46,646 nucleotides of DNA from Candidatus Latescibacterota bacterium. GTDB taxonomy: Bacteria; JAAXHH01. The position numbers were made by a program, and so were the translations under genes. Shown here in pieces: positions 1-46,646 of the stretch. How positions within the stretch are numbered: position 1 is the stretch's first letter; each line of letters opens with the position of its first letter. The stretch covers positions 1 through 46,646 of the forward strand of contig JAJEHX010000017.1 in NCBI GenBank assembly GCA_022823465.1, written 5' to 3'. The notes below the pieces were generated by a model. That model ran no database searches and was not told the DNA's origin. It saw nothing but the letters and a program-made list of their open reading frames with translations.

Positions 1-3000
1 ATGCCCGCCTTTTCCACGTCTTCCTCGAAGCGTTCGGCGGTCAGTGGATACAGCGGCTCCCGGGTGAACAGGGCGGCCATGAGGTGTCCATAGGCCGAAT
101 CCTGGAGCGCTTCGGGTCCACCGGCGTGGTCCGTCAGGGCAGGGAGATCGCGCAGAAACGCGAGGTCACGCCGCAACCAGGCCATTTCATCGCTCATCCG
201 CCGTTCGAGCAGCCGGGCAAGTCCCCTTTGGGACTCCCGATGCGCTTCATACCGGTCCCTGAACAGGCGGAGGTCAACTATGTCATCGTCCGCCTGCAGA
301 CCGGGCCAGGCGTACTGGGGCACGGTTCCCGACAAGCCGATTTCAACTCGGTCCGGCAGGTCGCCGATCGACCAGTCCCGCAGGTCGTATCGTTCCCAGC
401 GCTCCACCGCCTTCCGCCAGCTTTCCGATTCGACGGCGACGGCGCGGTCCGTGATTTCAGCGCGGATACGTTCCGGGTCACGGGTCGAAAGAACAGTACT
501 CCCGTCCTCTCCGGCCACCAGGACACGCATTCTCAGGTGATCGGGAATCGATTCGTCCGACCAGTCGGAAGCCTCGATTTCGATGCCAAAACGCCTGCCG
601 ATGAATTCCGCGAGCGCATCGGTCAGGGAGGCGCCGGATGGTTCAATTTCATCCACGATCAGCCGTGCCCTTTCCGGAATCGGCACCAGTTGCTTGCGTT
701 TCCTGCCGGGCAACCCCCTGAGCAACGCTTCGATCTTCTCGCATAACAGGCCGGGGACGAGCCAGTCCAGCGCTTCGAGCGGAAGCTGATGCACTTGGTT
801 GCGGGGCAGAGAAAGGGTGACTCCGTCTTCTTCCCGGCCCGGACGGCAGGCGTACCGCAGCGGCATCAGATCGCCTTCCAGACTGAAGTGCTCCGGGAAG
901 TCCTCCTGGCGGTGTCGCTCCTCATCGGCCCCCGTGAGGTCCCTGGTTTCCATCTGCAGAAAAACACCGCTCCCCGTCTCTTCCGCATTTATGAGCCGAT
1001 TCAGGTCGTGCACCGAAGATACCTGGGAAATCCGTTCTGCATAGAATTGAAAAGCGGCTTCGTCGAGATCGACGCGATAGGCGTTTCGGTGTTGCAACAG
1101 CCAGGTCTCGGCTTCCCGCCTGATCCTACGGTTGTGATCCATGAAGGCGTACCGGGTCCGCAGGCCGTCGTCCACTAGCGCATCGCGGATGAAAATCCGC
1201 GTCGCCTCTGTCGGATTGGCCTTCCCGTAGTCGATCGTCCGGCTGGAAACCACCAGGCCGTGCAGGAGCAGCGTTTCGTCGGCGGTCACACGCCCGGCCG
1301 TCGCGTCCCATCTGGGATTTGTATAGGTGGCCCGGCACAGATGGCGGCCCAGTTCAGCTGCCCAACCGGGTTGAATCCGTGCCACCGTGCGCGCATAGAG
1401 CCGGTTGGTTTCGACCATCTCCGCGGCGACGATCCAGGGAGACGCCGCCGTTCCGCCACGTTGTCCGTCCCCGCCTTCCGTCCCGGACCTTTCGTCCCGC
1501 TTTCCGACCCTGTCGTTCTTGCCGGGCCCTTTGCCTGGCCGCCTTTGAAAGAGGCCGGAGCCGGGGAAGATCATGGCCGTCCGGTTTCTGGAGCCTGTAT
1601 AGAGGTTGTCTTCCCGATGTTCGGCGACCTGGCTCAGGAGGCCGCTCAGGATCGACCGGTGGATCGCGTCGTAGTGTGCGTCGTTCGTACGCTCCGGTCT
1701 GGCCGCACCGCCCGCCCGGCCCGAGCCGTTCCTGTTCTCCGCACCGCCCGAACGGCCACGGAATCCCCCGGATTCCCGGATTGCACGGCGGAGTTGTACG
1801 TAGATATCGCGCCACTCGCGCATGCGGTTGTAGGACAGATAGTGGCGCCGGCAGAACCTGCGCATGGCGCCCTGGGTCTGCAGGTGTTCGAAGGTATTGT
1901 GAAAGGCCTTCCAGATATTGAGCAGGGTCAGGAAGTCCGAGGCCCCGTTCCTGAATTTCCGGTGCTCCTGGTCCGCCTGTTCCTGCTGGTCAAGGGGCCT
2001 GACGCGGGGGTCCTGGATGCTGATGGCCGACGCGATGACGAGGACCTCCTGCAGGGCGCCCTCCTGCAGGGACTGCAGCAACATGCGGGATACCGTCGGT
2101 GACACGGGAAGTCTCGCCATGGCCCGCCCGCGATTGGTCAGCCTCCGCTTCCCGTCGATAGCCCCCAGCTCGGTGAGCAGCTGGAACCCGTCCCGTATGG
2201 CATGGGGCGTGGGCCGATCGAGAAAGGGAAAGCCATGAACATCGCCCAGTTTCAACGCCAGCATACGCAGTATGACCTCGGCAAGATTGGCGCGCTGCAA
2301 CTCGGGCGTGGTATACTCGGGCCGCTTCTGCAGGTCGGATTCACTATAGAGTCGCAGACAAACGCCCCCCGACACCCGGCCGCAGCGCCCTGCCCGCTGA
2401 CGGGCGCTGCTCTGCGCGATGGGTTCGATGGGCAGACGCTGGGTACGGGAGCGCGTCGCGTAACGGCTGATGCGGGCCAGCCCGGTATCTACAACGTACT
2501 TGATTCGCGGAATGGTCAGCGACGTTTCGGCGACGTTCGTGGCCACGACGATGCGGCGATTGTCCCGCGGCTGGAAGACCCTTTGCTGGTCCGCATTGGT
2601 CAGGCGGCCGAATAGCGGAAGGACGTCGGTGTGACGGTAGGATCTTCCATCCAGCCGCCTGCGCGTCTCGTGGATGTCCTTCTCCGTGGGGAGGAATACC
2701 AGGACGTCGCCCCGGCCGGGTTCTTCCATGATCCGGTCGACCGCGTCGACGGTCCCGTCGACGTAAGTATAGTCCTCGGCGTCGCCCCGCGTCTCTTCGA
2801 GGGGCAGATAGCGGATTTCAACCGGGTGCAGGCGTCCCGACACCTCGATCACCGGCGCGTCGTCGAAAGCGTCCGAGAAGGCGGCGGTGTCTATGGTCGC
2901 CGAGGTAACGATGATTTTCAGGTCCTTGCGCCGCCTGATCAGCAGCCTGAGATATCCGAGCAGAAAGTCGATATTAAGGCTGCGCTCGTGGGCCTCGTCG

Positions 3001-3608
3001 ATGATGATCGTATCGTATTCCAGCAGGTCCGGATCGTTCTGTATCTCAGCGAGCAGCATGCCGTCGGTCATCATCTTGACGCGGGTTTCGGGTACGGTTT
3101 CGTCCGTGAAGCGTATTTTGCATCCGACCTCCCGGCCCCATGTCGCGTCGAGTTCCTCGGCGATGCGGCGCGAGACCGACAGCGCCGCGACACGCCGGGG
3201 CTGCGTGCACGCGATCCGGCCATACACACCTCTGCCCGCCTCGAGGCAGATCTTGGGCAACTGCGTCGTCTTGCCCGAACCGGTCTCCCCCGTAACAATC
3301 ACGACAGGATGGTTGCGCAGGGCTTCGAGGATTTCCTGCTTCCGGGCCGAAATGGGCAGTTGGCGGTCAATCGCGATCGATGTAACGGACCCGAGGCGCT
3401 GCTCCACGAGCGCGGCCGAGGCGGCCGCCTGCTCCATCAGTCTTTTAAACCGGCCGCGGTCCCCTCGCCGCGTAACGCGTGGCTTCTTCAATCGGCGCTG
3501 GATGTCACGCCGGTCCTTCAGCGTGCACCGCGGCAGGAGCGCCCTGATCTCGGCCGCCAGCCGTTGATCCGCCGAGGGTTTTTGGGTTTCGGTATGCTTA
3601 TCGTTCAT
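1..3608 (-). CDS. hrpA: ATP-dependent RNA helicase HrpA, C-terminus cut by window start
   Basis: DEAH-box RNA helicase of the HrpA family, which unwinds structured RNA and in E. coli rescues stalled ribosomes. Translated from the ATG at 3608, the frame stays open to base 1, giving about 1202 residues of a family usually near 1300, so only the last part is outside. Visible in order: Walker A TGETGSGKTTQ near residue 110, TQPRRVAA, DEAHERS, SATID, then RAGRCGRV (motif VI), a winged-helix/HA2 region and a long C-terminal half of the DUF3418 type. One stretch around 1450-1600 is rich in Gly and Arg and looks like a variable linker. The gene follows nupC by 23 bases on the same strand and may be cotranscribed. 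Long plus-strand open frames over this gene are antisense shadows. Confidence 0.93.
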   Translation of the reverse strand, partial: MNDKHTETQKPSADQRLAAEIRALLPRCTLKDRRDIQRRLKKPRVTRRGDRGRFKRLMEQAAASAALVEQRLGSVTSIAIDRQLPISARKQEILEALRNHPVVIVTGETGSGKTTQLPKICLEAGRGVYGRIACTQPRRVAALSVSRRIAEELDATWGREVGCKIRFTDETVPETRVKMMTDGMLLAEIQNDPDLLEYDTIIIDEAHERSLNIDFLLGYLRLLIRRRKDLKIIVTSATIDTAAFSDAFDDAPVIEVSGRLHPVEIRYLPLEETRGDAEDYTYVDGTVDAVDRIMEEPGRGDVLVFLPTEKDIHETRRRLDGRSYRHTDVLPLFGRLTNADQQRVFQPRDNRRIVVATNVAETSLTIPRIKYVVDTGLARISRYATRSRTQRLPIEPIAQSSARQRAGRCGRVSGGVCLRLYSESDLQKRPEYTTPELQRANLAEVILRMLALKLGDVHGFPFLDRPTPHAIRDGFQLLTELGAIDGKRRLTNRGRAMARLPVSPTVSRMLLQSLQEGALQEVLVIASAISIQDPRVRPLDQQEQADQEHRKFRNGASDFLTLLNIWKAFHNTFEHLQTQGAMRRFCRRHYLSYNRMREWRDIYVQLRRAIRESGGFRGRSGGAENRNGSGRAGGAARPERTNDAHYDAIHRSILSGLLSQVAEHREDNLYTGSRNRTAMIFPGSGLFQRRPGKGPGKNDRVGKRDERSGTEGGDGQRGGTAASPWIVAAEMVETNRLYARTVARIQPGWAAELGRHLCRATYTNPRWDATAGRVTADETLLLHGLVVSSRTIDYGKANPTEATRIFIRDALVDDGLRTRYAFMDHNRRIRREAETWLLQHRNAYRVDLDEAAFQFYAERISQVSSVHDLNRLINAEETGSGVFLQMETRDLTGADEERHRQEDFPEHFSLEGDLMPLRYACRPGREEDGVTLSLPRNQVHQLPLEALDWLVPGLLCEKIEALLRGLPGRKRKQLVPIPERARLIVDEIEPSGASLTDALAEFIGRRFGIEIEASDWSDESIPDHLRMRVLVAGEDGSTVLSTRDPERIRAEITDRAVAVESESWRKAVERWERYDLRDWSIGDLPDRVEIGLSGTVPQYAWPGLQADDDIVDLRLFRDRYEAHRESQRGLARLLERRMSDEMAWLRRDLAFLRDLPALTDHAGGPEALQDSAYGHLMAALFTREPLYPLTAERFEEDVEKAG

Positions 3609-3631
3609 AGAAATTCAACGGAGAAGGTTCG

Positions 3632-4831
3632 CTACATCAGCAGACCCGCCACGGTGGCGGTCATGTTGGCGGCGAGGGCGCCCCCGATCATGGACCGGAT
3701 GCCGAACCGGGCGATGTCCTTGCGCCTTTCCGGCACCAGCCCCCCGATACCCCCGATCATGATCGCGATGGTCCCGAAATTCGCGAAGCTGCACAGCGCG
3801 TAGGTGGCGATGGTGAAAGAGCGCTCGGACAACTGATCCTGCATCGTGCTCAAGTCCTGGTAGGCCAGGAATTCGTTCAGGATGGTCTTCTTGCCGATCA
3901 GCATGCCCACCGCCTGGGCGTCTTCCCAGGACACGCCCATCAGCAGGGCCAGCGGCGCGCAGGCCCATCCCAGGATGCGCTCGAGGGACAGCGGCTCCCC
4001 ACCCGCGTGGGGGGCGAGTCCCACGGCCCAGTTGAACAGGCTGACGAAGGCGATGGCCACGATGAGCATGGCCGCCACGTTCAAGGCCAGTCTCAACCCG
4101 TCCGACGCGCCGCTGCAGGCCGCGTCGATGAAGTTGACCCCAGGTTTGGGAACGTCCACGGTCACGACGCCCAGGGTGCGCGAGGTTTCGGTTTCGGGTG
4201 TCATGATCTTGGCGACGACCAGCGCCGCGGGCGCCGACATGAGCGACGCGGCCAGGAGATGTCCGGCGTCGGCGCCCAGGGCCACATAGGCGGCCAGCAC
4301 GGAACCGGCCACAGTAGCCATGCCGGAAGTCATCATGGCCATGATCTCCGAGCGGGTCATGGTCTTCAGATAGGGAAGGATGACGAGCGGCGCCGTCGAG
4401 GCCCCGAGATAGACGTTTGCCGCCGCGGCCATGGATTCCGATCCCGATGCGCCCATGACGCGTACCATGACCCTGGCCATCTGCCGGACGATCCACTGGA
4501 TGCAGCCCAGGTAGAACAGGATCGAAGTGATGGAGGACACGAAGATGATCATCGGAAGCACGGAAAACCCGAACAGCGCGGTTTCCACCAGGTCGCCGAA
4601 GACGAATCGCGCCCCTTCGTTGGAGAAGGCGATCACCTTGTTGATGGCCAGCCGGGCCAGGTCGAATACCGCCTGGCCCGGTGCGGTGTGCAGCAAGACC
4701 AGGGCCAGCAGGGCCTGCAGGCCCAGGCCGCTTCCGATGAGTCTCCAGTTCAACCGGCGCCGGTTCTCCGACAGCGTCCAGGCAATGGCCAGGAGCACAA
4801 ACAGCCCGAAGAGTCCGATCACACGTTCCAT
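3632..4831 (-). CDS. NupC/CNT-family nucleoside permease
   Basis: Predicted concentrative nucleoside transporter that brings nucleosides across the inner membrane with H+ or Na+. The 399 residues match the normal family length. The protein is almost entirely hydrophobic segments, with the family signatures GSESMAAAANVYLG (about residue 130), APLVILPYLKTMT, NEFLAYQDLS and SFANFGTIAIMIGG near the C-terminus. It lies 14 bases after the glycosyltransferase and 23 bases before hrpA, all on the minus strand, so a three-gene transcription unit is possible although the functions are unrelated. Family assignment is secure; substrate (pyrimidine or purine nucleosides) and coupling ion cannot be read from the sequence. 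Confidence 0.93.
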   Translation of the reverse strand: MERVIGLFGLFVLLAIAWTLSENRRRLNWRLIGSGLGLQALLALVLLHTAPGQAVFDLARLAINKVIAFSNEGARFVFGDLVETALFGFSVLPMIIFVSSITSILFYLGCIQWIVRQMARVMVRVMGASGSESMAAAANVYLGASTAPLVILPYLKTMTRSEIMAMMTSGMATVAGSVLAAYVALGADAGHLLAASLMSAPAALVVAKIMTPETETSRTLGVVTVDVPKPGVNFIDAACSGASDGLRLALNVAAMLIVAIAFVSLFNWAVGLAPHAGGEPLSLERILGWACAPLALLMGVSWEDAQAVGMLIGKKTILNEFLAYQDLSTMQDQLSERSFTIATYALCSFANFGTIAIMIGGIGGLVPERRKDIARFGIRSMIGGALAANMTATVAGLLM

Positions 4832-4845
4832 GGTCTATCCCTGGG

Positions 4846-6372
4846 TTATCCCTGACTGGCTGTCCGCGGCCACAGGGAGGCCAGGCCGACGTACAGATAG
4901 CCGGCGAAAAACAGGCAGAGGAAGGGGATGGAGGGGTAGATCCCGTTGATGGTCGTATAGTAGATCAACAGGCCGAAATGCACGGCGAACAGCAGTTCCA
5001 GCGCCGGGAGCCAGTTACGGATTCCCCTGTAGCGCAACCGGCGCCACTGGCCCGCCCGGTCCACCTTGTCCGTCCCGTCTGCCTGATCCGCCCCGTCCGC
5101 CTGGTCCGCCCCGCCGAGGATGCCGTACTTGGGCGTTCGCTGAAAACCCGACTTGAGGCCCAGCAGCGCTTCCAGGACGGCCCGCGTGTTGTTCAGGCAA
5201 ATGCCGATACCGATGGACATGAGCGCTGGCAGGAAAAGGAGGCACCGCTTCCACCGGTTCCGGTTGATCTCGAACTGCGCGAACAGGTAGAAGAGCGAAA
5301 CGGACACCGTGGCCGCGCAGAGAAAGGGCAGGTCTATCCAGAAGGAATTGATCCAGCCGGCCTGCACCCGGATCACGATGGACGGGAAGATCAGCACCGA
5401 AAGAAGCAGCATGAGCATATAGGCCATGTTGTTTGTCAAATGGTACGTCGCTTCGAGCTTATAGCGGAAGGGCAGCGTGCTGCGCCATACCTTCGGGAGC
5501 ATCTTCTTCGCGGTTTGAATCGACCCCTTGGACCAACGGTGCTGCTGGGTCTTGAAGGCGTTCATTTCCACGGGGAGTTCAGAGGGCGTGGAAACGTCTT
5601 CGAGGAATACGAAGTGCTGGCCCTGGAGCTGCGCCCGGTAGCTCAGGTCGAGGTCCTCGGTCAGGGTGTCATGCTGCCAGCCGCCCGCGGCCACTATGCT
5701 TTCGCGGCGCCAGATACCCGCCGTTCCGTTGAAGTTGAAGAACCTGCCCGACCGGTTCCGCGCGCCGTGTTCCATGACGAAATGGCCGTCCAGCATGATC
5801 GCCTGGACCCGGGTCAGGAGCGAGTAGCCCCGGTTGAGATAGGACCACCGCGTCTGAACGAGACCCACCCGTTCGTCCCGGAAAAGGTGCATGGTGTGAT
5901 TGAGGAAATCCGGAGGCGGTATGAAATCTGCATCGAAAATGGCGATGAACGCGCCCCTGGCCACGTCCAGCCCCTCCTGCAACGCGCCTGCCTTGTATCC
6001 CGTACGCTTCGTCCGGTGCAGGTAGTGAATGTCGAACCCGGCTTCCCGGTAGCGTTCGACGCAACGGGCCGCCAGGTCCCGGGTTTCGTCGGTGGAATCG
6101 TCCAGTACCTGGATCTCCAGGCACTCGCGGGGATACTCGATCCGGCAGACGGCGTCGATCAGCCTTTCCACTACATATTGCTCGTTGTAGAGGGGCAGTT
6201 GTATGGTAACGGTGAGAGGGGCGTCTCCCGGGGGTTCCGGCTTTACAGGCCGGACCCGGTCCTTATATTTGTAGTACAGATACACCATCAGGTAACGGTG
6301 CACGCCGTAGACCGCGAGCAGGAACAGGACGAGGAAATACAGGAGAATGAAGATCAGCGAAAGATAGCTCAT
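4846..6372 (-). CDS. Membrane-bound family 2 glycosyltransferase, cellulose/mannan-synthase-like
   Basis: Processive-type GT2 enzyme of 508 residues. After one N-terminal membrane segment (about 5-30) the catalytic domain shows the aspartates at 91-92, the DAD motif at 147-149, TED at 238-240 and the QxxRW box (QQHRW, 276-280), then three to four membrane segments. This is the BcsA/CsaA-like layout without a PilZ domain, so it probably builds a beta-linked glucan or mannan or a glycolipid at the inner membrane. A hydrophilic insert near residue 425-445 is a short tandem repeat of the type ADQADG. The start codon is only two bases from the start of the divergent GT87-like gene, which suggests shared control of two surface-glycan genes. 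The polymer made is unknown. Confidence 0.88.
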   Translation of the reverse strand: MSYLSLIFILLYFLVLFLLAVYGVHRYLMVYLYYKYKDRVRPVKPEPPGDAPLTVTIQLPLYNEQYVVERLIDAVCRIEYPRECLEIQVLDDSTDETRDLAARCVERYREAGFDIHYLHRTKRTGYKAGALQEGLDVARGAFIAIFDADFIPPPDFLNHTMHLFRDERVGLVQTRWSYLNRGYSLLTRVQAIMLDGHFVMEHGARNRSGRFFNFNGTAGIWRRESIVAAGGWQHDTLTEDLDLSYRAQLQGQHFVFLEDVSTPSELPVEMNAFKTQQHRWSKGSIQTAKKMLPKVWRSTLPFRYKLEATYHLTNNMAYMLMLLLSVLIFPSIVIRVQAGWINSFWIDLPFLCAATVSVSLFYLFAQFEINRNRWKRCLLFLPALMSIGIGICLNNTRAVLEALLGLKSGFQRTPKYGILGGADQADGADQADGTDKVDRAGQWRRLRYRGIRNWLPALELLFAVHFGLLIYYTTINGIYPSIPFLCLFFAGYLYVGLASLWPRTASQG

Positions 6373-6374
6373 AC

Positions 6375-7763
6375 ATGTCCGATTCTGCTTATAGATGCCT
6401 TTCCGGATTCCCCGTCCGGATCGCGGTTCCAGGACTCCTGCTCATCGGCGCCTGCGTCGGCATAGTCTCCATCGGAGACCTGAGGTCCGGCCTCTTCGAC
6501 CCCAATGCGTTCCTGCCCGGTCCCCTGTCCGCGTGGCTGGGGCTGCCCGATGCCCTGCTGCTGTTCTGGGTCCCCTTCGCCGCGGCCTTCATCGTCTACG
6601 CGACCGCCGCCGTCTGCCAGGCGCCGTCCGGTGCGCGGCCGGACAGGAGACTGTTCTGGTTCATTCTGGCCGTGGCCATCGTCTGCCGCGCCATCCTGCA
6701 GTTCAGTCCCGCGACCCTTTCCGACGACATATTCCGGTACCTGTGGGACGCCAGGATGCAGTTCCATGGCGTCAATCCCTATGTATACGCCCCGGACAGC
6801 GAGGATATCGTCCATCTGCGCGATGAATACCATGCGGGCGTCAACAACAAGGACGTCCCCACGGTCTATCCGCCCCTTATGCAGGCGGCCTTCGCGGCCG
6901 CCGCCTACCTGTGGTACAGTCCCGCTTCGATGAAACTGCTGTTCACCCTGTGCGACCTGGGCGTTATCCTGCTCGCTGTCCTCATGCTCCGCCGCCGTAG
7001 CCTGCCGGAGGAGCGGGTGCTCATCTACGCCTGGAATCCACTGGTCCTCGTCGAAATCGCGGGCAGCGGACACAACGATTCGCTGCCCGTGGCGCTCATG
7101 CTCGCCGCGTTGCTGGCGATCGACGGCCATCGTCCCACCCGAGCGGTAGCCTGGCTGTCCCTTTCCATGCTCGCCAAGTGGTTCACCGTCATGCTTGTCC
7201 CGGCCTTCTACCGCAGGGTTCGAAGTATCAGGCCGTTCTGGCTGCTTCCGGTCCTGCTCCTGGCCTTCTACCTGCCCTATACGGACGCCGGACCACGCCT
7301 CTTCAGCGGGCTGCTTGTCTACGGCGACAAGTGGCGGTTTAACGACAGCGTCTTTTCGATCCTCTTCTTTCTGACCGATTCGCTGAACGTATCCAAGGTC
7401 ATCGTGGCCGTGCTTTTCGCCGGACTGGTCGTCTTCTGCGCGGTCAGGATAACGGATCCGTTCCGATCCGCCTTCATCCTGCTCGGCGGCTATCTCGTGC
7501 TCACGCCCACGGTACAACCCTGGTACCTGGTCTGGATCATTCCCTTCCTCTGCCTGTACCCCAACCCGGCGTGGATCCTGCTATCGGGCCTGGCCGCCCT
7601 GTCGTACCATGTCGTGATCGGGTTCGTGCTTACCGAATGCTGGCACGAGGAGATCTGGGTCCGCTTTGTGCAGTACGTCCCCTTCTACGGCCTGTTGATC
7701 GCGTATTTCCTGAGGAACGGAACGTGGCGGAACGTGTTAAGGCCGACTTCCCGAATGCAATGA
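6375..7763 (+). CDS. Polytopic glycosyltransferase, GT87/mannosyltransferase-like
   Basis: Integral membrane protein of 462 residues with about ten hydrophobic segments. An early loop holds FSDDIFRYLWDAR followed by GVNPYVYAP, the acidic-loop signature of GT-C fold enzymes that use polyprenyl-phosphate sugars (GT87 and related mannosyltransferases), and a later GSGHND segment also fits that fold. It probably transfers mannose or a similar sugar on the outer face of the inner membrane. It is divergent from the GT2 gene with two bases between the start codons. No Shine-Dalgarno is visible in front of the ATG at 6375, so the real start could be a little downstream. Donor and acceptor are not deducible. 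Confidence 0.8.
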   Translation: MSDSAYRCLSGFPVRIAVPGLLLIGACVGIVSIGDLRSGLFDPNAFLPGPLSAWLGLPDALLLFWVPFAAAFIVYATAAVCQAPSGARPDRRLFWFILAVAIVCRAILQFSPATLSDDIFRYLWDARMQFHGVNPYVYAPDSEDIVHLRDEYHAGVNNKDVPTVYPPLMQAAFAAAAYLWYSPASMKLLFTLCDLGVILLAVLMLRRRSLPEERVLIYAWNPLVLVEIAGSGHNDSLPVALMLAALLAIDGHRPTRAVAWLSLSMLAKWFTVMLVPAFYRRVRSIRPFWLLPVLLLAFYLPYTDAGPRLFSGLLVYGDKWRFNDSVFSILFFLTDSLNVSKVIVAVLFAGLVVFCAVRITDPFRSAFILLGGYLVLTPTVQPWYLVWIIPFLCLYPNPAWILLSGLAALSYHVVIGFVLTECWHEEIWVRFVQYVPFYGLLIAYFLRNGTWRNVLRPTSRMQ

Positions 7764-7883
7764 GCCGGTCGGAACGACTTAAGCCGAAGACATGTCCTGT
7801 CACGCGGGTTTAAGTTAACCGCCGCGAGGGCCGGATGCAAGGGCTAACGCGTCCCGCCGTCCGCCCCGAAGGGCTGAATTCGA

Positions 7884-7912
7884 TTGACGTAATACCGTCC
7901 GGAATGTACACT
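7884..7912 (+). promoter_or_regulatory. Candidate sigma-70 promoter of the SDR gene
   Basis: TTGACG at 7884-7889 and TACACT at 7907-7912 are separated by exactly 17 bases, 85 bases before the SDR start. The -35 matches five of six and the -10 four of six consensus bases. The rest of the 234-base gap 7764-7997 shows no other feature. Confidence 0.4.
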
Positions 7913-7997
7913 TCACGGCGGTGTGCGCGTCATCGCGCGGACACCCGCCGGATACCCGTCGTGTACGCCCGTCGATCCCTGTGTCATGGAGGATGCT

Positions 7998-8765
7998 ATG
8001 CCGGATACGTCCCTGTTTTCCCTGGAAGGTAAAACCATGATCGTCACCGGTGCGAGCAAGGGCATCGGCAAGGCCGTCGCGCTGGCGGGCGCCCGCGCGG
8101 GCGCCGACCTGGTGATCGGCAGCCGCACCCGGGCCGATCTGGAGCAAGTAGCTTCCGAAATCCGTTCGATGGGCCGCCGGTGCGTCGTTCAGACGGTGGA
8201 CGTGGGCAGGGTCGGCTCGATCCGCGCGTTCGTGGATCAGGTCCTGGCCGAGGCGGGACGCGTCGACATCCTGGTCAACAACGCCGGATGCAACCGGATC
8301 ATGCCCGTGCTGGAAGTCACCGAAGAAGTGTACGACGAGATCATCGACGTGAACCTGAAAAGCGTCTTCTTCCTGAGCCAGGCCCTCGCCGGGCACATGA
8401 TCGAAGGGGGCAAGGGCGGACGTATCATCAACGTATCTTCGCAGGTGGGCGTGGTCGGCGGTCCGTTGCGGGCGGCCTACACCGCGGCCAAGGGCGGCGT
8501 GTGTACGCTGACCAAGTCCATGGCGGCCGAATGGGCGGAGCACGGCATTACCGTAAACGCCGTGGCGCCGACCATGACACGCACGCCCATGGTGGAAAAG
8601 GCGATGGAGAACCCGGGATTCCGGGCCAATATCAAGAAGATCCTGCTGGGCCGGCTCGCCGAACCGGACGAGATCGCCAGTTCGATCATCTACCTCGCGT
8701 CCGATGCCAGCGCCATGGTGACCGGCCACACCATGCTCGTGGACGGTGGATACACGGCCGTCTGA
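7998..8765 (+). CDS. Short-chain dehydrogenase/reductase (SDR)
   Basis: Classical NAD(P)-dependent oxidoreductase of 255 residues with a Rossmann fold. Seen: TGASKGIG cofactor loop (residues 17-24), NNAG (94-97), catalytic Ser148, Tyr161 and Lys165 in the SQVGVVGGPLRAAYTAAK region, and the C-terminal VTGHTMLVDGGYTA that ends most FabG-like or gluconate-5-dehydrogenase-like SDRs. I chose the ATG at 7998 because GGAGGA sits five bases before it; the frame is open for 25 more codons upstream but that part has no SDR character. Monocistronic: a promoter candidate lies upstream and a hairpin terminator downstream. Gluconate or sugar-alcohol oxidation is the commonest role of close relatives, but the substrate is a guess. 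Confidence 0.9.
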   Translation: MPDTSLFSLEGKTMIVTGASKGIGKAVALAGARAGADLVIGSRTRADLEQVASEIRSMGRRCVVQTVDVGRVGSIRAFVDQVLAEAGRVDILVNNAGCNRIMPVLEVTEEVYDEIIDVNLKSVFFLSQALAGHMIEGGKGGRIINVSSQVGVVGGPLRAAYTAAKGGVCTLTKSMAAEWAEHGITVNAVAPTMTRTPMVEKAMENPGFRANIKKILLGRLAEPDEIASSIIYLASDASAMVTGHTMLVDGGYTAV

Positions 8766-8784
8766 CGCCTGTCGTCAACCCGTG

Positions 8785-8807
8785 GGACGCCATCCCTTTC
8801 GGCGTCC
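8785..8807. terminator. Hairpin between convergent SDR and mltG genes
   Basis: GGACGCC and GGCGTCC form a perfect 7 bp stem with a 9-base loop, in the 98-base gap between two converging genes. A second weaker GGCG/CGCC pair with a T-run follows at about 8834-8853. This is likely a bidirectional terminator, although the classic U-tract is weak. Confidence 0.5.
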
Positions 8808-8863
8808 GTTAAGCGGGCCCGTTTCGATGGGCGCCTTTTCGGTAGACGCCATTGGCATCAGGG

Positions 8864-9859
8864 CTATCTCTGCTGACGTCTGACCCAGGCCCTGGCGCGG
8901 TTGTGTTCCCGGTTGGTTCTGGAAAAGATGTGGCTGCCGTCTCCCCGGGCCACGAAGAAGAGGTAGGGCACCTCCCTGGGATACAACGCGGCGTGTATGG
9001 ATGCTGCTCCGGGGCTGCAGATCGGTCCGGGAGGCAGGCCCGCGCGCACGTACGTGTTGTAGGGCGAAGGATGGGAGAGGTGTTTTTCGTATAGCCGCAT
9101 ATTCGGCCTGCCGATGCCGAACTGTACCGTGGGGTCGGCCTCCAGGAGCATGCCCCTTTCCAGCCGGTTGTGAAATACCCCCGAAATCGTATCCCTTTCC
9201 ACCGCGACCCGCGCTTCCTGCTCCACGATGGAGGCCAGCGTCATGATCTCGTGGATGGTGTAACCCAGCTCCGCCGCCCGGGTCCGGTAGGCATCCGTGA
9301 TGGTGCTTCGGTAACGGTCCGTCATCGCCTTCAGGACTTCTTCCGCCGACATTTCCGGGTAGAAGTCGTAGGTTGCCGGGAACAGGTATCCTTCCAGCGT
9401 GTTCGCCTCGACGCCCAGCGCGTGCGCGACCGCCGAATCGCCGGCCAGGCGAACGAAGCCGGTCGAATCGACGCCGATGCCGGCCTGGATGATCCGGGCC
9501 GTCTCCTGAATGGTCAGGCCCTCGGGAATGGTTACGCGGTCCGTCGTGGTTCTGCCCGACACCAGCATGTCCAGGATTTCGGCGGCGTCCATGCCGGGTT
9601 CGATCTCGTACCGGCCGGCGTTGATCCCGCGATCGGCGCCCTCTAGCCTGGCCCGTATCCTGAAAAGTCCGGCGTGCCGGATGAACCCTTCCTCTTCCAG
9701 CCGCGCGGCGACTTCGGACAGGGACGTGCCGGGTTCGATGATGTACAGCAGGGCGTCGTCCGGGGAATCCACGGGGGTGGAGAGCTGGTGGGCCGTCCAG
9801 AGGGCGGCTCCTCCGGCAGAAACGGCCAGGAGGACTACAGCGAGAAGTAGCTTTTTCAA
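8864..9859 (-). CDS. mltG: Endolytic murein transglycosylase MltG
   Basis: Inner-membrane lytic transglycosylase that cuts nascent glycan strands and limits their length during peptidoglycan growth. The 331 residues match the family. An N-terminal membrane anchor (residues 3-22) is followed by a LysM-like subdomain (IIEPGTSLSEVAARLEEEGF, about 40-60) and the YceG domain with IPEGLTIQETA, EGYLFPATYDF and the catalytic Glu213 in ASIVEQEA; near the end are NTYVRAGLPPGPI and the FVARGDGSHIFS segment. The start overlaps the end of ruvX by four bases (ATGA), so the two are translationally coupled, a pairing seen in many bacteria. Confidence 0.97.
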   Translation of the reverse strand: MKKLLLAVVLLAVSAGGAALWTAHQLSTPVDSPDDALLYIIEPGTSLSEVAARLEEEGFIRHAGLFRIRARLEGADRGINAGRYEIEPGMDAAEILDMLVSGRTTTDRVTIPEGLTIQETARIIQAGIGVDSTGFVRLAGDSAVAHALGVEANTLEGYLFPATYDFYPEMSAEEVLKAMTDRYRSTITDAYRTRAAELGYTIHEIMTLASIVEQEARVAVERDTISGVFHNRLERGMLLEADPTVQFGIGRPNMRLYEKHLSHPSPYNTYVRAGLPPGPICSPGAASIHAALYPREVPYLFFVARGDGSHIFSRTNREHNRARAWVRRQQR

Positions 9860-10458
9860 TCGAGGGGTTCCGTTTCGTCTGCCGCCCGCCGGCGGTAATC
9901 CAGGTAGTTCTGTAACAGGAGCGTAGCGGCGATCCGGTCCAGGCTGCCCTTGTTCCCCCGCGTCTCCATGCCCATTTCGTGCATGGCCCGCCGGGCGGAG
10001 ATGCTGGTCATCCGTTCATCCCAGGTCCGTACCGCGCAGGATACCCGGTCTTGCAACAGGCTGGCGAAGGCTTCGACCTTCCCGGCCATTTCCCCTTTCG
10101 TTCCATCCATGTTGACCGGCAGCCCCAGGACGATTTCGACGACCTCTTCCGCCTCCGCGATAGCCGCGATGGAAGCCAGGGATTCGCCGGTGCTCTTCAC
10201 TTCTATCGTTTCCAGCCCCTGGGCGATCAAACCGGCCGAATCGCTCAGGGCGAGTCCGACCCGCCGTTCTCCGAAGTCGACGCCGAGCAACCGTCCCTCC
10301 GCGGCCTGGCCGCCCCTGGCGCCCGGGATCGGATCGGCATGGGCGAGATCGACTGGAGGCCCGTCCGCCTGATCCTGCCGTGCCCCGTGACGGCGCCTGC
10401 GCGTCGCCCTTCGTCTGCGTTCCTCCCGGGTGCTGTCCGGCCTGTTTTTCCTCGGCAT
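9856..10458 (-). CDS. ruvX: Holliday-junction resolvase-like protein YqgF/RuvX
   Basis: RNase H-fold nuclease of the YqgF family, linked to 16S rRNA 5'-end maturation and proposed as a Holliday-junction resolvase. Seen: LLGVDFGERRVGLALSD with the first catalytic Asp, VLGLPVNMDGTKGEMA, and RTWDERMTS plus LDRIAATLLLQNYL near the end. From the ATG at 10458 the protein has 200 residues, with about 55 very basic residues ahead of the fold that are not typical. A TTG at 10290 preceded by GGAGGG would give 144 residues, the normal family length, so the annotated ATG may be too far upstream. The gene overlaps mltG by four bases. Confidence 0.92.
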   Translation of the reverse strand: MPRKNRPDSTREERRRRATRRRRHGARQDQADGPPVDLAHADPIPGARGGQAAEGRLLGVDFGERRVGLALSDSAGLIAQGLETIEVKSTGESLASIAAIAEAEEVVEIVLGLPVNMDGTKGEMAGKVEAFASLLQDRVSCAVRTWDERMTSISARRAMHEMGMETRGNKGSLDRIAATLLLQNYLDYRRRAADETEPLD

Positions 10459-10497
10459 GTCGTCAGATCCGTTATTACAGCGATCGGAGGCTGATGG

Positions 10498-11394
10498 TCA
10501 GTTCCGTGACGCCCGCTCGCCTTCGATAATCGGGGGCAGCCCGGTCACGCTGATGCGCCAAAGCAGGCGGCTGTCCCGGGAACCGGTGGCCGGCTGCAGT
10601 ACGGTAGCCTTGTGCAACGTCGAAAAGGTATCCCACGCCCCTGCGTCGCCGACCCTGAAGTCGTACTCCGTCACGTATTCGGGCCGGATGGCGTGGGCGG
10701 CCAGTTCATTCAGCAGATCGAAGGCCTCGTCGTCCGGCATGCCGACGATGCCGAAGGAACTGCCGCAGACGCCGTAGAGCGCCTTGCGTCCGGTCACCGG
10801 GTGGCGTTTGACCAGGGGATGATAGACGTTCTCGACCCGGTCCTTCTGATCGAGGGTCAGTTTTTCCGCCGAGGTCGCGGAATCTTCGTTCATGTCCGCC
10901 CGGTTGCCGTAGTGATGCAGGACGGTCAGGTCGTCGATGGTGTCTTTCACCTTCGCGGTCAGGTCGTCGTAGGCGGCCATCTGGTCGGCGAAGTAGGTCG
11001 GGCAACCGCCTTCCGGCCATTGCCGGCCGTACACGACCGTGGAACTGTTGGGCGGGTCCTGGTAGGCCACGTCCGTGTGCCAGAAGGCCGCGCCTTCGTA
11101 AACGCCGATGGGGCGCCCGTTTTCGAAAATGTTGGAAAGATTGAGAATGGCCGGATGGTTTTCGTGACGCAAATGATCCAGAAAATGGGGTTTCTGCCTG
11201 CCGAATTCCCGTGTGAACGCATCGTAACGATCGAAGGTCATTTCCTGGTGGGGGATCACGATCAGTCCATGGGTGTGAAACACCTGAAGGATCTCCCGCA
11301 GGACGGCGGGTTCCAGCGGTTCGGACAGGTCGACCCCGGAAATCTCCATGCCGAATCCGGGCAGGGGTTTCGTGGAAATACGCATGCAGGTCAT
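10498..11394 (-). CDS. TauD/TfdA-family Fe(II)/2-oxoglutarate dioxygenase
   Basis: Non-haem iron oxygenase of 298 residues, the usual TauD length. The metal facial triad is visible as His106-x-Asp108 (FWHTDVAYQDPP) and His261 in WDTFSTLHKAT; Arg276 or Arg280 (DSRLLWRIS) would bind 2-oxoglutarate. The N-terminal GFGMEISGVDLSEPL is also family-typical. Such enzymes hydroxylate taurine, alkylsulfates, 2,4-D-like aryloxyalkanoates and many other small molecules. No sulfonate transporter is nearby, so the substrate is open. It stands between ruvX and a repeat-filled gap, with no obvious operon partner. Translation may begin at Met1 or Met4. Confidence 0.9.
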   Translation of the reverse strand: MTCMRISTKPLPGFGMEISGVDLSEPLEPAVLREILQVFHTHGLIVIPHQEMTFDRYDAFTREFGRQKPHFLDHLRHENHPAILNLSNIFENGRPIGVYEGAAFWHTDVAYQDPPNSSTVVYGRQWPEGGCPTYFADQMAAYDDLTAKVKDTIDDLTVLHHYGNRADMNEDSATSAEKLTLDQKDRVENVYHPLVKRHPVTGRKALYGVCGSSFGIVGMPDDEAFDLLNELAAHAIRPEYVTEYDFRVGDAGAWDTFSTLHKATVLQPATGSRDSRLLWRISVTGLPPIIEGERASRN

Positions 11395-11419
11395 CTCCCG
11401 TCCTTCATTACAGCGTCCG

Positions 11420-11530
11420 CACTACGCCCGACAACGCCGGCGCACCCGACTACGCCACGCCCGACTGCGTCCGCCCGACTGCGTCCGCCCGACTACGCTA
11501 GCCCTCCTGGACTACGCCCGACTACGCCGG
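11420..11530. repeat. Degenerate 12-bp tandem repeats between two minus-strand genes
   Basis: The gap upstream of the TauD gene, running into the 3' end of the next gene, is filled with variants of GCCCGACTACGC and GCCCGACTGCGTCC, at least seven of them in loose tandem. No coding sense or stem is apparent. It looks like a slipped-strand minisatellite. Confidence 0.7.
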
Positions 11531-12505
11531 CGCGCCATAGGGACTGTCTCTGAACACCGCCCTGAGGTCCCGCGCCCATCCCGCGTCAGGCAGAAAGCGG
11601 GCGCAATCGTTCCAACCCGATTCGAGGGCCGCCCGAAACAGCGGTTCCGCGGATGACCGGGGCCAGGTACCGATCAGCCGGAACAGCGCGGGTAAATAGG
11701 CGGTGAATCTATCCGGTTCGGTCGATTCCGGCCGCATCATACAGTAGACGGCTGCCGCGTAAACCCGTTCACCGTACCGGGCCAGAAGTTCGTCCACCGG
11801 GGTTTCTTTGTCGGGAGCCGGTTCGTTCTCCATTTCATACAACAACCGCAACAGGGGCAGCATGGCGCCATCAGGGAGCGATTCGGTCGCACAAGCGAGC
11901 AGGGAGGTATAGGCGGCGTCATGGACGTATTCCGCTCCCAGGCTGCCCAGGTGGGCGTATCGGTCGTCGACTTCCGGCGGCGTTCCGTAGGACACCGGCG
12001 CCAGGGTTCTTTCCGGGGGCAGGTCCGTTCTGGTGTCGGCCGGGAAGATCTCCCGGTAGGCCGAAAGGGTGATCCGCTTGACCTCGTACGCGTACATGTC
12101 GGGGTGGGCGTCCTGTACGCGGTCCGCCGCGAACAGCAGCCATCCGGGCGCATGAACGGTCTCTTCCCGGTACAGTCCGGCTCGAATAGTCTCCGGGGCT
12201 TCGCCGGCCAGGGAACGCAGTTCGCCGGGATCCAGGGGAAGTCCCCCGACTGCCCGGTGCGCCACGTCGAACATTACCGCCACCCTTCGCAGTTCATCCT
12301 CCTCTTCCAGCCGTAGCGTGATTTTCAAGACTTTGTCGGCGTCCCTTCCGAGCCTGCCCAGCGGTTCGACCACCTCCCAGCTGCCCCGGATTTCCGTCCG
12401 TCCCCGGCCTATCCACCCGCCCCGGTTGAACCAGTTCGCAATCGATCGAACGACAAGGATGGCGACCACGACGAAAAGGGCGACTAAGAGAAGGCGCTGA
12501 AACAT
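11522..12505 (-). CDS. Unrecognised membrane-anchored protein
   Basis: I do not recognise this 327-residue protein. One hydrophobic segment at residues 4-23 (LLLVALFVVVAILVVRSIAN) would anchor it in the membrane, with the rest soluble. The soluble part starts with a probable beta-rich stretch containing RGSWEVVEPLGRLG and continues into an acidic, alanine- and leucine-rich part that is probably helical; two Cys lie at about 225 and 250 without a metal-site pattern. Its start lies seven bases from the end of the M20 peptidase gene, suggesting one operon transcribed leftward. Codon use looks like that of its neighbours and supports a real gene. Confidence 0.6.
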   Translation of the reverse strand: MFQRLLLVALFVVVAILVVRSIANWFNRGGWIGRGRTEIRGSWEVVEPLGRLGRDADKVLKITLRLEEEDELRRVAVMFDVAHRAVGGLPLDPGELRSLAGEAPETIRAGLYREETVHAPGWLLFAADRVQDAHPDMYAYEVKRITLSAYREIFPADTRTDLPPERTLAPVSYGTPPEVDDRYAHLGSLGAEYVHDAAYTSLLACATESLPDGAMLPLLRLLYEMENEPAPDKETPVDELLARYGERVYAAAVYCMMRPESTEPDRFTAYLPALFRLIGTWPRSSAEPLFRAALESGWNDCARFLPDAGWARDLRAVFRDSPYGAPA

Positions 12506-12511
12506 GATGTC

Positions 12512-13729
12512 CTAACGGGCAAGGCCCAGCATGTCAACGACGATGCCGCAGTAGGCCCGCGCGACGCGAAGGGTGGATTCGATACTGACGTATTCGTTGG
12601 CCTGGCAGGTGTTCCCCCCTTCGGGCCCGTACACCAGCGTCGGGATGCCTCCGGTCACGGCAAAGTGATTCGTATCGGCCACGCTCCGGGCCAGGGCGTA
12701 GCGCACTGGCCGGCCGAGCTGCTCCTCGACACGTTTCCTTGTGGACTGGACGAATCCGGACGTGCGATCCACGATGTACGGAGCGGGCGCGGGCGTGGGC
12801 CGGTCGTCCCACGTGACGCGCCACTGCGACTCGATCGACAGGGACCGGATCAGTACATCGATGTCCCGGGCGGCCTCTTCGATCGTCTGGCCGGGCAGAA
12901 TGTGCCGGTCGAGGACGATCTGCGCGTGTTCCGGCACGAGGATGATGTTCCTGCCCCCGCTGATTTCGATGACGCATACGGTGCCGCCCAGGTCGAATTC
13001 CTCGTTCCATCCCAGTTCGATCCGGTCCAGCGCCGTAATGATCTTCGCGGCGTCATGGACCGCGTTGACGCCCTCCCCCGTGTACGCGGCGTGGGCCGTT
13101 CTGCCCGCCAGATCGATCTTGATCACGTGCCGCCCCCGCGAACCGATCCGCAGACGCCCCGGCGGCGTGGGTTCGGGTATGAGGCAGCCCTCGCAACCCT
13201 CGAGCAGTCCGCTGTCGATGAGCGCATGGGCGCCCCGCGACCAGTTTTCCTCGTCCGTGGTGGCGGAGACGATCAGGTCACCGGACAGTTCCACGCCGGA
13301 TCGGACAATGGCCTCCACCGCGGCGAGCACGGCCGCGGCCCCGGCCTTCATGTCGTGGGCGCCGAGCCCGTACACGCATCCGTCTCTCACCACGGGCGAC
13401 CACGGGTCCGTCTCCCATCCGTCGCACGCGTCGAAGGTGTCCTGGTGGAAATTGAGCATGAAGGCGCGGTCATTTCCGCGGCCGGGAATCCGCACGGCCA
13501 GGCTGTCGCCCGAGTCCTCCACCGCGACCCGGCGCACGTCGGAAAGACCGAGCTCCTCGAAATGTCCGTGAAGCATGTTTCCGAGCGCCTGCTCACTTCC
13601 CGTGACCGACGGAATGGAAACCAGTCCTTCGATCAGTTCGGTTATGCGCCCGGAGGTAATGGATTCGGAAATGGCGTCAGGGGTCATGGGTCCGGCGGTT
13701 GTCTTGCGTGGTCTGAGGTCCGTTTCCAT
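12512..13729 (-). CDS. M20-family metallopeptidase (ArgE/DapE/carboxypeptidase-like)
   Basis: Zinc-dependent amidohydrolase of about 405 residues. Metal and catalytic residues are visible in order: His-x-Asp in NFHQDTFD, the bridging Asp in GLGAHDMKAG, the Glu-Glu pair in ATTDEENWSRGA, the metal Glu in LIPEPT, and a late His in DTNHFAVTGG. A dimerisation domain with GRTAHAAYTGEG sits in the middle. The family removes N-acyl groups from amino acids or trims C-terminal residues from peptides. I start at the ATG at 13729, which has AAAGGAG upstream; the frame also allows an ATG nine codons earlier. It is followed closely by the unknown membrane-anchored protein. Confidence 0.92.
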   Translation of the reverse strand: METDLRPRKTTAGPMTPDAISESITSGRITELIEGLVSIPSVTGSEQALGNMLHGHFEELGLSDVRRVAVEDSGDSLAVRIPGRGNDRAFMLNFHQDTFDACDGWETDPWSPVVRDGCVYGLGAHDMKAGAAAVLAAVEAIVRSGVELSGDLIVSATTDEENWSRGAHALIDSGLLEGCEGCLIPEPTPPGRLRIGSRGRHVIKIDLAGRTAHAAYTGEGVNAVHDAAKIITALDRIELGWNEEFDLGGTVCVIEISGGRNIILVPEHAQIVLDRHILPGQTIEEAARDIDVLIRSLSIESQWRVTWDDRPTPAPAPYIVDRTSGFVQSTRKRVEEQLGRPVRYALARSVADTNHFAVTGGIPTLVYGPEGGNTCQANEYVSIESTLRVARAYCGIVVDMLGLAR

Positions 13730-13864
13730 TGGTGTCCCGCTCCTTTCATGATACATCGTAAAGCCATGGCAGACAAGCGAATTATCTTGACATGCAGGGT
13801 CGTAAACGTTAGTTATACCAGGCTTTCAGGGCAGTTGGGATCCATTCATTTTCCGGAGTAAGCC

Positions 13865-15259
13865 ATGGCATCAGAGATCTACGACGTGGCAGTGGTCGGC
13901 GGCGGGCCCGGTGGGTATGTTTCGGCGATACGCGCCGCCCAGCTCGGCATGAAATCGGTGGTGATCGAAAAAGACAAACCCGGCGGGGTGTGTCTGAACT
14001 GGGGCTGCATTCCCACCAAGGCGTTGCTCAAGAACGCCGAACTCGTCCTTACCATGCGTCACGGCGAAGACTACGGCATCTCCTGCGACAACCTCAGGTT
14101 CGACATGGGCAAGGCCGTGCAACGAAGCCGCAAGGCCGCCAACACGCTCGCCGGCGGCATACAGTTCCTCCTCAAGAAGAACAAGGTGGATCTCGTCAGC
14201 GGCCACGGCCGCCTGGCTTCGGCCGCTTCCGTCGACGTCACGAACGACAAGGGCGAAACACAGACCATTAACGCCCGTTCGATTATTCTCGCGACGGGTT
14301 CCCGCTCCAAGGCCATTCCGGCCGTTCCGGTGGACGGAGAGCGGATCATTACCAGCACCGAGGCCATGCTGATCAAAGAGCCGCCCGGTTCGATGACCAT
14401 CATCGGCGGCGGCGCGATCGGCGTCGAGTTCGCCTACTACTACGCCGCCTACGGGACCGAGGTCACCATCGTCGAGATGCTGCCTCACCTGCTGCCCGTG
14501 GAAGACGAGGAAATCAGCGAAACGCTGGAAAAAAGCTTCGCGAAGCTGGGTATCGGGATCAAGACCGGGGCGCGCGTCGAATCGGCCGTATCGAGTCCGG
14601 ACGGCACTTCCGTGACCGTAACCGTCGACGGGCAGGAAGAGACGCTGAAAGCCGACGTCACGCTTCTGGCCATCGGACGCGACGCGAACATCGAGGATAT
14701 CGGCCTTGCAGCACTCGGCGTCGAGACCGACCGGGGTTTCATCAAGGCGGATGAACAGTGCCGGACCACGGTGTCCGGCGTTTACGCAATCGGCGACGTC
14801 ACGGGACCGCCCCTCCTCGCCCACAAGGCCTCCGCGGAAGGGATCGGCCTGGTGGAACGGCTCGCGGGCCATGCTTCACCGCCCATCGACCGGGAGAACA
14901 TCCCCGCGTGTACCTATTGCCAGCCCCAGGTCGCCAGCGTCGGCCTTACAGAGGCCCAGGCCGCGGAAGGACGCGAGATCCAGGTGTTCCGGATGCCCTA
15001 TCGCTCAAGCGGCAAGGCTGTGGCCGTCGGCCAGACGGACGGCATGGTCAAGCTGATCGCGGACGCGAAGTACGGCGAGATAATCGGGGCGCACATCATC
15101 GGGGCGGACGCCACGGAACTGATCGCGGAGATCTGCACCGCGCGTACCCTGGAATCGACCACCCGGGAACTGCACAAGACCATACACGCCCATCCCACGC
15201 TGTCGGAACTGGTCATGGAAGCCGCTGCCGGAATGGAGGGCGCGGCGATTCACATCTAG
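13865..15259 (+). CDS. lpdA: Dihydrolipoamide dehydrogenase (E3)
   Basis: FAD-dependent E3 component that reoxidises lipoamide of 2-oxoacid dehydrogenase or glycine-cleavage complexes using NAD+. The 464 residues are a full-length match: FAD-binding GGGPGGYVSAIRAAQLG (residues 12-28), redox disulfide Cys43/Cys48 in GVCLNWGCIPTK, NAD-binding GGGAIGVEFAYYYAAYG, the second FAD motif GVYAIGDV, and the catalytic HAHPTLSE dyad with His443. GGAG lies eight bases before the ATG, and a TTGACA box stands at 13787, though with a poor -10. No E1, E2 or glycine-cleavage gene is adjacent, so it probably serves complexes encoded elsewhere. Confidence 0.97.
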   Translation: MASEIYDVAVVGGGPGGYVSAIRAAQLGMKSVVIEKDKPGGVCLNWGCIPTKALLKNAELVLTMRHGEDYGISCDNLRFDMGKAVQRSRKAANTLAGGIQFLLKKNKVDLVSGHGRLASAASVDVTNDKGETQTINARSIILATGSRSKAIPAVPVDGERIITSTEAMLIKEPPGSMTIIGGGAIGVEFAYYYAAYGTEVTIVEMLPHLLPVEDEEISETLEKSFAKLGIGIKTGARVESAVSSPDGTSVTVTVDGQEETLKADVTLLAIGRDANIEDIGLAALGVETDRGFIKADEQCRTTVSGVYAIGDVTGPPLLAHKASAEGIGLVERLAGHASPPIDRENIPACTYCQPQVASVGLTEAQAAEGREIQVFRMPYRSSGKAVAVGQTDGMVKLIADAKYGEIIGAHIIGADATELIAEICTARTLESTTRELHKTIHAHPTLSELVMEAAAGMEGAAIHI

Positions 15260-15293
15260 GGATTCCCGCTTTTCGGCAGGCCTTCCGCGATCT

Positions 15294-15413
15294 GTCCGTT
15301 CGCGGGCGCGCCGGAGCGTCTGGTGGCGTCTGAAGCGTCCAGTCTGCATTGATTTGACCGTGCGTCCGTTCGCGGGCGCGCCGGAGCGTCTGGTGGCGTC
15401 TGAAGCGTCCAGT
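15294..15413. repeat. Perfect 50-bp direct repeat
   Basis: The 50 bases at 15294-15343 recur exactly at 15364-15413, a period of 70. Each copy begins GTCCGTTCGCGGGCGCGCC and ends GAAGCGTCCAGT, and inside it variants of GGCGTCTG and GAGCGTC recur. The repeat lies between lpdA and the DUF255 gene, where no coding frame is convincing. Exact identity implies a recent duplication. Confidence 0.9.
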
Positions 15414-15483
15414 GGCGTCTGAGCGTCCGGATCGTCCCGTGTCGTCCGGCCATAGATACCCGGTAGATCAGGGCGGGTGACCC

Positions 15484-17967
15484 ATGATGCGCGAAACACC
15501 GGCATACACGGCCCGGATTCGCCGTGTTTCCCGTCTCTCCACTTATTCCTTCCTCATCGCGTGCGTCCTCCTCACCGGGATCTCGGGACCGGGTTGCGAT
15601 TCCCGGCCTGATCCTGCCCGACCTGATCCTTACCGGAACCGGCTGGCCGATGAGATCAGCCCCTATCTTCGCAGCCACGCCCACAATCCGGTGGACTGGT
15701 ATCCCTGGGGCAGGGAAGCGATTGACCGCGCGCGGCGGGAAGAAAAACCCATCTTTCTGTCCGTCGGCTACTCGACCTGCTACTGGTGTCACGTCATGGA
15801 ACGGGAGGTGTTCTCCGACCCGGGCATCGCGGCCGTCATGAACGCCCATTTCGTGAACGTCAAGGTAGACCGCGAGGAACGCCCGGACATCGACGAGATC
15901 TACATGACGGCCACGCAGCTCGTCACGGGCGGCGGCGGGTGGCCCAATTCGGTATTTCTCACACCCGACCTGGAACCCTTCTTCGCGGGCACGTACTTTC
16001 CTCCCGAGGATCTGCCGGGCCAGCCGGGTTTCCCGCGCGTTCTGAACCTGTTGAACGAGGCCTGGAACACCAGGCGGGACGATCTGGTCGAACAGGCCGG
16101 GCGGATCGCCGGGGCGATCAGGACGCTCCAGCACGACCTGGCCGCATATGATGAAACAGCGGTCCCCGGCGAGGAAATCGTGGCCGGCGCCGTGAACCAT
16201 ATGCGGACCCGCTACGACGCTGAAAACGGGGGATTCGGCCCCGCTCCCAAGTTTCCGCCGCCCATGCGCCTCGAACTGTTGCTGAACGAATACGAACGAA
16301 CGGGCGACGAATCCCTGCTGTCCATGGCGACCCACACCCTGGACGTCATGATGAAGGGCGGCATGTACGACCACGTCGGCGGCGGATTTCACCGGTACGC
16401 TACGGATTCCCGCTGGCGCATCCCCCACTTCGAGAAGATGCTGTATAACCAGGCGGATCTCGCCCGCGTCTACCTGCTGGCCTATGATATGACCGGAGAG
16501 GACGCCTACCGGGCCGTCGCCGAAGACGTGCTCGCCTTCGTCCAACGGGAGATGTCGGATTCTGAAGGTGCGTTCTACTCGGCCGTGGATTCCGAGACCG
16601 GTACCGTGGAAGGCAGGTACTACCTTTGGTCCGAAGAAGAAGTAAGGAAGACGCTCGGGGCGGACGCGGACCTCTTTCTGGCGCACTACGGACTGGCGCC
16701 CATGCCGGAAATGGCTGCCGGGAACGCCGCGGAGAACTCGTCCGATGGCGCTGCGAAAGGCACGGCGGAAGGCGCGGTCCTCTACATCCGGGATGAGGCG
16801 GATTCTGTCCGCCTTCGTCCCGACCAGGAGAACATGCGAACCGAACTCCGGACGGTTCGGGCGAAACGCGGGCATCCCATGGTCGACGCCAAGATGATCA
16901 CCGCCTGGAACGGCCAGATGATCGACACGTACGCCTATGCGTGGCTAGTGACGGGAAACGGGAAGTACCTTGATACGGCGACGCGTGCCGCGGAATTTAC
17001 CCTCGACCGGCTGCGGGACGGCGAAGACGGCCTGCGCCGTATCTACCTGCAGGGGAAGACGCGGCAGGCAGCGTTCCAGGAGGACTATGCCTACCTCGCG
17101 CGGGGTTTGACGCGGCTGACCGATGCCACGGGGGATGCCCGCTGGCTGTCCGAAGCCGAGGCGCTCGTGGACCGGATGAACGAGCTCTTCTGGGATCCGG
17201 CCGCTGGCGGGTACTTTTTCACGAGCGACGCCGATGATCTCATCGTACGGACCCGCAGTCCCTACGACGGCGCCCGGGCCTCCGGAAACGCCATGGCCGC
17301 CCATGCACTGTTGTCGCTGACCCGCATCACGGGAGAATACCGCTATCGCACCCGGGCTTCCCGCCTGTTCGAAGCCTTTGCCGCTTCGATGCGAGAGAGC
17401 CCCGGCCGTTTCACCTCCATGATCCTGGCCCTGCGGAACAGTCTACACGGCGAGCGGGAATCCAGCCGGCAAGCCAGTGACGACGATGGACGAGATGCCA
17501 CCGCAAATGTGTTTATTAAGGAGACGGTCCCGGGAACCGGCACGGCGCGGACCGGAGCGGATTTCAACGATAACGTGAAGGTCGAGGCCCGTCTCGAGGT
17601 GACTGCCTCCGAAGTGGACGCCTTCGATGCGACCATATCGATTCACATCGCGGACGGCTGGCATATCAATGCCAACCCGGCCTCGTTGCCGGGACTGATC
17701 CCTACGGCCGTGACCTTCAACGCGGATGTGCCGGTTAAGATTGACGGACCGGCGTATCCTCCGGGAGAAACCGTTCGGTTCTCATTCGTCGATGATCCGT
17801 TGCAGGTCTACCAGGGCGGGATTACGTTGACCGCTCGTATTTACCTGGGCGCCGAAGCCGTTACGGACGACGCCATGTTGTACGCGACCCTGTACTACCA
17901 GGCCTGTAATGACGCGGTCTGCCTGGCGCCTGGAGAAGTCGCCCTGTCCGCATCGCTGGGCCGGTAG
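15484..17967 (+). CDS. DUF255 thioredoxin-fold/six-hairpin protein fused to a DsbD-alpha-like domain
   Basis: An 827-residue protein of the YyaL/spermatogenesis-associated-20 family with an extra C-terminal domain. A basic, hydrophobic N-terminus (residues 20-37) ending in a Cys at 38 suggests export and perhaps lipidation, though the lipobox is poor. The DUF255 thioredoxin-like domain has NPVDWYPWG and the redox pair Cys99-x-x-Cys102 (STCYWCHVM). A six-hairpin-glycosidase-like body follows, with [33 protein letters not shown] and ITAWNGQM. After a linker, residues of about 700-825 match the immunoglobulin-like DsbD N-terminal domain, including WHINANP and [12 protein letters not shown] with Cys808/Cys813. 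Known: DsbD-alpha passes electrons to periplasmic thiol proteins. Inferred: an exported thiol redox enzyme. Confidence 0.85.
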
Positions 17968-18078
17968 TCGGGCAACCAGGACATGCACGTGTTGGCGCAG
18001 ACACCGGGAACACGTGAGGGGTGAACAGAATGTGCATGCCGCTTAACCGGGTGAAATGCTACCGAAAAGGCACCAACG

Positions 18079-18130
18079 TATATACATTGTTTATACACCA
18101 TAGCAAAACAACGGTAGAGCAAAACAACGG
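18079..18130. repeat. Short inverted and direct repeats upstream of the PcfJ-like gene
   Basis: The otherwise empty, AT-richer gap 17968-18192 holds GTATA (from 18078) and TATAC (18092-18096) as a loose inverted pair, then a perfect 13-base direct repeat AGCAAAACAACGG at 18102-18114 and 18118-18130, 16 bases apart. These could be operator sites for the gene starting at 18193; no promoter is clear. Confidence 0.3.
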
Positions 18131-18192
18131 ATCGAAGGGCTGAATACGACTGAATCGTTTCCTTTGTTCCACGCGGTAACGTCAGGCTGAAC

Positions 18193-19896
18193 ATGTCCGA
18201 ATACAGTCTAAGTTCCGACCCGCGTCTCAGCGCCCCCATGCGCCGGCACATGCGGTCGCTCCACCTGGCTACGGTCGAAGCCTACCGGACCTGGTGCCGG
18301 GAGCACGGGTTCAACGCCCGCCTGAACAAGACCCTCGCCCAGCGCCGGCGGGAACTGGCCACGGCGCGGAAGACCTCGGACCGGCATCAGAAGGACGCCG
18401 AACTCAAGGCGCATTTAGCCGCCCTCGGTCTGGGCTCGGTAGAGGCCTACCAGGCCTGGTGCCGGGAGAACGGGACCGGGGATGGTCTTCAGAAGAGCAA
18501 GGCTCAGCGACAGCAGGAGATTCGTCTCAACCAGCAACTGCAGAATCGGAGTTTCTCCGCGAGATCGACGGCGAGCCAGCACAAGCGCCGCCGGAAGGGA
18601 ACCCTGTCGCGGATCGCCGCCGGCCAGGTAGACGAGCGGGAACTGACGAGCCCCGCGCTGTTGCGCGTGCACCAACTCTATCACCAGGGGCTGGACGATC
18701 CCGCCGATCGTGCCGCCTTTCTCGAACTCCTCCTTCACGTGGAAAAGCACCGGCGGTTGTTTCACCTGAAACCCGTCGTGCCCCAGTACGGACCGATGCC
18801 CGAGAACAACTTCGTGGACGGCCTGGCCGCGCTGGCAACCTGGCACGGTCACTGGAAACGCGACGTGGAAGACTGGCGGCCGGAAAGCCATAACGGCCGT
18901 CGACAGTACGGCGCCCTGGCCCGTCACCTGCTGGCCGAATACGACGTACCCGCATGCATGGACACCGCGTTTTTCACCGGGCTGGGCGGACAGGCCCGCA
19001 GGCGACAGGGCTGGTTCATCCACGTGGCCGAGGGCGGGAATATCCGGAAGGCGGACATTCCCCTGCGCCTCACCAAGCGCATGGCCCATGAATTTACCGT
19101 TTCCTCGCCCGCCGGCTTCGATGTCGAAACGGCCCTGCGCTGGTCCCAGGTGATCGGCATGGGCGGCGACGAGATGCTGGCGGAAGCGGTCTGCGATTCG
19201 ACGCTCGGCGCCCGTTTCGAGGACGGAACGTTCTGGGAGTCCGTGCTGCATTTCTTCGTAAACAACCCCATGCTTGACGTGGCCCACGTAGGTCCCATCG
19301 TCGACTACATCCAGCACCAGCGCTTTGCACGACAGGAGCGGCAAAACCCGGATGGGGGCGTAGACCTGGTCGATCCACCCGAACCGGACTTCACGATGAA
19401 GGGCCGCACCCCGGAATCCATACTGAGACGCGTGGCAACCTGGCACAGGACACTGTCGAAACGCGCCACGAAGGAACCGCGAACATGGGACTCCTGCGGC
19501 GTGAACGGCTTGACGTGGGTGGACGAGGACGAACGGGCGGGAGAAATACGTACCTGGCGGATCGAGGAGGTCCTGAACAGCCGGGACCTGTCCTACGAGG
19601 GGAAGACCATGAAGCACTGCGTGGCGTCCTACGTGCAGTCCTGTGCCAATGGCAGCAAGTCCATCTGGTCCATGAAGGTCGAATACATGGGCTCCGGAAC
19701 GACGCGTCATGTGCTGACGATCGAGTTGTTCAACAATAAAAGATATATCCGCCAGGTGCGCGGACGCAGCAACAGCCGGCCCATGGATGCCCACAGCGGC
19801 CGCGCGCAGGAAGGCTGGGATATTCTCGTCGCGTGGGCGAAGCAGGAAGGCCTGACGCTGCCCGTCGCGAAGTCGGCAGCCATGCGCAGGGTCTGA
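18193..19896 (+). CDS. PcfJ-like protein with duplicated N-terminal module
   Basis: A 567-residue protein whose C-terminal half carries the PcfJ signature: TWRIEEVLNSRDLSYEGKTM, then MKHCVASYV with His475-Cys476, SIWSM, and RQVRGRSNSRP near the end. PcfJ was named from the conjugative plasmid pCF10; its biochemical function is not established. The N-terminus has two copies of a module, VEAYRTWCREHG (about residues 27-40) and VEAYQAWCRENG (about 80-95), each followed by a basic helix, which suggests a nucleic-acid or protein-binding repeat. A middle region with ATWHGHWKRDVEDW and a histidine-rich stretch is shared with longer PcfJ homologues. The gene stands alone, with a large hairpin directly after its stop codon. 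No conjugation genes are nearby. Confidence 0.75.
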   Translation: MSEYSLSSDPRLSAPMRRHMRSLHLATVEAYRTWCREHGFNARLNKTLAQRRRELATARKTSDRHQKDAELKAHLAALGLGSVEAYQAWCRENGTGDGLQKSKAQRQQEIRLNQQLQNRSFSARSTASQHKRRRKGTLSRIAAGQVDERELTSPALLRVHQLYHQGLDDPADRAAFLELLLHVEKHRRLFHLKPVVPQYGPMPENNFVDGLAALATWHGHWKRDVEDWRPESHNGRRQYGALARHLLAEYDVPACMDTAFFTGLGGQARRRQGWFIHVAEGGNIRKADIPLRLTKRMAHEFTVSSPAGFDVETALRWSQVIGMGGDEMLAEAVCDSTLGARFEDGTFWESVLHFFVNNPMLDVAHVGPIVDYIQHQRFARQERQNPDGGVDLVDPPEPDFTMKGRTPESILRRVATWHRTLSKRATKEPRTWDSCGVNGLTWVDEDERAGEIRTWRIEEVLNSRDLSYEGKTMKHCVASYVQSCANGSKSIWSMKVEYMGSGTTRHVLTIELFNNKRYIRQVRGRSNSRPMDAHSGRAQEGWDILVAWAKQEGLTLPVAKSAAMRRV

Positions 19897-19906
19897 CAAA
19901 AAGAAA

Positions 19907-19955
19907 GCGACGGCATATGGGCGACCGCGTTGGAAGCGGTAAGGTATGCCGTCGC
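19907..19955 (+). terminator. Long hairpin directly after the PcfJ-like gene
   Basis: GCGACGGCATA (19907-19917) and TATGCCGTCGC (19945-19955) are a perfect 11 bp inverted repeat; inside it ACCGC and GCGGT form a further 5 bp stem. It begins ten bases after the stop codon. No T-run follows, so it may be a Rho-assisted or RNA-stabilising end rather than a classic terminator. Confidence 0.45.
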
Positions 19956-20167
19956 TGTATGATTGGATATGCTCCCGCGGGGCGCCGGAGACATATCGAA
20001 TCCTGTAACCATTTGCAGGCAATCGATTGTGGCCGTGATCTCGTCACGTGTTTCGATACCTGCCTGTAGTTACTCTATTAGACTCCAAACTGTCGAAAAA
20101 GATGCATTAAAACGGTCATCGAATGCGTATTTCAGTTTCCCGAACCCTGTAGGACCCATCGCGAACC

Positions 20168-20668
20168 GTGTATATCCAGACCATCACCTTTCTTGCCGCC
20201 ATCACCGGCTATGCCGGGTTGACCGCCAATATGGTCCTGGTCGCGGCAAACCGCCACCGGCGGGCATACATGACGCCGGTCGCGCTTATCGTCTTCGCCC
20301 ACGTTCTGCTCGTCTGGCACTTCAGGTACGAATGGGAGATCGCCCAGGCAACGAGAAACGGCTACGCGGGGTTCTTTATCTTCCATACCGCCCTGCTCGG
20401 TATCCTGTACGCCCCGCTGGCGGGGAACCGGGACGCGCGGAGGCTTGTGGCCTTCTCGTTTCTGGTCGCCGCCATGGGGGCCAGCGGCGCCGTACTCCGT
20501 TACGATGAAGTGGCGGTCTACCGCTTGCCCGTTTTCCTGTGCGATCTCGTCGGTCTTGGCGCCTTTGCGCACTGGACCTACGGACCGGCGAAGGCGTATC
20601 TGAAGCGGATTTCAGGACGGAACCGGCCTGGCGGCGGTCGGTCTGGCCGTCGCCGTTCCGGCGTTTGA
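20168..20668 (+). CDS. Small polytopic membrane protein of unknown function
   Basis: Hypothetical 166-residue protein with a GTG start at 20168. Four hydrophobic segments are visible (about residues 5-27, 33-50, 65-82 and 90-107), with HFRYEWEIAQ in a loop and a very basic Gly/Arg-rich tail. I recognise no family. The codon pattern and the run of membrane segments in one frame favour a real gene, but the start is not supported by a good ribosome site. It is followed after 97 bases by the PhyH gene, on the same strand. Confidence 0.6.
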   Translation: MYIQTITFLAAITGYAGLTANMVLVAANRHRRAYMTPVALIVFAHVLLVWHFRYEWEIAQATRNGYAGFFIFHTALLGILYAPLAGNRDARRLVAFSFLVAAMGASGAVLRYDEVAVYRLPVFLCDLVGLGAFAHWTYGPAKAYLKRISGRNRPGGGRSGRRRSGV

Positions 20669-20765
20669 TTCATGGCGGAAAACCGGCGGCGGGACGATCA
20701 ATGACATTGATTCGATTGCAACCGGGTCCAATATTCATTGGCAGGGAAATACCGGGAGATGCACG

Positions 20766-21575
20766 ATGACGAGCCTGGTTGAACAGAAGACCTTTTTCGA
20801 GGAAGAGGGCTATCTGATCGTCGAAGACGTGTTGTCGGAAGACGAACTGGCCGAATGCCACGAAGAAATCGAACGTCTACACCGGCTGTCGGCAGAACTC
20901 GAGGCCGCCGGAGATCCAGAATTCGCGCGTTTTCAGCGCGAGCCGTACGCCGATGGCGTCAACCGGCCGGACGGCCTGCCCGTGCTGAGGAAAATCGAAA
21001 ATACACGGGAATTCTCTCCGTTCTTTCACAACCTCTCGGTCCACCCGAACCTGCTTCGGGTATTGGGCGGGTTGCTTGGCCCCGACCTGCTGCTGTTCCG
21101 AAGCACCCTGATGCTCAAGCCCGCCTTTCATGGCTCCGCCCATGCGCCCCATCAGGATTCGGCCTACTGGCCTATAGATCCTCCCGCGCTCGTGACGGTC
21201 AGCGTCGCCCTGAACGATGCCACGACCGAGAACGGCTGTTTCAACGTCATTCCGCACAGCCACAAGTGGGGATTGAAAGACTGGGGCCTTATCGCGCAGG
21301 CACAGGACGCGGAAATGGCGTACGAAAACGGCCCGAAAGAGGCGCGGCCGGTCGATATGCCGTTGAAGGCGGGAAGCGCGCTCTTTTTCCACAGTCTCAT
21401 GGTACACGGATCCGGTCCCAACAAGTCCCCCCATCCACGCAATACGGCGCTATACGCCTATTTCCCGCCCCACGTGCGCTACGTCCCGAAGGATGGCAAC
21501 CCGGGCGTGAAAACCTACCCTGTGGTGTCCGGTCTGGACGGCAGGGAGACCTTTACGCTGGAGGCGGCGACGTAG
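20766..21575 (+). CDS. Phytanoyl-CoA dioxygenase (PhyH) family protein
   Basis: Fe(II)/2-oxoglutarate oxygenase of 269 residues. The iron ligands His129-x-Asp131 (APHQDSAYWP) and His214 (LMVHGSGPN) are visible, with Arg225 eleven residues later as the 2-oxoglutarate ligand, and NGCFNVIPHSHKWG is the usual PhyH segment. The N-terminal FFEEEGYLIVEDVLSEDEL is also typical. Bacterial members hydroxylate osmolytes, halogenated or acyl compounds and natural products. Nothing adjacent points to the substrate. It is preceded by GGGAGATGCACG as a plausible ribosome site. Confidence 0.92.
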   Translation: MTSLVEQKTFFEEEGYLIVEDVLSEDELAECHEEIERLHRLSAELEAAGDPEFARFQREPYADGVNRPDGLPVLRKIENTREFSPFFHNLSVHPNLLRVLGGLLGPDLLLFRSTLMLKPAFHGSAHAPHQDSAYWPIDPPALVTVSVALNDATTENGCFNVIPHSHKWGLKDWGLIAQAQDAEMAYENGPKEARPVDMPLKAGSALFFHSLMVHGSGPNKSPHPRNTALYAYFPPHVRYVPKDGNPGVKTYPVVSGLDGRETFTLEAAT

Positions 21576-21942
21576 ACGAAGCCGAAGGCGGCCTTCGGTC
21601 GGGATCGCACGAACACAGGTCTTCTGCTCCTTTCCCACTGATAAAGCAACGCACCCGATGCAAGTACACCCCGCGGCCTGGTAAAAGTTCCCTTCGGGGA
21701 CCATCCACGTGCCAGATATAAATATATTGACTGATATTTATAGTTACTATAAAATTTATTATAATTATAGGTTTCGTTTATTGTCCGTTTATTGTCCGTT
21801 TATTGATGGATCCCGGGACGGGGTCGCTTTGTATGGTCCGATTGGCCGGGGCGATCGGGCAAGCGGTTCGACTCCCGCACAGATTGCTGTTTATAAGCAC
21901 CTATACCGGCGACCAGTCCGTACACCGAATCAGGAGAGTCTT
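21576..21942. other. Gene-free gap with a strongly AT-rich block
   Basis: This 367-base gap holds no convincing gene. Bases 21716-21780 are nearly all A and T, a sharp contrast with the surroundings. They are followed by the 11-bp repeats listed separately. A stretch at 21866-21880 resembles a tRNA T-arm but has no cloverleaf around it. Confidence 0.6.
21775..21807. repeat. Three tandem 11-bp repeats next to an AT-rich block
   Basis: CGTTTATTGTC occurs at 21775-21785 and 21786-21796, and as CGTTTATTGAT at 21797-21807. The 11-base period places the copies on the same DNA face. The block lies 135 bases before the small gene at 21943 and could be a protein-binding iteron array. Confidence 0.7.
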
Positions 21943-22122
21943 ATGAGAAACGCCGAGGCGCAGCAGATTAACGCGTTATTGAATGAACTGCGTGGGGACC
22001 TTCGCGAGGTTGTAATCCTGTTGTCGACAATAGCCAGACACATTGACGATTTCAGATACGAGACCCACAAGTTGAACAGGTATTTGAAGAAAACCATCGG
22101 CGAAGAGCAGTCCGGAGTTTGA
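21943..22122 (+). CDS. Small 59-residue protein of unknown function
   Basis: The ATG at 21943 follows CAGGAGAG by a good spacing and opens a 59-codon frame. The product is largely helical and amphipathic: MRNAEAQQINALLNELRG, then a hydrophobic VVILLSTIARHI stretch, and a basic HKLNRYLKK tail before EEQSGV. It may be a short helical coiled coil or peripheral membrane peptide. I recognise no family. The last nine codons and the stop are part of a 26-bp tandem repeat that continues past the gene, so the present C-terminus may result from repeat expansion. It sits between two groups of short repeats. Confidence 0.55.
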   Translation: MRNAEAQQINALLNELRGDLREVVILLSTIARHIDDFRYETHKLNRYLKKTIGEEQSGV

Positions 22123-22173
22123 TCGGCGAAGAGCAGTCCGGAGCCTGATCGGCGAAGAGCAGTCCGGAGTTCG
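22096..22173. repeat. 26-bp tandem array overlapping a gene end
   Basis: Three copies with a 26-base period start at 22096, 22122 and 22148, each beginning ATCGGCGAAGAGCAGTCCGG. The first copy is the 3' end of the small gene including its stop codon; the other two lie downstream. Copies differ at only two or three bases. Confidence 0.9.
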
Positions 22174-22226
22174 ATCCACGGTTTCGGGCAAATGGTTTAA
22201 ACTCCGGGTTCAGATCGGACCGCCTC

Positions 22227-22263
22227 GATGATCATTGACCGCTTACAGATGATCATTGACCGC
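22227..22263. promoter_or_regulatory. Pair of 16-bp direct repeats, possible operator
   Basis: GATGATCATTGACCGC occurs at 22227-22242 and again at 22248-22263, 21 bases apart, which is two helical turns. Each copy contains the palindrome TGATCA. They lie about 100 bases upstream of the comB-like gene and could be paired regulator sites. Confidence 0.4.
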
Positions 22264-22342
22264 CTTCAACGGTATCCTTTACATTATCCGGTCTTAGTGT
22301 GTCTCAGGTCAGAGGTTGATACAAGGTGGCCGTGAGCTTTCA

Positions 22343-23071
22343 ATGTACTATGACCAGGGTGCGTTCGATATCCGTTGCGAGTGGGGGGCCGAGGGGCTTT
22401 CGGCCCTGTTGCCGGGCAGCAGGGCGGTAGTCATCGTCGATGTCCTGTCGTTTTCCACCAGCGTAGATATCGCGGTGGGCAATGGCGCCATCGTCTACCC
22501 TTACCGTAACAGGGACCTCGCTGTGGCAGACTATGCCAGGTCGCGTAACGCGCTCCTGGCCAATACCACGCGGGAATTCGAGGGTGGAGGATATTCCCTG
22601 TCCCCATCTTCCCTGGTAGACATACCCGCCGGTACCGCCCTGGTCTTGCCCTCCATCAATGGCTCCACGCTCTCCTTGTCGACCGGCGACGTGCCCACCT
22701 TTGCGGGCAGCCTCAGAAACGCTTCTGCCCTGGCGACCGTTCTGCAGCACTACGGAACCGGCATCAGTATCATCCCGGCCGGGGAGCGTTGGAAGGAGCA
22801 GCAGACACTCAGACCCGCGTTCGAAGACCTGCTTGGCGCGGGGGCCATTATTCATGCGCTGAAAGGCAGCCGTTCGCCGGAAGCCGCAACCGCGGCCGCG
22901 GTTTTTGATGCGTGCAGAGACAATCTGGCATCGCTCCTGCATGCATCGGGATCCGGAAAAGAGCTGATCGGAAGGGGATACGAGGAAGACGTACGGCTCG
23001 CCGCGGCTCTGGACGCGAGCAACAGCGTTCCGTTGCTGAAGGGCGAAGCGTATCGACGTCAGCCGGTTTAG
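22343..23071 (+). CDS. 2-phosphosulfolactate phosphatase-like protein (ComB family)
   Basis: About 242 residues. The segment SRAVVIVDVLSFSTSVDIAVGNGAIVYP near the N-terminus, LVLPSINGSTLSLSTGD in the middle and ERWKEQQTLRPAFEDLLGAGAIIHAL later are the ComB family signatures. The archaeal enzyme removes phosphate from 2-phosphosulfolactate in coenzyme M synthesis; in bacteria the family is widespread and its role often unknown. I start at the ATG at 22343; a TTG nine codons upstream is also in frame and neither has a strong ribosome site. The name has no link to the competence-like kinase downstream. Confidence 0.85.
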   Translation: MYYDQGAFDIRCEWGAEGLSALLPGSRAVVIVDVLSFSTSVDIAVGNGAIVYPYRNRDLAVADYARSRNALLANTTREFEGGGYSLSPSSLVDIPAGTALVLPSINGSTLSLSTGDVPTFAGSLRNASALATVLQHYGTGISIIPAGERWKEQQTLRPAFEDLLGAGAIIHALKGSRSPEAATAAAVFDACRDNLASLLHASGSGKELIGRGYEEDVRLAAALDASNSVPLLKGEAYRRQPV

Positions 23072-23490
23072 ACTTCGTACGCCGTCCAGGCACCTGGGGC
23101 AGCCGTGACCGCGCCCAGTTCTCCCGAACCAGGACGCGTATGTGGTCCAGGCGGTTCCCTTAATGAGATCGCTACGGCTAAGCGGTATGGCGATCTTCTT
23201 CATGCTTACGGTCTTATTCAGTACGTACCCCACCGGGCACGATTGTCCGTACTCGATATCGGCGATGTTGCGTTCAAGCAGCGTCGCGACTCTTACGGAG
23301 CAGGAAGGCGGCCGTGATGCCGGAGTTCCGTACCCCTTAGATACTGGTACCCAAATTCCTCAGTTTATCTATATTGAACGACTGTCTGCGAAATGAGAAG
23401 CCGGTGCTCGAGCCGTCGAGCAAGACGACAACAGATCGACTTCGAAGTCATTAATCGGCCGAAACTCAAACAACCAGGATCAGAAGCCGG
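23072..23490. other. Gap with one weak small ORF
   Basis: These 419 bases hold no recognisable gene. A 77-codon frame from the ATG at 23163 to 23396 starts with a signal-peptide-like stretch (MRSLRLSGMAIFFMLTVLFS), but the rest is low in recognisable structure and the ribosome site is poor. If expressed it would be a small exported peptide encoded just before a ComP-like kinase. Confidence 0.3.
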
Positions 23491-26151
23491 ATGAAGACCC
23501 TGATTTCGCGTTACGTCATACTGAGTACGCTGATCATGTTGCTATGTCTACATCTCGGCTTAGTCGTATGGACGCTGGTGCGGTACGCACAGATCGAACA
23601 CTGGTCGCCAGGCATTCGGTTCTTCGGAAATGAGATGATACAGACCAAAGGTTTGACCAGAAGTGCGGCGAGTAACCTGCAGGAGGGCACGTGGTTCCAT
23701 CTCGTCAAGGTCCGCAAAGACGGCGGAATCACTGTCACCCAGGTGGTACCGGACAGTCCTGCCGACCGGGCCGGGCTGCGGCCGGACGATGTTATCGTAT
23801 CCGTAGACGGTGTGGATCTGGGATCGCGTCCGGAGGCGTATTTCCAGGCGCGTCTGCGAAGCAGGCCCGGCGACGAACTCAACCTCGTCTGGCGTCGGGA
23901 CGGCGTATTGCATTCCGAGACCTTGACGCTCGAGGCCGAAGAAGTAAGATACACCCTCGCGGTTGACGGACAGGAAATCGAAATGGGTGCAGGGGCGATG
24001 ACTTGGTTCCAGCGGGGCCCGTACCTGATCTACCCTTTCGTCCTCCTGTGCTTCGGAACGTGGATGGGGTTCCGAAGTCCGCACAATCCTGTGGCCTTCC
24101 AGTGTGCGCTGCTCTTTCTCGCTACGGGCCTAGCTTCAACGCACGCTTTTCATCCGATGATCGCCGGGTGGCCGGACTGGGTACAGTCAGTAATTATCTT
24201 TGCCGTTACCTCGGCATCGGTATTAGAGGCCATGTTCATTTTTCGGATATTGTCTGTATTTCCCAATACGACAACATTTGGGTCGTGGCTTCAGAAAAGA
24301 GCATGGGCCGTTCTATCACTTCTGATGATCAGTACGCTATGTAGCCTCGTTTACGTGTACCGATTGACCTATGGATGGGACAACGCATGGGTTCGGTTAA
24401 TCTCAGGTATCGTCGAGCCCATCCCGGAGCCTGTGTATCCCCTCTTTGTCGTGGCCATAGCGGGATGCCTTGTCCTTGCCCAGGGGGCCGTTGCGCGTAA
24501 ACAGGAGAGGATGCGCCTGCACGTAATCGAGGTTGGATTCCTGTCGGCCCTTATCCTTTCGCCCTTGTGGACAATAACCCAACCGGGTACGCTCCTGGCC
24601 TCATGGGGACTTTTGCCTCTACGGGGTCCGATGCTGCCCGTGATTGTCTGGTTTCTTGACAGTATAATCCGTATCGGACTGCAGTGTGCCTTGCCTCTTT
24701 CGTTTGCCTATGCGATTCTGGCTCATCGGGTTTTCGGCCTGAACTTCCTGTTCGGCAGGGGCCTGAGGTATGTGGTCATCAACCAGGGTGCGAATCTCAT
24801 TCTGTGTTTCGGGATATTCATCGTACTTCATGAAGCGGTTTCAGCAATACCGATGGACATGACGATGTCCGACCTTCTGGTCGCCTGCACTGCAGCGGGA
24901 CTCACACTGATCCTCCTCGGCGGATGGGTTTGGATAAAGCCACCCGTCGTCCTGTTCATGGATCAACACCTCTTCAGCAGGGAGTTTGAGCATAGACAAC
25001 GTCTGTTCAGACTCGGAAGATCGCTATCGCGTTATCAGGATCGAAACGTTCTGGTCAGCAGGATCGGACAGGAACTGCTGGACGGACTGGATCTCACGTA
25101 CGCGGCCATCTACCTCGTCAATGGCGCTCGATCATCATTGTCCGTTTCCTGGTACGGCATCAGCCAGGTGCCTGGCCAGGTAAGAGTTGCCAGTGAATCG
25201 CATATCAATTCGGCGACACCGAAAATCGAATGCGCGTTACGAAACGCGCCAGTTCTAAAGCCGTTAATCGAAATCGACGAGACAAAAACCGAAGACTGCG
25301 TGAAAGAGTCCGGGTTTGAACTCATTGCCACACTCCGTGGAAGCGCCGGCTGGCAAGGCTGTATGGCCCTGGGCGCCAAACTGTCTGAAGAGCCGTTCAG
25401 TCACGACGAGAAGGAACGACTGCTGGTCCTGGCCGCCGAGGTGGAGCTGGCGCTGAAGAACGTCGAGATGGCCGCGTCGCTCAGACAGCAGGCGCAAGGA
25501 CTAAGGAGACTTTCCAGACGCCTGATCGATGTACAGGAAACAGAGAGGAGCCAGTTGGCTCGAGACCTCCATGACGATACCGGGCAAGCGCTTACAGCGC
25601 TCAAGATCAACCTGGAACTGGCACGGAGCGAGTTGGCCGGGATTTCCGCTCATGCGGAAGCACGCCTGAGAGACGCCGTCGTGGCGGCGGATGAGACCAT
25701 GGGGAGATTAAGGACGATCGCCCATGGACTTCGCCCTCCCATCCTCGATACCACCGGGCTGAATGCGGCGTTAGAAGCGCAGTGCGAGCGTTTCGGCCAG
25801 CGTACCCGGATCGCGGTTGTATACCGCGGCGTGGATTTGCCGGACGTACCGGATAGAGTCAGCACCTGCCTCTACCGGATACTGCAGGAGGGCCTTACCA
25901 ATTGCGTAAGGCATGGCGGAGCCACGCGCGTCGATGTTGCTTTGAAACTGAATGGTCAATACGTTGAGTTGTCTGTCCTCGATAATGGAAAGGGTTTCGA
26001 CCCCGGTACGAGTACGGTAAATCAAAAAGAAGGCGGAACCGGCCTGATCGGCATGCGTGAGCGCCTGGAATCACTGGATGGATACCTGCATATAGAATCG
26101 GAGCCTGGGTCGGGCACTTGGCTGATTGCTTCGATTCCCAACGGAGGATGA
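23491..26151 (+). CDS. ComP-like sensor histidine kinase with PDZ and GAF-like domains
   Basis: An 886-residue membrane kinase of the NarL/HPK7 class. Order: membrane segment (8-30), a PDZ domain (about 68-145, with VVPDSPADRAGLRPDDVIVSVDG) that would lie outside the cytoplasm, about seven to eight membrane segments (about 170-430), a GAF-like domain (about 500-650), a coiled linker, the HisKA_3 box with phospho-accepting His694 (ARDLHDDTGQALTALK), and a HATPase domain with the N box around LTNCVRHG, LDNGKGFDPG and GTGLIGMRERL. TM-PDZ-multi-TM-kinase is the layout of Bacillus ComP. Its stop codon is directly followed by the start of the response regulator, so the two form a pair. The ligand is unknown. 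Confidence 0.9.
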   Translation: MKTLISRYVILSTLIMLLCLHLGLVVWTLVRYAQIEHWSPGIRFFGNEMIQTKGLTRSAASNLQEGTWFHLVKVRKDGGITVTQVVPDSPADRAGLRPDDVIVSVDGVDLGSRPEAYFQARLRSRPGDELNLVWRRDGVLHSETLTLEAEEVRYTLAVDGQEIEMGAGAMTWFQRGPYLIYPFVLLCFGTWMGFRSPHNPVAFQCALLFLATGLASTHAFHPMIAGWPDWVQSVIIFAVTSASVLEAMFIFRILSVFPNTTTFGSWLQKRAWAVLSLLMISTLCSLVYVYRLTYGWDNAWVRLISGIVEPIPEPVYPLFVVAIAGCLVLAQGAVARKQERMRLHVIEVGFLSALILSPLWTITQPGTLLASWGLLPLRGPMLPVIVWFLDSIIRIGLQCALPLSFAYAILAHRVFGLNFLFGRGLRYVVINQGANLILCFGIFIVLHEAVSAIPMDMTMSDLLVACTAAGLTLILLGGWVWIKPPVVLFMDQHLFSREFEHRQRLFRLGRSLSRYQDRNVLVSRIGQELLDGLDLTYAAIYLVNGARSSLSVSWYGISQVPGQVRVASESHINSATPKIECALRNAPVLKPLIEIDETKTEDCVKESGFELIATLRGSAGWQGCMALGAKLSEEPFSHDEKERLLVLAAEVELALKNVEMAASLRQQAQGLRRLSRRLIDVQETERSQLARDLHDDTGQALTALKINLELARSELAGISAHAEARLRDAVVAADETMGRLRTIAHGLRPPILDTTGLNAALEAQCERFGQRTRIAVVYRGVDLPDVPDRVSTCLYRILQEGLTNCVRHGGATRVDVALKLNGQYVELSVLDNGKGFDPGTSTVNQKEGGTGLIGMRERLESLDGYLHIESEPGSGTWLIASIPNGG

Positions 26152-26805
26152 ATGATCAGCATCATCATTGCCGATGACCATCACCTGGTTCGCGAAAGCA
26201 TCGTATCTTTGATAGAAAAGTGGGAGGAAATGGAAGTCGTCGGCGAAGCTGCGGACGGTCACGAAGCTTTGAGACTGGTCCGACAGAAAAGACCGGACGT
26301 AGCGATAGTGGATATCGCAATGCCGCTGATGAATGGCTTAGAGGCCGCTCGACAGATAGACTCGCTGGACGTCGAAACAAACGTAGTGATTCTATCCATG
26401 CACTCGGATGAGGACGTGGTGCGTCTTTTGCTCAGAAGCGGCGTGAAGGGATATGTCCTCAAGAACTCTGTCGCCGAAGAACTCCTGATCGCCATCCGGT
26501 CCGTCAGCAAGGGTGAAACCTATCTTTCGCCTCCCATCGCGCAGGCAGTGCTATCGGAGTACCTGCGAACAGATTCGGCAGATGACGTGTCAACCATTAT
26601 CGGGCGGTTGTCTTCCCGGGAAAGAGAGATCGTTCAGATGATCGTCGAGGGCCATACTAATAAGACTGTCGGCCAGCTCCTGAACATCAGTACAAAGACC
26701 GTGGAAAAGCACCGCGCTACGCTCATGAGAAAACTGAAGGTCCGTAGTCTGCCGGAACTGATCCTCATAGCTACGAAGCACCGACTCGCCTTCCTGGACG
26801 ACTGA
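26152..26805 (+). CDS. NarL/ComA-type response regulator
   Basis: A 217-residue two-domain regulator. The receiver domain shows the acidic pair Asp8-Asp9, phospho-acceptor Asp54 (VDIAMPLMNG), Ser82 and Lys104 (GYVLKNS). The C-terminal LuxR-type helix-turn-helix starts with SSREREIVQMIVEGHTNK and contains STKTVEKHRATLMRKLKV, the DNA-binding helix and dimer surface. The ATG immediately follows the kinase stop codon, with GGAGGA inside the kinase end as ribosome site, so the two are cotranslated. It should be phosphorylated by the upstream kinase and act as a transcription factor; targets are unknown. Confidence 0.95.
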   Translation: MISIIIADDHHLVRESIVSLIEKWEEMEVVGEAADGHEALRLVRQKRPDVAIVDIAMPLMNGLEAARQIDSLDVETNVVILSMHSDEDVVRLLLRSGVKGYVLKNSVAEELLIAIRSVSKGETYLSPPIAQAVLSEYLRTDSADDVSTIIGRLSSREREIVQMIVEGHTNKTVGQLLNISTKTVEKHRATLMRKLKVRSLPELILIATKHRLAFLDD

Positions 26806-26816
26806 CGCAGTAAGCC

Positions 26817-27171
26817 GTGGCCAGTGGTGCTAGCGGGTACGTACTCAAGGAATCGGCTGCCAAGGAGTTGGTCTTTACCATCCGTACTGCGTATAGAGGC
26901 GCCATCTATCGATTCAGGGTATTGGAACAGGCTGAATCGGCATTTAACCCTTCCCCCTTTATCCAGATCCCGGCTTACTTCCCGTGAACGTCAGATCCTG
27001 CAACTGATCGCTTCCGGTCAAACCAATCGCCAGATTTCCGGGAGACTGAGTGTCAGCGGCAAGACCATCGAGCATTATCGCAACAACCTGATGGCAAAGC
27101 TGGACGCCCACAGCCTATACGATCTGATCTGCACGGCGATCAGGCTTGGCCTGATTGGCCAGGATGAATAA
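26817..27171 (+). pseudogene. Remnant of a second LuxR-type response regulator
   Basis: Directly after the intact regulator lies a broken relative. In the frame of 26817, SGYVLKESAAKELVFTIRTA matches the end of a receiver domain; that frame stops near 26986. A different frame then gives LTSRERQILQLIASGQTN and SGKTIEHYRNNLMAKLDA, a complete LuxR-type helix-turn-helix ending at 27171. The receiver front half, with the phospho-Asp, is absent, and a frameshift separates the two parts. It is not a recent copy of its neighbour, as the residues differ widely. A short protein of the DNA-binding domain alone, from 26824, could still be made, but I think decay is more likely. Confidence 0.75.
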
Positions 27172-27247
27172 TCTCCCTTCTTTTTATCTTACTCACTGCT
27201 AGCTGCGGGTCGATTTTAGTCATTTTGGGTGTGAATATCGAGAAAAG

Positions 27248-27262
27248 TAGGGTTTTACCCTA
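27248..27262. promoter_or_regulatory. Small perfect palindrome in an AT-rich promoter region
   Basis: TAGGGT (27248-27253) and ACCCTA (27257-27262) are a perfect 6 bp inverted repeat around TTT. It lies in the AT-rich gap 27172-27389, about 130 bases before the next gene. It may be a binding site, perhaps for the adjacent LuxR-type regulator. Confidence 0.3.
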
Positions 27263-27389
27263 TTCTTTCCGCCATTTCACCTCAGTTACTTCTAAAACTG
27301 ACAGTTTCATGCACGAACTCGTTCAGGATGGTAATCACCCTAAATGGTTTCCATCATTAACCTTAGAGTAGATGTAAAGGAGGTCGTTG

Positions 27390-27920
27390 ATGAGTCGTCT
27401 AACCTGCCCCCTGCCACCAATGCCTGAGTACGCCGATATCAAAGAATCCTTCGAACACCGGGTCTATCCGTCGCTCCTTACCGGATGGGGCCATTACTTC
27501 ATGGGACTCGGAGCCCTGGAGGAAATCGAAGACTTCGACGCGTGTCTGGCGGGGAACACGGGATCATCCAGATCTTCGCTGAACACGGCGTGGGATCACT
27601 TCCAGAGTGCCAGGGCATCTGTCCTGGAGGCCCTTCAACTATGCCTGGAACTCCGTGAGGCGCTGCCCGAATCGGCCCGCAAAATGCTTTCGCCCAATAT
27701 CAGGCTGTACAGAGATACTGCGACACTTCTCGAAGAAGCCGAAACAGCCATTACGTCGGGCGGAGTCCCGTCGTTGGAGTGCATTCACGAAATTTCGAAG
27801 CTGATCCGGGAAGACATGGTATTTGGTGAGCGTATGGCTCAGGTCAACCGGGGAACGCGGGGTCATTTTCCGTATCCCGACGGTGAATATGTGGAGGTGA
27901 AGGAAGCACTGTCGTCGTAG
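27390..27920 (+). CDS. Unrecognised 176-residue soluble protein
   Basis: I do not recognise the family. The ATG at 27390 has AAAGGAGG six bases upstream, a very strong ribosome site, so the gene is likely well translated. The product is mostly helical and acidic, with no membrane segment or signal peptide, and the sequence GWGHYFMGLGALEEIEDFDACL near residue 35. The downstream gap contains two hairpins that may end the transcript. It lies after the two-component cluster and could be one of its targets, but only position suggests this. Confidence 0.6.
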   Translation: MSRLTCPLPPMPEYADIKESFEHRVYPSLLTGWGHYFMGLGALEEIEDFDACLAGNTGSSRSSLNTAWDHFQSARASVLEALQLCLELREALPESARKMLSPNIRLYRDTATLLEEAETAITSGGVPSLECIHEISKLIREDMVFGERMAQVNRGTRGHFPYPDGEYVEVKEALSS

Positions 27921-28003
27921 CGTCCGGCTTCGGAAAGAACCCCGGGTGCAGCCTCGCCAGAATGAGGTTCTAAGCCCCGTGACTGAAGATATGTGACTTA
28001 ACG

Positions 28004-28079
28004 CGATGGACGCTTTGCCCGCTCGTCGGGAAGGCGTCCATCGTGCCTTAAACCCCGTCTCGGATCCGCCCCTCGGATC
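28004..28079 (+). terminator. Two hairpins downstream of the 176-residue protein gene
   Basis: CGATGGACGC (28004-28013) pairs perfectly with GCGTCCATCG (28034-28043), with a further CCCG/CGGG pair inside. A second hairpin, GATCCG/CGGATC, spans 28063-28079. Neither is followed by a T-run, though GCCTTTTTAG occurs at about 28118. Together they may end transcription before the channel gene. Confidence 0.4.
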
Positions 28080-28164
28080 AACGCCCGGATACGTCTCGAA
28101 CGGTCCGGGGACAGGGCCTTTTTAGCGTTGGAGTTGAAACTCCCGCGCGAAACATGAATAGCAT

Positions 28165-28908
28165 ATGAAACCGACCTCGTTCCTGGCACACGTGCATACT
28201 ATGGTGGATAATCGGGAAACGCGGCATGGCCGGGCTTTCGAATACGTCATGTTCGGTATGATTACGGTTTCCGTGGTCACCTTTTCTCTGGAAACGATTC
28301 CCGGCCTTTCAAAACAAGCCCGATCGGCCCTCTACGTGGTGGAGGCAGTCACCGTCGGTTTTTTTACGGTGGAATACGGTCTGAGACTGTACGTTGCCAG
28401 GAAGAGACTCACTTACGTGTTCGGGTTCTACGGGATCATAGACATGTTGGCCGTCCTTCCGTTTTATCTTGCGGTCCTGGGCGTTGGCCACATTGACGCC
28501 CGGGTCCTGCGTATGGTGCGGTTCATGAGAGTATTCAGGGTGTTGAAGTTTCTCAGATACAACCAGGCGGCTGATCGTCTGCACCGGGCGATACTGATTT
28601 CTAAAGAAGAAATCGTTCTGTTTGTAATCCTGTCCATGATACTGCTCTACGTATCGGCGTCGGGAATCTGGTACTTCGAACGGGAGATACAACCAGAGAA
28701 GTTCGGATCGGTTTTCGACGGTCTGTGGTGGGCCGTCGCAACGTTGACGACGGTTGGCTATGGAGACGTTTATCCGGTGACGCCCGGGGGCAGGTTTTTT
28801 ACGTTTCTGCTACTGATGATCGGGCTGGGCATCATCGCGATTCCTTCCGGCATCATCGCGTCCGCACTGTCAAAAGCCAGGCTCGAACAGGATGAGTCCG
28901 GAGGGTAG
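28165..28908 (+). CDS. Voltage-gated-type potassium channel
   Basis: A 247-residue six-segment channel subunit that would assemble as a tetramer in the inner membrane. Segments S1-S3 are visible up to residue 106; the S4 helix carries regularly spaced arginines (RVLRMVRFMRVFRVLKFLR, residues 113-131), and the pore loop has the K+ selectivity filter TTVGYGD at 195-201 before the last helix. This is the KvAP-like bacterial layout, with no cytoplasmic RCK or cyclic-nucleotide domain. The gene appears monocistronic. Known family members pass K+ on depolarisation; physiological role here is open. Confidence 0.93.
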   Translation: MKPTSFLAHVHTMVDNRETRHGRAFEYVMFGMITVSVVTFSLETIPGLSKQARSALYVVEAVTVGFFTVEYGLRLYVARKRLTYVFGFYGIIDMLAVLPFYLAVLGVGHIDARVLRMVRFMRVFRVLKFLRYNQAADRLHRAILISKEEIVLFVILSMILLYVSASGIWYFEREIQPEKFGSVFDGLWWAVATLTTVGYGDVYPVTPGGRFFTFLLLMIGLGIIAIPSGIIASALSKARLEQDESGG

Positions 28909-29333
28909 CGTATCTCCGGTTCAGCGGGCATGCATCGCTGCTCTTTTAAGAAGATCATATCCCCAGAAGAAACTTAAACAGCTATTGTCCCGGTAGCTGT
29001 CCCACCGCCCCATGGATCTCTTCCACGCGGTCAGCGTTGACGAGGCATAAGCCCAATCGTTCGAGATCGGCTTGAGCAGAATGGTGGGCGCCTCTGAAAT
29101 CCGCAGCGTTTTAGTCGTCGGCCTGGTCGCCGTTCACGTTATTCAATCTGAGATTTCGAAGACGCTTTCCTGCGGCCTTAAAGACCGGGGCACGGCAAAA
29201 TGAAGCAGTGCGTAACCGCAAAAGGCGATTACCCGTTAAATATCAACAAGTTAACGTCCTTGACGTCATATGATTTTCGCATCATTTTCACTCGGTGAAC
29301 AACACGTCACGCGACGACCAGGAGGACTGATCG
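28909..29333. other. Gap with a possible decayed gene fragment
   Basis: These 425 bases hold no intact gene. On the minus strand, about 43 codons between stops around 28980-29115 show codon use like coding DNA (it would read GLCLVNADRVEEIHGAVGQL near the end), which could be the remnant of a lost gene. GACCAGGAGGACTG just before 29334 is the ribosome site of the next gene. Confidence 0.3.
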
Positions 29334-30353
29334 ATGGAAACGCTCGTCGTCGATCAAGGAGAAGTCTCCCGGCTGCTTCCCATGCGCGACTGCATCAAGG
29401 TGATGGCGGAGGCGCTCAGGACCCTCGCCACCGGGGACGCGGTGCAGCCGTTACGGGACATGATGTGGCTGCCTGACCGTCGCGGCCTCATCGGCATGAT
29501 GCCGGGATACCTGGGCGATCCCGAGGCGTTGGGCATCAAAATAGTCACCGTGTATCCCGGCAACCACGGCAGCGCGTATGATTCGCACCAGGGCGTGGTG
29601 CTGTTGTTCGGGTCGGAATATGGCAACCTGCTGGCCATTATCGACGCCAGTTCGATCACGGCGATTCGCACGGCCGCCGTCAGTGGGGTCGCCACGCAGC
29701 TGCTGGCCAATGAGGAGGCCGGTGATCTGGCCATCCTCGGGTCGGGCGTGCAGGCGCAGACCCATCTGGACGCCATGCGGGTGGCGCGTACGATAAGACG
29801 GGTAAGAGTCTACAGTCCCAATCCCGATCATTTGCGGACCTTCGTCGAACGGGAAACCGGGCGGCAGGGTATGGAGATCGAGGAGGCGGCATCAGCCCGG
29901 GAAGCCGTAACCGGGGCCGATCTCATTTGTACCACGACGTCGGCTCGCGAACCGGTCCTGATGGGCGACTGGATCGGCGCGGGTGCACACATCAACGCGG
30001 CCGGCTCCAGCGTGGCTTTCACCAGGGAGCTCGATACTGAGGCCGTGGCGCGGGCCCGGCTTTTTGTTGACCGGCGCGAATCTACCGTAAACGAAGCGGG
30101 AGATTTCCTGATCCCGCGAGAAGAAGGCGCCATTGGCGACGACCACATCCTGGGCGAACTCGGCGAGATCTTGCTCGGCCGGAATGCGGGCCGCACGGCG
30201 GCTCAGGAGATCACCCTGTTCAAGTCCCTGGGACTGGCCGTCGAAGACGTCGCTTCAGCACACTATATATATCACCAGGCGCTGGAACGTGGTATGGGTA
30301 CCCGCATCGAGTTTGGTGGAGACCGTTACGTCGCGCCGCAGGATCCGATGTAA
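29334..30353 (+). CDS. Ornithine cyclodeaminase/mu-crystallin family protein
   Basis: NAD(P)-dependent enzyme of 339 residues. The Rossmann segment LAILGSGVQAQTHLDAM (about 126-142), the early LPMRDCIKVM and ALGIKIVTVYPGNH, and the late LGEILLGRNAGRT are the family pattern. Known members turn ornithine into proline, or act as alanine dehydrogenases or imine reductases. AGGAGG lies nine bases before the ATG at 29334. Four bases separate it from the C45-family gene, so the two are probably one operon, with the M20 gene third. A role in using amino acids freed from amides is an inference from that context. Confidence 0.9.
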   Translation: METLVVDQGEVSRLLPMRDCIKVMAEALRTLATGDAVQPLRDMMWLPDRRGLIGMMPGYLGDPEALGIKIVTVYPGNHGSAYDSHQGVVLLFGSEYGNLLAIIDASSITAIRTAAVSGVATQLLANEEAGDLAILGSGVQAQTHLDAMRVARTIRRVRVYSPNPDHLRTFVERETGRQGMEIEEAASAREAVTGADLICTTTSAREPVLMGDWIGAGAHINAAGSSVAFTRELDTEAVARARLFVDRRESTVNEAGDFLIPREEGAIGDDHILGELGEILLGRNAGRTAAQEITLFKSLGLAVEDVASAHYIYHQALERGMGTRIEFGGDRYVAPQDPM

Positions 30354-30357
30354 CGCC

Positions 30358-31389
30358 ATGACCGCACACACTTTCCCGCTCGTTGAAGTGGCGGGAAGCT
30401 CCTATGACATGGGCTATCAGCACGGCGCGCAGGCGGCGCGCCTGGTACATCGCTATCTGCTCTGGATCGAAAGATTGACGGGCAAGTCTCGCGACGTGCT
30501 ATGCCGGAATGCGATGAACTTCTGGCCCTTGTTCGAAGCGCTCAGCCCCGCTTTTGCCGAGGAAGTCAGGGGTTTGGCCGCCGGCGCCGGTATCAGCCTG
30601 GAGGAAGCGGTCCTGTGCCAGGCGCGCGCCGAGGCGGCGCAAATGCCGGACGGCGCCTGCACAGCCTTCACGTTGACGCGGACGGCTACGGCCGATGGGC
30701 GAACGTTGGCCGGCCAGAACCAGGACCTCGAACCGGAATACGCCGATGTAGCGATTCTCTTGCGTGTCAAACCCGGCGATGGACGCCCGGGGGCGATGAT
30801 GTTCACTTTCGCCGGCCAACTGGGATATTCCGGGATGAACGAATACGGCGTCGCCCATTTCGCGAATGCGCTGTACGACTTCACCTGGAAGCCGGGACTT
30901 CCGCATTACCCGCTCAAACGCCTGATGCTCGAGCAAAGGTCGCTGGACGACTGTGTCGAGTTGCTGGCCAGGCACCGGACCTGCTCCGCGGCCAACGTGA
31001 TGTTGTGCGACGGGCACGGGAAAATCGGTGCGGTGGAGGTACGGCCCGAGGGGATCGCCCAATTCCAGGATAAGCATCCAGACGCCTGTCTACACGCCAA
31101 CCACTACCTGACGCCCGCGTTCGCCGGTCATGAAACCGGGTTTCTGCCCGACTCCTGCCCGCGCCTGGATCGGATGCAGGTCCTGGTGCAGCAACACTGG
31201 GGAGGCATCACCGTAGACACGATCAAGAAGATCCTGGCCGATCACGAGCACGATCCCGGCGGAATCTGCCGGCACGGGGCGGTCCAGATGCACTCGATCT
31301 CGGGCTATATCGCCGAACCCGAAAAACGGTTGTTCCATGTGCGCCGCGGGCACGGGTGCCTGGGTTCATGGACGGCGTACGAGGTATGA
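30358..31389 (+). CDS. C45-family acyltransferase/peptidase (isopenicillin N acyltransferase-like)
   Basis: A 343-residue Ntn-hydrolase-like protein. These enzymes cut themselves to expose an N-terminal Cys nucleophile; here Cys101 in DGACTAFTLT sits where that is expected, so an inactive precursor of about 100 plus 243 residues is likely. GRTLAGQNQDLEP, the FAGQLGYSGMNEYG stretch and LHANHYLTP are further family segments. The family hydrolyses or transfers acyl groups on amides, as in penicillin biosynthesis; environmental members are mostly uncharacterised. The frame is open upstream into the preceding gene, but the ATG at 30358, four bases after that gene's stop, gives the correct N-terminus. 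Confidence 0.88.
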   Translation: MTAHTFPLVEVAGSSYDMGYQHGAQAARLVHRYLLWIERLTGKSRDVLCRNAMNFWPLFEALSPAFAEEVRGLAAGAGISLEEAVLCQARAEAAQMPDGACTAFTLTRTATADGRTLAGQNQDLEPEYADVAILLRVKPGDGRPGAMMFTFAGQLGYSGMNEYGVAHFANALYDFTWKPGLPHYPLKRLMLEQRSLDDCVELLARHRTCSAANVMLCDGHGKIGAVEVRPEGIAQFQDKHPDACLHANHYLTPAFAGHETGFLPDSCPRLDRMQVLVQQHWGGITVDTIKKILADHEHDPGGICRHGAVQMHSISGYIAEPEKRLFHVRRGHGCLGSWTAYEV

Positions 31390-31553
31390 AACCGGTCGAA
31401 GCTGTTTCGATCTGAATTCCACAATCTACACAATCTGACTGGGAGCTTTATAAACGCGCAGTATGATGCGCCAGCGCCCGCGGAATCCGCCTCGAGTGGC
31501 TTGCCGGATACATGAGCTGCGCAGGCAATACCTTGTTTCGAGGAGCATGGCAT

Positions 31554-32690
31554 ATGACGAGTCCGCTTTTGGAACTCACGACAAAACTCGTTTCGATTGA
31601 TTCGACGAACCCCTCCCTGTCCTCGACTGGAGCGGGCGAAGCGGAAATCGCCGCCTTCGTTGCGGACTGGTGTCGGGATCAGACCCCCGATGTTCAAATC
31701 ATAGATGCCGATGGACGTCCAAGCGTGATTGCGATCGTGCGGGGCACGGGGGGCGGACGCTCGATTATCCTCAATGGCCATCTCGATACGGTCGGCGTCG
31801 ACGGCATGGCCGATCCGTTCCGGCCGAAGGTCGAAGATGGCAGAATGTACGGCCGCGGAACGGGAGACATGAAAGCGTCGGTCGCCGCGATGATGGTTAC
31901 CCTGGCAAGAGCACGAAGCATGCCGTTAAGAGGGGACGTCGTCATGACGGCAGTCGCCGACGAAGAGGCCTTCAGTGTCGGCACCCAGGCCGTGCTGGAC
32001 AGCGGCGTGACTGCCGACGCCGCCATCGTGACGGAACCCACAAGTGGGGATCTCGTCGTCGCGCACAAAGGCTTCGCGTGGGCGGATGTCATCACGCAGG
32101 GCCGCGTCGCCCATGGCTCCCTGCCGGACGAGGGAGTCGATGCCATCACGAAGATGGGTGCGTTTCTTAAAGGACTCGAAAGCCTTCAGGCCGAACTGGA
32201 AAAACAACAGGGCGATCCGATGCTCGGTACCGGATCGGTTCATGCTTCGAAGATCAGTGGCGGGCGTGAAATGTCGAGTTATCCCGCGACATGCCACCTG
32301 GGTGTGGAGAGGCGTACGATCCCGGGCGAGACCGCAAGCGGCTTTGTTGCGGAGCTTGAAGGAATCGCCGAACGTTGCCGCCAGGCCGATCCCGACTTCC
32401 GGGCCGAGATCGAACTGACCTTCGATCGGCAGGCGTTTTCAATCGATGCCGATCATGAAATAGTCGAGCTGGTCAAGACGGTCGCCGCGAGGACAACTGG
32501 CCGGGAGCCGGTCATTTGTGGTAGAGCCGGATGGATGGATGCCGCTCTGCTGGGTGAGTGCTCCATCCCGACCGTGATCTACGGCCCGTCAGGAGGCGAC
32601 TTCCACGGGGACAACGAGTGGGTGGACGTGGCGTCGATCGATGTCTGTGCCGATGTTCTCACAGAGGTTGCCAGAGCGTACTGCGCGTGA
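31554..32690 (+). CDS. M20-family deacylase (ArgE/DapE-like)
   Basis: Zinc amidohydrolase of 378 residues. Seen in order: metal His in ILNGHLDTVG, bridging Asp in GRGTGDMKAS, the Glu-Glu pair in AVADEEAFSVG, the metal Glu in IVTEPTSGD, and a dimerisation domain with RVAHGSLPDEGVDAI. The C-terminus has CGRAGWMDAALLG and IYGPSGGDFHGDNEWV with the last metal His. GAGGAG sits nine bases before the ATG at 31554; 14 codons further upstream are open but unlike the family. It follows the C45 gene on the same strand after 164 bases. With its neighbours it would deacylate N-acyl amino acids (inference). Confidence 0.92.
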   Translation: MTSPLLELTTKLVSIDSTNPSLSSTGAGEAEIAAFVADWCRDQTPDVQIIDADGRPSVIAIVRGTGGGRSIILNGHLDTVGVDGMADPFRPKVEDGRMYGRGTGDMKASVAAMMVTLARARSMPLRGDVVMTAVADEEAFSVGTQAVLDSGVTADAAIVTEPTSGDLVVAHKGFAWADVITQGRVAHGSLPDEGVDAITKMGAFLKGLESLQAELEKQQGDPMLGTGSVHASKISGGREMSSYPATCHLGVERRTIPGETASGFVAELEGIAERCRQADPDFRAEIELTFDRQAFSIDADHEIVELVKTVAARTTGREPVICGRAGWMDAALLGECSIPTVIYGPSGGDFHGDNEWVDVASIDVCADVLTEVARAYCA

Positions 32691-32706
32691 TTAGGATGAC
32701 AGCCCA

Positions 32707-32784
32707 GTGCGCCTGACCGAGACGACGGCCTTGTGCACGTGACCGGGACGTCGGCCTTGTGAAAGTGTATGCGCCGTCGGCCTT
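32707..32784. repeat. 26-bp degenerate tandem array after the M20 gene
   Basis: Three units of exactly 26 bases start at 32707, 32733 and 32759, each beginning GTG and ending CGGCCTT, with a partial fourth after them. They fill the space between the converging M20 and aminotransferase genes. No hairpin terminator was seen there. Confidence 0.85.
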
Positions 32785-32808
32785 GTGCCCCAGTGACTTA
32801 AGCAACCA

Positions 32809-33951
32809 TTACCGTTGCCTTGCCTCGTCCGCCAGGGTCGTCACCGCTTCGACCAGCGTATCCAGCTCCGCATCGCTGGTGTAGAACGCCACCGAAATCC
32901 GCACGCCGGTCGGGTCGGTCATATAGGTCGCTCGCTGGGTGATCTGCCAGCGTTCAATGAGCGCTTCAGAGACTTCCCTTCCCTCCATGCCTTCGATAGC
33001 GAAGGCGACGATGCCGGTCTGGGTGTCGGCGCGGCGTGAGCTGACGACCAGAACGCCCGGAATGGCGTCGAAGCGCGCGCGCAACGACTCTGCTTTACGG
33101 CTTGCCTCCTCGGCGATGGCCTGTGGTCCCCCGATGCCGGCCATGAAATCAAGACTGGCGCCAAGACCCTGGTAGAGGGCGCTCGCCGGGGTACCGGTCT
33201 CGTACTGCCGGGCCGTACCGTCAGGATCGTGCGGTCTCCGCAGCGGTTTCAGGACCTGCTGCGCGTCCTTACGAACATAGAGAAATCCGGTACCCATCGG
33301 CGAAAGCATCCACTTGTAGCAGTTCGTGGCGTAGAAATCGCAGCCCATATCATGCAAGTCGATCGGAAACTGCCCGACGGCCTGGCAGCCGTCCCAGAGG
33401 GTAAGAATACCGCGCGCCCGTGCCAGCGCACAGATCTCGCGGGCAGGCAACCGGGTTCCGGTGTCCGTCGTGACGTGGCTGAAGCAGAACAGCCGGGTAC
33501 GCGGGGTGATGGTTTGTTCCAGCCTTTCCAGAACCAGGTCTTTATCCTGGTCGATCTCGACCACCTTGACGACCGCCCCTTCCCGGTCCGCCAGGCCCTG
33601 GGCGGCCTGAAGGGGGACCGGATGTTCCTCACTGGTAATGATCACCTCGTCTCCTGGTTGCCAGCGCAGCCCGCCAAGCACCATGCCGTAACCTTCTCCG
33701 GTGCTCATCGTCAACGCGATTTCCCCGGCATCGGCTCCGAAGAAGCCGGCGATCTTAGCCGGCATTTCGGAAGCCGCTTCCTCCATCGCGGTGTACCAGT
33801 CGGTCGCACTCACACTGCCGCTGAGCATCTGCTGATAGCCCTCGGCCATCGCCTTGTTTACACTGGCCGGCGACTGACCGATCCCTCCGGTGTTAAAGTA
33901 GACGCCGTATTTCAGGCCCGGCATCTGATCTCGTATCCCTGCGACATCCAT
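32809..33951 (-). CDS. Class V aminotransferase (cysteine desulfurase/isopenicillin epimerase-like)
   Basis: PLP enzyme of fold type I with about 380 residues. The PLP lysine is seen in FYATNCYKWMLSPMGTGF, the phosphate and ring contacts in TMSTGEGYGMVL, ITSEEHPVPLQ, FSHVTTDTGTRLP and LWDGCQAVGQFPID (Asp to the pyridine nitrogen). KYGVYFNTGGIGQSP at the N-terminus is typical of the isopenicillin-N-epimerase-like group. I chose the ATG at 33951, preceded by AGAGGAGAG, over the upstream ATG at 34020. Reaction unknown: epimerase, lyase or transaminase activities all occur in this group. It is transcribed toward the M20 gene. Confidence 0.9.
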   Translation of the reverse strand: MDVAGIRDQMPGLKYGVYFNTGGIGQSPASVNKAMAEGYQQMLSGSVSATDWYTAMEEAASEMPAKIAGFFGADAGEIALTMSTGEGYGMVLGGLRWQPGDEVIITSEEHPVPLQAAQGLADREGAVVKVVEIDQDKDLVLERLEQTITPRTRLFCFSHVTTDTGTRLPAREICALARARGILTLWDGCQAVGQFPIDLHDMGCDFYATNCYKWMLSPMGTGFLYVRKDAQQVLKPLRRPHDPDGTARQYETGTPASALYQGLGASLDFMAGIGGPQAIAEEASRKAESLRARFDAIPGVLVVSSRRADTQTGIVAFAIEGMEGREVSEALIERWQITQRATYMTDPTGVRISVAFYTSDAELDTLVEAVTTLADEARQR

Positions 33952-33987
33952 GGGCTTCCCTCTCCTCTCAATAACCGCATTGACGCT

Positions 33988-34123
33988 GCCGTAACAGGAC
34001 CTGCGCCAGGCGGGGAGCATTATCGTAATAGGTCGAGCGTCTAGGCTGAGCTCCTTACCGCAATAGGACGGGCGTCAGGCTGGCTTCTTACCGTGACAGG
34101 ACGAGCGTTAAGACTAGGGCCTT
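33988..34123. repeat. Degenerate tandem repeats of about 34 bp
   Basis: Four imperfect units start near 33989, 34022, 34057 and 34090, each containing a version of ACCGTAACAGGACGGGCGTCAGG in 33-35 bases. They lie upstream of the aminotransferase start, in the gap before the dienelactone hydrolase gene. Confidence 0.75.
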
Positions 34124-34143
34124 ATGTCGCTTAAACTGAGCAT

Positions 34144-35031
34144 CTAATCCGCGAGGTGTTTCCGAAAGAAGCCGACGGTGCGGTTCCACGCCAGCGCAGC
34201 CGCCGTCTCGTTGTACCGGGGCGTCGAGTTGTTGTGGAATCCGTGGAGCGTCCCCTCGTACATCTGCATTTCGTAGGTCACGCCGTTCAATTCTAGCGCC
34301 GCCTCGTACTCGGGCCACATGGCGTTGATACGTGGATCCGTCCCCGCGTAGATAATCAACAAAGCCGCCTTGATCTTCGGCACGTCCTCGCTCGCGGCCG
34401 TGGCGCCGTAGTACGGCACACCGGCATTCAGCTCGCTGCCAAGCGCGACCGCGAGGCGATTGGTCATCCCCCCGCCCCAGCAGAATCCCGTGGCGCCAAG
34501 GCGGCCGTTCGACAGTTCGTGCGCCTTGAGATACCGCGCGCTGTTGATCATGTCCTGATCCAGCTTCTCCCGGTCGAGGCTTCGCTGCAAGGTACGGCCA
34601 TCGTCATCGTTTCCGGGGTAGCCGCCCACCGGCGCCAGTCCATCCGGGGCCAGGGCGAGGAACCCGGCCACGGCCGCCCGCCGCGCGACGTCCTCGATGT
34701 AAGGGTTCAGGCCGCGGTTCTCGTGGAAGATCACGACGGCTGGAAAGGGACCATCGCCGGTGGGCTGCACGAGATAACCACGCATGCTCCCCGACGTGCC
34801 TCCGGGCGACGGGTACTCGACGTACCTGCCCTTGATCCGCCGGTCGGTGAAGGAGATCGTCTGGGCCTCGGCGTACCGGGGCAGGAGCGCCTGCGCCATC
34901 CACAGCGCGGAGACACCGCCGACCGTGATCGCCGCGGCGCGGCTGAAAAACGTGCGCCGGTCGATATGGCCGTGACAGTATTCGTCATACAGGACGAAGA
35001 TGCGCGGGTCGATCTTTTTGTCGCTTGTCAT
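34144..35031 (-). CDS. Dienelactone hydrolase family protein, probably Tat-exported
   Basis: An alpha/beta hydrolase of 295 residues. The catalytic triad is visible: Cys in ATGFCWGGGM, Asp in GTDPRINAM, and His in GTLHGFHN. FHENRGLNPYIEDVARR is the usual oxyanion-side motif. The N-terminus has DRRTFFSRAAA followed by a hydrophobic stretch (about 35-52), a twin-arginine-type export signal, although it starts 25 residues in. Relatives open dienelactones in aromatic catabolism or cut other esters. It is on the minus strand behind the aminotransferase but separated from it by the repeat array, so an operon is doubtful. Confidence 0.88.
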   Translation of the reverse strand: MTSDKKIDPRIFVLYDEYCHGHIDRRTFFSRAAAITVGGVSALWMAQALLPRYAEAQTISFTDRRIKGRYVEYPSPGGTSGSMRGYLVQPTGDGPFPAVVIFHENRGLNPYIEDVARRAAVAGFLALAPDGLAPVGGYPGNDDDGRTLQRSLDREKLDQDMINSARYLKAHELSNGRLGATGFCWGGGMTNRLAVALGSELNAGVPYYGATAASEDVPKIKAALLIIYAGTDPRINAMWPEYEAALELNGVTYEMQMYEGTLHGFHNNSTPRYNETAAALAWNRTVGFFRKHLAD

Positions 35032-35356
35032 GGGTCATTTCTCCATAAGGTTGGCGAATGCGCGCTTGATTGAGCGGACCGAGGATCAATCTCCGTGGTC
35101 ATGCTCGCATGAACGCAGTCGAGGGTTCGAGTGTGAGAACCGGCGCCCTTTGAAACACCTGGTCGTCGGAAAACCTGACCGCGTGAAGTTCCGGTTAAAC
35201 AAATTTAAATTAGGCGTGAATGAACCCCGGCGTCAATCGGAAGTCCCGGAATGAGCCAAATTCACTCCAGGGAACCGGTGGAATGAATGAGAGGGCTACA
35301 TCGGAGGAGAAGATCAGAATGCCGCCTGTGGGCCGATACGGCATCCCATTGTGGGT
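35032..35356. other. Gene-free gap at the border of the AT-richer island
   Basis: I see no supported gene, RNA or repeat in these 325 bases. The short open frame across them on the plus strand has no protein character. Base composition becomes noticeably more AT-rich from about here to the window end. Confidence 0.5.
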
Positions 35357-35605
35357 CTATTGGACGCGTGAAGTATAGCATGGCGCGAAAAGTCGTGAAA
35401 TGAGAGGAGGCTTTTCTATCATACTTACCCGTTTAACCAAGAACGGTTCCAGCTTGAATTGCTTATATCCTTCGGTAAGAGCATCGTCATAACTTGAGTA
35501 AAATCCATGGACGGTTTCCTCTTTGATAATCACGTACTTTCCGTAGTACTCCGTCCATTCGGGAAGGTTTCGCCTATACGCTTCAAGCTCCTTTTCCAAG
35601 CTCAT
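35357..35605 (-). CDS. Small conserved hypothetical protein
   Basis: An 82-residue soluble protein. It has the pattern seen in a small widespread family that begins MSLEKELEAYRRNLPEWTEY, then GKYVIIKEETVHGFYSSYDDAL and EPFLVKRV; I know this only as a hypothetical family that is often paired with a retropepsin-like protease, which is absent here. Its ATG overlaps by four bases (ATGA) the stop of a minus-strand frame that reads upstream only to about 35740, where an insertion-sequence end lies. That suggests a partner gene was lost to the insertion. Confidence 0.6.
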   Translation of the reverse strand: MSLEKELEAYRRNLPEWTEYYGKYVIIKEETVHGFYSSYDDALTEGYKQFKLEPFLVKRVSMIEKPPLISRLFAPCYTSRVQ

Positions 35606-35719
35606 TTACGCATCTCCTTGAGGGTAAAGGTACGAGCTTTTCTGAACAGCCATTCGCTGTTCCTCGTGGTCCAGAATACAACCGCCTTCTTAGTCATACT
35701 CAGAGAGTATGAATACACC

Positions 35720-36019
35720 ATGGCCCATGGCAACGGTATTCTGAAGTCACCTCTTTTTCGTGGACGGTTGATGTACTCGAGCACGGCGCAGGTAAAAAAC
35801 ATTCGAGCTGGTGGTACGAAACTCCGACTGAAAGGAATAGGCGGAGTCTGGCGGATCGCATTTGCTTTCGACCCCGAACGCAAGGCCCTGGTTCTGGTTG
35901 CTGGCGATAAATCGGGCGTCGGTGAACAACGGTTCTACCAGCAACTGATCAGGAAGGCGGATCACCGCTTCGATCTACATCCTAATCGGTTGAAGGCTGA
36001 GAGGAGGACAAGAAGATGA
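35720..36019 (+). CDS. HigB/RelE-type toxin, probably 5'-truncated
   Basis: The C-terminal two thirds match the HigB-like RelE/ParE toxin family (an mRNA interferase in known members): GGVWRIAFAFDPERKALVLV, AGDKSGVGEQRFYQQLIRKAD and RFDLHPNRL. About 30 residues that normally precede the GRP-x region are missing. In their place the frame starts at an ATG at 35720 and reads through an IS3-family terminal repeat at 35742-35772 (KSPLFRGRL). The toxin has thus probably lost its first helices to an insertion and may be inactive. Its stop overlaps the antitoxin start by four bases (ATGA). Confidence 0.75.
   Translation: MAHGNGILKSPLFRGRLMYSSTAQVKNIRAGGTKLRLKGIGGVWRIAFAFDPERKALVLVAGDKSGVGEQRFYQQLIRKADHRFDLHPNRLKAERRTRR
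35742..35772 (+). mobile_element. Solo IS3-family terminal repeat inside the toxin gene
   Basis: TGAAGTCACC then TTTTTCGTGGACGGTT matches the intact IS end at 46507-46537 at about 25 of 30 positions, including 15 identical bases in a row (TTTTCGTGGACGGTT). The tip points left; the expected IS body to the right is absent, and toxin sequence follows directly. This is probably a scar of an internal IS deletion. Confidence 0.7.
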
Positions 36020-36345
36020 GTACGCTGACGGACAGAATGGACAAGCTGCCCCCGTCCCGACGGAAGAAGGTTGAAGAACGGGCGCAGGTACTGATTGCCG
36101 AAGAGATGTCGCTACGGGACTTACGCAAGGCTCGAAAGCAGACACAGATGCGGATCGCCAAGAAGCTCGGGATCAATCAGGAGAACGTGTCCCGCCTTGA
36201 ACAGCGCAGCGATCTGTTGATTTCCACCCTCAGCGGCTATGTCGAGGCGATGGGCGGGAGACTGAGCCTGGTGGCGGAGTTTCCGGGCCGGCCGCCGGTG
36301 GCGCTGACGGGCATTGCGGCACTGGGCGAGTCAGAATTGAAATGA
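36016..36345 (+). CDS. HigA-type XRE antitoxin
   Basis: A 109-residue DNA-binding antitoxin. After the N-terminal LPPSRRKKVEERAQVLIAEEMSLRDLRKAR, a Cro/CI helix-turn-helix (about residues 45-85) carries MRIAKKLGINQENVSRLEQRSDLL, then YVEAMGGRLSLVAEFPGRPPV, the usual ending of this XRE group. Members bind and neutralise the RelE-type toxin and repress their own operon. It overlaps the toxin by four bases and the following ATPase by four bases (ATGA at both junctions), so the three are translationally coupled. No stop or frame break is seen, so the antitoxin looks intact. Confidence 0.92.
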   Translation: MSTLTDRMDKLPPSRRKKVEERAQVLIAEEMSLRDLRKARKQTQMRIAKKLGINQENVSRLEQRSDLLISTLSGYVEAMGGRLSLVAEFPGRPPVALTGIAALGESELK

Positions 36346-37529
36346 TTCCTGAGTCCAGTCCCTTCAGACCGGGGCAGCCTGTCCCCATCGAGTTCTTCAT
36401 CGGGCGTTACCGCGAAATCGAACGGCTGCGCAGTATGGTCAATGCCAGTACGCAAGGCCGTTTCAAAATTGGCTTTGTAAGTGGTGAACGGGGTATCGGT
36501 AAAAGTTCTCTGGCGGCCTTCGTTCGTCGATTGGTCGAAACGGATAATGAAGTAGCGGGATGCCACGTCTTTCTTGGAGGCGTTCAGAATCTGAGTGAAA
36601 TGCTCAACCGTATACTACACATTCTTCTAAACGAGAGTACGGAGAAGCCTTGGCATCACAAGCTTTTGGATTTCTTCGGGGATCGCGTCAGCAAAGTAGG
36701 ACTCTTCGGGGTAACACTTGAGTTGAGTCTCTCGGAATCCGATATGTTGTCCATGGAACGCAACTTCGTACAATCCATAAGGCAACTGATTCAGGGTTTG
36801 AGGGAACACAAGAAGTCGTTGTTTCTGATTCTCGACGATATCAACGGACTGGCGGGCGCGGAGGGATTTGCCAACTGGCTGAAGAGTACGGTGGATGAGA
36901 TCGCTACGTCTCAACAGGACATGCACCTTTGTATCCTCGTCGTCGGGTTTGAAGAACGGCGCCAGGAACTCATCGCAAGTCAAATATCCCTGGCGCGCGT
37001 TTTCGAACTGATTGATATCGCGCCCTGGTCGGACGACGAAGTACGCGAGTTCTATCAATCGTCTTTCGACGTTGGCAGAGCGGAAGTTACCGATGAAGAG
37101 ATCGAGAGACTAGTCACGTTTACGGGTGGGCTTCCCGTTCTGGCGCACGAAATCGGAGATGCCGTCTGGAGGACGGCGAGGACCGCCAAAATCGACGACA
37201 ACGAGATCACCGAGGGAATCTCGATTGCCGCGGAGGTGATCGGAAGCAAACTCCTCACTCCGCAGATTTTCAGTGCCATTCGCAGTGAGAGTTATCGCTC
37301 TATCCTTCTGAAAATGGCAGACAGGCCAAGACCTCATTTCAAGCGGTCGGAGATCATGGAACTCCTGGAAGGTACGGAAAAAAAGAGGTTGGATAACTTT
37401 CTGCGCCGAATGACCGACCTGGGAGCACTTCAGAAGGATGCCCAGGGCCCGGGACGATACCGTTTTCCGAATCTACTCCACGCTTTGTACTTCTGGATGG
37501 AATCGCAACGCACGCAACACCGGCAATAG
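36342..37529 (+). CDS. AAA/STAND-like ATPase with C-terminal winged helix
   Basis: A 395-residue ATP-binding protein. FIGRYREIERLRSMV precedes Walker A SGERGIGKSS (Gly48-Ser55), then Walker B LFLILDDINGL (Asp165-Asp166), a sensor-like VVGFEERR, and WSDDEVREFYQSSFD and FTGGLPVLAHEIGDAVW, as in archaeal-type or Orc/Cdc6-like AAA_16 ATPases. About the last 90 residues look like a winged-helix domain (HFKRSEIMELLEGTEKKRLDNFLRRMTDLG). No fused effector domain is visible. Its start overlaps the XRE gene by four bases. The role is not known; coupling with a toxin-antitoxin pair suggests a defence or regulatory part. Confidence 0.8.
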   Translation: MIPESSPFRPGQPVPIEFFIGRYREIERLRSMVNASTQGRFKIGFVSGERGIGKSSLAAFVRRLVETDNEVAGCHVFLGGVQNLSEMLNRILHILLNESTEKPWHHKLLDFFGDRVSKVGLFGVTLELSLSESDMLSMERNFVQSIRQLIQGLREHKKSLFLILDDINGLAGAEGFANWLKSTVDEIATSQQDMHLCILVVGFEERRQELIASQISLARVFELIDIAPWSDDEVREFYQSSFDVGRAEVTDEEIERLVTFTGGLPVLAHEIGDAVWRTARTAKIDDNEITEGISIAAEVIGSKLLTPQIFSAIRSESYRSILLKMADRPRPHFKRSEIMELLEGTEKKRLDNFLRRMTDLGALQKDAQGPGRYRFPNLLHALYFWMESQRTQHRQ

Positions 37530-37547
37530 CCAGATATATAATCCTCA

Positions 37548-37793
37548 ATGTGGACCGTTGTTGTTAACTGGACCGATCCACGATTCAATTCGCGGCGTGT
37601 TTCGATGATGAAATCAATCGTACCCAAAGATGGTGGGTCGGGGAAGGTTTTCTACGAAAATATGTGGGATTACATTTATCGACTTCAGGAAATACGAAAT
37701 CGGATCATTGAGCGTGACTGCCTTTTGTCGCTCGTTGTGGGCAAGTCCTTCTCAGACAGGAAAGGGTTCTTGCTGGCCATTAGAGATGATTGA
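37548..37793 (+). CDS. Possible small protein after the ATPase
   Basis: An 81-codon frame starts 18 bases after the ATPase stop. The product MWTVVVNWTDPRF..., with a later YENMWDYIYRLQEIRNRIIERD, looks protein-like but matches nothing I know. No good ribosome site is visible. If it is not a gene, then 37530-37909 is an empty gap of 380 bases. Confidence 0.35.
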   Translation: MWTVVVNWTDPRFNSRRVSMMKSIVPKDGGSGKVFYENMWDYIYRLQEIRNRIIERDCLLSLVVGKSFSDRKGFLLAIRDD

Positions 37794-37909
37794 TGAATTG
37801 CCCTTTTCTCCTCCCCACCAGATACCGCACAATGCTCCACTACAGACTCCCACTCAACATTGCCCATAGCATTCTTGATCCGCCACTTACACAAAACCAT
37901 ATTACGACT

Positions 37910-38980
37910 CTATCGGCAGGAATTCGTCAGGTCTTCCAATTCATCTTCTTTGTAGGTGGCCGGTACCCATTCACGAGTCAGATATGGCTTGTCTATTTCG
38001 TCCAACTGTAATGCATCACGGTACTTTTTGGGTAAGCCAGCTGTCGGCGGACTATCCGGATGGTAAATCGGCCGGTTCCATTGCGGCATCCCTACTTCCG
38101 GCCAATGATCTTTGCCGTATTTCATGGGATATACCCACCAGAGTCCCTTATTCGATTCAACCAGGAAAATCTCGTCGGGTAAGTAGGTCTGTTCTGCCAG
38201 CAGGGATGGTAACTGGTTCCCGATGAGATCGAATCTCGTATTAGCGGCGTCCTGGCTTTCGAAAATCAGGACGGTCCGTGCCCCTTCGGCACGGCACTTC
38301 GCCAATTTCGGAAACTTGTCAGAGAAAGCTCTGCGGATCCGTTCAGTTCGTAAGCTCTCCAGGTCTTTGGGATAGTCAAGTACCGTTAGAACAAATCCTG
38401 GTTTGCGTCCTGTCACGGTCCCATTCCGCCACCTCAGCAATTCGACTGTACAGTTTAGACCCGGGGGCTTGGCTTTGACGCTATCTTCGGTAAAACAGTA
38501 AGGGCTGAGAGGGATGTCATAACAGTCGATAGGTAAAGATAGTCCGGTAATCCTCTCGAACATAATCTGCGCACTGCTTTTGACCCATTCAGCAAGGCCC
38601 TTCAAAACCCTGACCCGCTTTACATTCCCCCTGGGAAGACAAATCTCTTTCGGTACTTGAAGCACGTAGTACATGGGGTCCAACAACTGGCCAGCGAGGT
38701 TTTCTATCAAGAATTCTCTGATCTCCGCGACGGTTAACTCAGCATTGATATTGTTCTCGAAGGGTTCGATTATCGTGTGTTCGATCGCGTATTCCTGTTC
38801 ACCCAACTTCAGCCGCAATTCCACCGGCGGTCCTACTCGATCTCTCTCAGGTTGACGGATATCGGATCGTTCCTTCCGAGTACGTATTTCCATAGTCTTC
38901 ACGACTGCGTCACACGCTTTGCCCTCGTTTTTAGGAACGATCATCGGTGGTTTCTGGTATGTTATTTCGTTAATCTTCAT
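37910..38980 (-). CDS. Unrecognised 356-residue island protein
   Basis: I do not recognise a family. The sequence has PPVELRLKLGEQEYAIEHT (residues 51-69), with acidic residues and the EHT triplet that occurs in some restriction-like nuclease folds, then repeated beta/alpha-like segments (GFVLTVLDYP, GARTVLIFES, EIFLVESNKGLWWVYP). No membrane segment is present. A nuclease or sensor protein of the defence island is possible, but this is inferred only from neighbours and one weak motif. It faces the ATPase operon and stands alone on the minus strand; ribosome-site support is poor. Confidence 0.65.
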   Translation of the reverse strand: MKINEITYQKPPMIVPKNEGKACDAVVKTMEIRTRKERSDIRQPERDRVGPPVELRLKLGEQEYAIEHTIIEPFENNINAELTVAEIREFLIENLAGQLLDPMYYVLQVPKEICLPRGNVKRVRVLKGLAEWVKSSAQIMFERITGLSLPIDCYDIPLSPYCFTEDSVKAKPPGLNCTVELLRWRNGTVTGRKPGFVLTVLDYPKDLESLRTERIRRAFSDKFPKLAKCRAEGARTVLIFESQDAANTRFDLIGNQLPSLLAEQTYLPDEIFLVESNKGLWWVYPMKYGKDHWPEVGMPQWNRPIYHPDSPPTAGLPKKYRDALQLDEIDKPYLTREWVPATYKEDELEDLTNSCR

Positions 38981-39616
38981 AACTCTTGCCTAGTCACCCT
39001 TTCCATCAATCGAACCTTGCCAATCTGGCGCTGTCCCATACAATCCTCTGGTTCAAATTCAAGATCGCTTCTATGCTCCAACTAATACATTTGCGAACCA
39101 CTAAAATAACCTGAGTGGGATCTTTAAGAACGAAGAAAACTCTGTCGAGAATATGGATCGACTTCAGATCTGTTTTTGCAACATTGCCGGTTGGACTCCT
39201 GCGAGGTGTAGGTACTTCGATGATGGAGGTGTGCATCAAGATCTTGACTTGGTAAGTGTAGGTAGATGGCATGCGATCTGAGCATGATGGACTGATTTCG
39301 TTTGTTATTGTTGCGGTCGTGATTCTCGCGCTGTTTATTTTCGATCAACCACCATACATTCCTCCAGCTGACAAGGAACGGAGTTGACTGTAAAGAAACC
39401 GCCATGCTGTTTAAAATCCTCAATTTGACCTGCAGTAAGCTACGCGCACTGTACACGCGAGATTCACGCACGTGGCCGGGTTTAGTACGACGCATTGGGA
39501 AATTGCAATCAGGCATAATCATGCGATGACGCGTGGATCGTGTTCTGGTTTCTAGTGTTTAAAGTCCATTACGTCGTTTCCTATTGAACGTACAACAGTC
39601 ACTTAGGAGACTTGAT
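38981..39616. other. Long AT-rich gap with only tiny open frames
   Basis: No ordinary gene is visible in these 636 bases. On the plus strand are a 38-codon membrane-peptide frame (39271-39387, listed separately) and a 41-codon basic frame at 39404-39529 (MLFKILNLTCSKLRALYT...). A 132-codon minus-strand frame across 39124-39522 has no protein character. Confidence 0.5.
39271..39387 (+). CDS. Possible 38-residue single-span membrane peptide
   Basis: The frame MRSEHDG, a 17-residue hydrophobic span of Ile, Val, Ala, Leu and Phe, then DQPPYIPPADKERS reads like a designed small membrane protein. GGTAG precedes the ATG, which is only a fair ribosome site. Small membrane peptides occur in toxin and defence loci, but nothing else supports this one. 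Confidence 0.35.
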   Translation: MRSEHDGLISFVIVAVVILALFIFDQPPYIPPADKERS

Positions 39617-40537
39617 ATGCTCGACGATCTCGTAAAATGCATCGAGAAGCTAAAATCGCGGATGGAAAGTCATGCCGCGTCATTGCAGGCAAACGAATGG
39701 CGCACCCGGACGCAACTGATTGATCCACTGCTCTGCGTATTGGGTTGGGACGTTTCCGATCCCGCGCTAGTCACACCGGAATACAACGTGGGACGGTCAC
39801 GGGCTGACTATGCGTTGCTGCAACCTGATGCGATCCCACTTGCGGTTATAGAGGCCAAAGCGCTTAGTGATACACTGACGGACGACCATCGAACTCAAAT
39901 GACTGTATACGCCAATAATGTGGGCATTAAGTACGCGGGGCTAACGAACGGTAATCATTGGGAATTGTACGATGTCTTCCAACCCGTCGCGTTAGAAGAG
40001 AAGCGGATTCTAGATCTGTCGATTGCAGAAGAACTCCCACAAATTTGCGCTCTAAAACTCCTTCTGCTTTGGCGGTCGAACCTGGAATCAGGCGAGCCGC
40101 AGGCGGCGAACGTGCCGCTTGTGTCGAAAACAAATCTGATTCCCAAGCCCCCACCGCCTGGAAATTGGGTTTCTTTGACTAAGTATGACCCGCCATTTAA
40201 AACACCACCACCTAAATCGGTAAGGTTTTGGGACGGCACAGAGAAATCGATTCGGTACTGGAATCAAGTGCTAATCTCAACAGCTGAAAAACTGTATATG
40301 GAAGGGACACTTAAAACCACTGACACTCCTATACAGTTGTGGTCAGGTGGATATAACTCCATCCATGTAGAACCGGTCCACTCTGATGGTACGGATATGA
40401 GAGCTGCACAAATCGGTGATCCACCGCTCTTTGTAAACGTCAATCTGAACAGCAAAGATCTGCGAGACGGCGCCATCCGCTTACTCAAAAAGTACGACGT
40501 GGATCCCGCGGAGGTTTATCTGTTGCCGGGGAAGTAA
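39617..40537 (+). CDS. HsdR N-terminal-like PDDEXK nuclease domain protein
   Basis: A 306-residue protein whose first 150 residues match the type I restriction HsdR N-terminal nuclease fold: NEWRTRTQLIDPLLCVLGWD (Glu27 conserved), Asp64 in SRADYALL and Glu79-x-Lys81 in AVIEAKA, the PD-(D/E)XK core, then QMTVYANNVGIKYAGLTNGNHWELYD. All key residues are present. The last 130 residues (from about PPPGNW) are not helicase and I do not recognise them; they resemble no motor domain. AGGAGA lies seven bases before the ATG at 39617. It stands apart from the type I operon and is probably an independent defence nuclease. Confidence 0.8.
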   Translation: MLDDLVKCIEKLKSRMESHAASLQANEWRTRTQLIDPLLCVLGWDVSDPALVTPEYNVGRSRADYALLQPDAIPLAVIEAKALSDTLTDDHRTQMTVYANNVGIKYAGLTNGNHWELYDVFQPVALEEKRILDLSIAEELPQICALKLLLLWRSNLESGEPQAANVPLVSKTNLIPKPPPPGNWVSLTKYDPPFKTPPPKSVRFWDGTEKSIRYWNQVLISTAEKLYMEGTLKTTDTPIQLWSGGYNSIHVEPVHSDGTDMRAAQIGDPPLFVNVNLNSKDLRDGAIRLLKKYDVDPAEVYLLPGK

Positions 40538-40610
40538 CCGAGTTATGAATCTATCATTATGCGAAGTGGGGAAAGAAAAAGTGTATGAGTTACAAAATGG
40601 CCTAAAGTTA

Positions 40611-40910
40611 CTAAGTAAGGATTTTGGGGGTCATGGACCTGATTGTTTTGTAGTCCTGATTTGACCGAAAACGATCAGCACTATTTTGCAGATCTGTATA
40701 ACGATTTAACAGTTCCTCTAGTTGTTCAGCTAACTCGCCGTCGAATTGTCTTCTTCCATCTTCGTTGAGCGGTATTGTGTCTGCGACAGAAACTAGTTGT
40801 CTCATAAGCCCCTTAAACTCCTGTTCATAGAGTTCCTGAAGTCGGTCTTTCATATCTCTTACATTTTCATTATGGTCTCTGACTGCAACTATTGTTTCGT
40901 CGTAACCCAT
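40611..40910 (-). CDS. Small coiled-coil protein of unknown function
   Basis: AGGAGG stands seven bases before the ATG at 40910, an excellent ribosome site. The 99-residue product is highly charged and helical (MKDRLQELYEQEFKGLMRQL, then ELAEQLEELLNRYTDLQNSADRF), with no membrane segment, and would form a coiled coil. I recognise no family. It is transcribed toward the end of the nuclease-like gene and lies between that gene and an IS remnant. Confidence 0.55.
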   Translation of the reverse strand: MGYDETIVAVRDHNENVRDMKDRLQELYEQEFKGLMRQLVSVADTIPLNEDGRRQFDGELAEQLEELLNRYTDLQNSADRFRSNQDYKTIRSMTPKILT

Positions 40911-41042
40911 AATTCCTCCTAGTAGATGTGGGTGATGTTGACCTTTACCCATGCTATATTGTTTCGGGATTACAAGATCTGGGCATAACTGCCAAGTTGT
41001 CAGTTTTCCTGTAGTACCCCGACACCTTGACCAAACCTCAAA

Positions 41043-41343
41043 TGGCCGATTTTACCTAGTTTTCATGGCCGATTTACAAATGGTGATTCAGGCTTTTACT
41101 ATCCTCCTTACGACGTCTATTGGTGAGAATGTAACCAAAGGAGGAGTGGTGTCTGTGGGTGTCGTAGTAGCCCTCGGTGTATTGGAACTGGACGAGTCTG
41201 TCTTCGGCCTTTGTAGCAAAACGCTTCGTGCTCGATCGGTGCGGATTCCCGGCTGGGTTTTTGCATCGCATGGTCTTCTCACGTGCAAGAATCATCCAAC
41301 GTCTGCAGTTATACCAACGTGAGAACGAACACTCGTAGCGCAA
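41043..41343 (-). mobile_element. Decayed IS3-family element end
   Basis: On the minus strand, FATKAEDRLVQFQYTEGYYD followed by THRHHSSFGY is the altered end of an IS3-family DDE transposase (the intact one reads NTRRRHSSLGY). Its 3' end carries GCCTGAATC as in the element at 46507, shifted in frame so that the stop differs. The terminal repeat lies at about 41043-41073 (TTTTACC then GTTTTCATGG). The N-terminal transposase and the other end are missing. The copy has diverged further than the one at the window end. Confidence 0.8.
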
Positions 41344-41378
41344 ATGTCACTGCCGCAGTGTAGCACATTTGAGTTTAG

Positions 41379-42995
41379 CTATTTTAACGGGGGTAGTCCG
41401 AGTTCTTTCAGAAACGTGTTGTGCTTCGCAGTTGACTCCTGAATCTGTTGCTCGATCTCGACCAACTCCTTGTGCGTGGCCGGAAGATCGATCTCGACCT
41501 CCGGCTCGGCCGTGCTGACATAGCGTGAGATATTCAGGTTGTACTTGTTTTTCTCAATCTCGTCCATCCCCACGCGCCTGGCGTATCGCTCTATGCTATC
41601 CGGACGTTGCTGGTAGGTGTCGATGATCTTTTCGATATGCTCGTCTGACAGATAATTCTGCCGATTGCCCTTCTCGAAATGCTCGGACGCGTTGATGAAC
41701 AGGACGTCATCGGAGTTTTTGCACTTCTTCAGGACGAGGATGCAGACCGGGATACCGGTCGAGTAGAACAGATTCGCCGGCAGGCCGATGACTGTGTCGA
41801 TGTGTCCGTCGTCAAGGAGCTTGCTGCGGATCTTCTCCTCCGTGCCGCCACGGAACAGCACACCATGCGGCAGGATGATCGCCATCACACCGTCTTCCTT
41901 GAGGTAGTGAAACCCGTGCAGCAGGAACGCGAAGTCTGCTGCCGATTTTGGGGCCAGTCCGTAGTTCTTGAAGCGCACGTCCTCGCCCAACGTCTCCCTT
42001 GGGTCCCAGCGGTAGCTGAACGGCGGATTGGCTACCACGGCGTCAAAGTAGGGCTTCTTCGCCGGGTTCATCTCGCGGAGCATGTCCCAGTCGTTGGTTA
42101 GTGAGTCTCCGTGATAAATCTCGAACTCCAAGTCCTTCACTCCGTGCAGCAGCATGTTCATCCGTGCGAGGTTGTAAGTGGTGATGTTCTTCTCTTGCCC
42201 GTAGATCTTGCCGATGCCGCGTGATCTCATGTGCTTCCGCACGTTGAGCAGCAGCGAGCCTGAGCCACAGGCGAAGTCCATTACGCTGGTGAGACGATTA
42301 CGTTTGCCAGACTTCGGCTCCTGGCTGTCGAGGGTGACGATTTCGGAGAGGATGTCCGAGATCCGCTGCGGCGTGTAGAACTCACCGGCCTTCTTACCCG
42401 AGCCAGCGGCGAACTGGCCGATCAGGTACTCATAGGCGTCGCCGAGAGTGTCGCTGTCAGTGGAGAATTCCGCTAGGCCCTCGGCGATCTTAGTTATGAT
42501 TGTACAAAGCTTTGCGTTCCGGTCCGCGTAGTTCTTACCAAGCTTATCGGAGCTGAGGTTTATTTCTGAGAAAAGCCCGGAGAAGGTGCTTTGAAACGAC
42601 TCGTTCTCGATATACTTGAAGCTGTCTTGGAGCGTGTTGAGCAACTCGTCGTTCTGGGTGCGGGCCATGTGGGCGATGTTAGCCCAGAGGTGCTCGGGTT
42701 TGATGATGTAGTGCGCTTTGAGCCGCATCTGCTTCTCGAACGCCGACACATCGCCGGGATTCTGCTCGTACCAGTCGGGCAGGGCGGACCACCCGTCGTT
42801 GCTGATGCCGTCCTCGTCGGGGTAGTCGCGGCCTAGCTCCTTCTTCGCGGCCTGCTCGTAGTTGTCTGAGAGGTAGCGGAGGAACAGGAACGCGAGCATG
42901 TAGTCGCGAAAATCGTCCGCGTTCATCGCCCCGCGAAGCTGATCCGCGACGGCCCATAGTGTTTTACCAAGCTGTTTCTGGTAGTTTTCGGTCAT
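41379..42995 (-). CDS. hsdM: Type I restriction-modification methyltransferase subunit HsdM
   Basis: N6-adenine methyltransferase subunit, 538 residues. N-terminal HsdM helical domain (residues 1-135, with LWAVADQLRG and YMLAFLFLRYLSD), then AGEFYTPQRIS, SAM-binding motif I DFACGSGSLLLN (240-251), catalytic NPPF (323-326) and a C-terminal NLNISRYVSTAEPEVEID part that contacts HsdS. It would make 6-methyladenine in the HsdS-chosen sequence. It is the last gene of the operon; its ATG overlaps the ATPase stop by four bases. No break is seen. Confidence 0.97.
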   Translation of the reverse strand: MTENYQKQLGKTLWAVADQLRGAMNADDFRDYMLAFLFLRYLSDNYEQAAKKELGRDYPDEDGISNDGWSALPDWYEQNPGDVSAFEKQMRLKAHYIIKPEHLWANIAHMARTQNDELLNTLQDSFKYIENESFQSTFSGLFSEINLSSDKLGKNYADRNAKLCTIITKIAEGLAEFSTDSDTLGDAYEYLIGQFAAGSGKKAGEFYTPQRISDILSEIVTLDSQEPKSGKRNRLTSVMDFACGSGSLLLNVRKHMRSRGIGKIYGQEKNITTYNLARMNMLLHGVKDLEFEIYHGDSLTNDWDMLREMNPAKKPYFDAVVANPPFSYRWDPRETLGEDVRFKNYGLAPKSAADFAFLLHGFHYLKEDGVMAIILPHGVLFRGGTEEKIRSKLLDDGHIDTVIGLPANLFYSTGIPVCILVLKKCKNSDDVLFINASEHFEKGNRQNYLSDEHIEKIIDTYQQRPDSIERYARRVGMDEIEKNKYNLNISRYVSTAEPEVEIDLPATHKELVEIEQQIQESTAKHNTFLKELGLPPLK

Positions 42996-44182
42996 TCGGT
43001 CGCCCTATCGACTGATTCTATAGTTACCAGCGATTTAAAATGCTCAGGATTGAAACGGAATCGCCTAAGGAAGACATCTAGGATGTCCTGAAAGTGTTTC
43101 TTGTCCTCATCGAGCAATTCGGAGGATTCGAAATGCGAATAACCACCATGACTGTACAGGTTTAAAAAACGACGGTGCAATTTGGCGTCGAATCCGTGAC
43201 CATCGTCTTGTATACACTCCTCAAAGCGTTGATATCCGTGAAAACTGGCCGCCTTCTCAGCAATAGCGCGAAGTGAATTGTAATGCCGCTTCTCGACGTG
43301 TCCCCGTTTAGCATCTTTGTACAACTCTATCAATGCGGAAATATGGTGGAAAAAGGGCGTTGCACCAGTGTCTCGGAGTACGAAGGTGTCATTATCGCTC
43401 TCCTTTCCGAGGAAGAGGCGTCGACATTTCTCACTCCTCAATTCGTTCCACAAAACATTATGAAACAGCGGGTGATGCGTAGAAATGACAACACCGGGTG
43501 GATCAGTTGCATCTCGAAGAAGGTTGACAAGGTGCACAGCAACTTGAACCGCATTCTGATCGTCAAGAGACGAAATTGGATCATCGATGTAGAGATACTT
43601 GACCCACTTGTAGGCATCAAGGTCGGAGTCAAGCACTAGCTGCAGGATTGCTACAAAAAAGCACCAGACAAAGATACTCTCTTCACTTCGAGACACCTTA
43701 ATACCCTCAATCTTCTCCAGCCTAGGGTTATTTTCTACTACAGTGAGAACATCACGAGAAAACACAATTCTACCAGTCTTGAGTTTTCCATCCTCAGTGT
43801 CAGTATCAAGGATCATCTCGAAGTCAAAGTCTGCATATCGATCCAAGATGGTACGAATGCGTGTCTCTACTTCGTATTCCTCTAGTGCCTCGAAAAATCG
43901 GGATGCTGTATTCAGAATGAGAAATCGATTTTGGTCATGCTCAAGATCATTGTTCCACGTGAACAGGTCCTCGGTGAAGGCGTTGAAGTAGAGCGTGTCG
44001 CCGCGTTGTTTGGTTTCGCCATCGGTATTCACACCTTTGCCGATGTTCTTGAATGCGGTGGATAGCCGGGTCTTGCCCGTGCCGTTATAGGCGTAAAGCA
44101 GGATGAACTTCTTGTTCTCCAGCTCTTGCCGCAGGTGTGCGGCGAGGTTTTTGAGGTCCGTGAACGGGGTTGCGTCGTTCAT
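42992..44182 (-). CDS. AAA ATPase inside the type I operon, PrrC/anticodon-nuclease-like
   Basis: A 396-residue ABC-type ATPase of the AAA_13 group. Walker A YNGTGKT (residues 32-38), signature-like IKVSRSEESIF (161-171), Walker B YLYIDDPISSLDD (197-208) and H-loop STHHPLF (234-240) are visible. No long coiled coil or zinc hook is present, which excludes RloC. In the C-terminal part Arg305-x3-Glu309 and His345 occur in the order and near the spacing of the Arg320/Glu324/His356 triad reported for E. coli PrrC. PrrC cuts tRNA-Lys when a phage disables the type I enzyme it sits in. Here the gene lies between hsdS and hsdM, with 3 bases and a 4-base overlap. The nuclease activity is inferred. Confidence 0.78.
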   Translation of the reverse strand: MNDATPFTDLKNLAAHLRQELENKKFILLYAYNGTGKTRLSTAFKNIGKGVNTDGETKQRGDTLYFNAFTEDLFTWNNDLEHDQNRFLILNTASRFFEALEEYEVETRIRTILDRYADFDFEMILDTDTEDGKLKTGRIVFSRDVLTVVENNPRLEKIEGIKVSRSEESIFVWCFFVAILQLVLDSDLDAYKWVKYLYIDDPISSLDDQNAVQVAVHLVNLLRDATDPPGVVISTHHPLFHNVLWNELRSEKCRRLFLGKESDNDTFVLRDTGATPFFHHISALIELYKDAKRGHVEKRHYNSLRAIAEKAASFHGYQRFEECIQDDGHGFDAKLHRRFLNLYSHGGYSHFESSELLDEDKKHFQDILDVFLRRFRFNPEHFKSLVTIESVDRATE

Positions 44183-44185
44183 GAC

Positions 44186-45496
44186 TCACTGCCTGTCCAG
44201 CGATGGAAAGAGCTGCTGCAGCAGACCCTGCTTGTGCATCTTGAGGGCGCTGATCTTCTGCACCTGTGCGGCGAGCCGGGCGTCGAGCGAGGCAAGACAG
44301 TTGGCGATTCGCTGCTGCTCGGAAAACGCAGGCGCAGTCACTTTGACAGTTGCAAATATGCTCTTGTTTATGATTGGCACCGCCTGCTTGCCCGCAAGCC
44401 TCGTGATACGTACAGACTCCCTGTCGAGGAGGTAGTAGGCAAAGTCTGCGACAAATGCAGGGCTCGCGACAAGGGAGTTTATCTGCTGATTGGTCGCGCA
44501 TAGTCGTGAGCATTGAGCCACCTTGCCGATTGTGGATCCGATGCAAACAAACAGGATACTGTTCTTCTCGATGGGACGACACTCCGCAAAGCCTGCGGCG
44601 GTCAGTGTCGTATTAGTCTCTTCCACAAACCGTAAATCAGAGATATCCGCCGGCGAAACGAACATGAAATCGCCACCGTAGAAATCCCTTTTTGACGTCG
44701 AGGGAGTGCTCCCCGTTATGACCTCGCCCATGTTGCCAATTGTCGTCTCTTCCCACGCCCCATCTTCGCTGAATTCGGGGAAGCGGAGGCAGGGCACGGT
44801 TTCACCGGCCTGGGGGAAGAGTTGCTGCATCAGCCCTCGCTTGTGTTCCCGCAGGGTTTCTAACTTCTGGACCTCAGTCGCGATCAGATCGTCCAGTGAA
44901 CCCAAACAGTCGACTATCTTCTGCTGCTCGGCCACTGTCGGCGGGATTGGGATCGGAACAGCCGAAATTCGCTTCGCCGATATGCCGTAGACCTTCGCGC
45001 CCTGAGCTTCTTTCTTTATCCCAGCACGGACAGCAGCGGATTGGAATAGTTGCCCTCCGAAGCCAACGACAGGGACGTTCCCTCGCCGGGTCCCGAGTAT
45101 GGTGTGCGTACCAGCAACGACGCGTTCTCCCTGTAGTGAAACAACTTCGATTGCTTTTCCTACGTCGTTGAGATCTTCTGACGCGTCGGCAAGTACGATG
45201 TCGCCTTCCTCACAGAATGCGTCATCATCAAATCCTTTAGATCTGGAGCCAGGATTGACATAAGGCACATGCTCTTCACACACTTGGAACAGAGGCTTGA
45301 ACTTGGTGTGAATATCTCCGTAATGAATGTTCCTGATTGTTCCGGTCACGTAGTTAAGTTCGTCTCTCGACAGCGTGTTGGTGCGCTTAAATTCATACAG
45401 GTCCTCGAGTAGTGGGGCCGACCAGGGCGGGTCGTCTTGAAACTCTGGGAACCGCAGTTTCGGCACAAGGTGCATTGGCTTATCGGTTTTTGTCAT
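44186..45496 (-). CDS. hsdS: Type I restriction-modification specificity subunit HsdS
   Basis: A 436-residue DNA-recognition subunit with two target-recognition domains. Domain 1 spans about 15-185, followed by the conserved coiled spacer SLDDLIATEVQKLETLREHK and GLMQQLFPQAGE (about 205-240). Domain 2 (about 245-395) is followed by the second copy, SLDARLAAQVQKISALKMHK and QLFPSLD. Each domain reads half of a bipartite sequence, which cannot be predicted here. The gene overlaps hsdR by four bases and is three bases from the ATPase. It looks intact. Confidence 0.96.
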   Translation of the reverse strand: MTKTDKPMHLVPKLRFPEFQDDPPWSAPLLEDLYEFKRTNTLSRDELNYVTGTIRNIHYGDIHTKFKPLFQVCEEHVPYVNPGSRSKGFDDDAFCEEGDIVLADASEDLNDVGKAIEVVSLQGERVVAGTHTILGTRRGNVPVVGFGGQLFQSAAVRAGIKKEAQGAKVYGISAKRISAVPIPIPPTVAEQQKIVDCLGSLDDLIATEVQKLETLREHKRGLMQQLFPQAGETVPCLRFPEFSEDGAWEETTIGNMGEVITGSTPSTSKRDFYGGDFMFVSPADISDLRFVEETNTTLTAAGFAECRPIEKNSILFVCIGSTIGKVAQCSRLCATNQQINSLVASPAFVADFAYYLLDRESVRITRLAGKQAVPIINKSIFATVKVTAPAFSEQQRIANCLASLDARLAAQVQKISALKMHKQGLLQQLFPSLDRQ

Positions 45497-46506
45497 GCGC
45501 TTCCTTGCTCGTAGGCGATTAGGCCCGAAATGACCCGGCCCTGGGCTCGCTTATTCAGCACTGGAACGAGATCAGCCATCAATGCGAGCTCGCGCTCGCG
45601 GCGTTCACGCCAGTGCAGGTCGAGCGGCGCCAATAGGTCGGTGAGCTGTTCGCCGTCGAAGACCATGAGTTGAAGGATGGTGTCAACGAAGGCCGTGAGG
45701 GACTGGTTCGTCAAACCGTGGGACTGGGCGAGATCCTCGATCTCCTTGGCTTGCTTTGCGGCCTTGAACTGCTCGTATCCAGTTTGGACCGCGGCCTCGT
45801 CAAGACCTTCGCCCACCTTGAGTGAGCGGACGTACTCGGTGATCTCCTCTCGTTCGTCGAGGAACTTGGCGTCGGATTGGATCAGTCCAATAAGCTGCTC
45901 GTGGCTGAATTTGACCTTCTTGGGGTCCTGTTGGGAGTACTTGGCGATGAGCTTCATGATGTAGTCGTAGTCGATGAGGGCGGATGCGAAGAGGACGAAC
46001 TCGAAGTCGAGTTGTTCGACCTCGAGATTGGCCGGTCCGACGATTCCGCCGGGTGTGCCCTGCTGCTCTTTCAGGCGCTGGGCGGTTTCGAGGTAGGCGC
46101 CGCGGAAGGCATAGCGGTCTTCCTTGGGGAGGGCCTCCTCAATCTCCTCGCGCTGCTCGTCGGTAAGGTCAGTGTACTGGTCGAGTTGCGTCTGGAGCCG
46201 CTGAACCTCCTTGAATCGTTTGACGAACTGGATGCGGGCGTCGTCGCCCTTCAGGTTGTTCACCTGATCGGGCCTGGCTTTGAGATCCTGCGACTGCATG
46301 AACTCGCCGAGATCGTTGACGGCCTGTTTGAATTTGCCGATGACGACGGGCGCCTTGTCCACAAGCCAAATCTCGCGGGCCCGGTCGGGTTGTGCACCGG
46401 AGAAGAGCGTGATGGCCTCGTCGACGTTTTCTTGCTGCTGGCGGAAGTCGAGGATGTGGCCGTAGGGCTTGGTCGTGTTGAGAATGCGGTTGGTGCGGGA
46501 GAAGGC
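45493..46506 (-). pseudogene. hsdR: hsdR 3' fragment cut by an IS3-family insertion
   Basis: The minus-strand frame from 46506 to 45493 encodes the last 337 residues of the type I restriction subunit. Its first residues AFSRTNRILNTTKPYGHILD are the motif VI region of the helicase motor, immediately preceded by an IS end at 46507. After that comes the helical C-terminal domain that binds the methylase core (LVDKAPVVIGKFKQAV, DLTDEQREEIEEALP, then the final EQGSA). A GTG at 46362 could restart translation, but the nuclease and most of the motor are not attached. Any 5' part must lie beyond the window, across the insertion. Restriction is therefore probably lost. Confidence 0.88.
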
Positions 46507-46646
46507 TGATGTTACCCCGTTTTCGTGGACGGTTTATCATTTGGGATTCAGGCTGTTTTCTTGAGCCTCCTTTCGTAGTTTAAGGGTGAGAGATACCCGA
46601 GGGAAGAGTGTCTTCTCCGGGTGTTGTAGAAGCCCTCGATGTATTG
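46507..46646 (-). mobile_element. IS3-family insertion sequence, 3' end, continues past window
   Basis: The last 33 codons of a DDE transposase read on the minus strand from 46646 to the stop at 46548: QYIEGFYNTRRRHSSLGYLS, then YERRLKKTA. YNTRRRHSSLGYLSP is the IS3-family C-terminal signature. Behind the stop is a terminal repeat whose tip, TGATGTTACCCCGTTTTCGT, begins at 46507. Its tip joins the hsdR sequence exactly at a codon boundary. The reading frame has no damage in the visible part, so the element may still be active. Confidence 0.9.

Follow-up and report, generated by a model that had tools for sequence, protein, structure and literature searches.

The PrrC protein of Escherichia coli (EcoPrrC) is held latent by the type I restriction-modification (R-M) enzyme EcoprrI and set free when that enzyme is inhibited; anti-PrrC serum precipitates HsdR, Stp or dTTP activates the protein, and mutations in its ABC signature abolish dTTP binding (PMC3014915). 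R320, E324 and H356 of EcoPrrC have been named as its catalytic triad, and the corresponding residues of RloC are required for RloC activity (PMC2610378). Both PrrC and RloC have been assigned to HEPN (PMC3710099). A further member, PrrC170 from Klebsiella quasipneumoniae, shares 35% identity with EcoPrrC and is encoded in the order HsdR-HsdS-PrrC-HsdM; its expression led to growth arrest and depletion of tRNA-Lys, and it gave protection against T1 and T7 (PMC11555353).

Here, we analysed a prrC-like gene in the window, that is, the whole stretch of 46,646 nucleotides from a Candidatus Latescibacterota bacterium. The gene (42992..44182, minus strand) is an open frame of 396 aa that encodes an ABC-ATPase head followed by a HEPN-like, putative anticodon-nuclease domain, and it belongs to a type I R-M operon with the order hsdR-hsdS-prrC-hsdM, in which it comes directly after hsdS. 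The C-terminal part of hsdR (45493..46506, minus strand) forms a frame from AFSRTNR onwards and matched EcoR124_C at 45493-46362 with E = 2.4e-61; it is followed by hsdS, the specificity subunit (44186..45496, minus strand), and, behind prrC, by hsdM, the type I methyltransferase (41379..42995, minus strand). The initial annotation had reported an ATPase gene between hsdS and hsdM, and we found this ORF to be real and flanked as described. Its account of overlapping genes was right for two of the three junctions, the 4-bp overlap of hsdR and hsdS and that of prrC and hsdM (ATGA), in which the hsdM start codon overlaps the prrC stop, but at the third junction prrC lies 3 nt downstream of hsdS. 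Elsewhere in the window, a gene pair for a Gp49/RelE-like toxin and an HTH antitoxin (35507-36345) is followed by a gene for an AAA_16/STAND-like ATPase (36342-37529).

The encoded protein matched the PADLOC PrrC profile PDLC02360 over residues 7-383 with E = 5.6e-119 (7.7e-148 for the E. coli-type and 2.1e-142 for the Klebsiella-type reference), and Pfam AAA_13 with E = 1.2e-12. BLASTP gave 32% identity to E. coli-type PrrC, for which a database sequence was the yardstick of identity and alignment, and 51% to a homologue on a K. quasipneumoniae plasmid. R305-x3-E309 and H345, with 36 residues from E309 to H345, aligned exactly with R320, E324 and H356 of EcoPrrC, and R305, E309, R338 and H345 were invariant in 90/90 relatives of the same branch and in 4/4 of the prototype order. 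Judged on this alignment, the match of the triad is far beyond chance, because the residues sit on the PrrC catalytic columns between homologous proteins and are invariant in relatives. A HEPN-type R-x4-6-H motif was also present (R338-FLNLYS-H345, Rx6H), and all four residues lie in the C-terminal HEPN-like domain, at about residues 275-375 of the product of this minus-strand gene. The ABC head carries Walker A (GTGKT, 34-38), the signature (SRSEE, 164-168), Walker B with the D-loop (YIDDPISSLD, 198-207) and the linchpin His236. Within the signature S164-R165-S166-E167-E168 (43679..43693, minus strand), Ser166 was unique among 95 sequences, as 93 of the 94 relatives have Gly, one has Ala and none has Ser. 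Taken together, the profile, the alignment, the tree, the catalytic residues and the operon position support the initial annotation in reading this as a PrrC-like protein, and the HMM search that it had called for gave the profile matches above. Its positions for the triad and the 36-residue spacing were correct, while the HEPN-type motif was absent from it; the ABC motifs that it called complete are indeed all there, but with a Gly-to-Ser change in the signature.

Relatives were encoded in at least 568 stretches of the genome collection and in 113 plasmid records, and no homologue of the window protein was found in the phage collection. Members occurred in Pseudomonadota, Acidobacteriota, Verrucomicrobiota, Bacillota, Cyanobacteriota, Spirochaetota, Planctomycetota and other phyla. 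Among 93 loci examined, prrC came after hsdS in all but one, which was short on sequence or annotation, and the two genes were adjacent in nearly all loci with a contig long enough. Outside the prototype form, the gene after prrC was almost always hsdM, which gives the order hsdR-hsdS-prrC-hsdM. In a tree from a quick search that held only four sequences of the prototype order, this form was split from the prototype form (hsdM-hsdS-prrC-hsdR) by a branch with 100% support. Some loci had additional genes: on two IncA/IncC plasmids, a large ATPase annotated as TrlF-family and an RNA-binding or regulator protein are encoded between hsdR and hsdS (L011 and L026), and at L030:1658-5721 an intact hsdR (1013 aa) is followed by an extra hsdR-like fragment of 131 aa just ahead of hsdS. 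The form hsdR-hsdS-prrC-hsdM is already known, because PrrC170 has exactly that order, and it has been tested by others; the window protein is a new member of the PrrC family. Overall, this less-studied order is common across bacterial phyla, with the prototype on a separate branch. The window gene is ordinary as a PrrC homologue; what deserves attention is the broken hsdR and the unusual residue in the ABC signature.

The hsdR gene is split, a feature absent from the initial annotation, by an IS3-family element at a site that we take to be helicase motif VI, with a 3-bp duplication (GCC). The window contig (C50) ends within the element, the right end of which (46507..46646, minus strand) runs off the contig, and contig C6 starts within its other end (L014:1-143). 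The first gene of C6 is an ORF of 674 aa that represents the N-terminal part of hsdR. Along the gene, C6 reads NLKHHGLIQA and then the IS, and C50 reads the IS and then AFSRTNRILN, with the codon GCC on both sides, where intact relatives read GLIQAFSRTNR; we infer that C6 and C50 join across the element. Both IS ends matched, with 100% identity, a copy on contig C18 (about 32803-34040), in which they lie about 1.2 kb apart, and this explains the assembly break; an end with 87% similarity was found on C33. No other copy of EcoR124_C was found in the genome. With hsdR split by the element, restriction has presumably been lost, whereas the frames of hsdS, prrC and hsdM are still open. Neither half of hsdR looks decayed, and the ends of the IS match another copy exactly, so the insertion is probably recent. 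Apart from the hsd operon, the window also encodes a free-standing protein of 317 aa with an HSDR_N-type nuclease domain (39584-40537).

We consider it very likely that the window protein is a PrrC-family guard in a type I R-M operon, which would be kept latent through the Hsd complex and would cut the anticodon loop of a tRNA, most likely tRNA-Lys, if that complex is disturbed; the cut expected of a PrrC protein is in tRNA-Lys, 5' of the wobble base. In this reading, a head like those of SMC and Rad50 is joined to a putative HEPN-type ribonuclease domain bearing R305, E309, R338 and H345; the Hsd complex would silence the protein, as homology suggests; and cleavage of the tRNA upon disturbance would stop translation. 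With hsdR interrupted, the protein would face only the methylase (HsdM2S), perhaps together with the C-terminal fragment of HsdR, so that the usual guard mechanism may have stopped working in this genome. The protein may then be silenced by the methylase or the HsdR fragment, made in low amounts because its gene lies behind the IS, or impaired by substitutions of its own, such as the Gly-to-Ser change in the signature. The interrupted hsdR is a natural test of whether HsdR itself or the methylase alone keeps PrrC silent. Should silencing require HsdR, prrC must be either weakened or not expressed in a live cell that carries this operon; should it not, the methylase suffices. A live cell with an intact, active PrrC and no HsdR would show that HsdR is dispensable for silencing.

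Among the other explanations, it is possible, though somewhat against the odds, that the operon is a decaying remnant, in which the IS insertion abolished restriction and prrC, attenuated or inactive, is carried along with the substitutions that it has accumulated. This concerns the present activity of the window copy and not its family membership, and its probability overlaps with that of the guard reading. The split hsdR with its 3-bp duplication in a genome without a second EcoR124_C copy is consistent with such a remnant, as is the unique Ser166. Moreover, the window protein departed from the conserved columns at 8 of 96 positions against a median of 1%, the second-highest rate, and no other tip of the tree was as long as its own (0.95; median 0.16). 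This divergence was not matched by HsdM (74.4% against a mean of 73.4%) or HsdR (66.7% against 68.1%), which were undiverged, while PrrC was diverged (50.8% against 58.1%). However, the ORF is intact, the four catalytic-site residues, Walker A, Walker B and the linchpin His are all kept, and L022 is also fast-evolving, yet its operon is intact. The probably recent insertion cannot account for the long branch, and with undecayed hsdR halves and identical IS ends we found no support for the view that prrC evolved fast because hsdR was lost. Ala274, which stands in the alignment at the position of Asp287 of EcoPrrC, a published wobble contact, was likewise rejected as a sign of decay: the column varies within the branch (Asp in 45/90), and Ala is found in L027, the nearest relative, as well. 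As this column varies, the tRNA target may differ within the hsdR-hsdS-prrC-hsdM branch, and, given Ala274, tRNA-Lys is a putative target of the window protein.

Loci with a damaged or missing hsdR were also found among the relatives. L051 (196-9627) holds two tandem hsdS-prrC-hsdM units, the second of which is preceded by an hsdR C-fragment of 338 aa; this fragment begins at motif VI, exactly where the IS has inserted in the window. L050 has an intact prrC with no hsdR within 5.7 kb upstream. In L090, an hsdR C-fragment of 320 aa lies beside transposase genes, prrC is intact and no hsdM was found in the locus; in L034, a low-coverage assembly, hsdR is split over two frames beside an intact prrC; and in L033 an hsdR C-fragment lies at the contig edge. 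Because an intact prrC was the criterion for choosing loci, and several of the assemblies are drafts, the recurrence is a lead and not a rate. One reading of them, which we hold to be unlikely, is that the guard outlives the guarded enzyme in a minority of the hsdR-hsdS-prrC-hsdM loci. There, the tRNase would be kept in check by the methylase, perhaps with a remaining HsdR C-terminal domain, and would sense methylase disturbance independently of restriction, in a toxin-antitoxin-like manner. This reading draws on the loss of the hsdR nuclease part in the window and in the second operon of L051 and the missing upstream hsdR of L050, with open hsdS, prrC and hsdM in all three, and on the truncated or frame-split hsdR of L090 and L034.

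We further examined the structure of the window protein with an AlphaFold model built from 68 sequences of the window and the genome collection. The model had a mean pLDDT of 85 and no long coiled coil, and its best fold matches in the PDB were the heads of SMC and Rad50, with Gabija GajA and retron ATPases lower down. Sequence searches of the PDB with the window protein gave no match, and no PrrC structure was found. R305 and E309 share one helix of the model (298-314), and H345 is found where a second helix (330-344) ends. When the C-terminal domain was modelled alone (residues 262-384; 43031..43399, minus strand), it was all-helical with a pLDDT of 83, and its fold search returned HEPN structures only as non-significant matches (E about 3-6). 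This last result, the resemblance of the head to SMC and Rad50 and the loss of the tRNA-recognition Asp are consistent with an ABC-ATPase accessory of the type I R-M system that is not a tRNase, for instance a sensor of DNA ends or DNA loops or a nuclease acting on another RNA. We regard such a function as quite improbable, as the residues that form the catalytic site of a proven tRNase are invariant and PrrC170, a published family member encoded in the same order, targets tRNA-Lys.

An RloC-type nuclease is highly improbable, since the Ser often found before the His of R-x3-E...H in RloC (PMC2610378), seen here as Ser344 before His345, stands against a length and profile that are those of PrrC, the lack of a coiled-coil insert, a separate RloC-like protein in the same genome, and the missing zinc hook noted by the initial annotation (396 aa, no CxxC, cysteines only at 174, 253 and 323), on which the assignment was ruled out. 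That RloC-like protein is an 862-aa ABC-ATPase (CxxC at 375; R768-x3-E772...H823; PADLOC PDC-S06, E = 0) in a second type I R-M locus on contig C53 (L017:2206-15915, minus strand), together with part of hsdM, hsdS and an hsdR of 1049 aa. Thus, one genome carries both PrrC-like and RloC-like proteins in R-M loci.

Compared with the known systems, the PrrC-family protein of the window shares with RloC the logic of the catalytic motif and the ABC head. It differs from RloC, which is about twice its length, in having neither coiled coils nor a zinc hook. E. coli PrrC, from the type IC system EcoprrI, likewise has 396 aa, an ABC-ATPase joined to a nuclease domain, the R/E/H triad columns and a gene directly after hsdS. 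At 32% identity, however, it lies on the opposite side of the fully supported branch, and neither its prototype order hsdM-hsdS-prrC-hsdR nor the intact restriction subunit of EcoprrI occurs in the window, where hsdR is split by the IS3-family element. The plasmid homologue from K. quasipneumoniae (NZ_AP022145), 51% identical to the window protein, is encoded in the same order, except that two accessory genes separate hsdR from hsdS. PrrC170 is alike in family and gene order, and the window operon differs from it in its broken hsdR and in Ser166 of the ABC signature.
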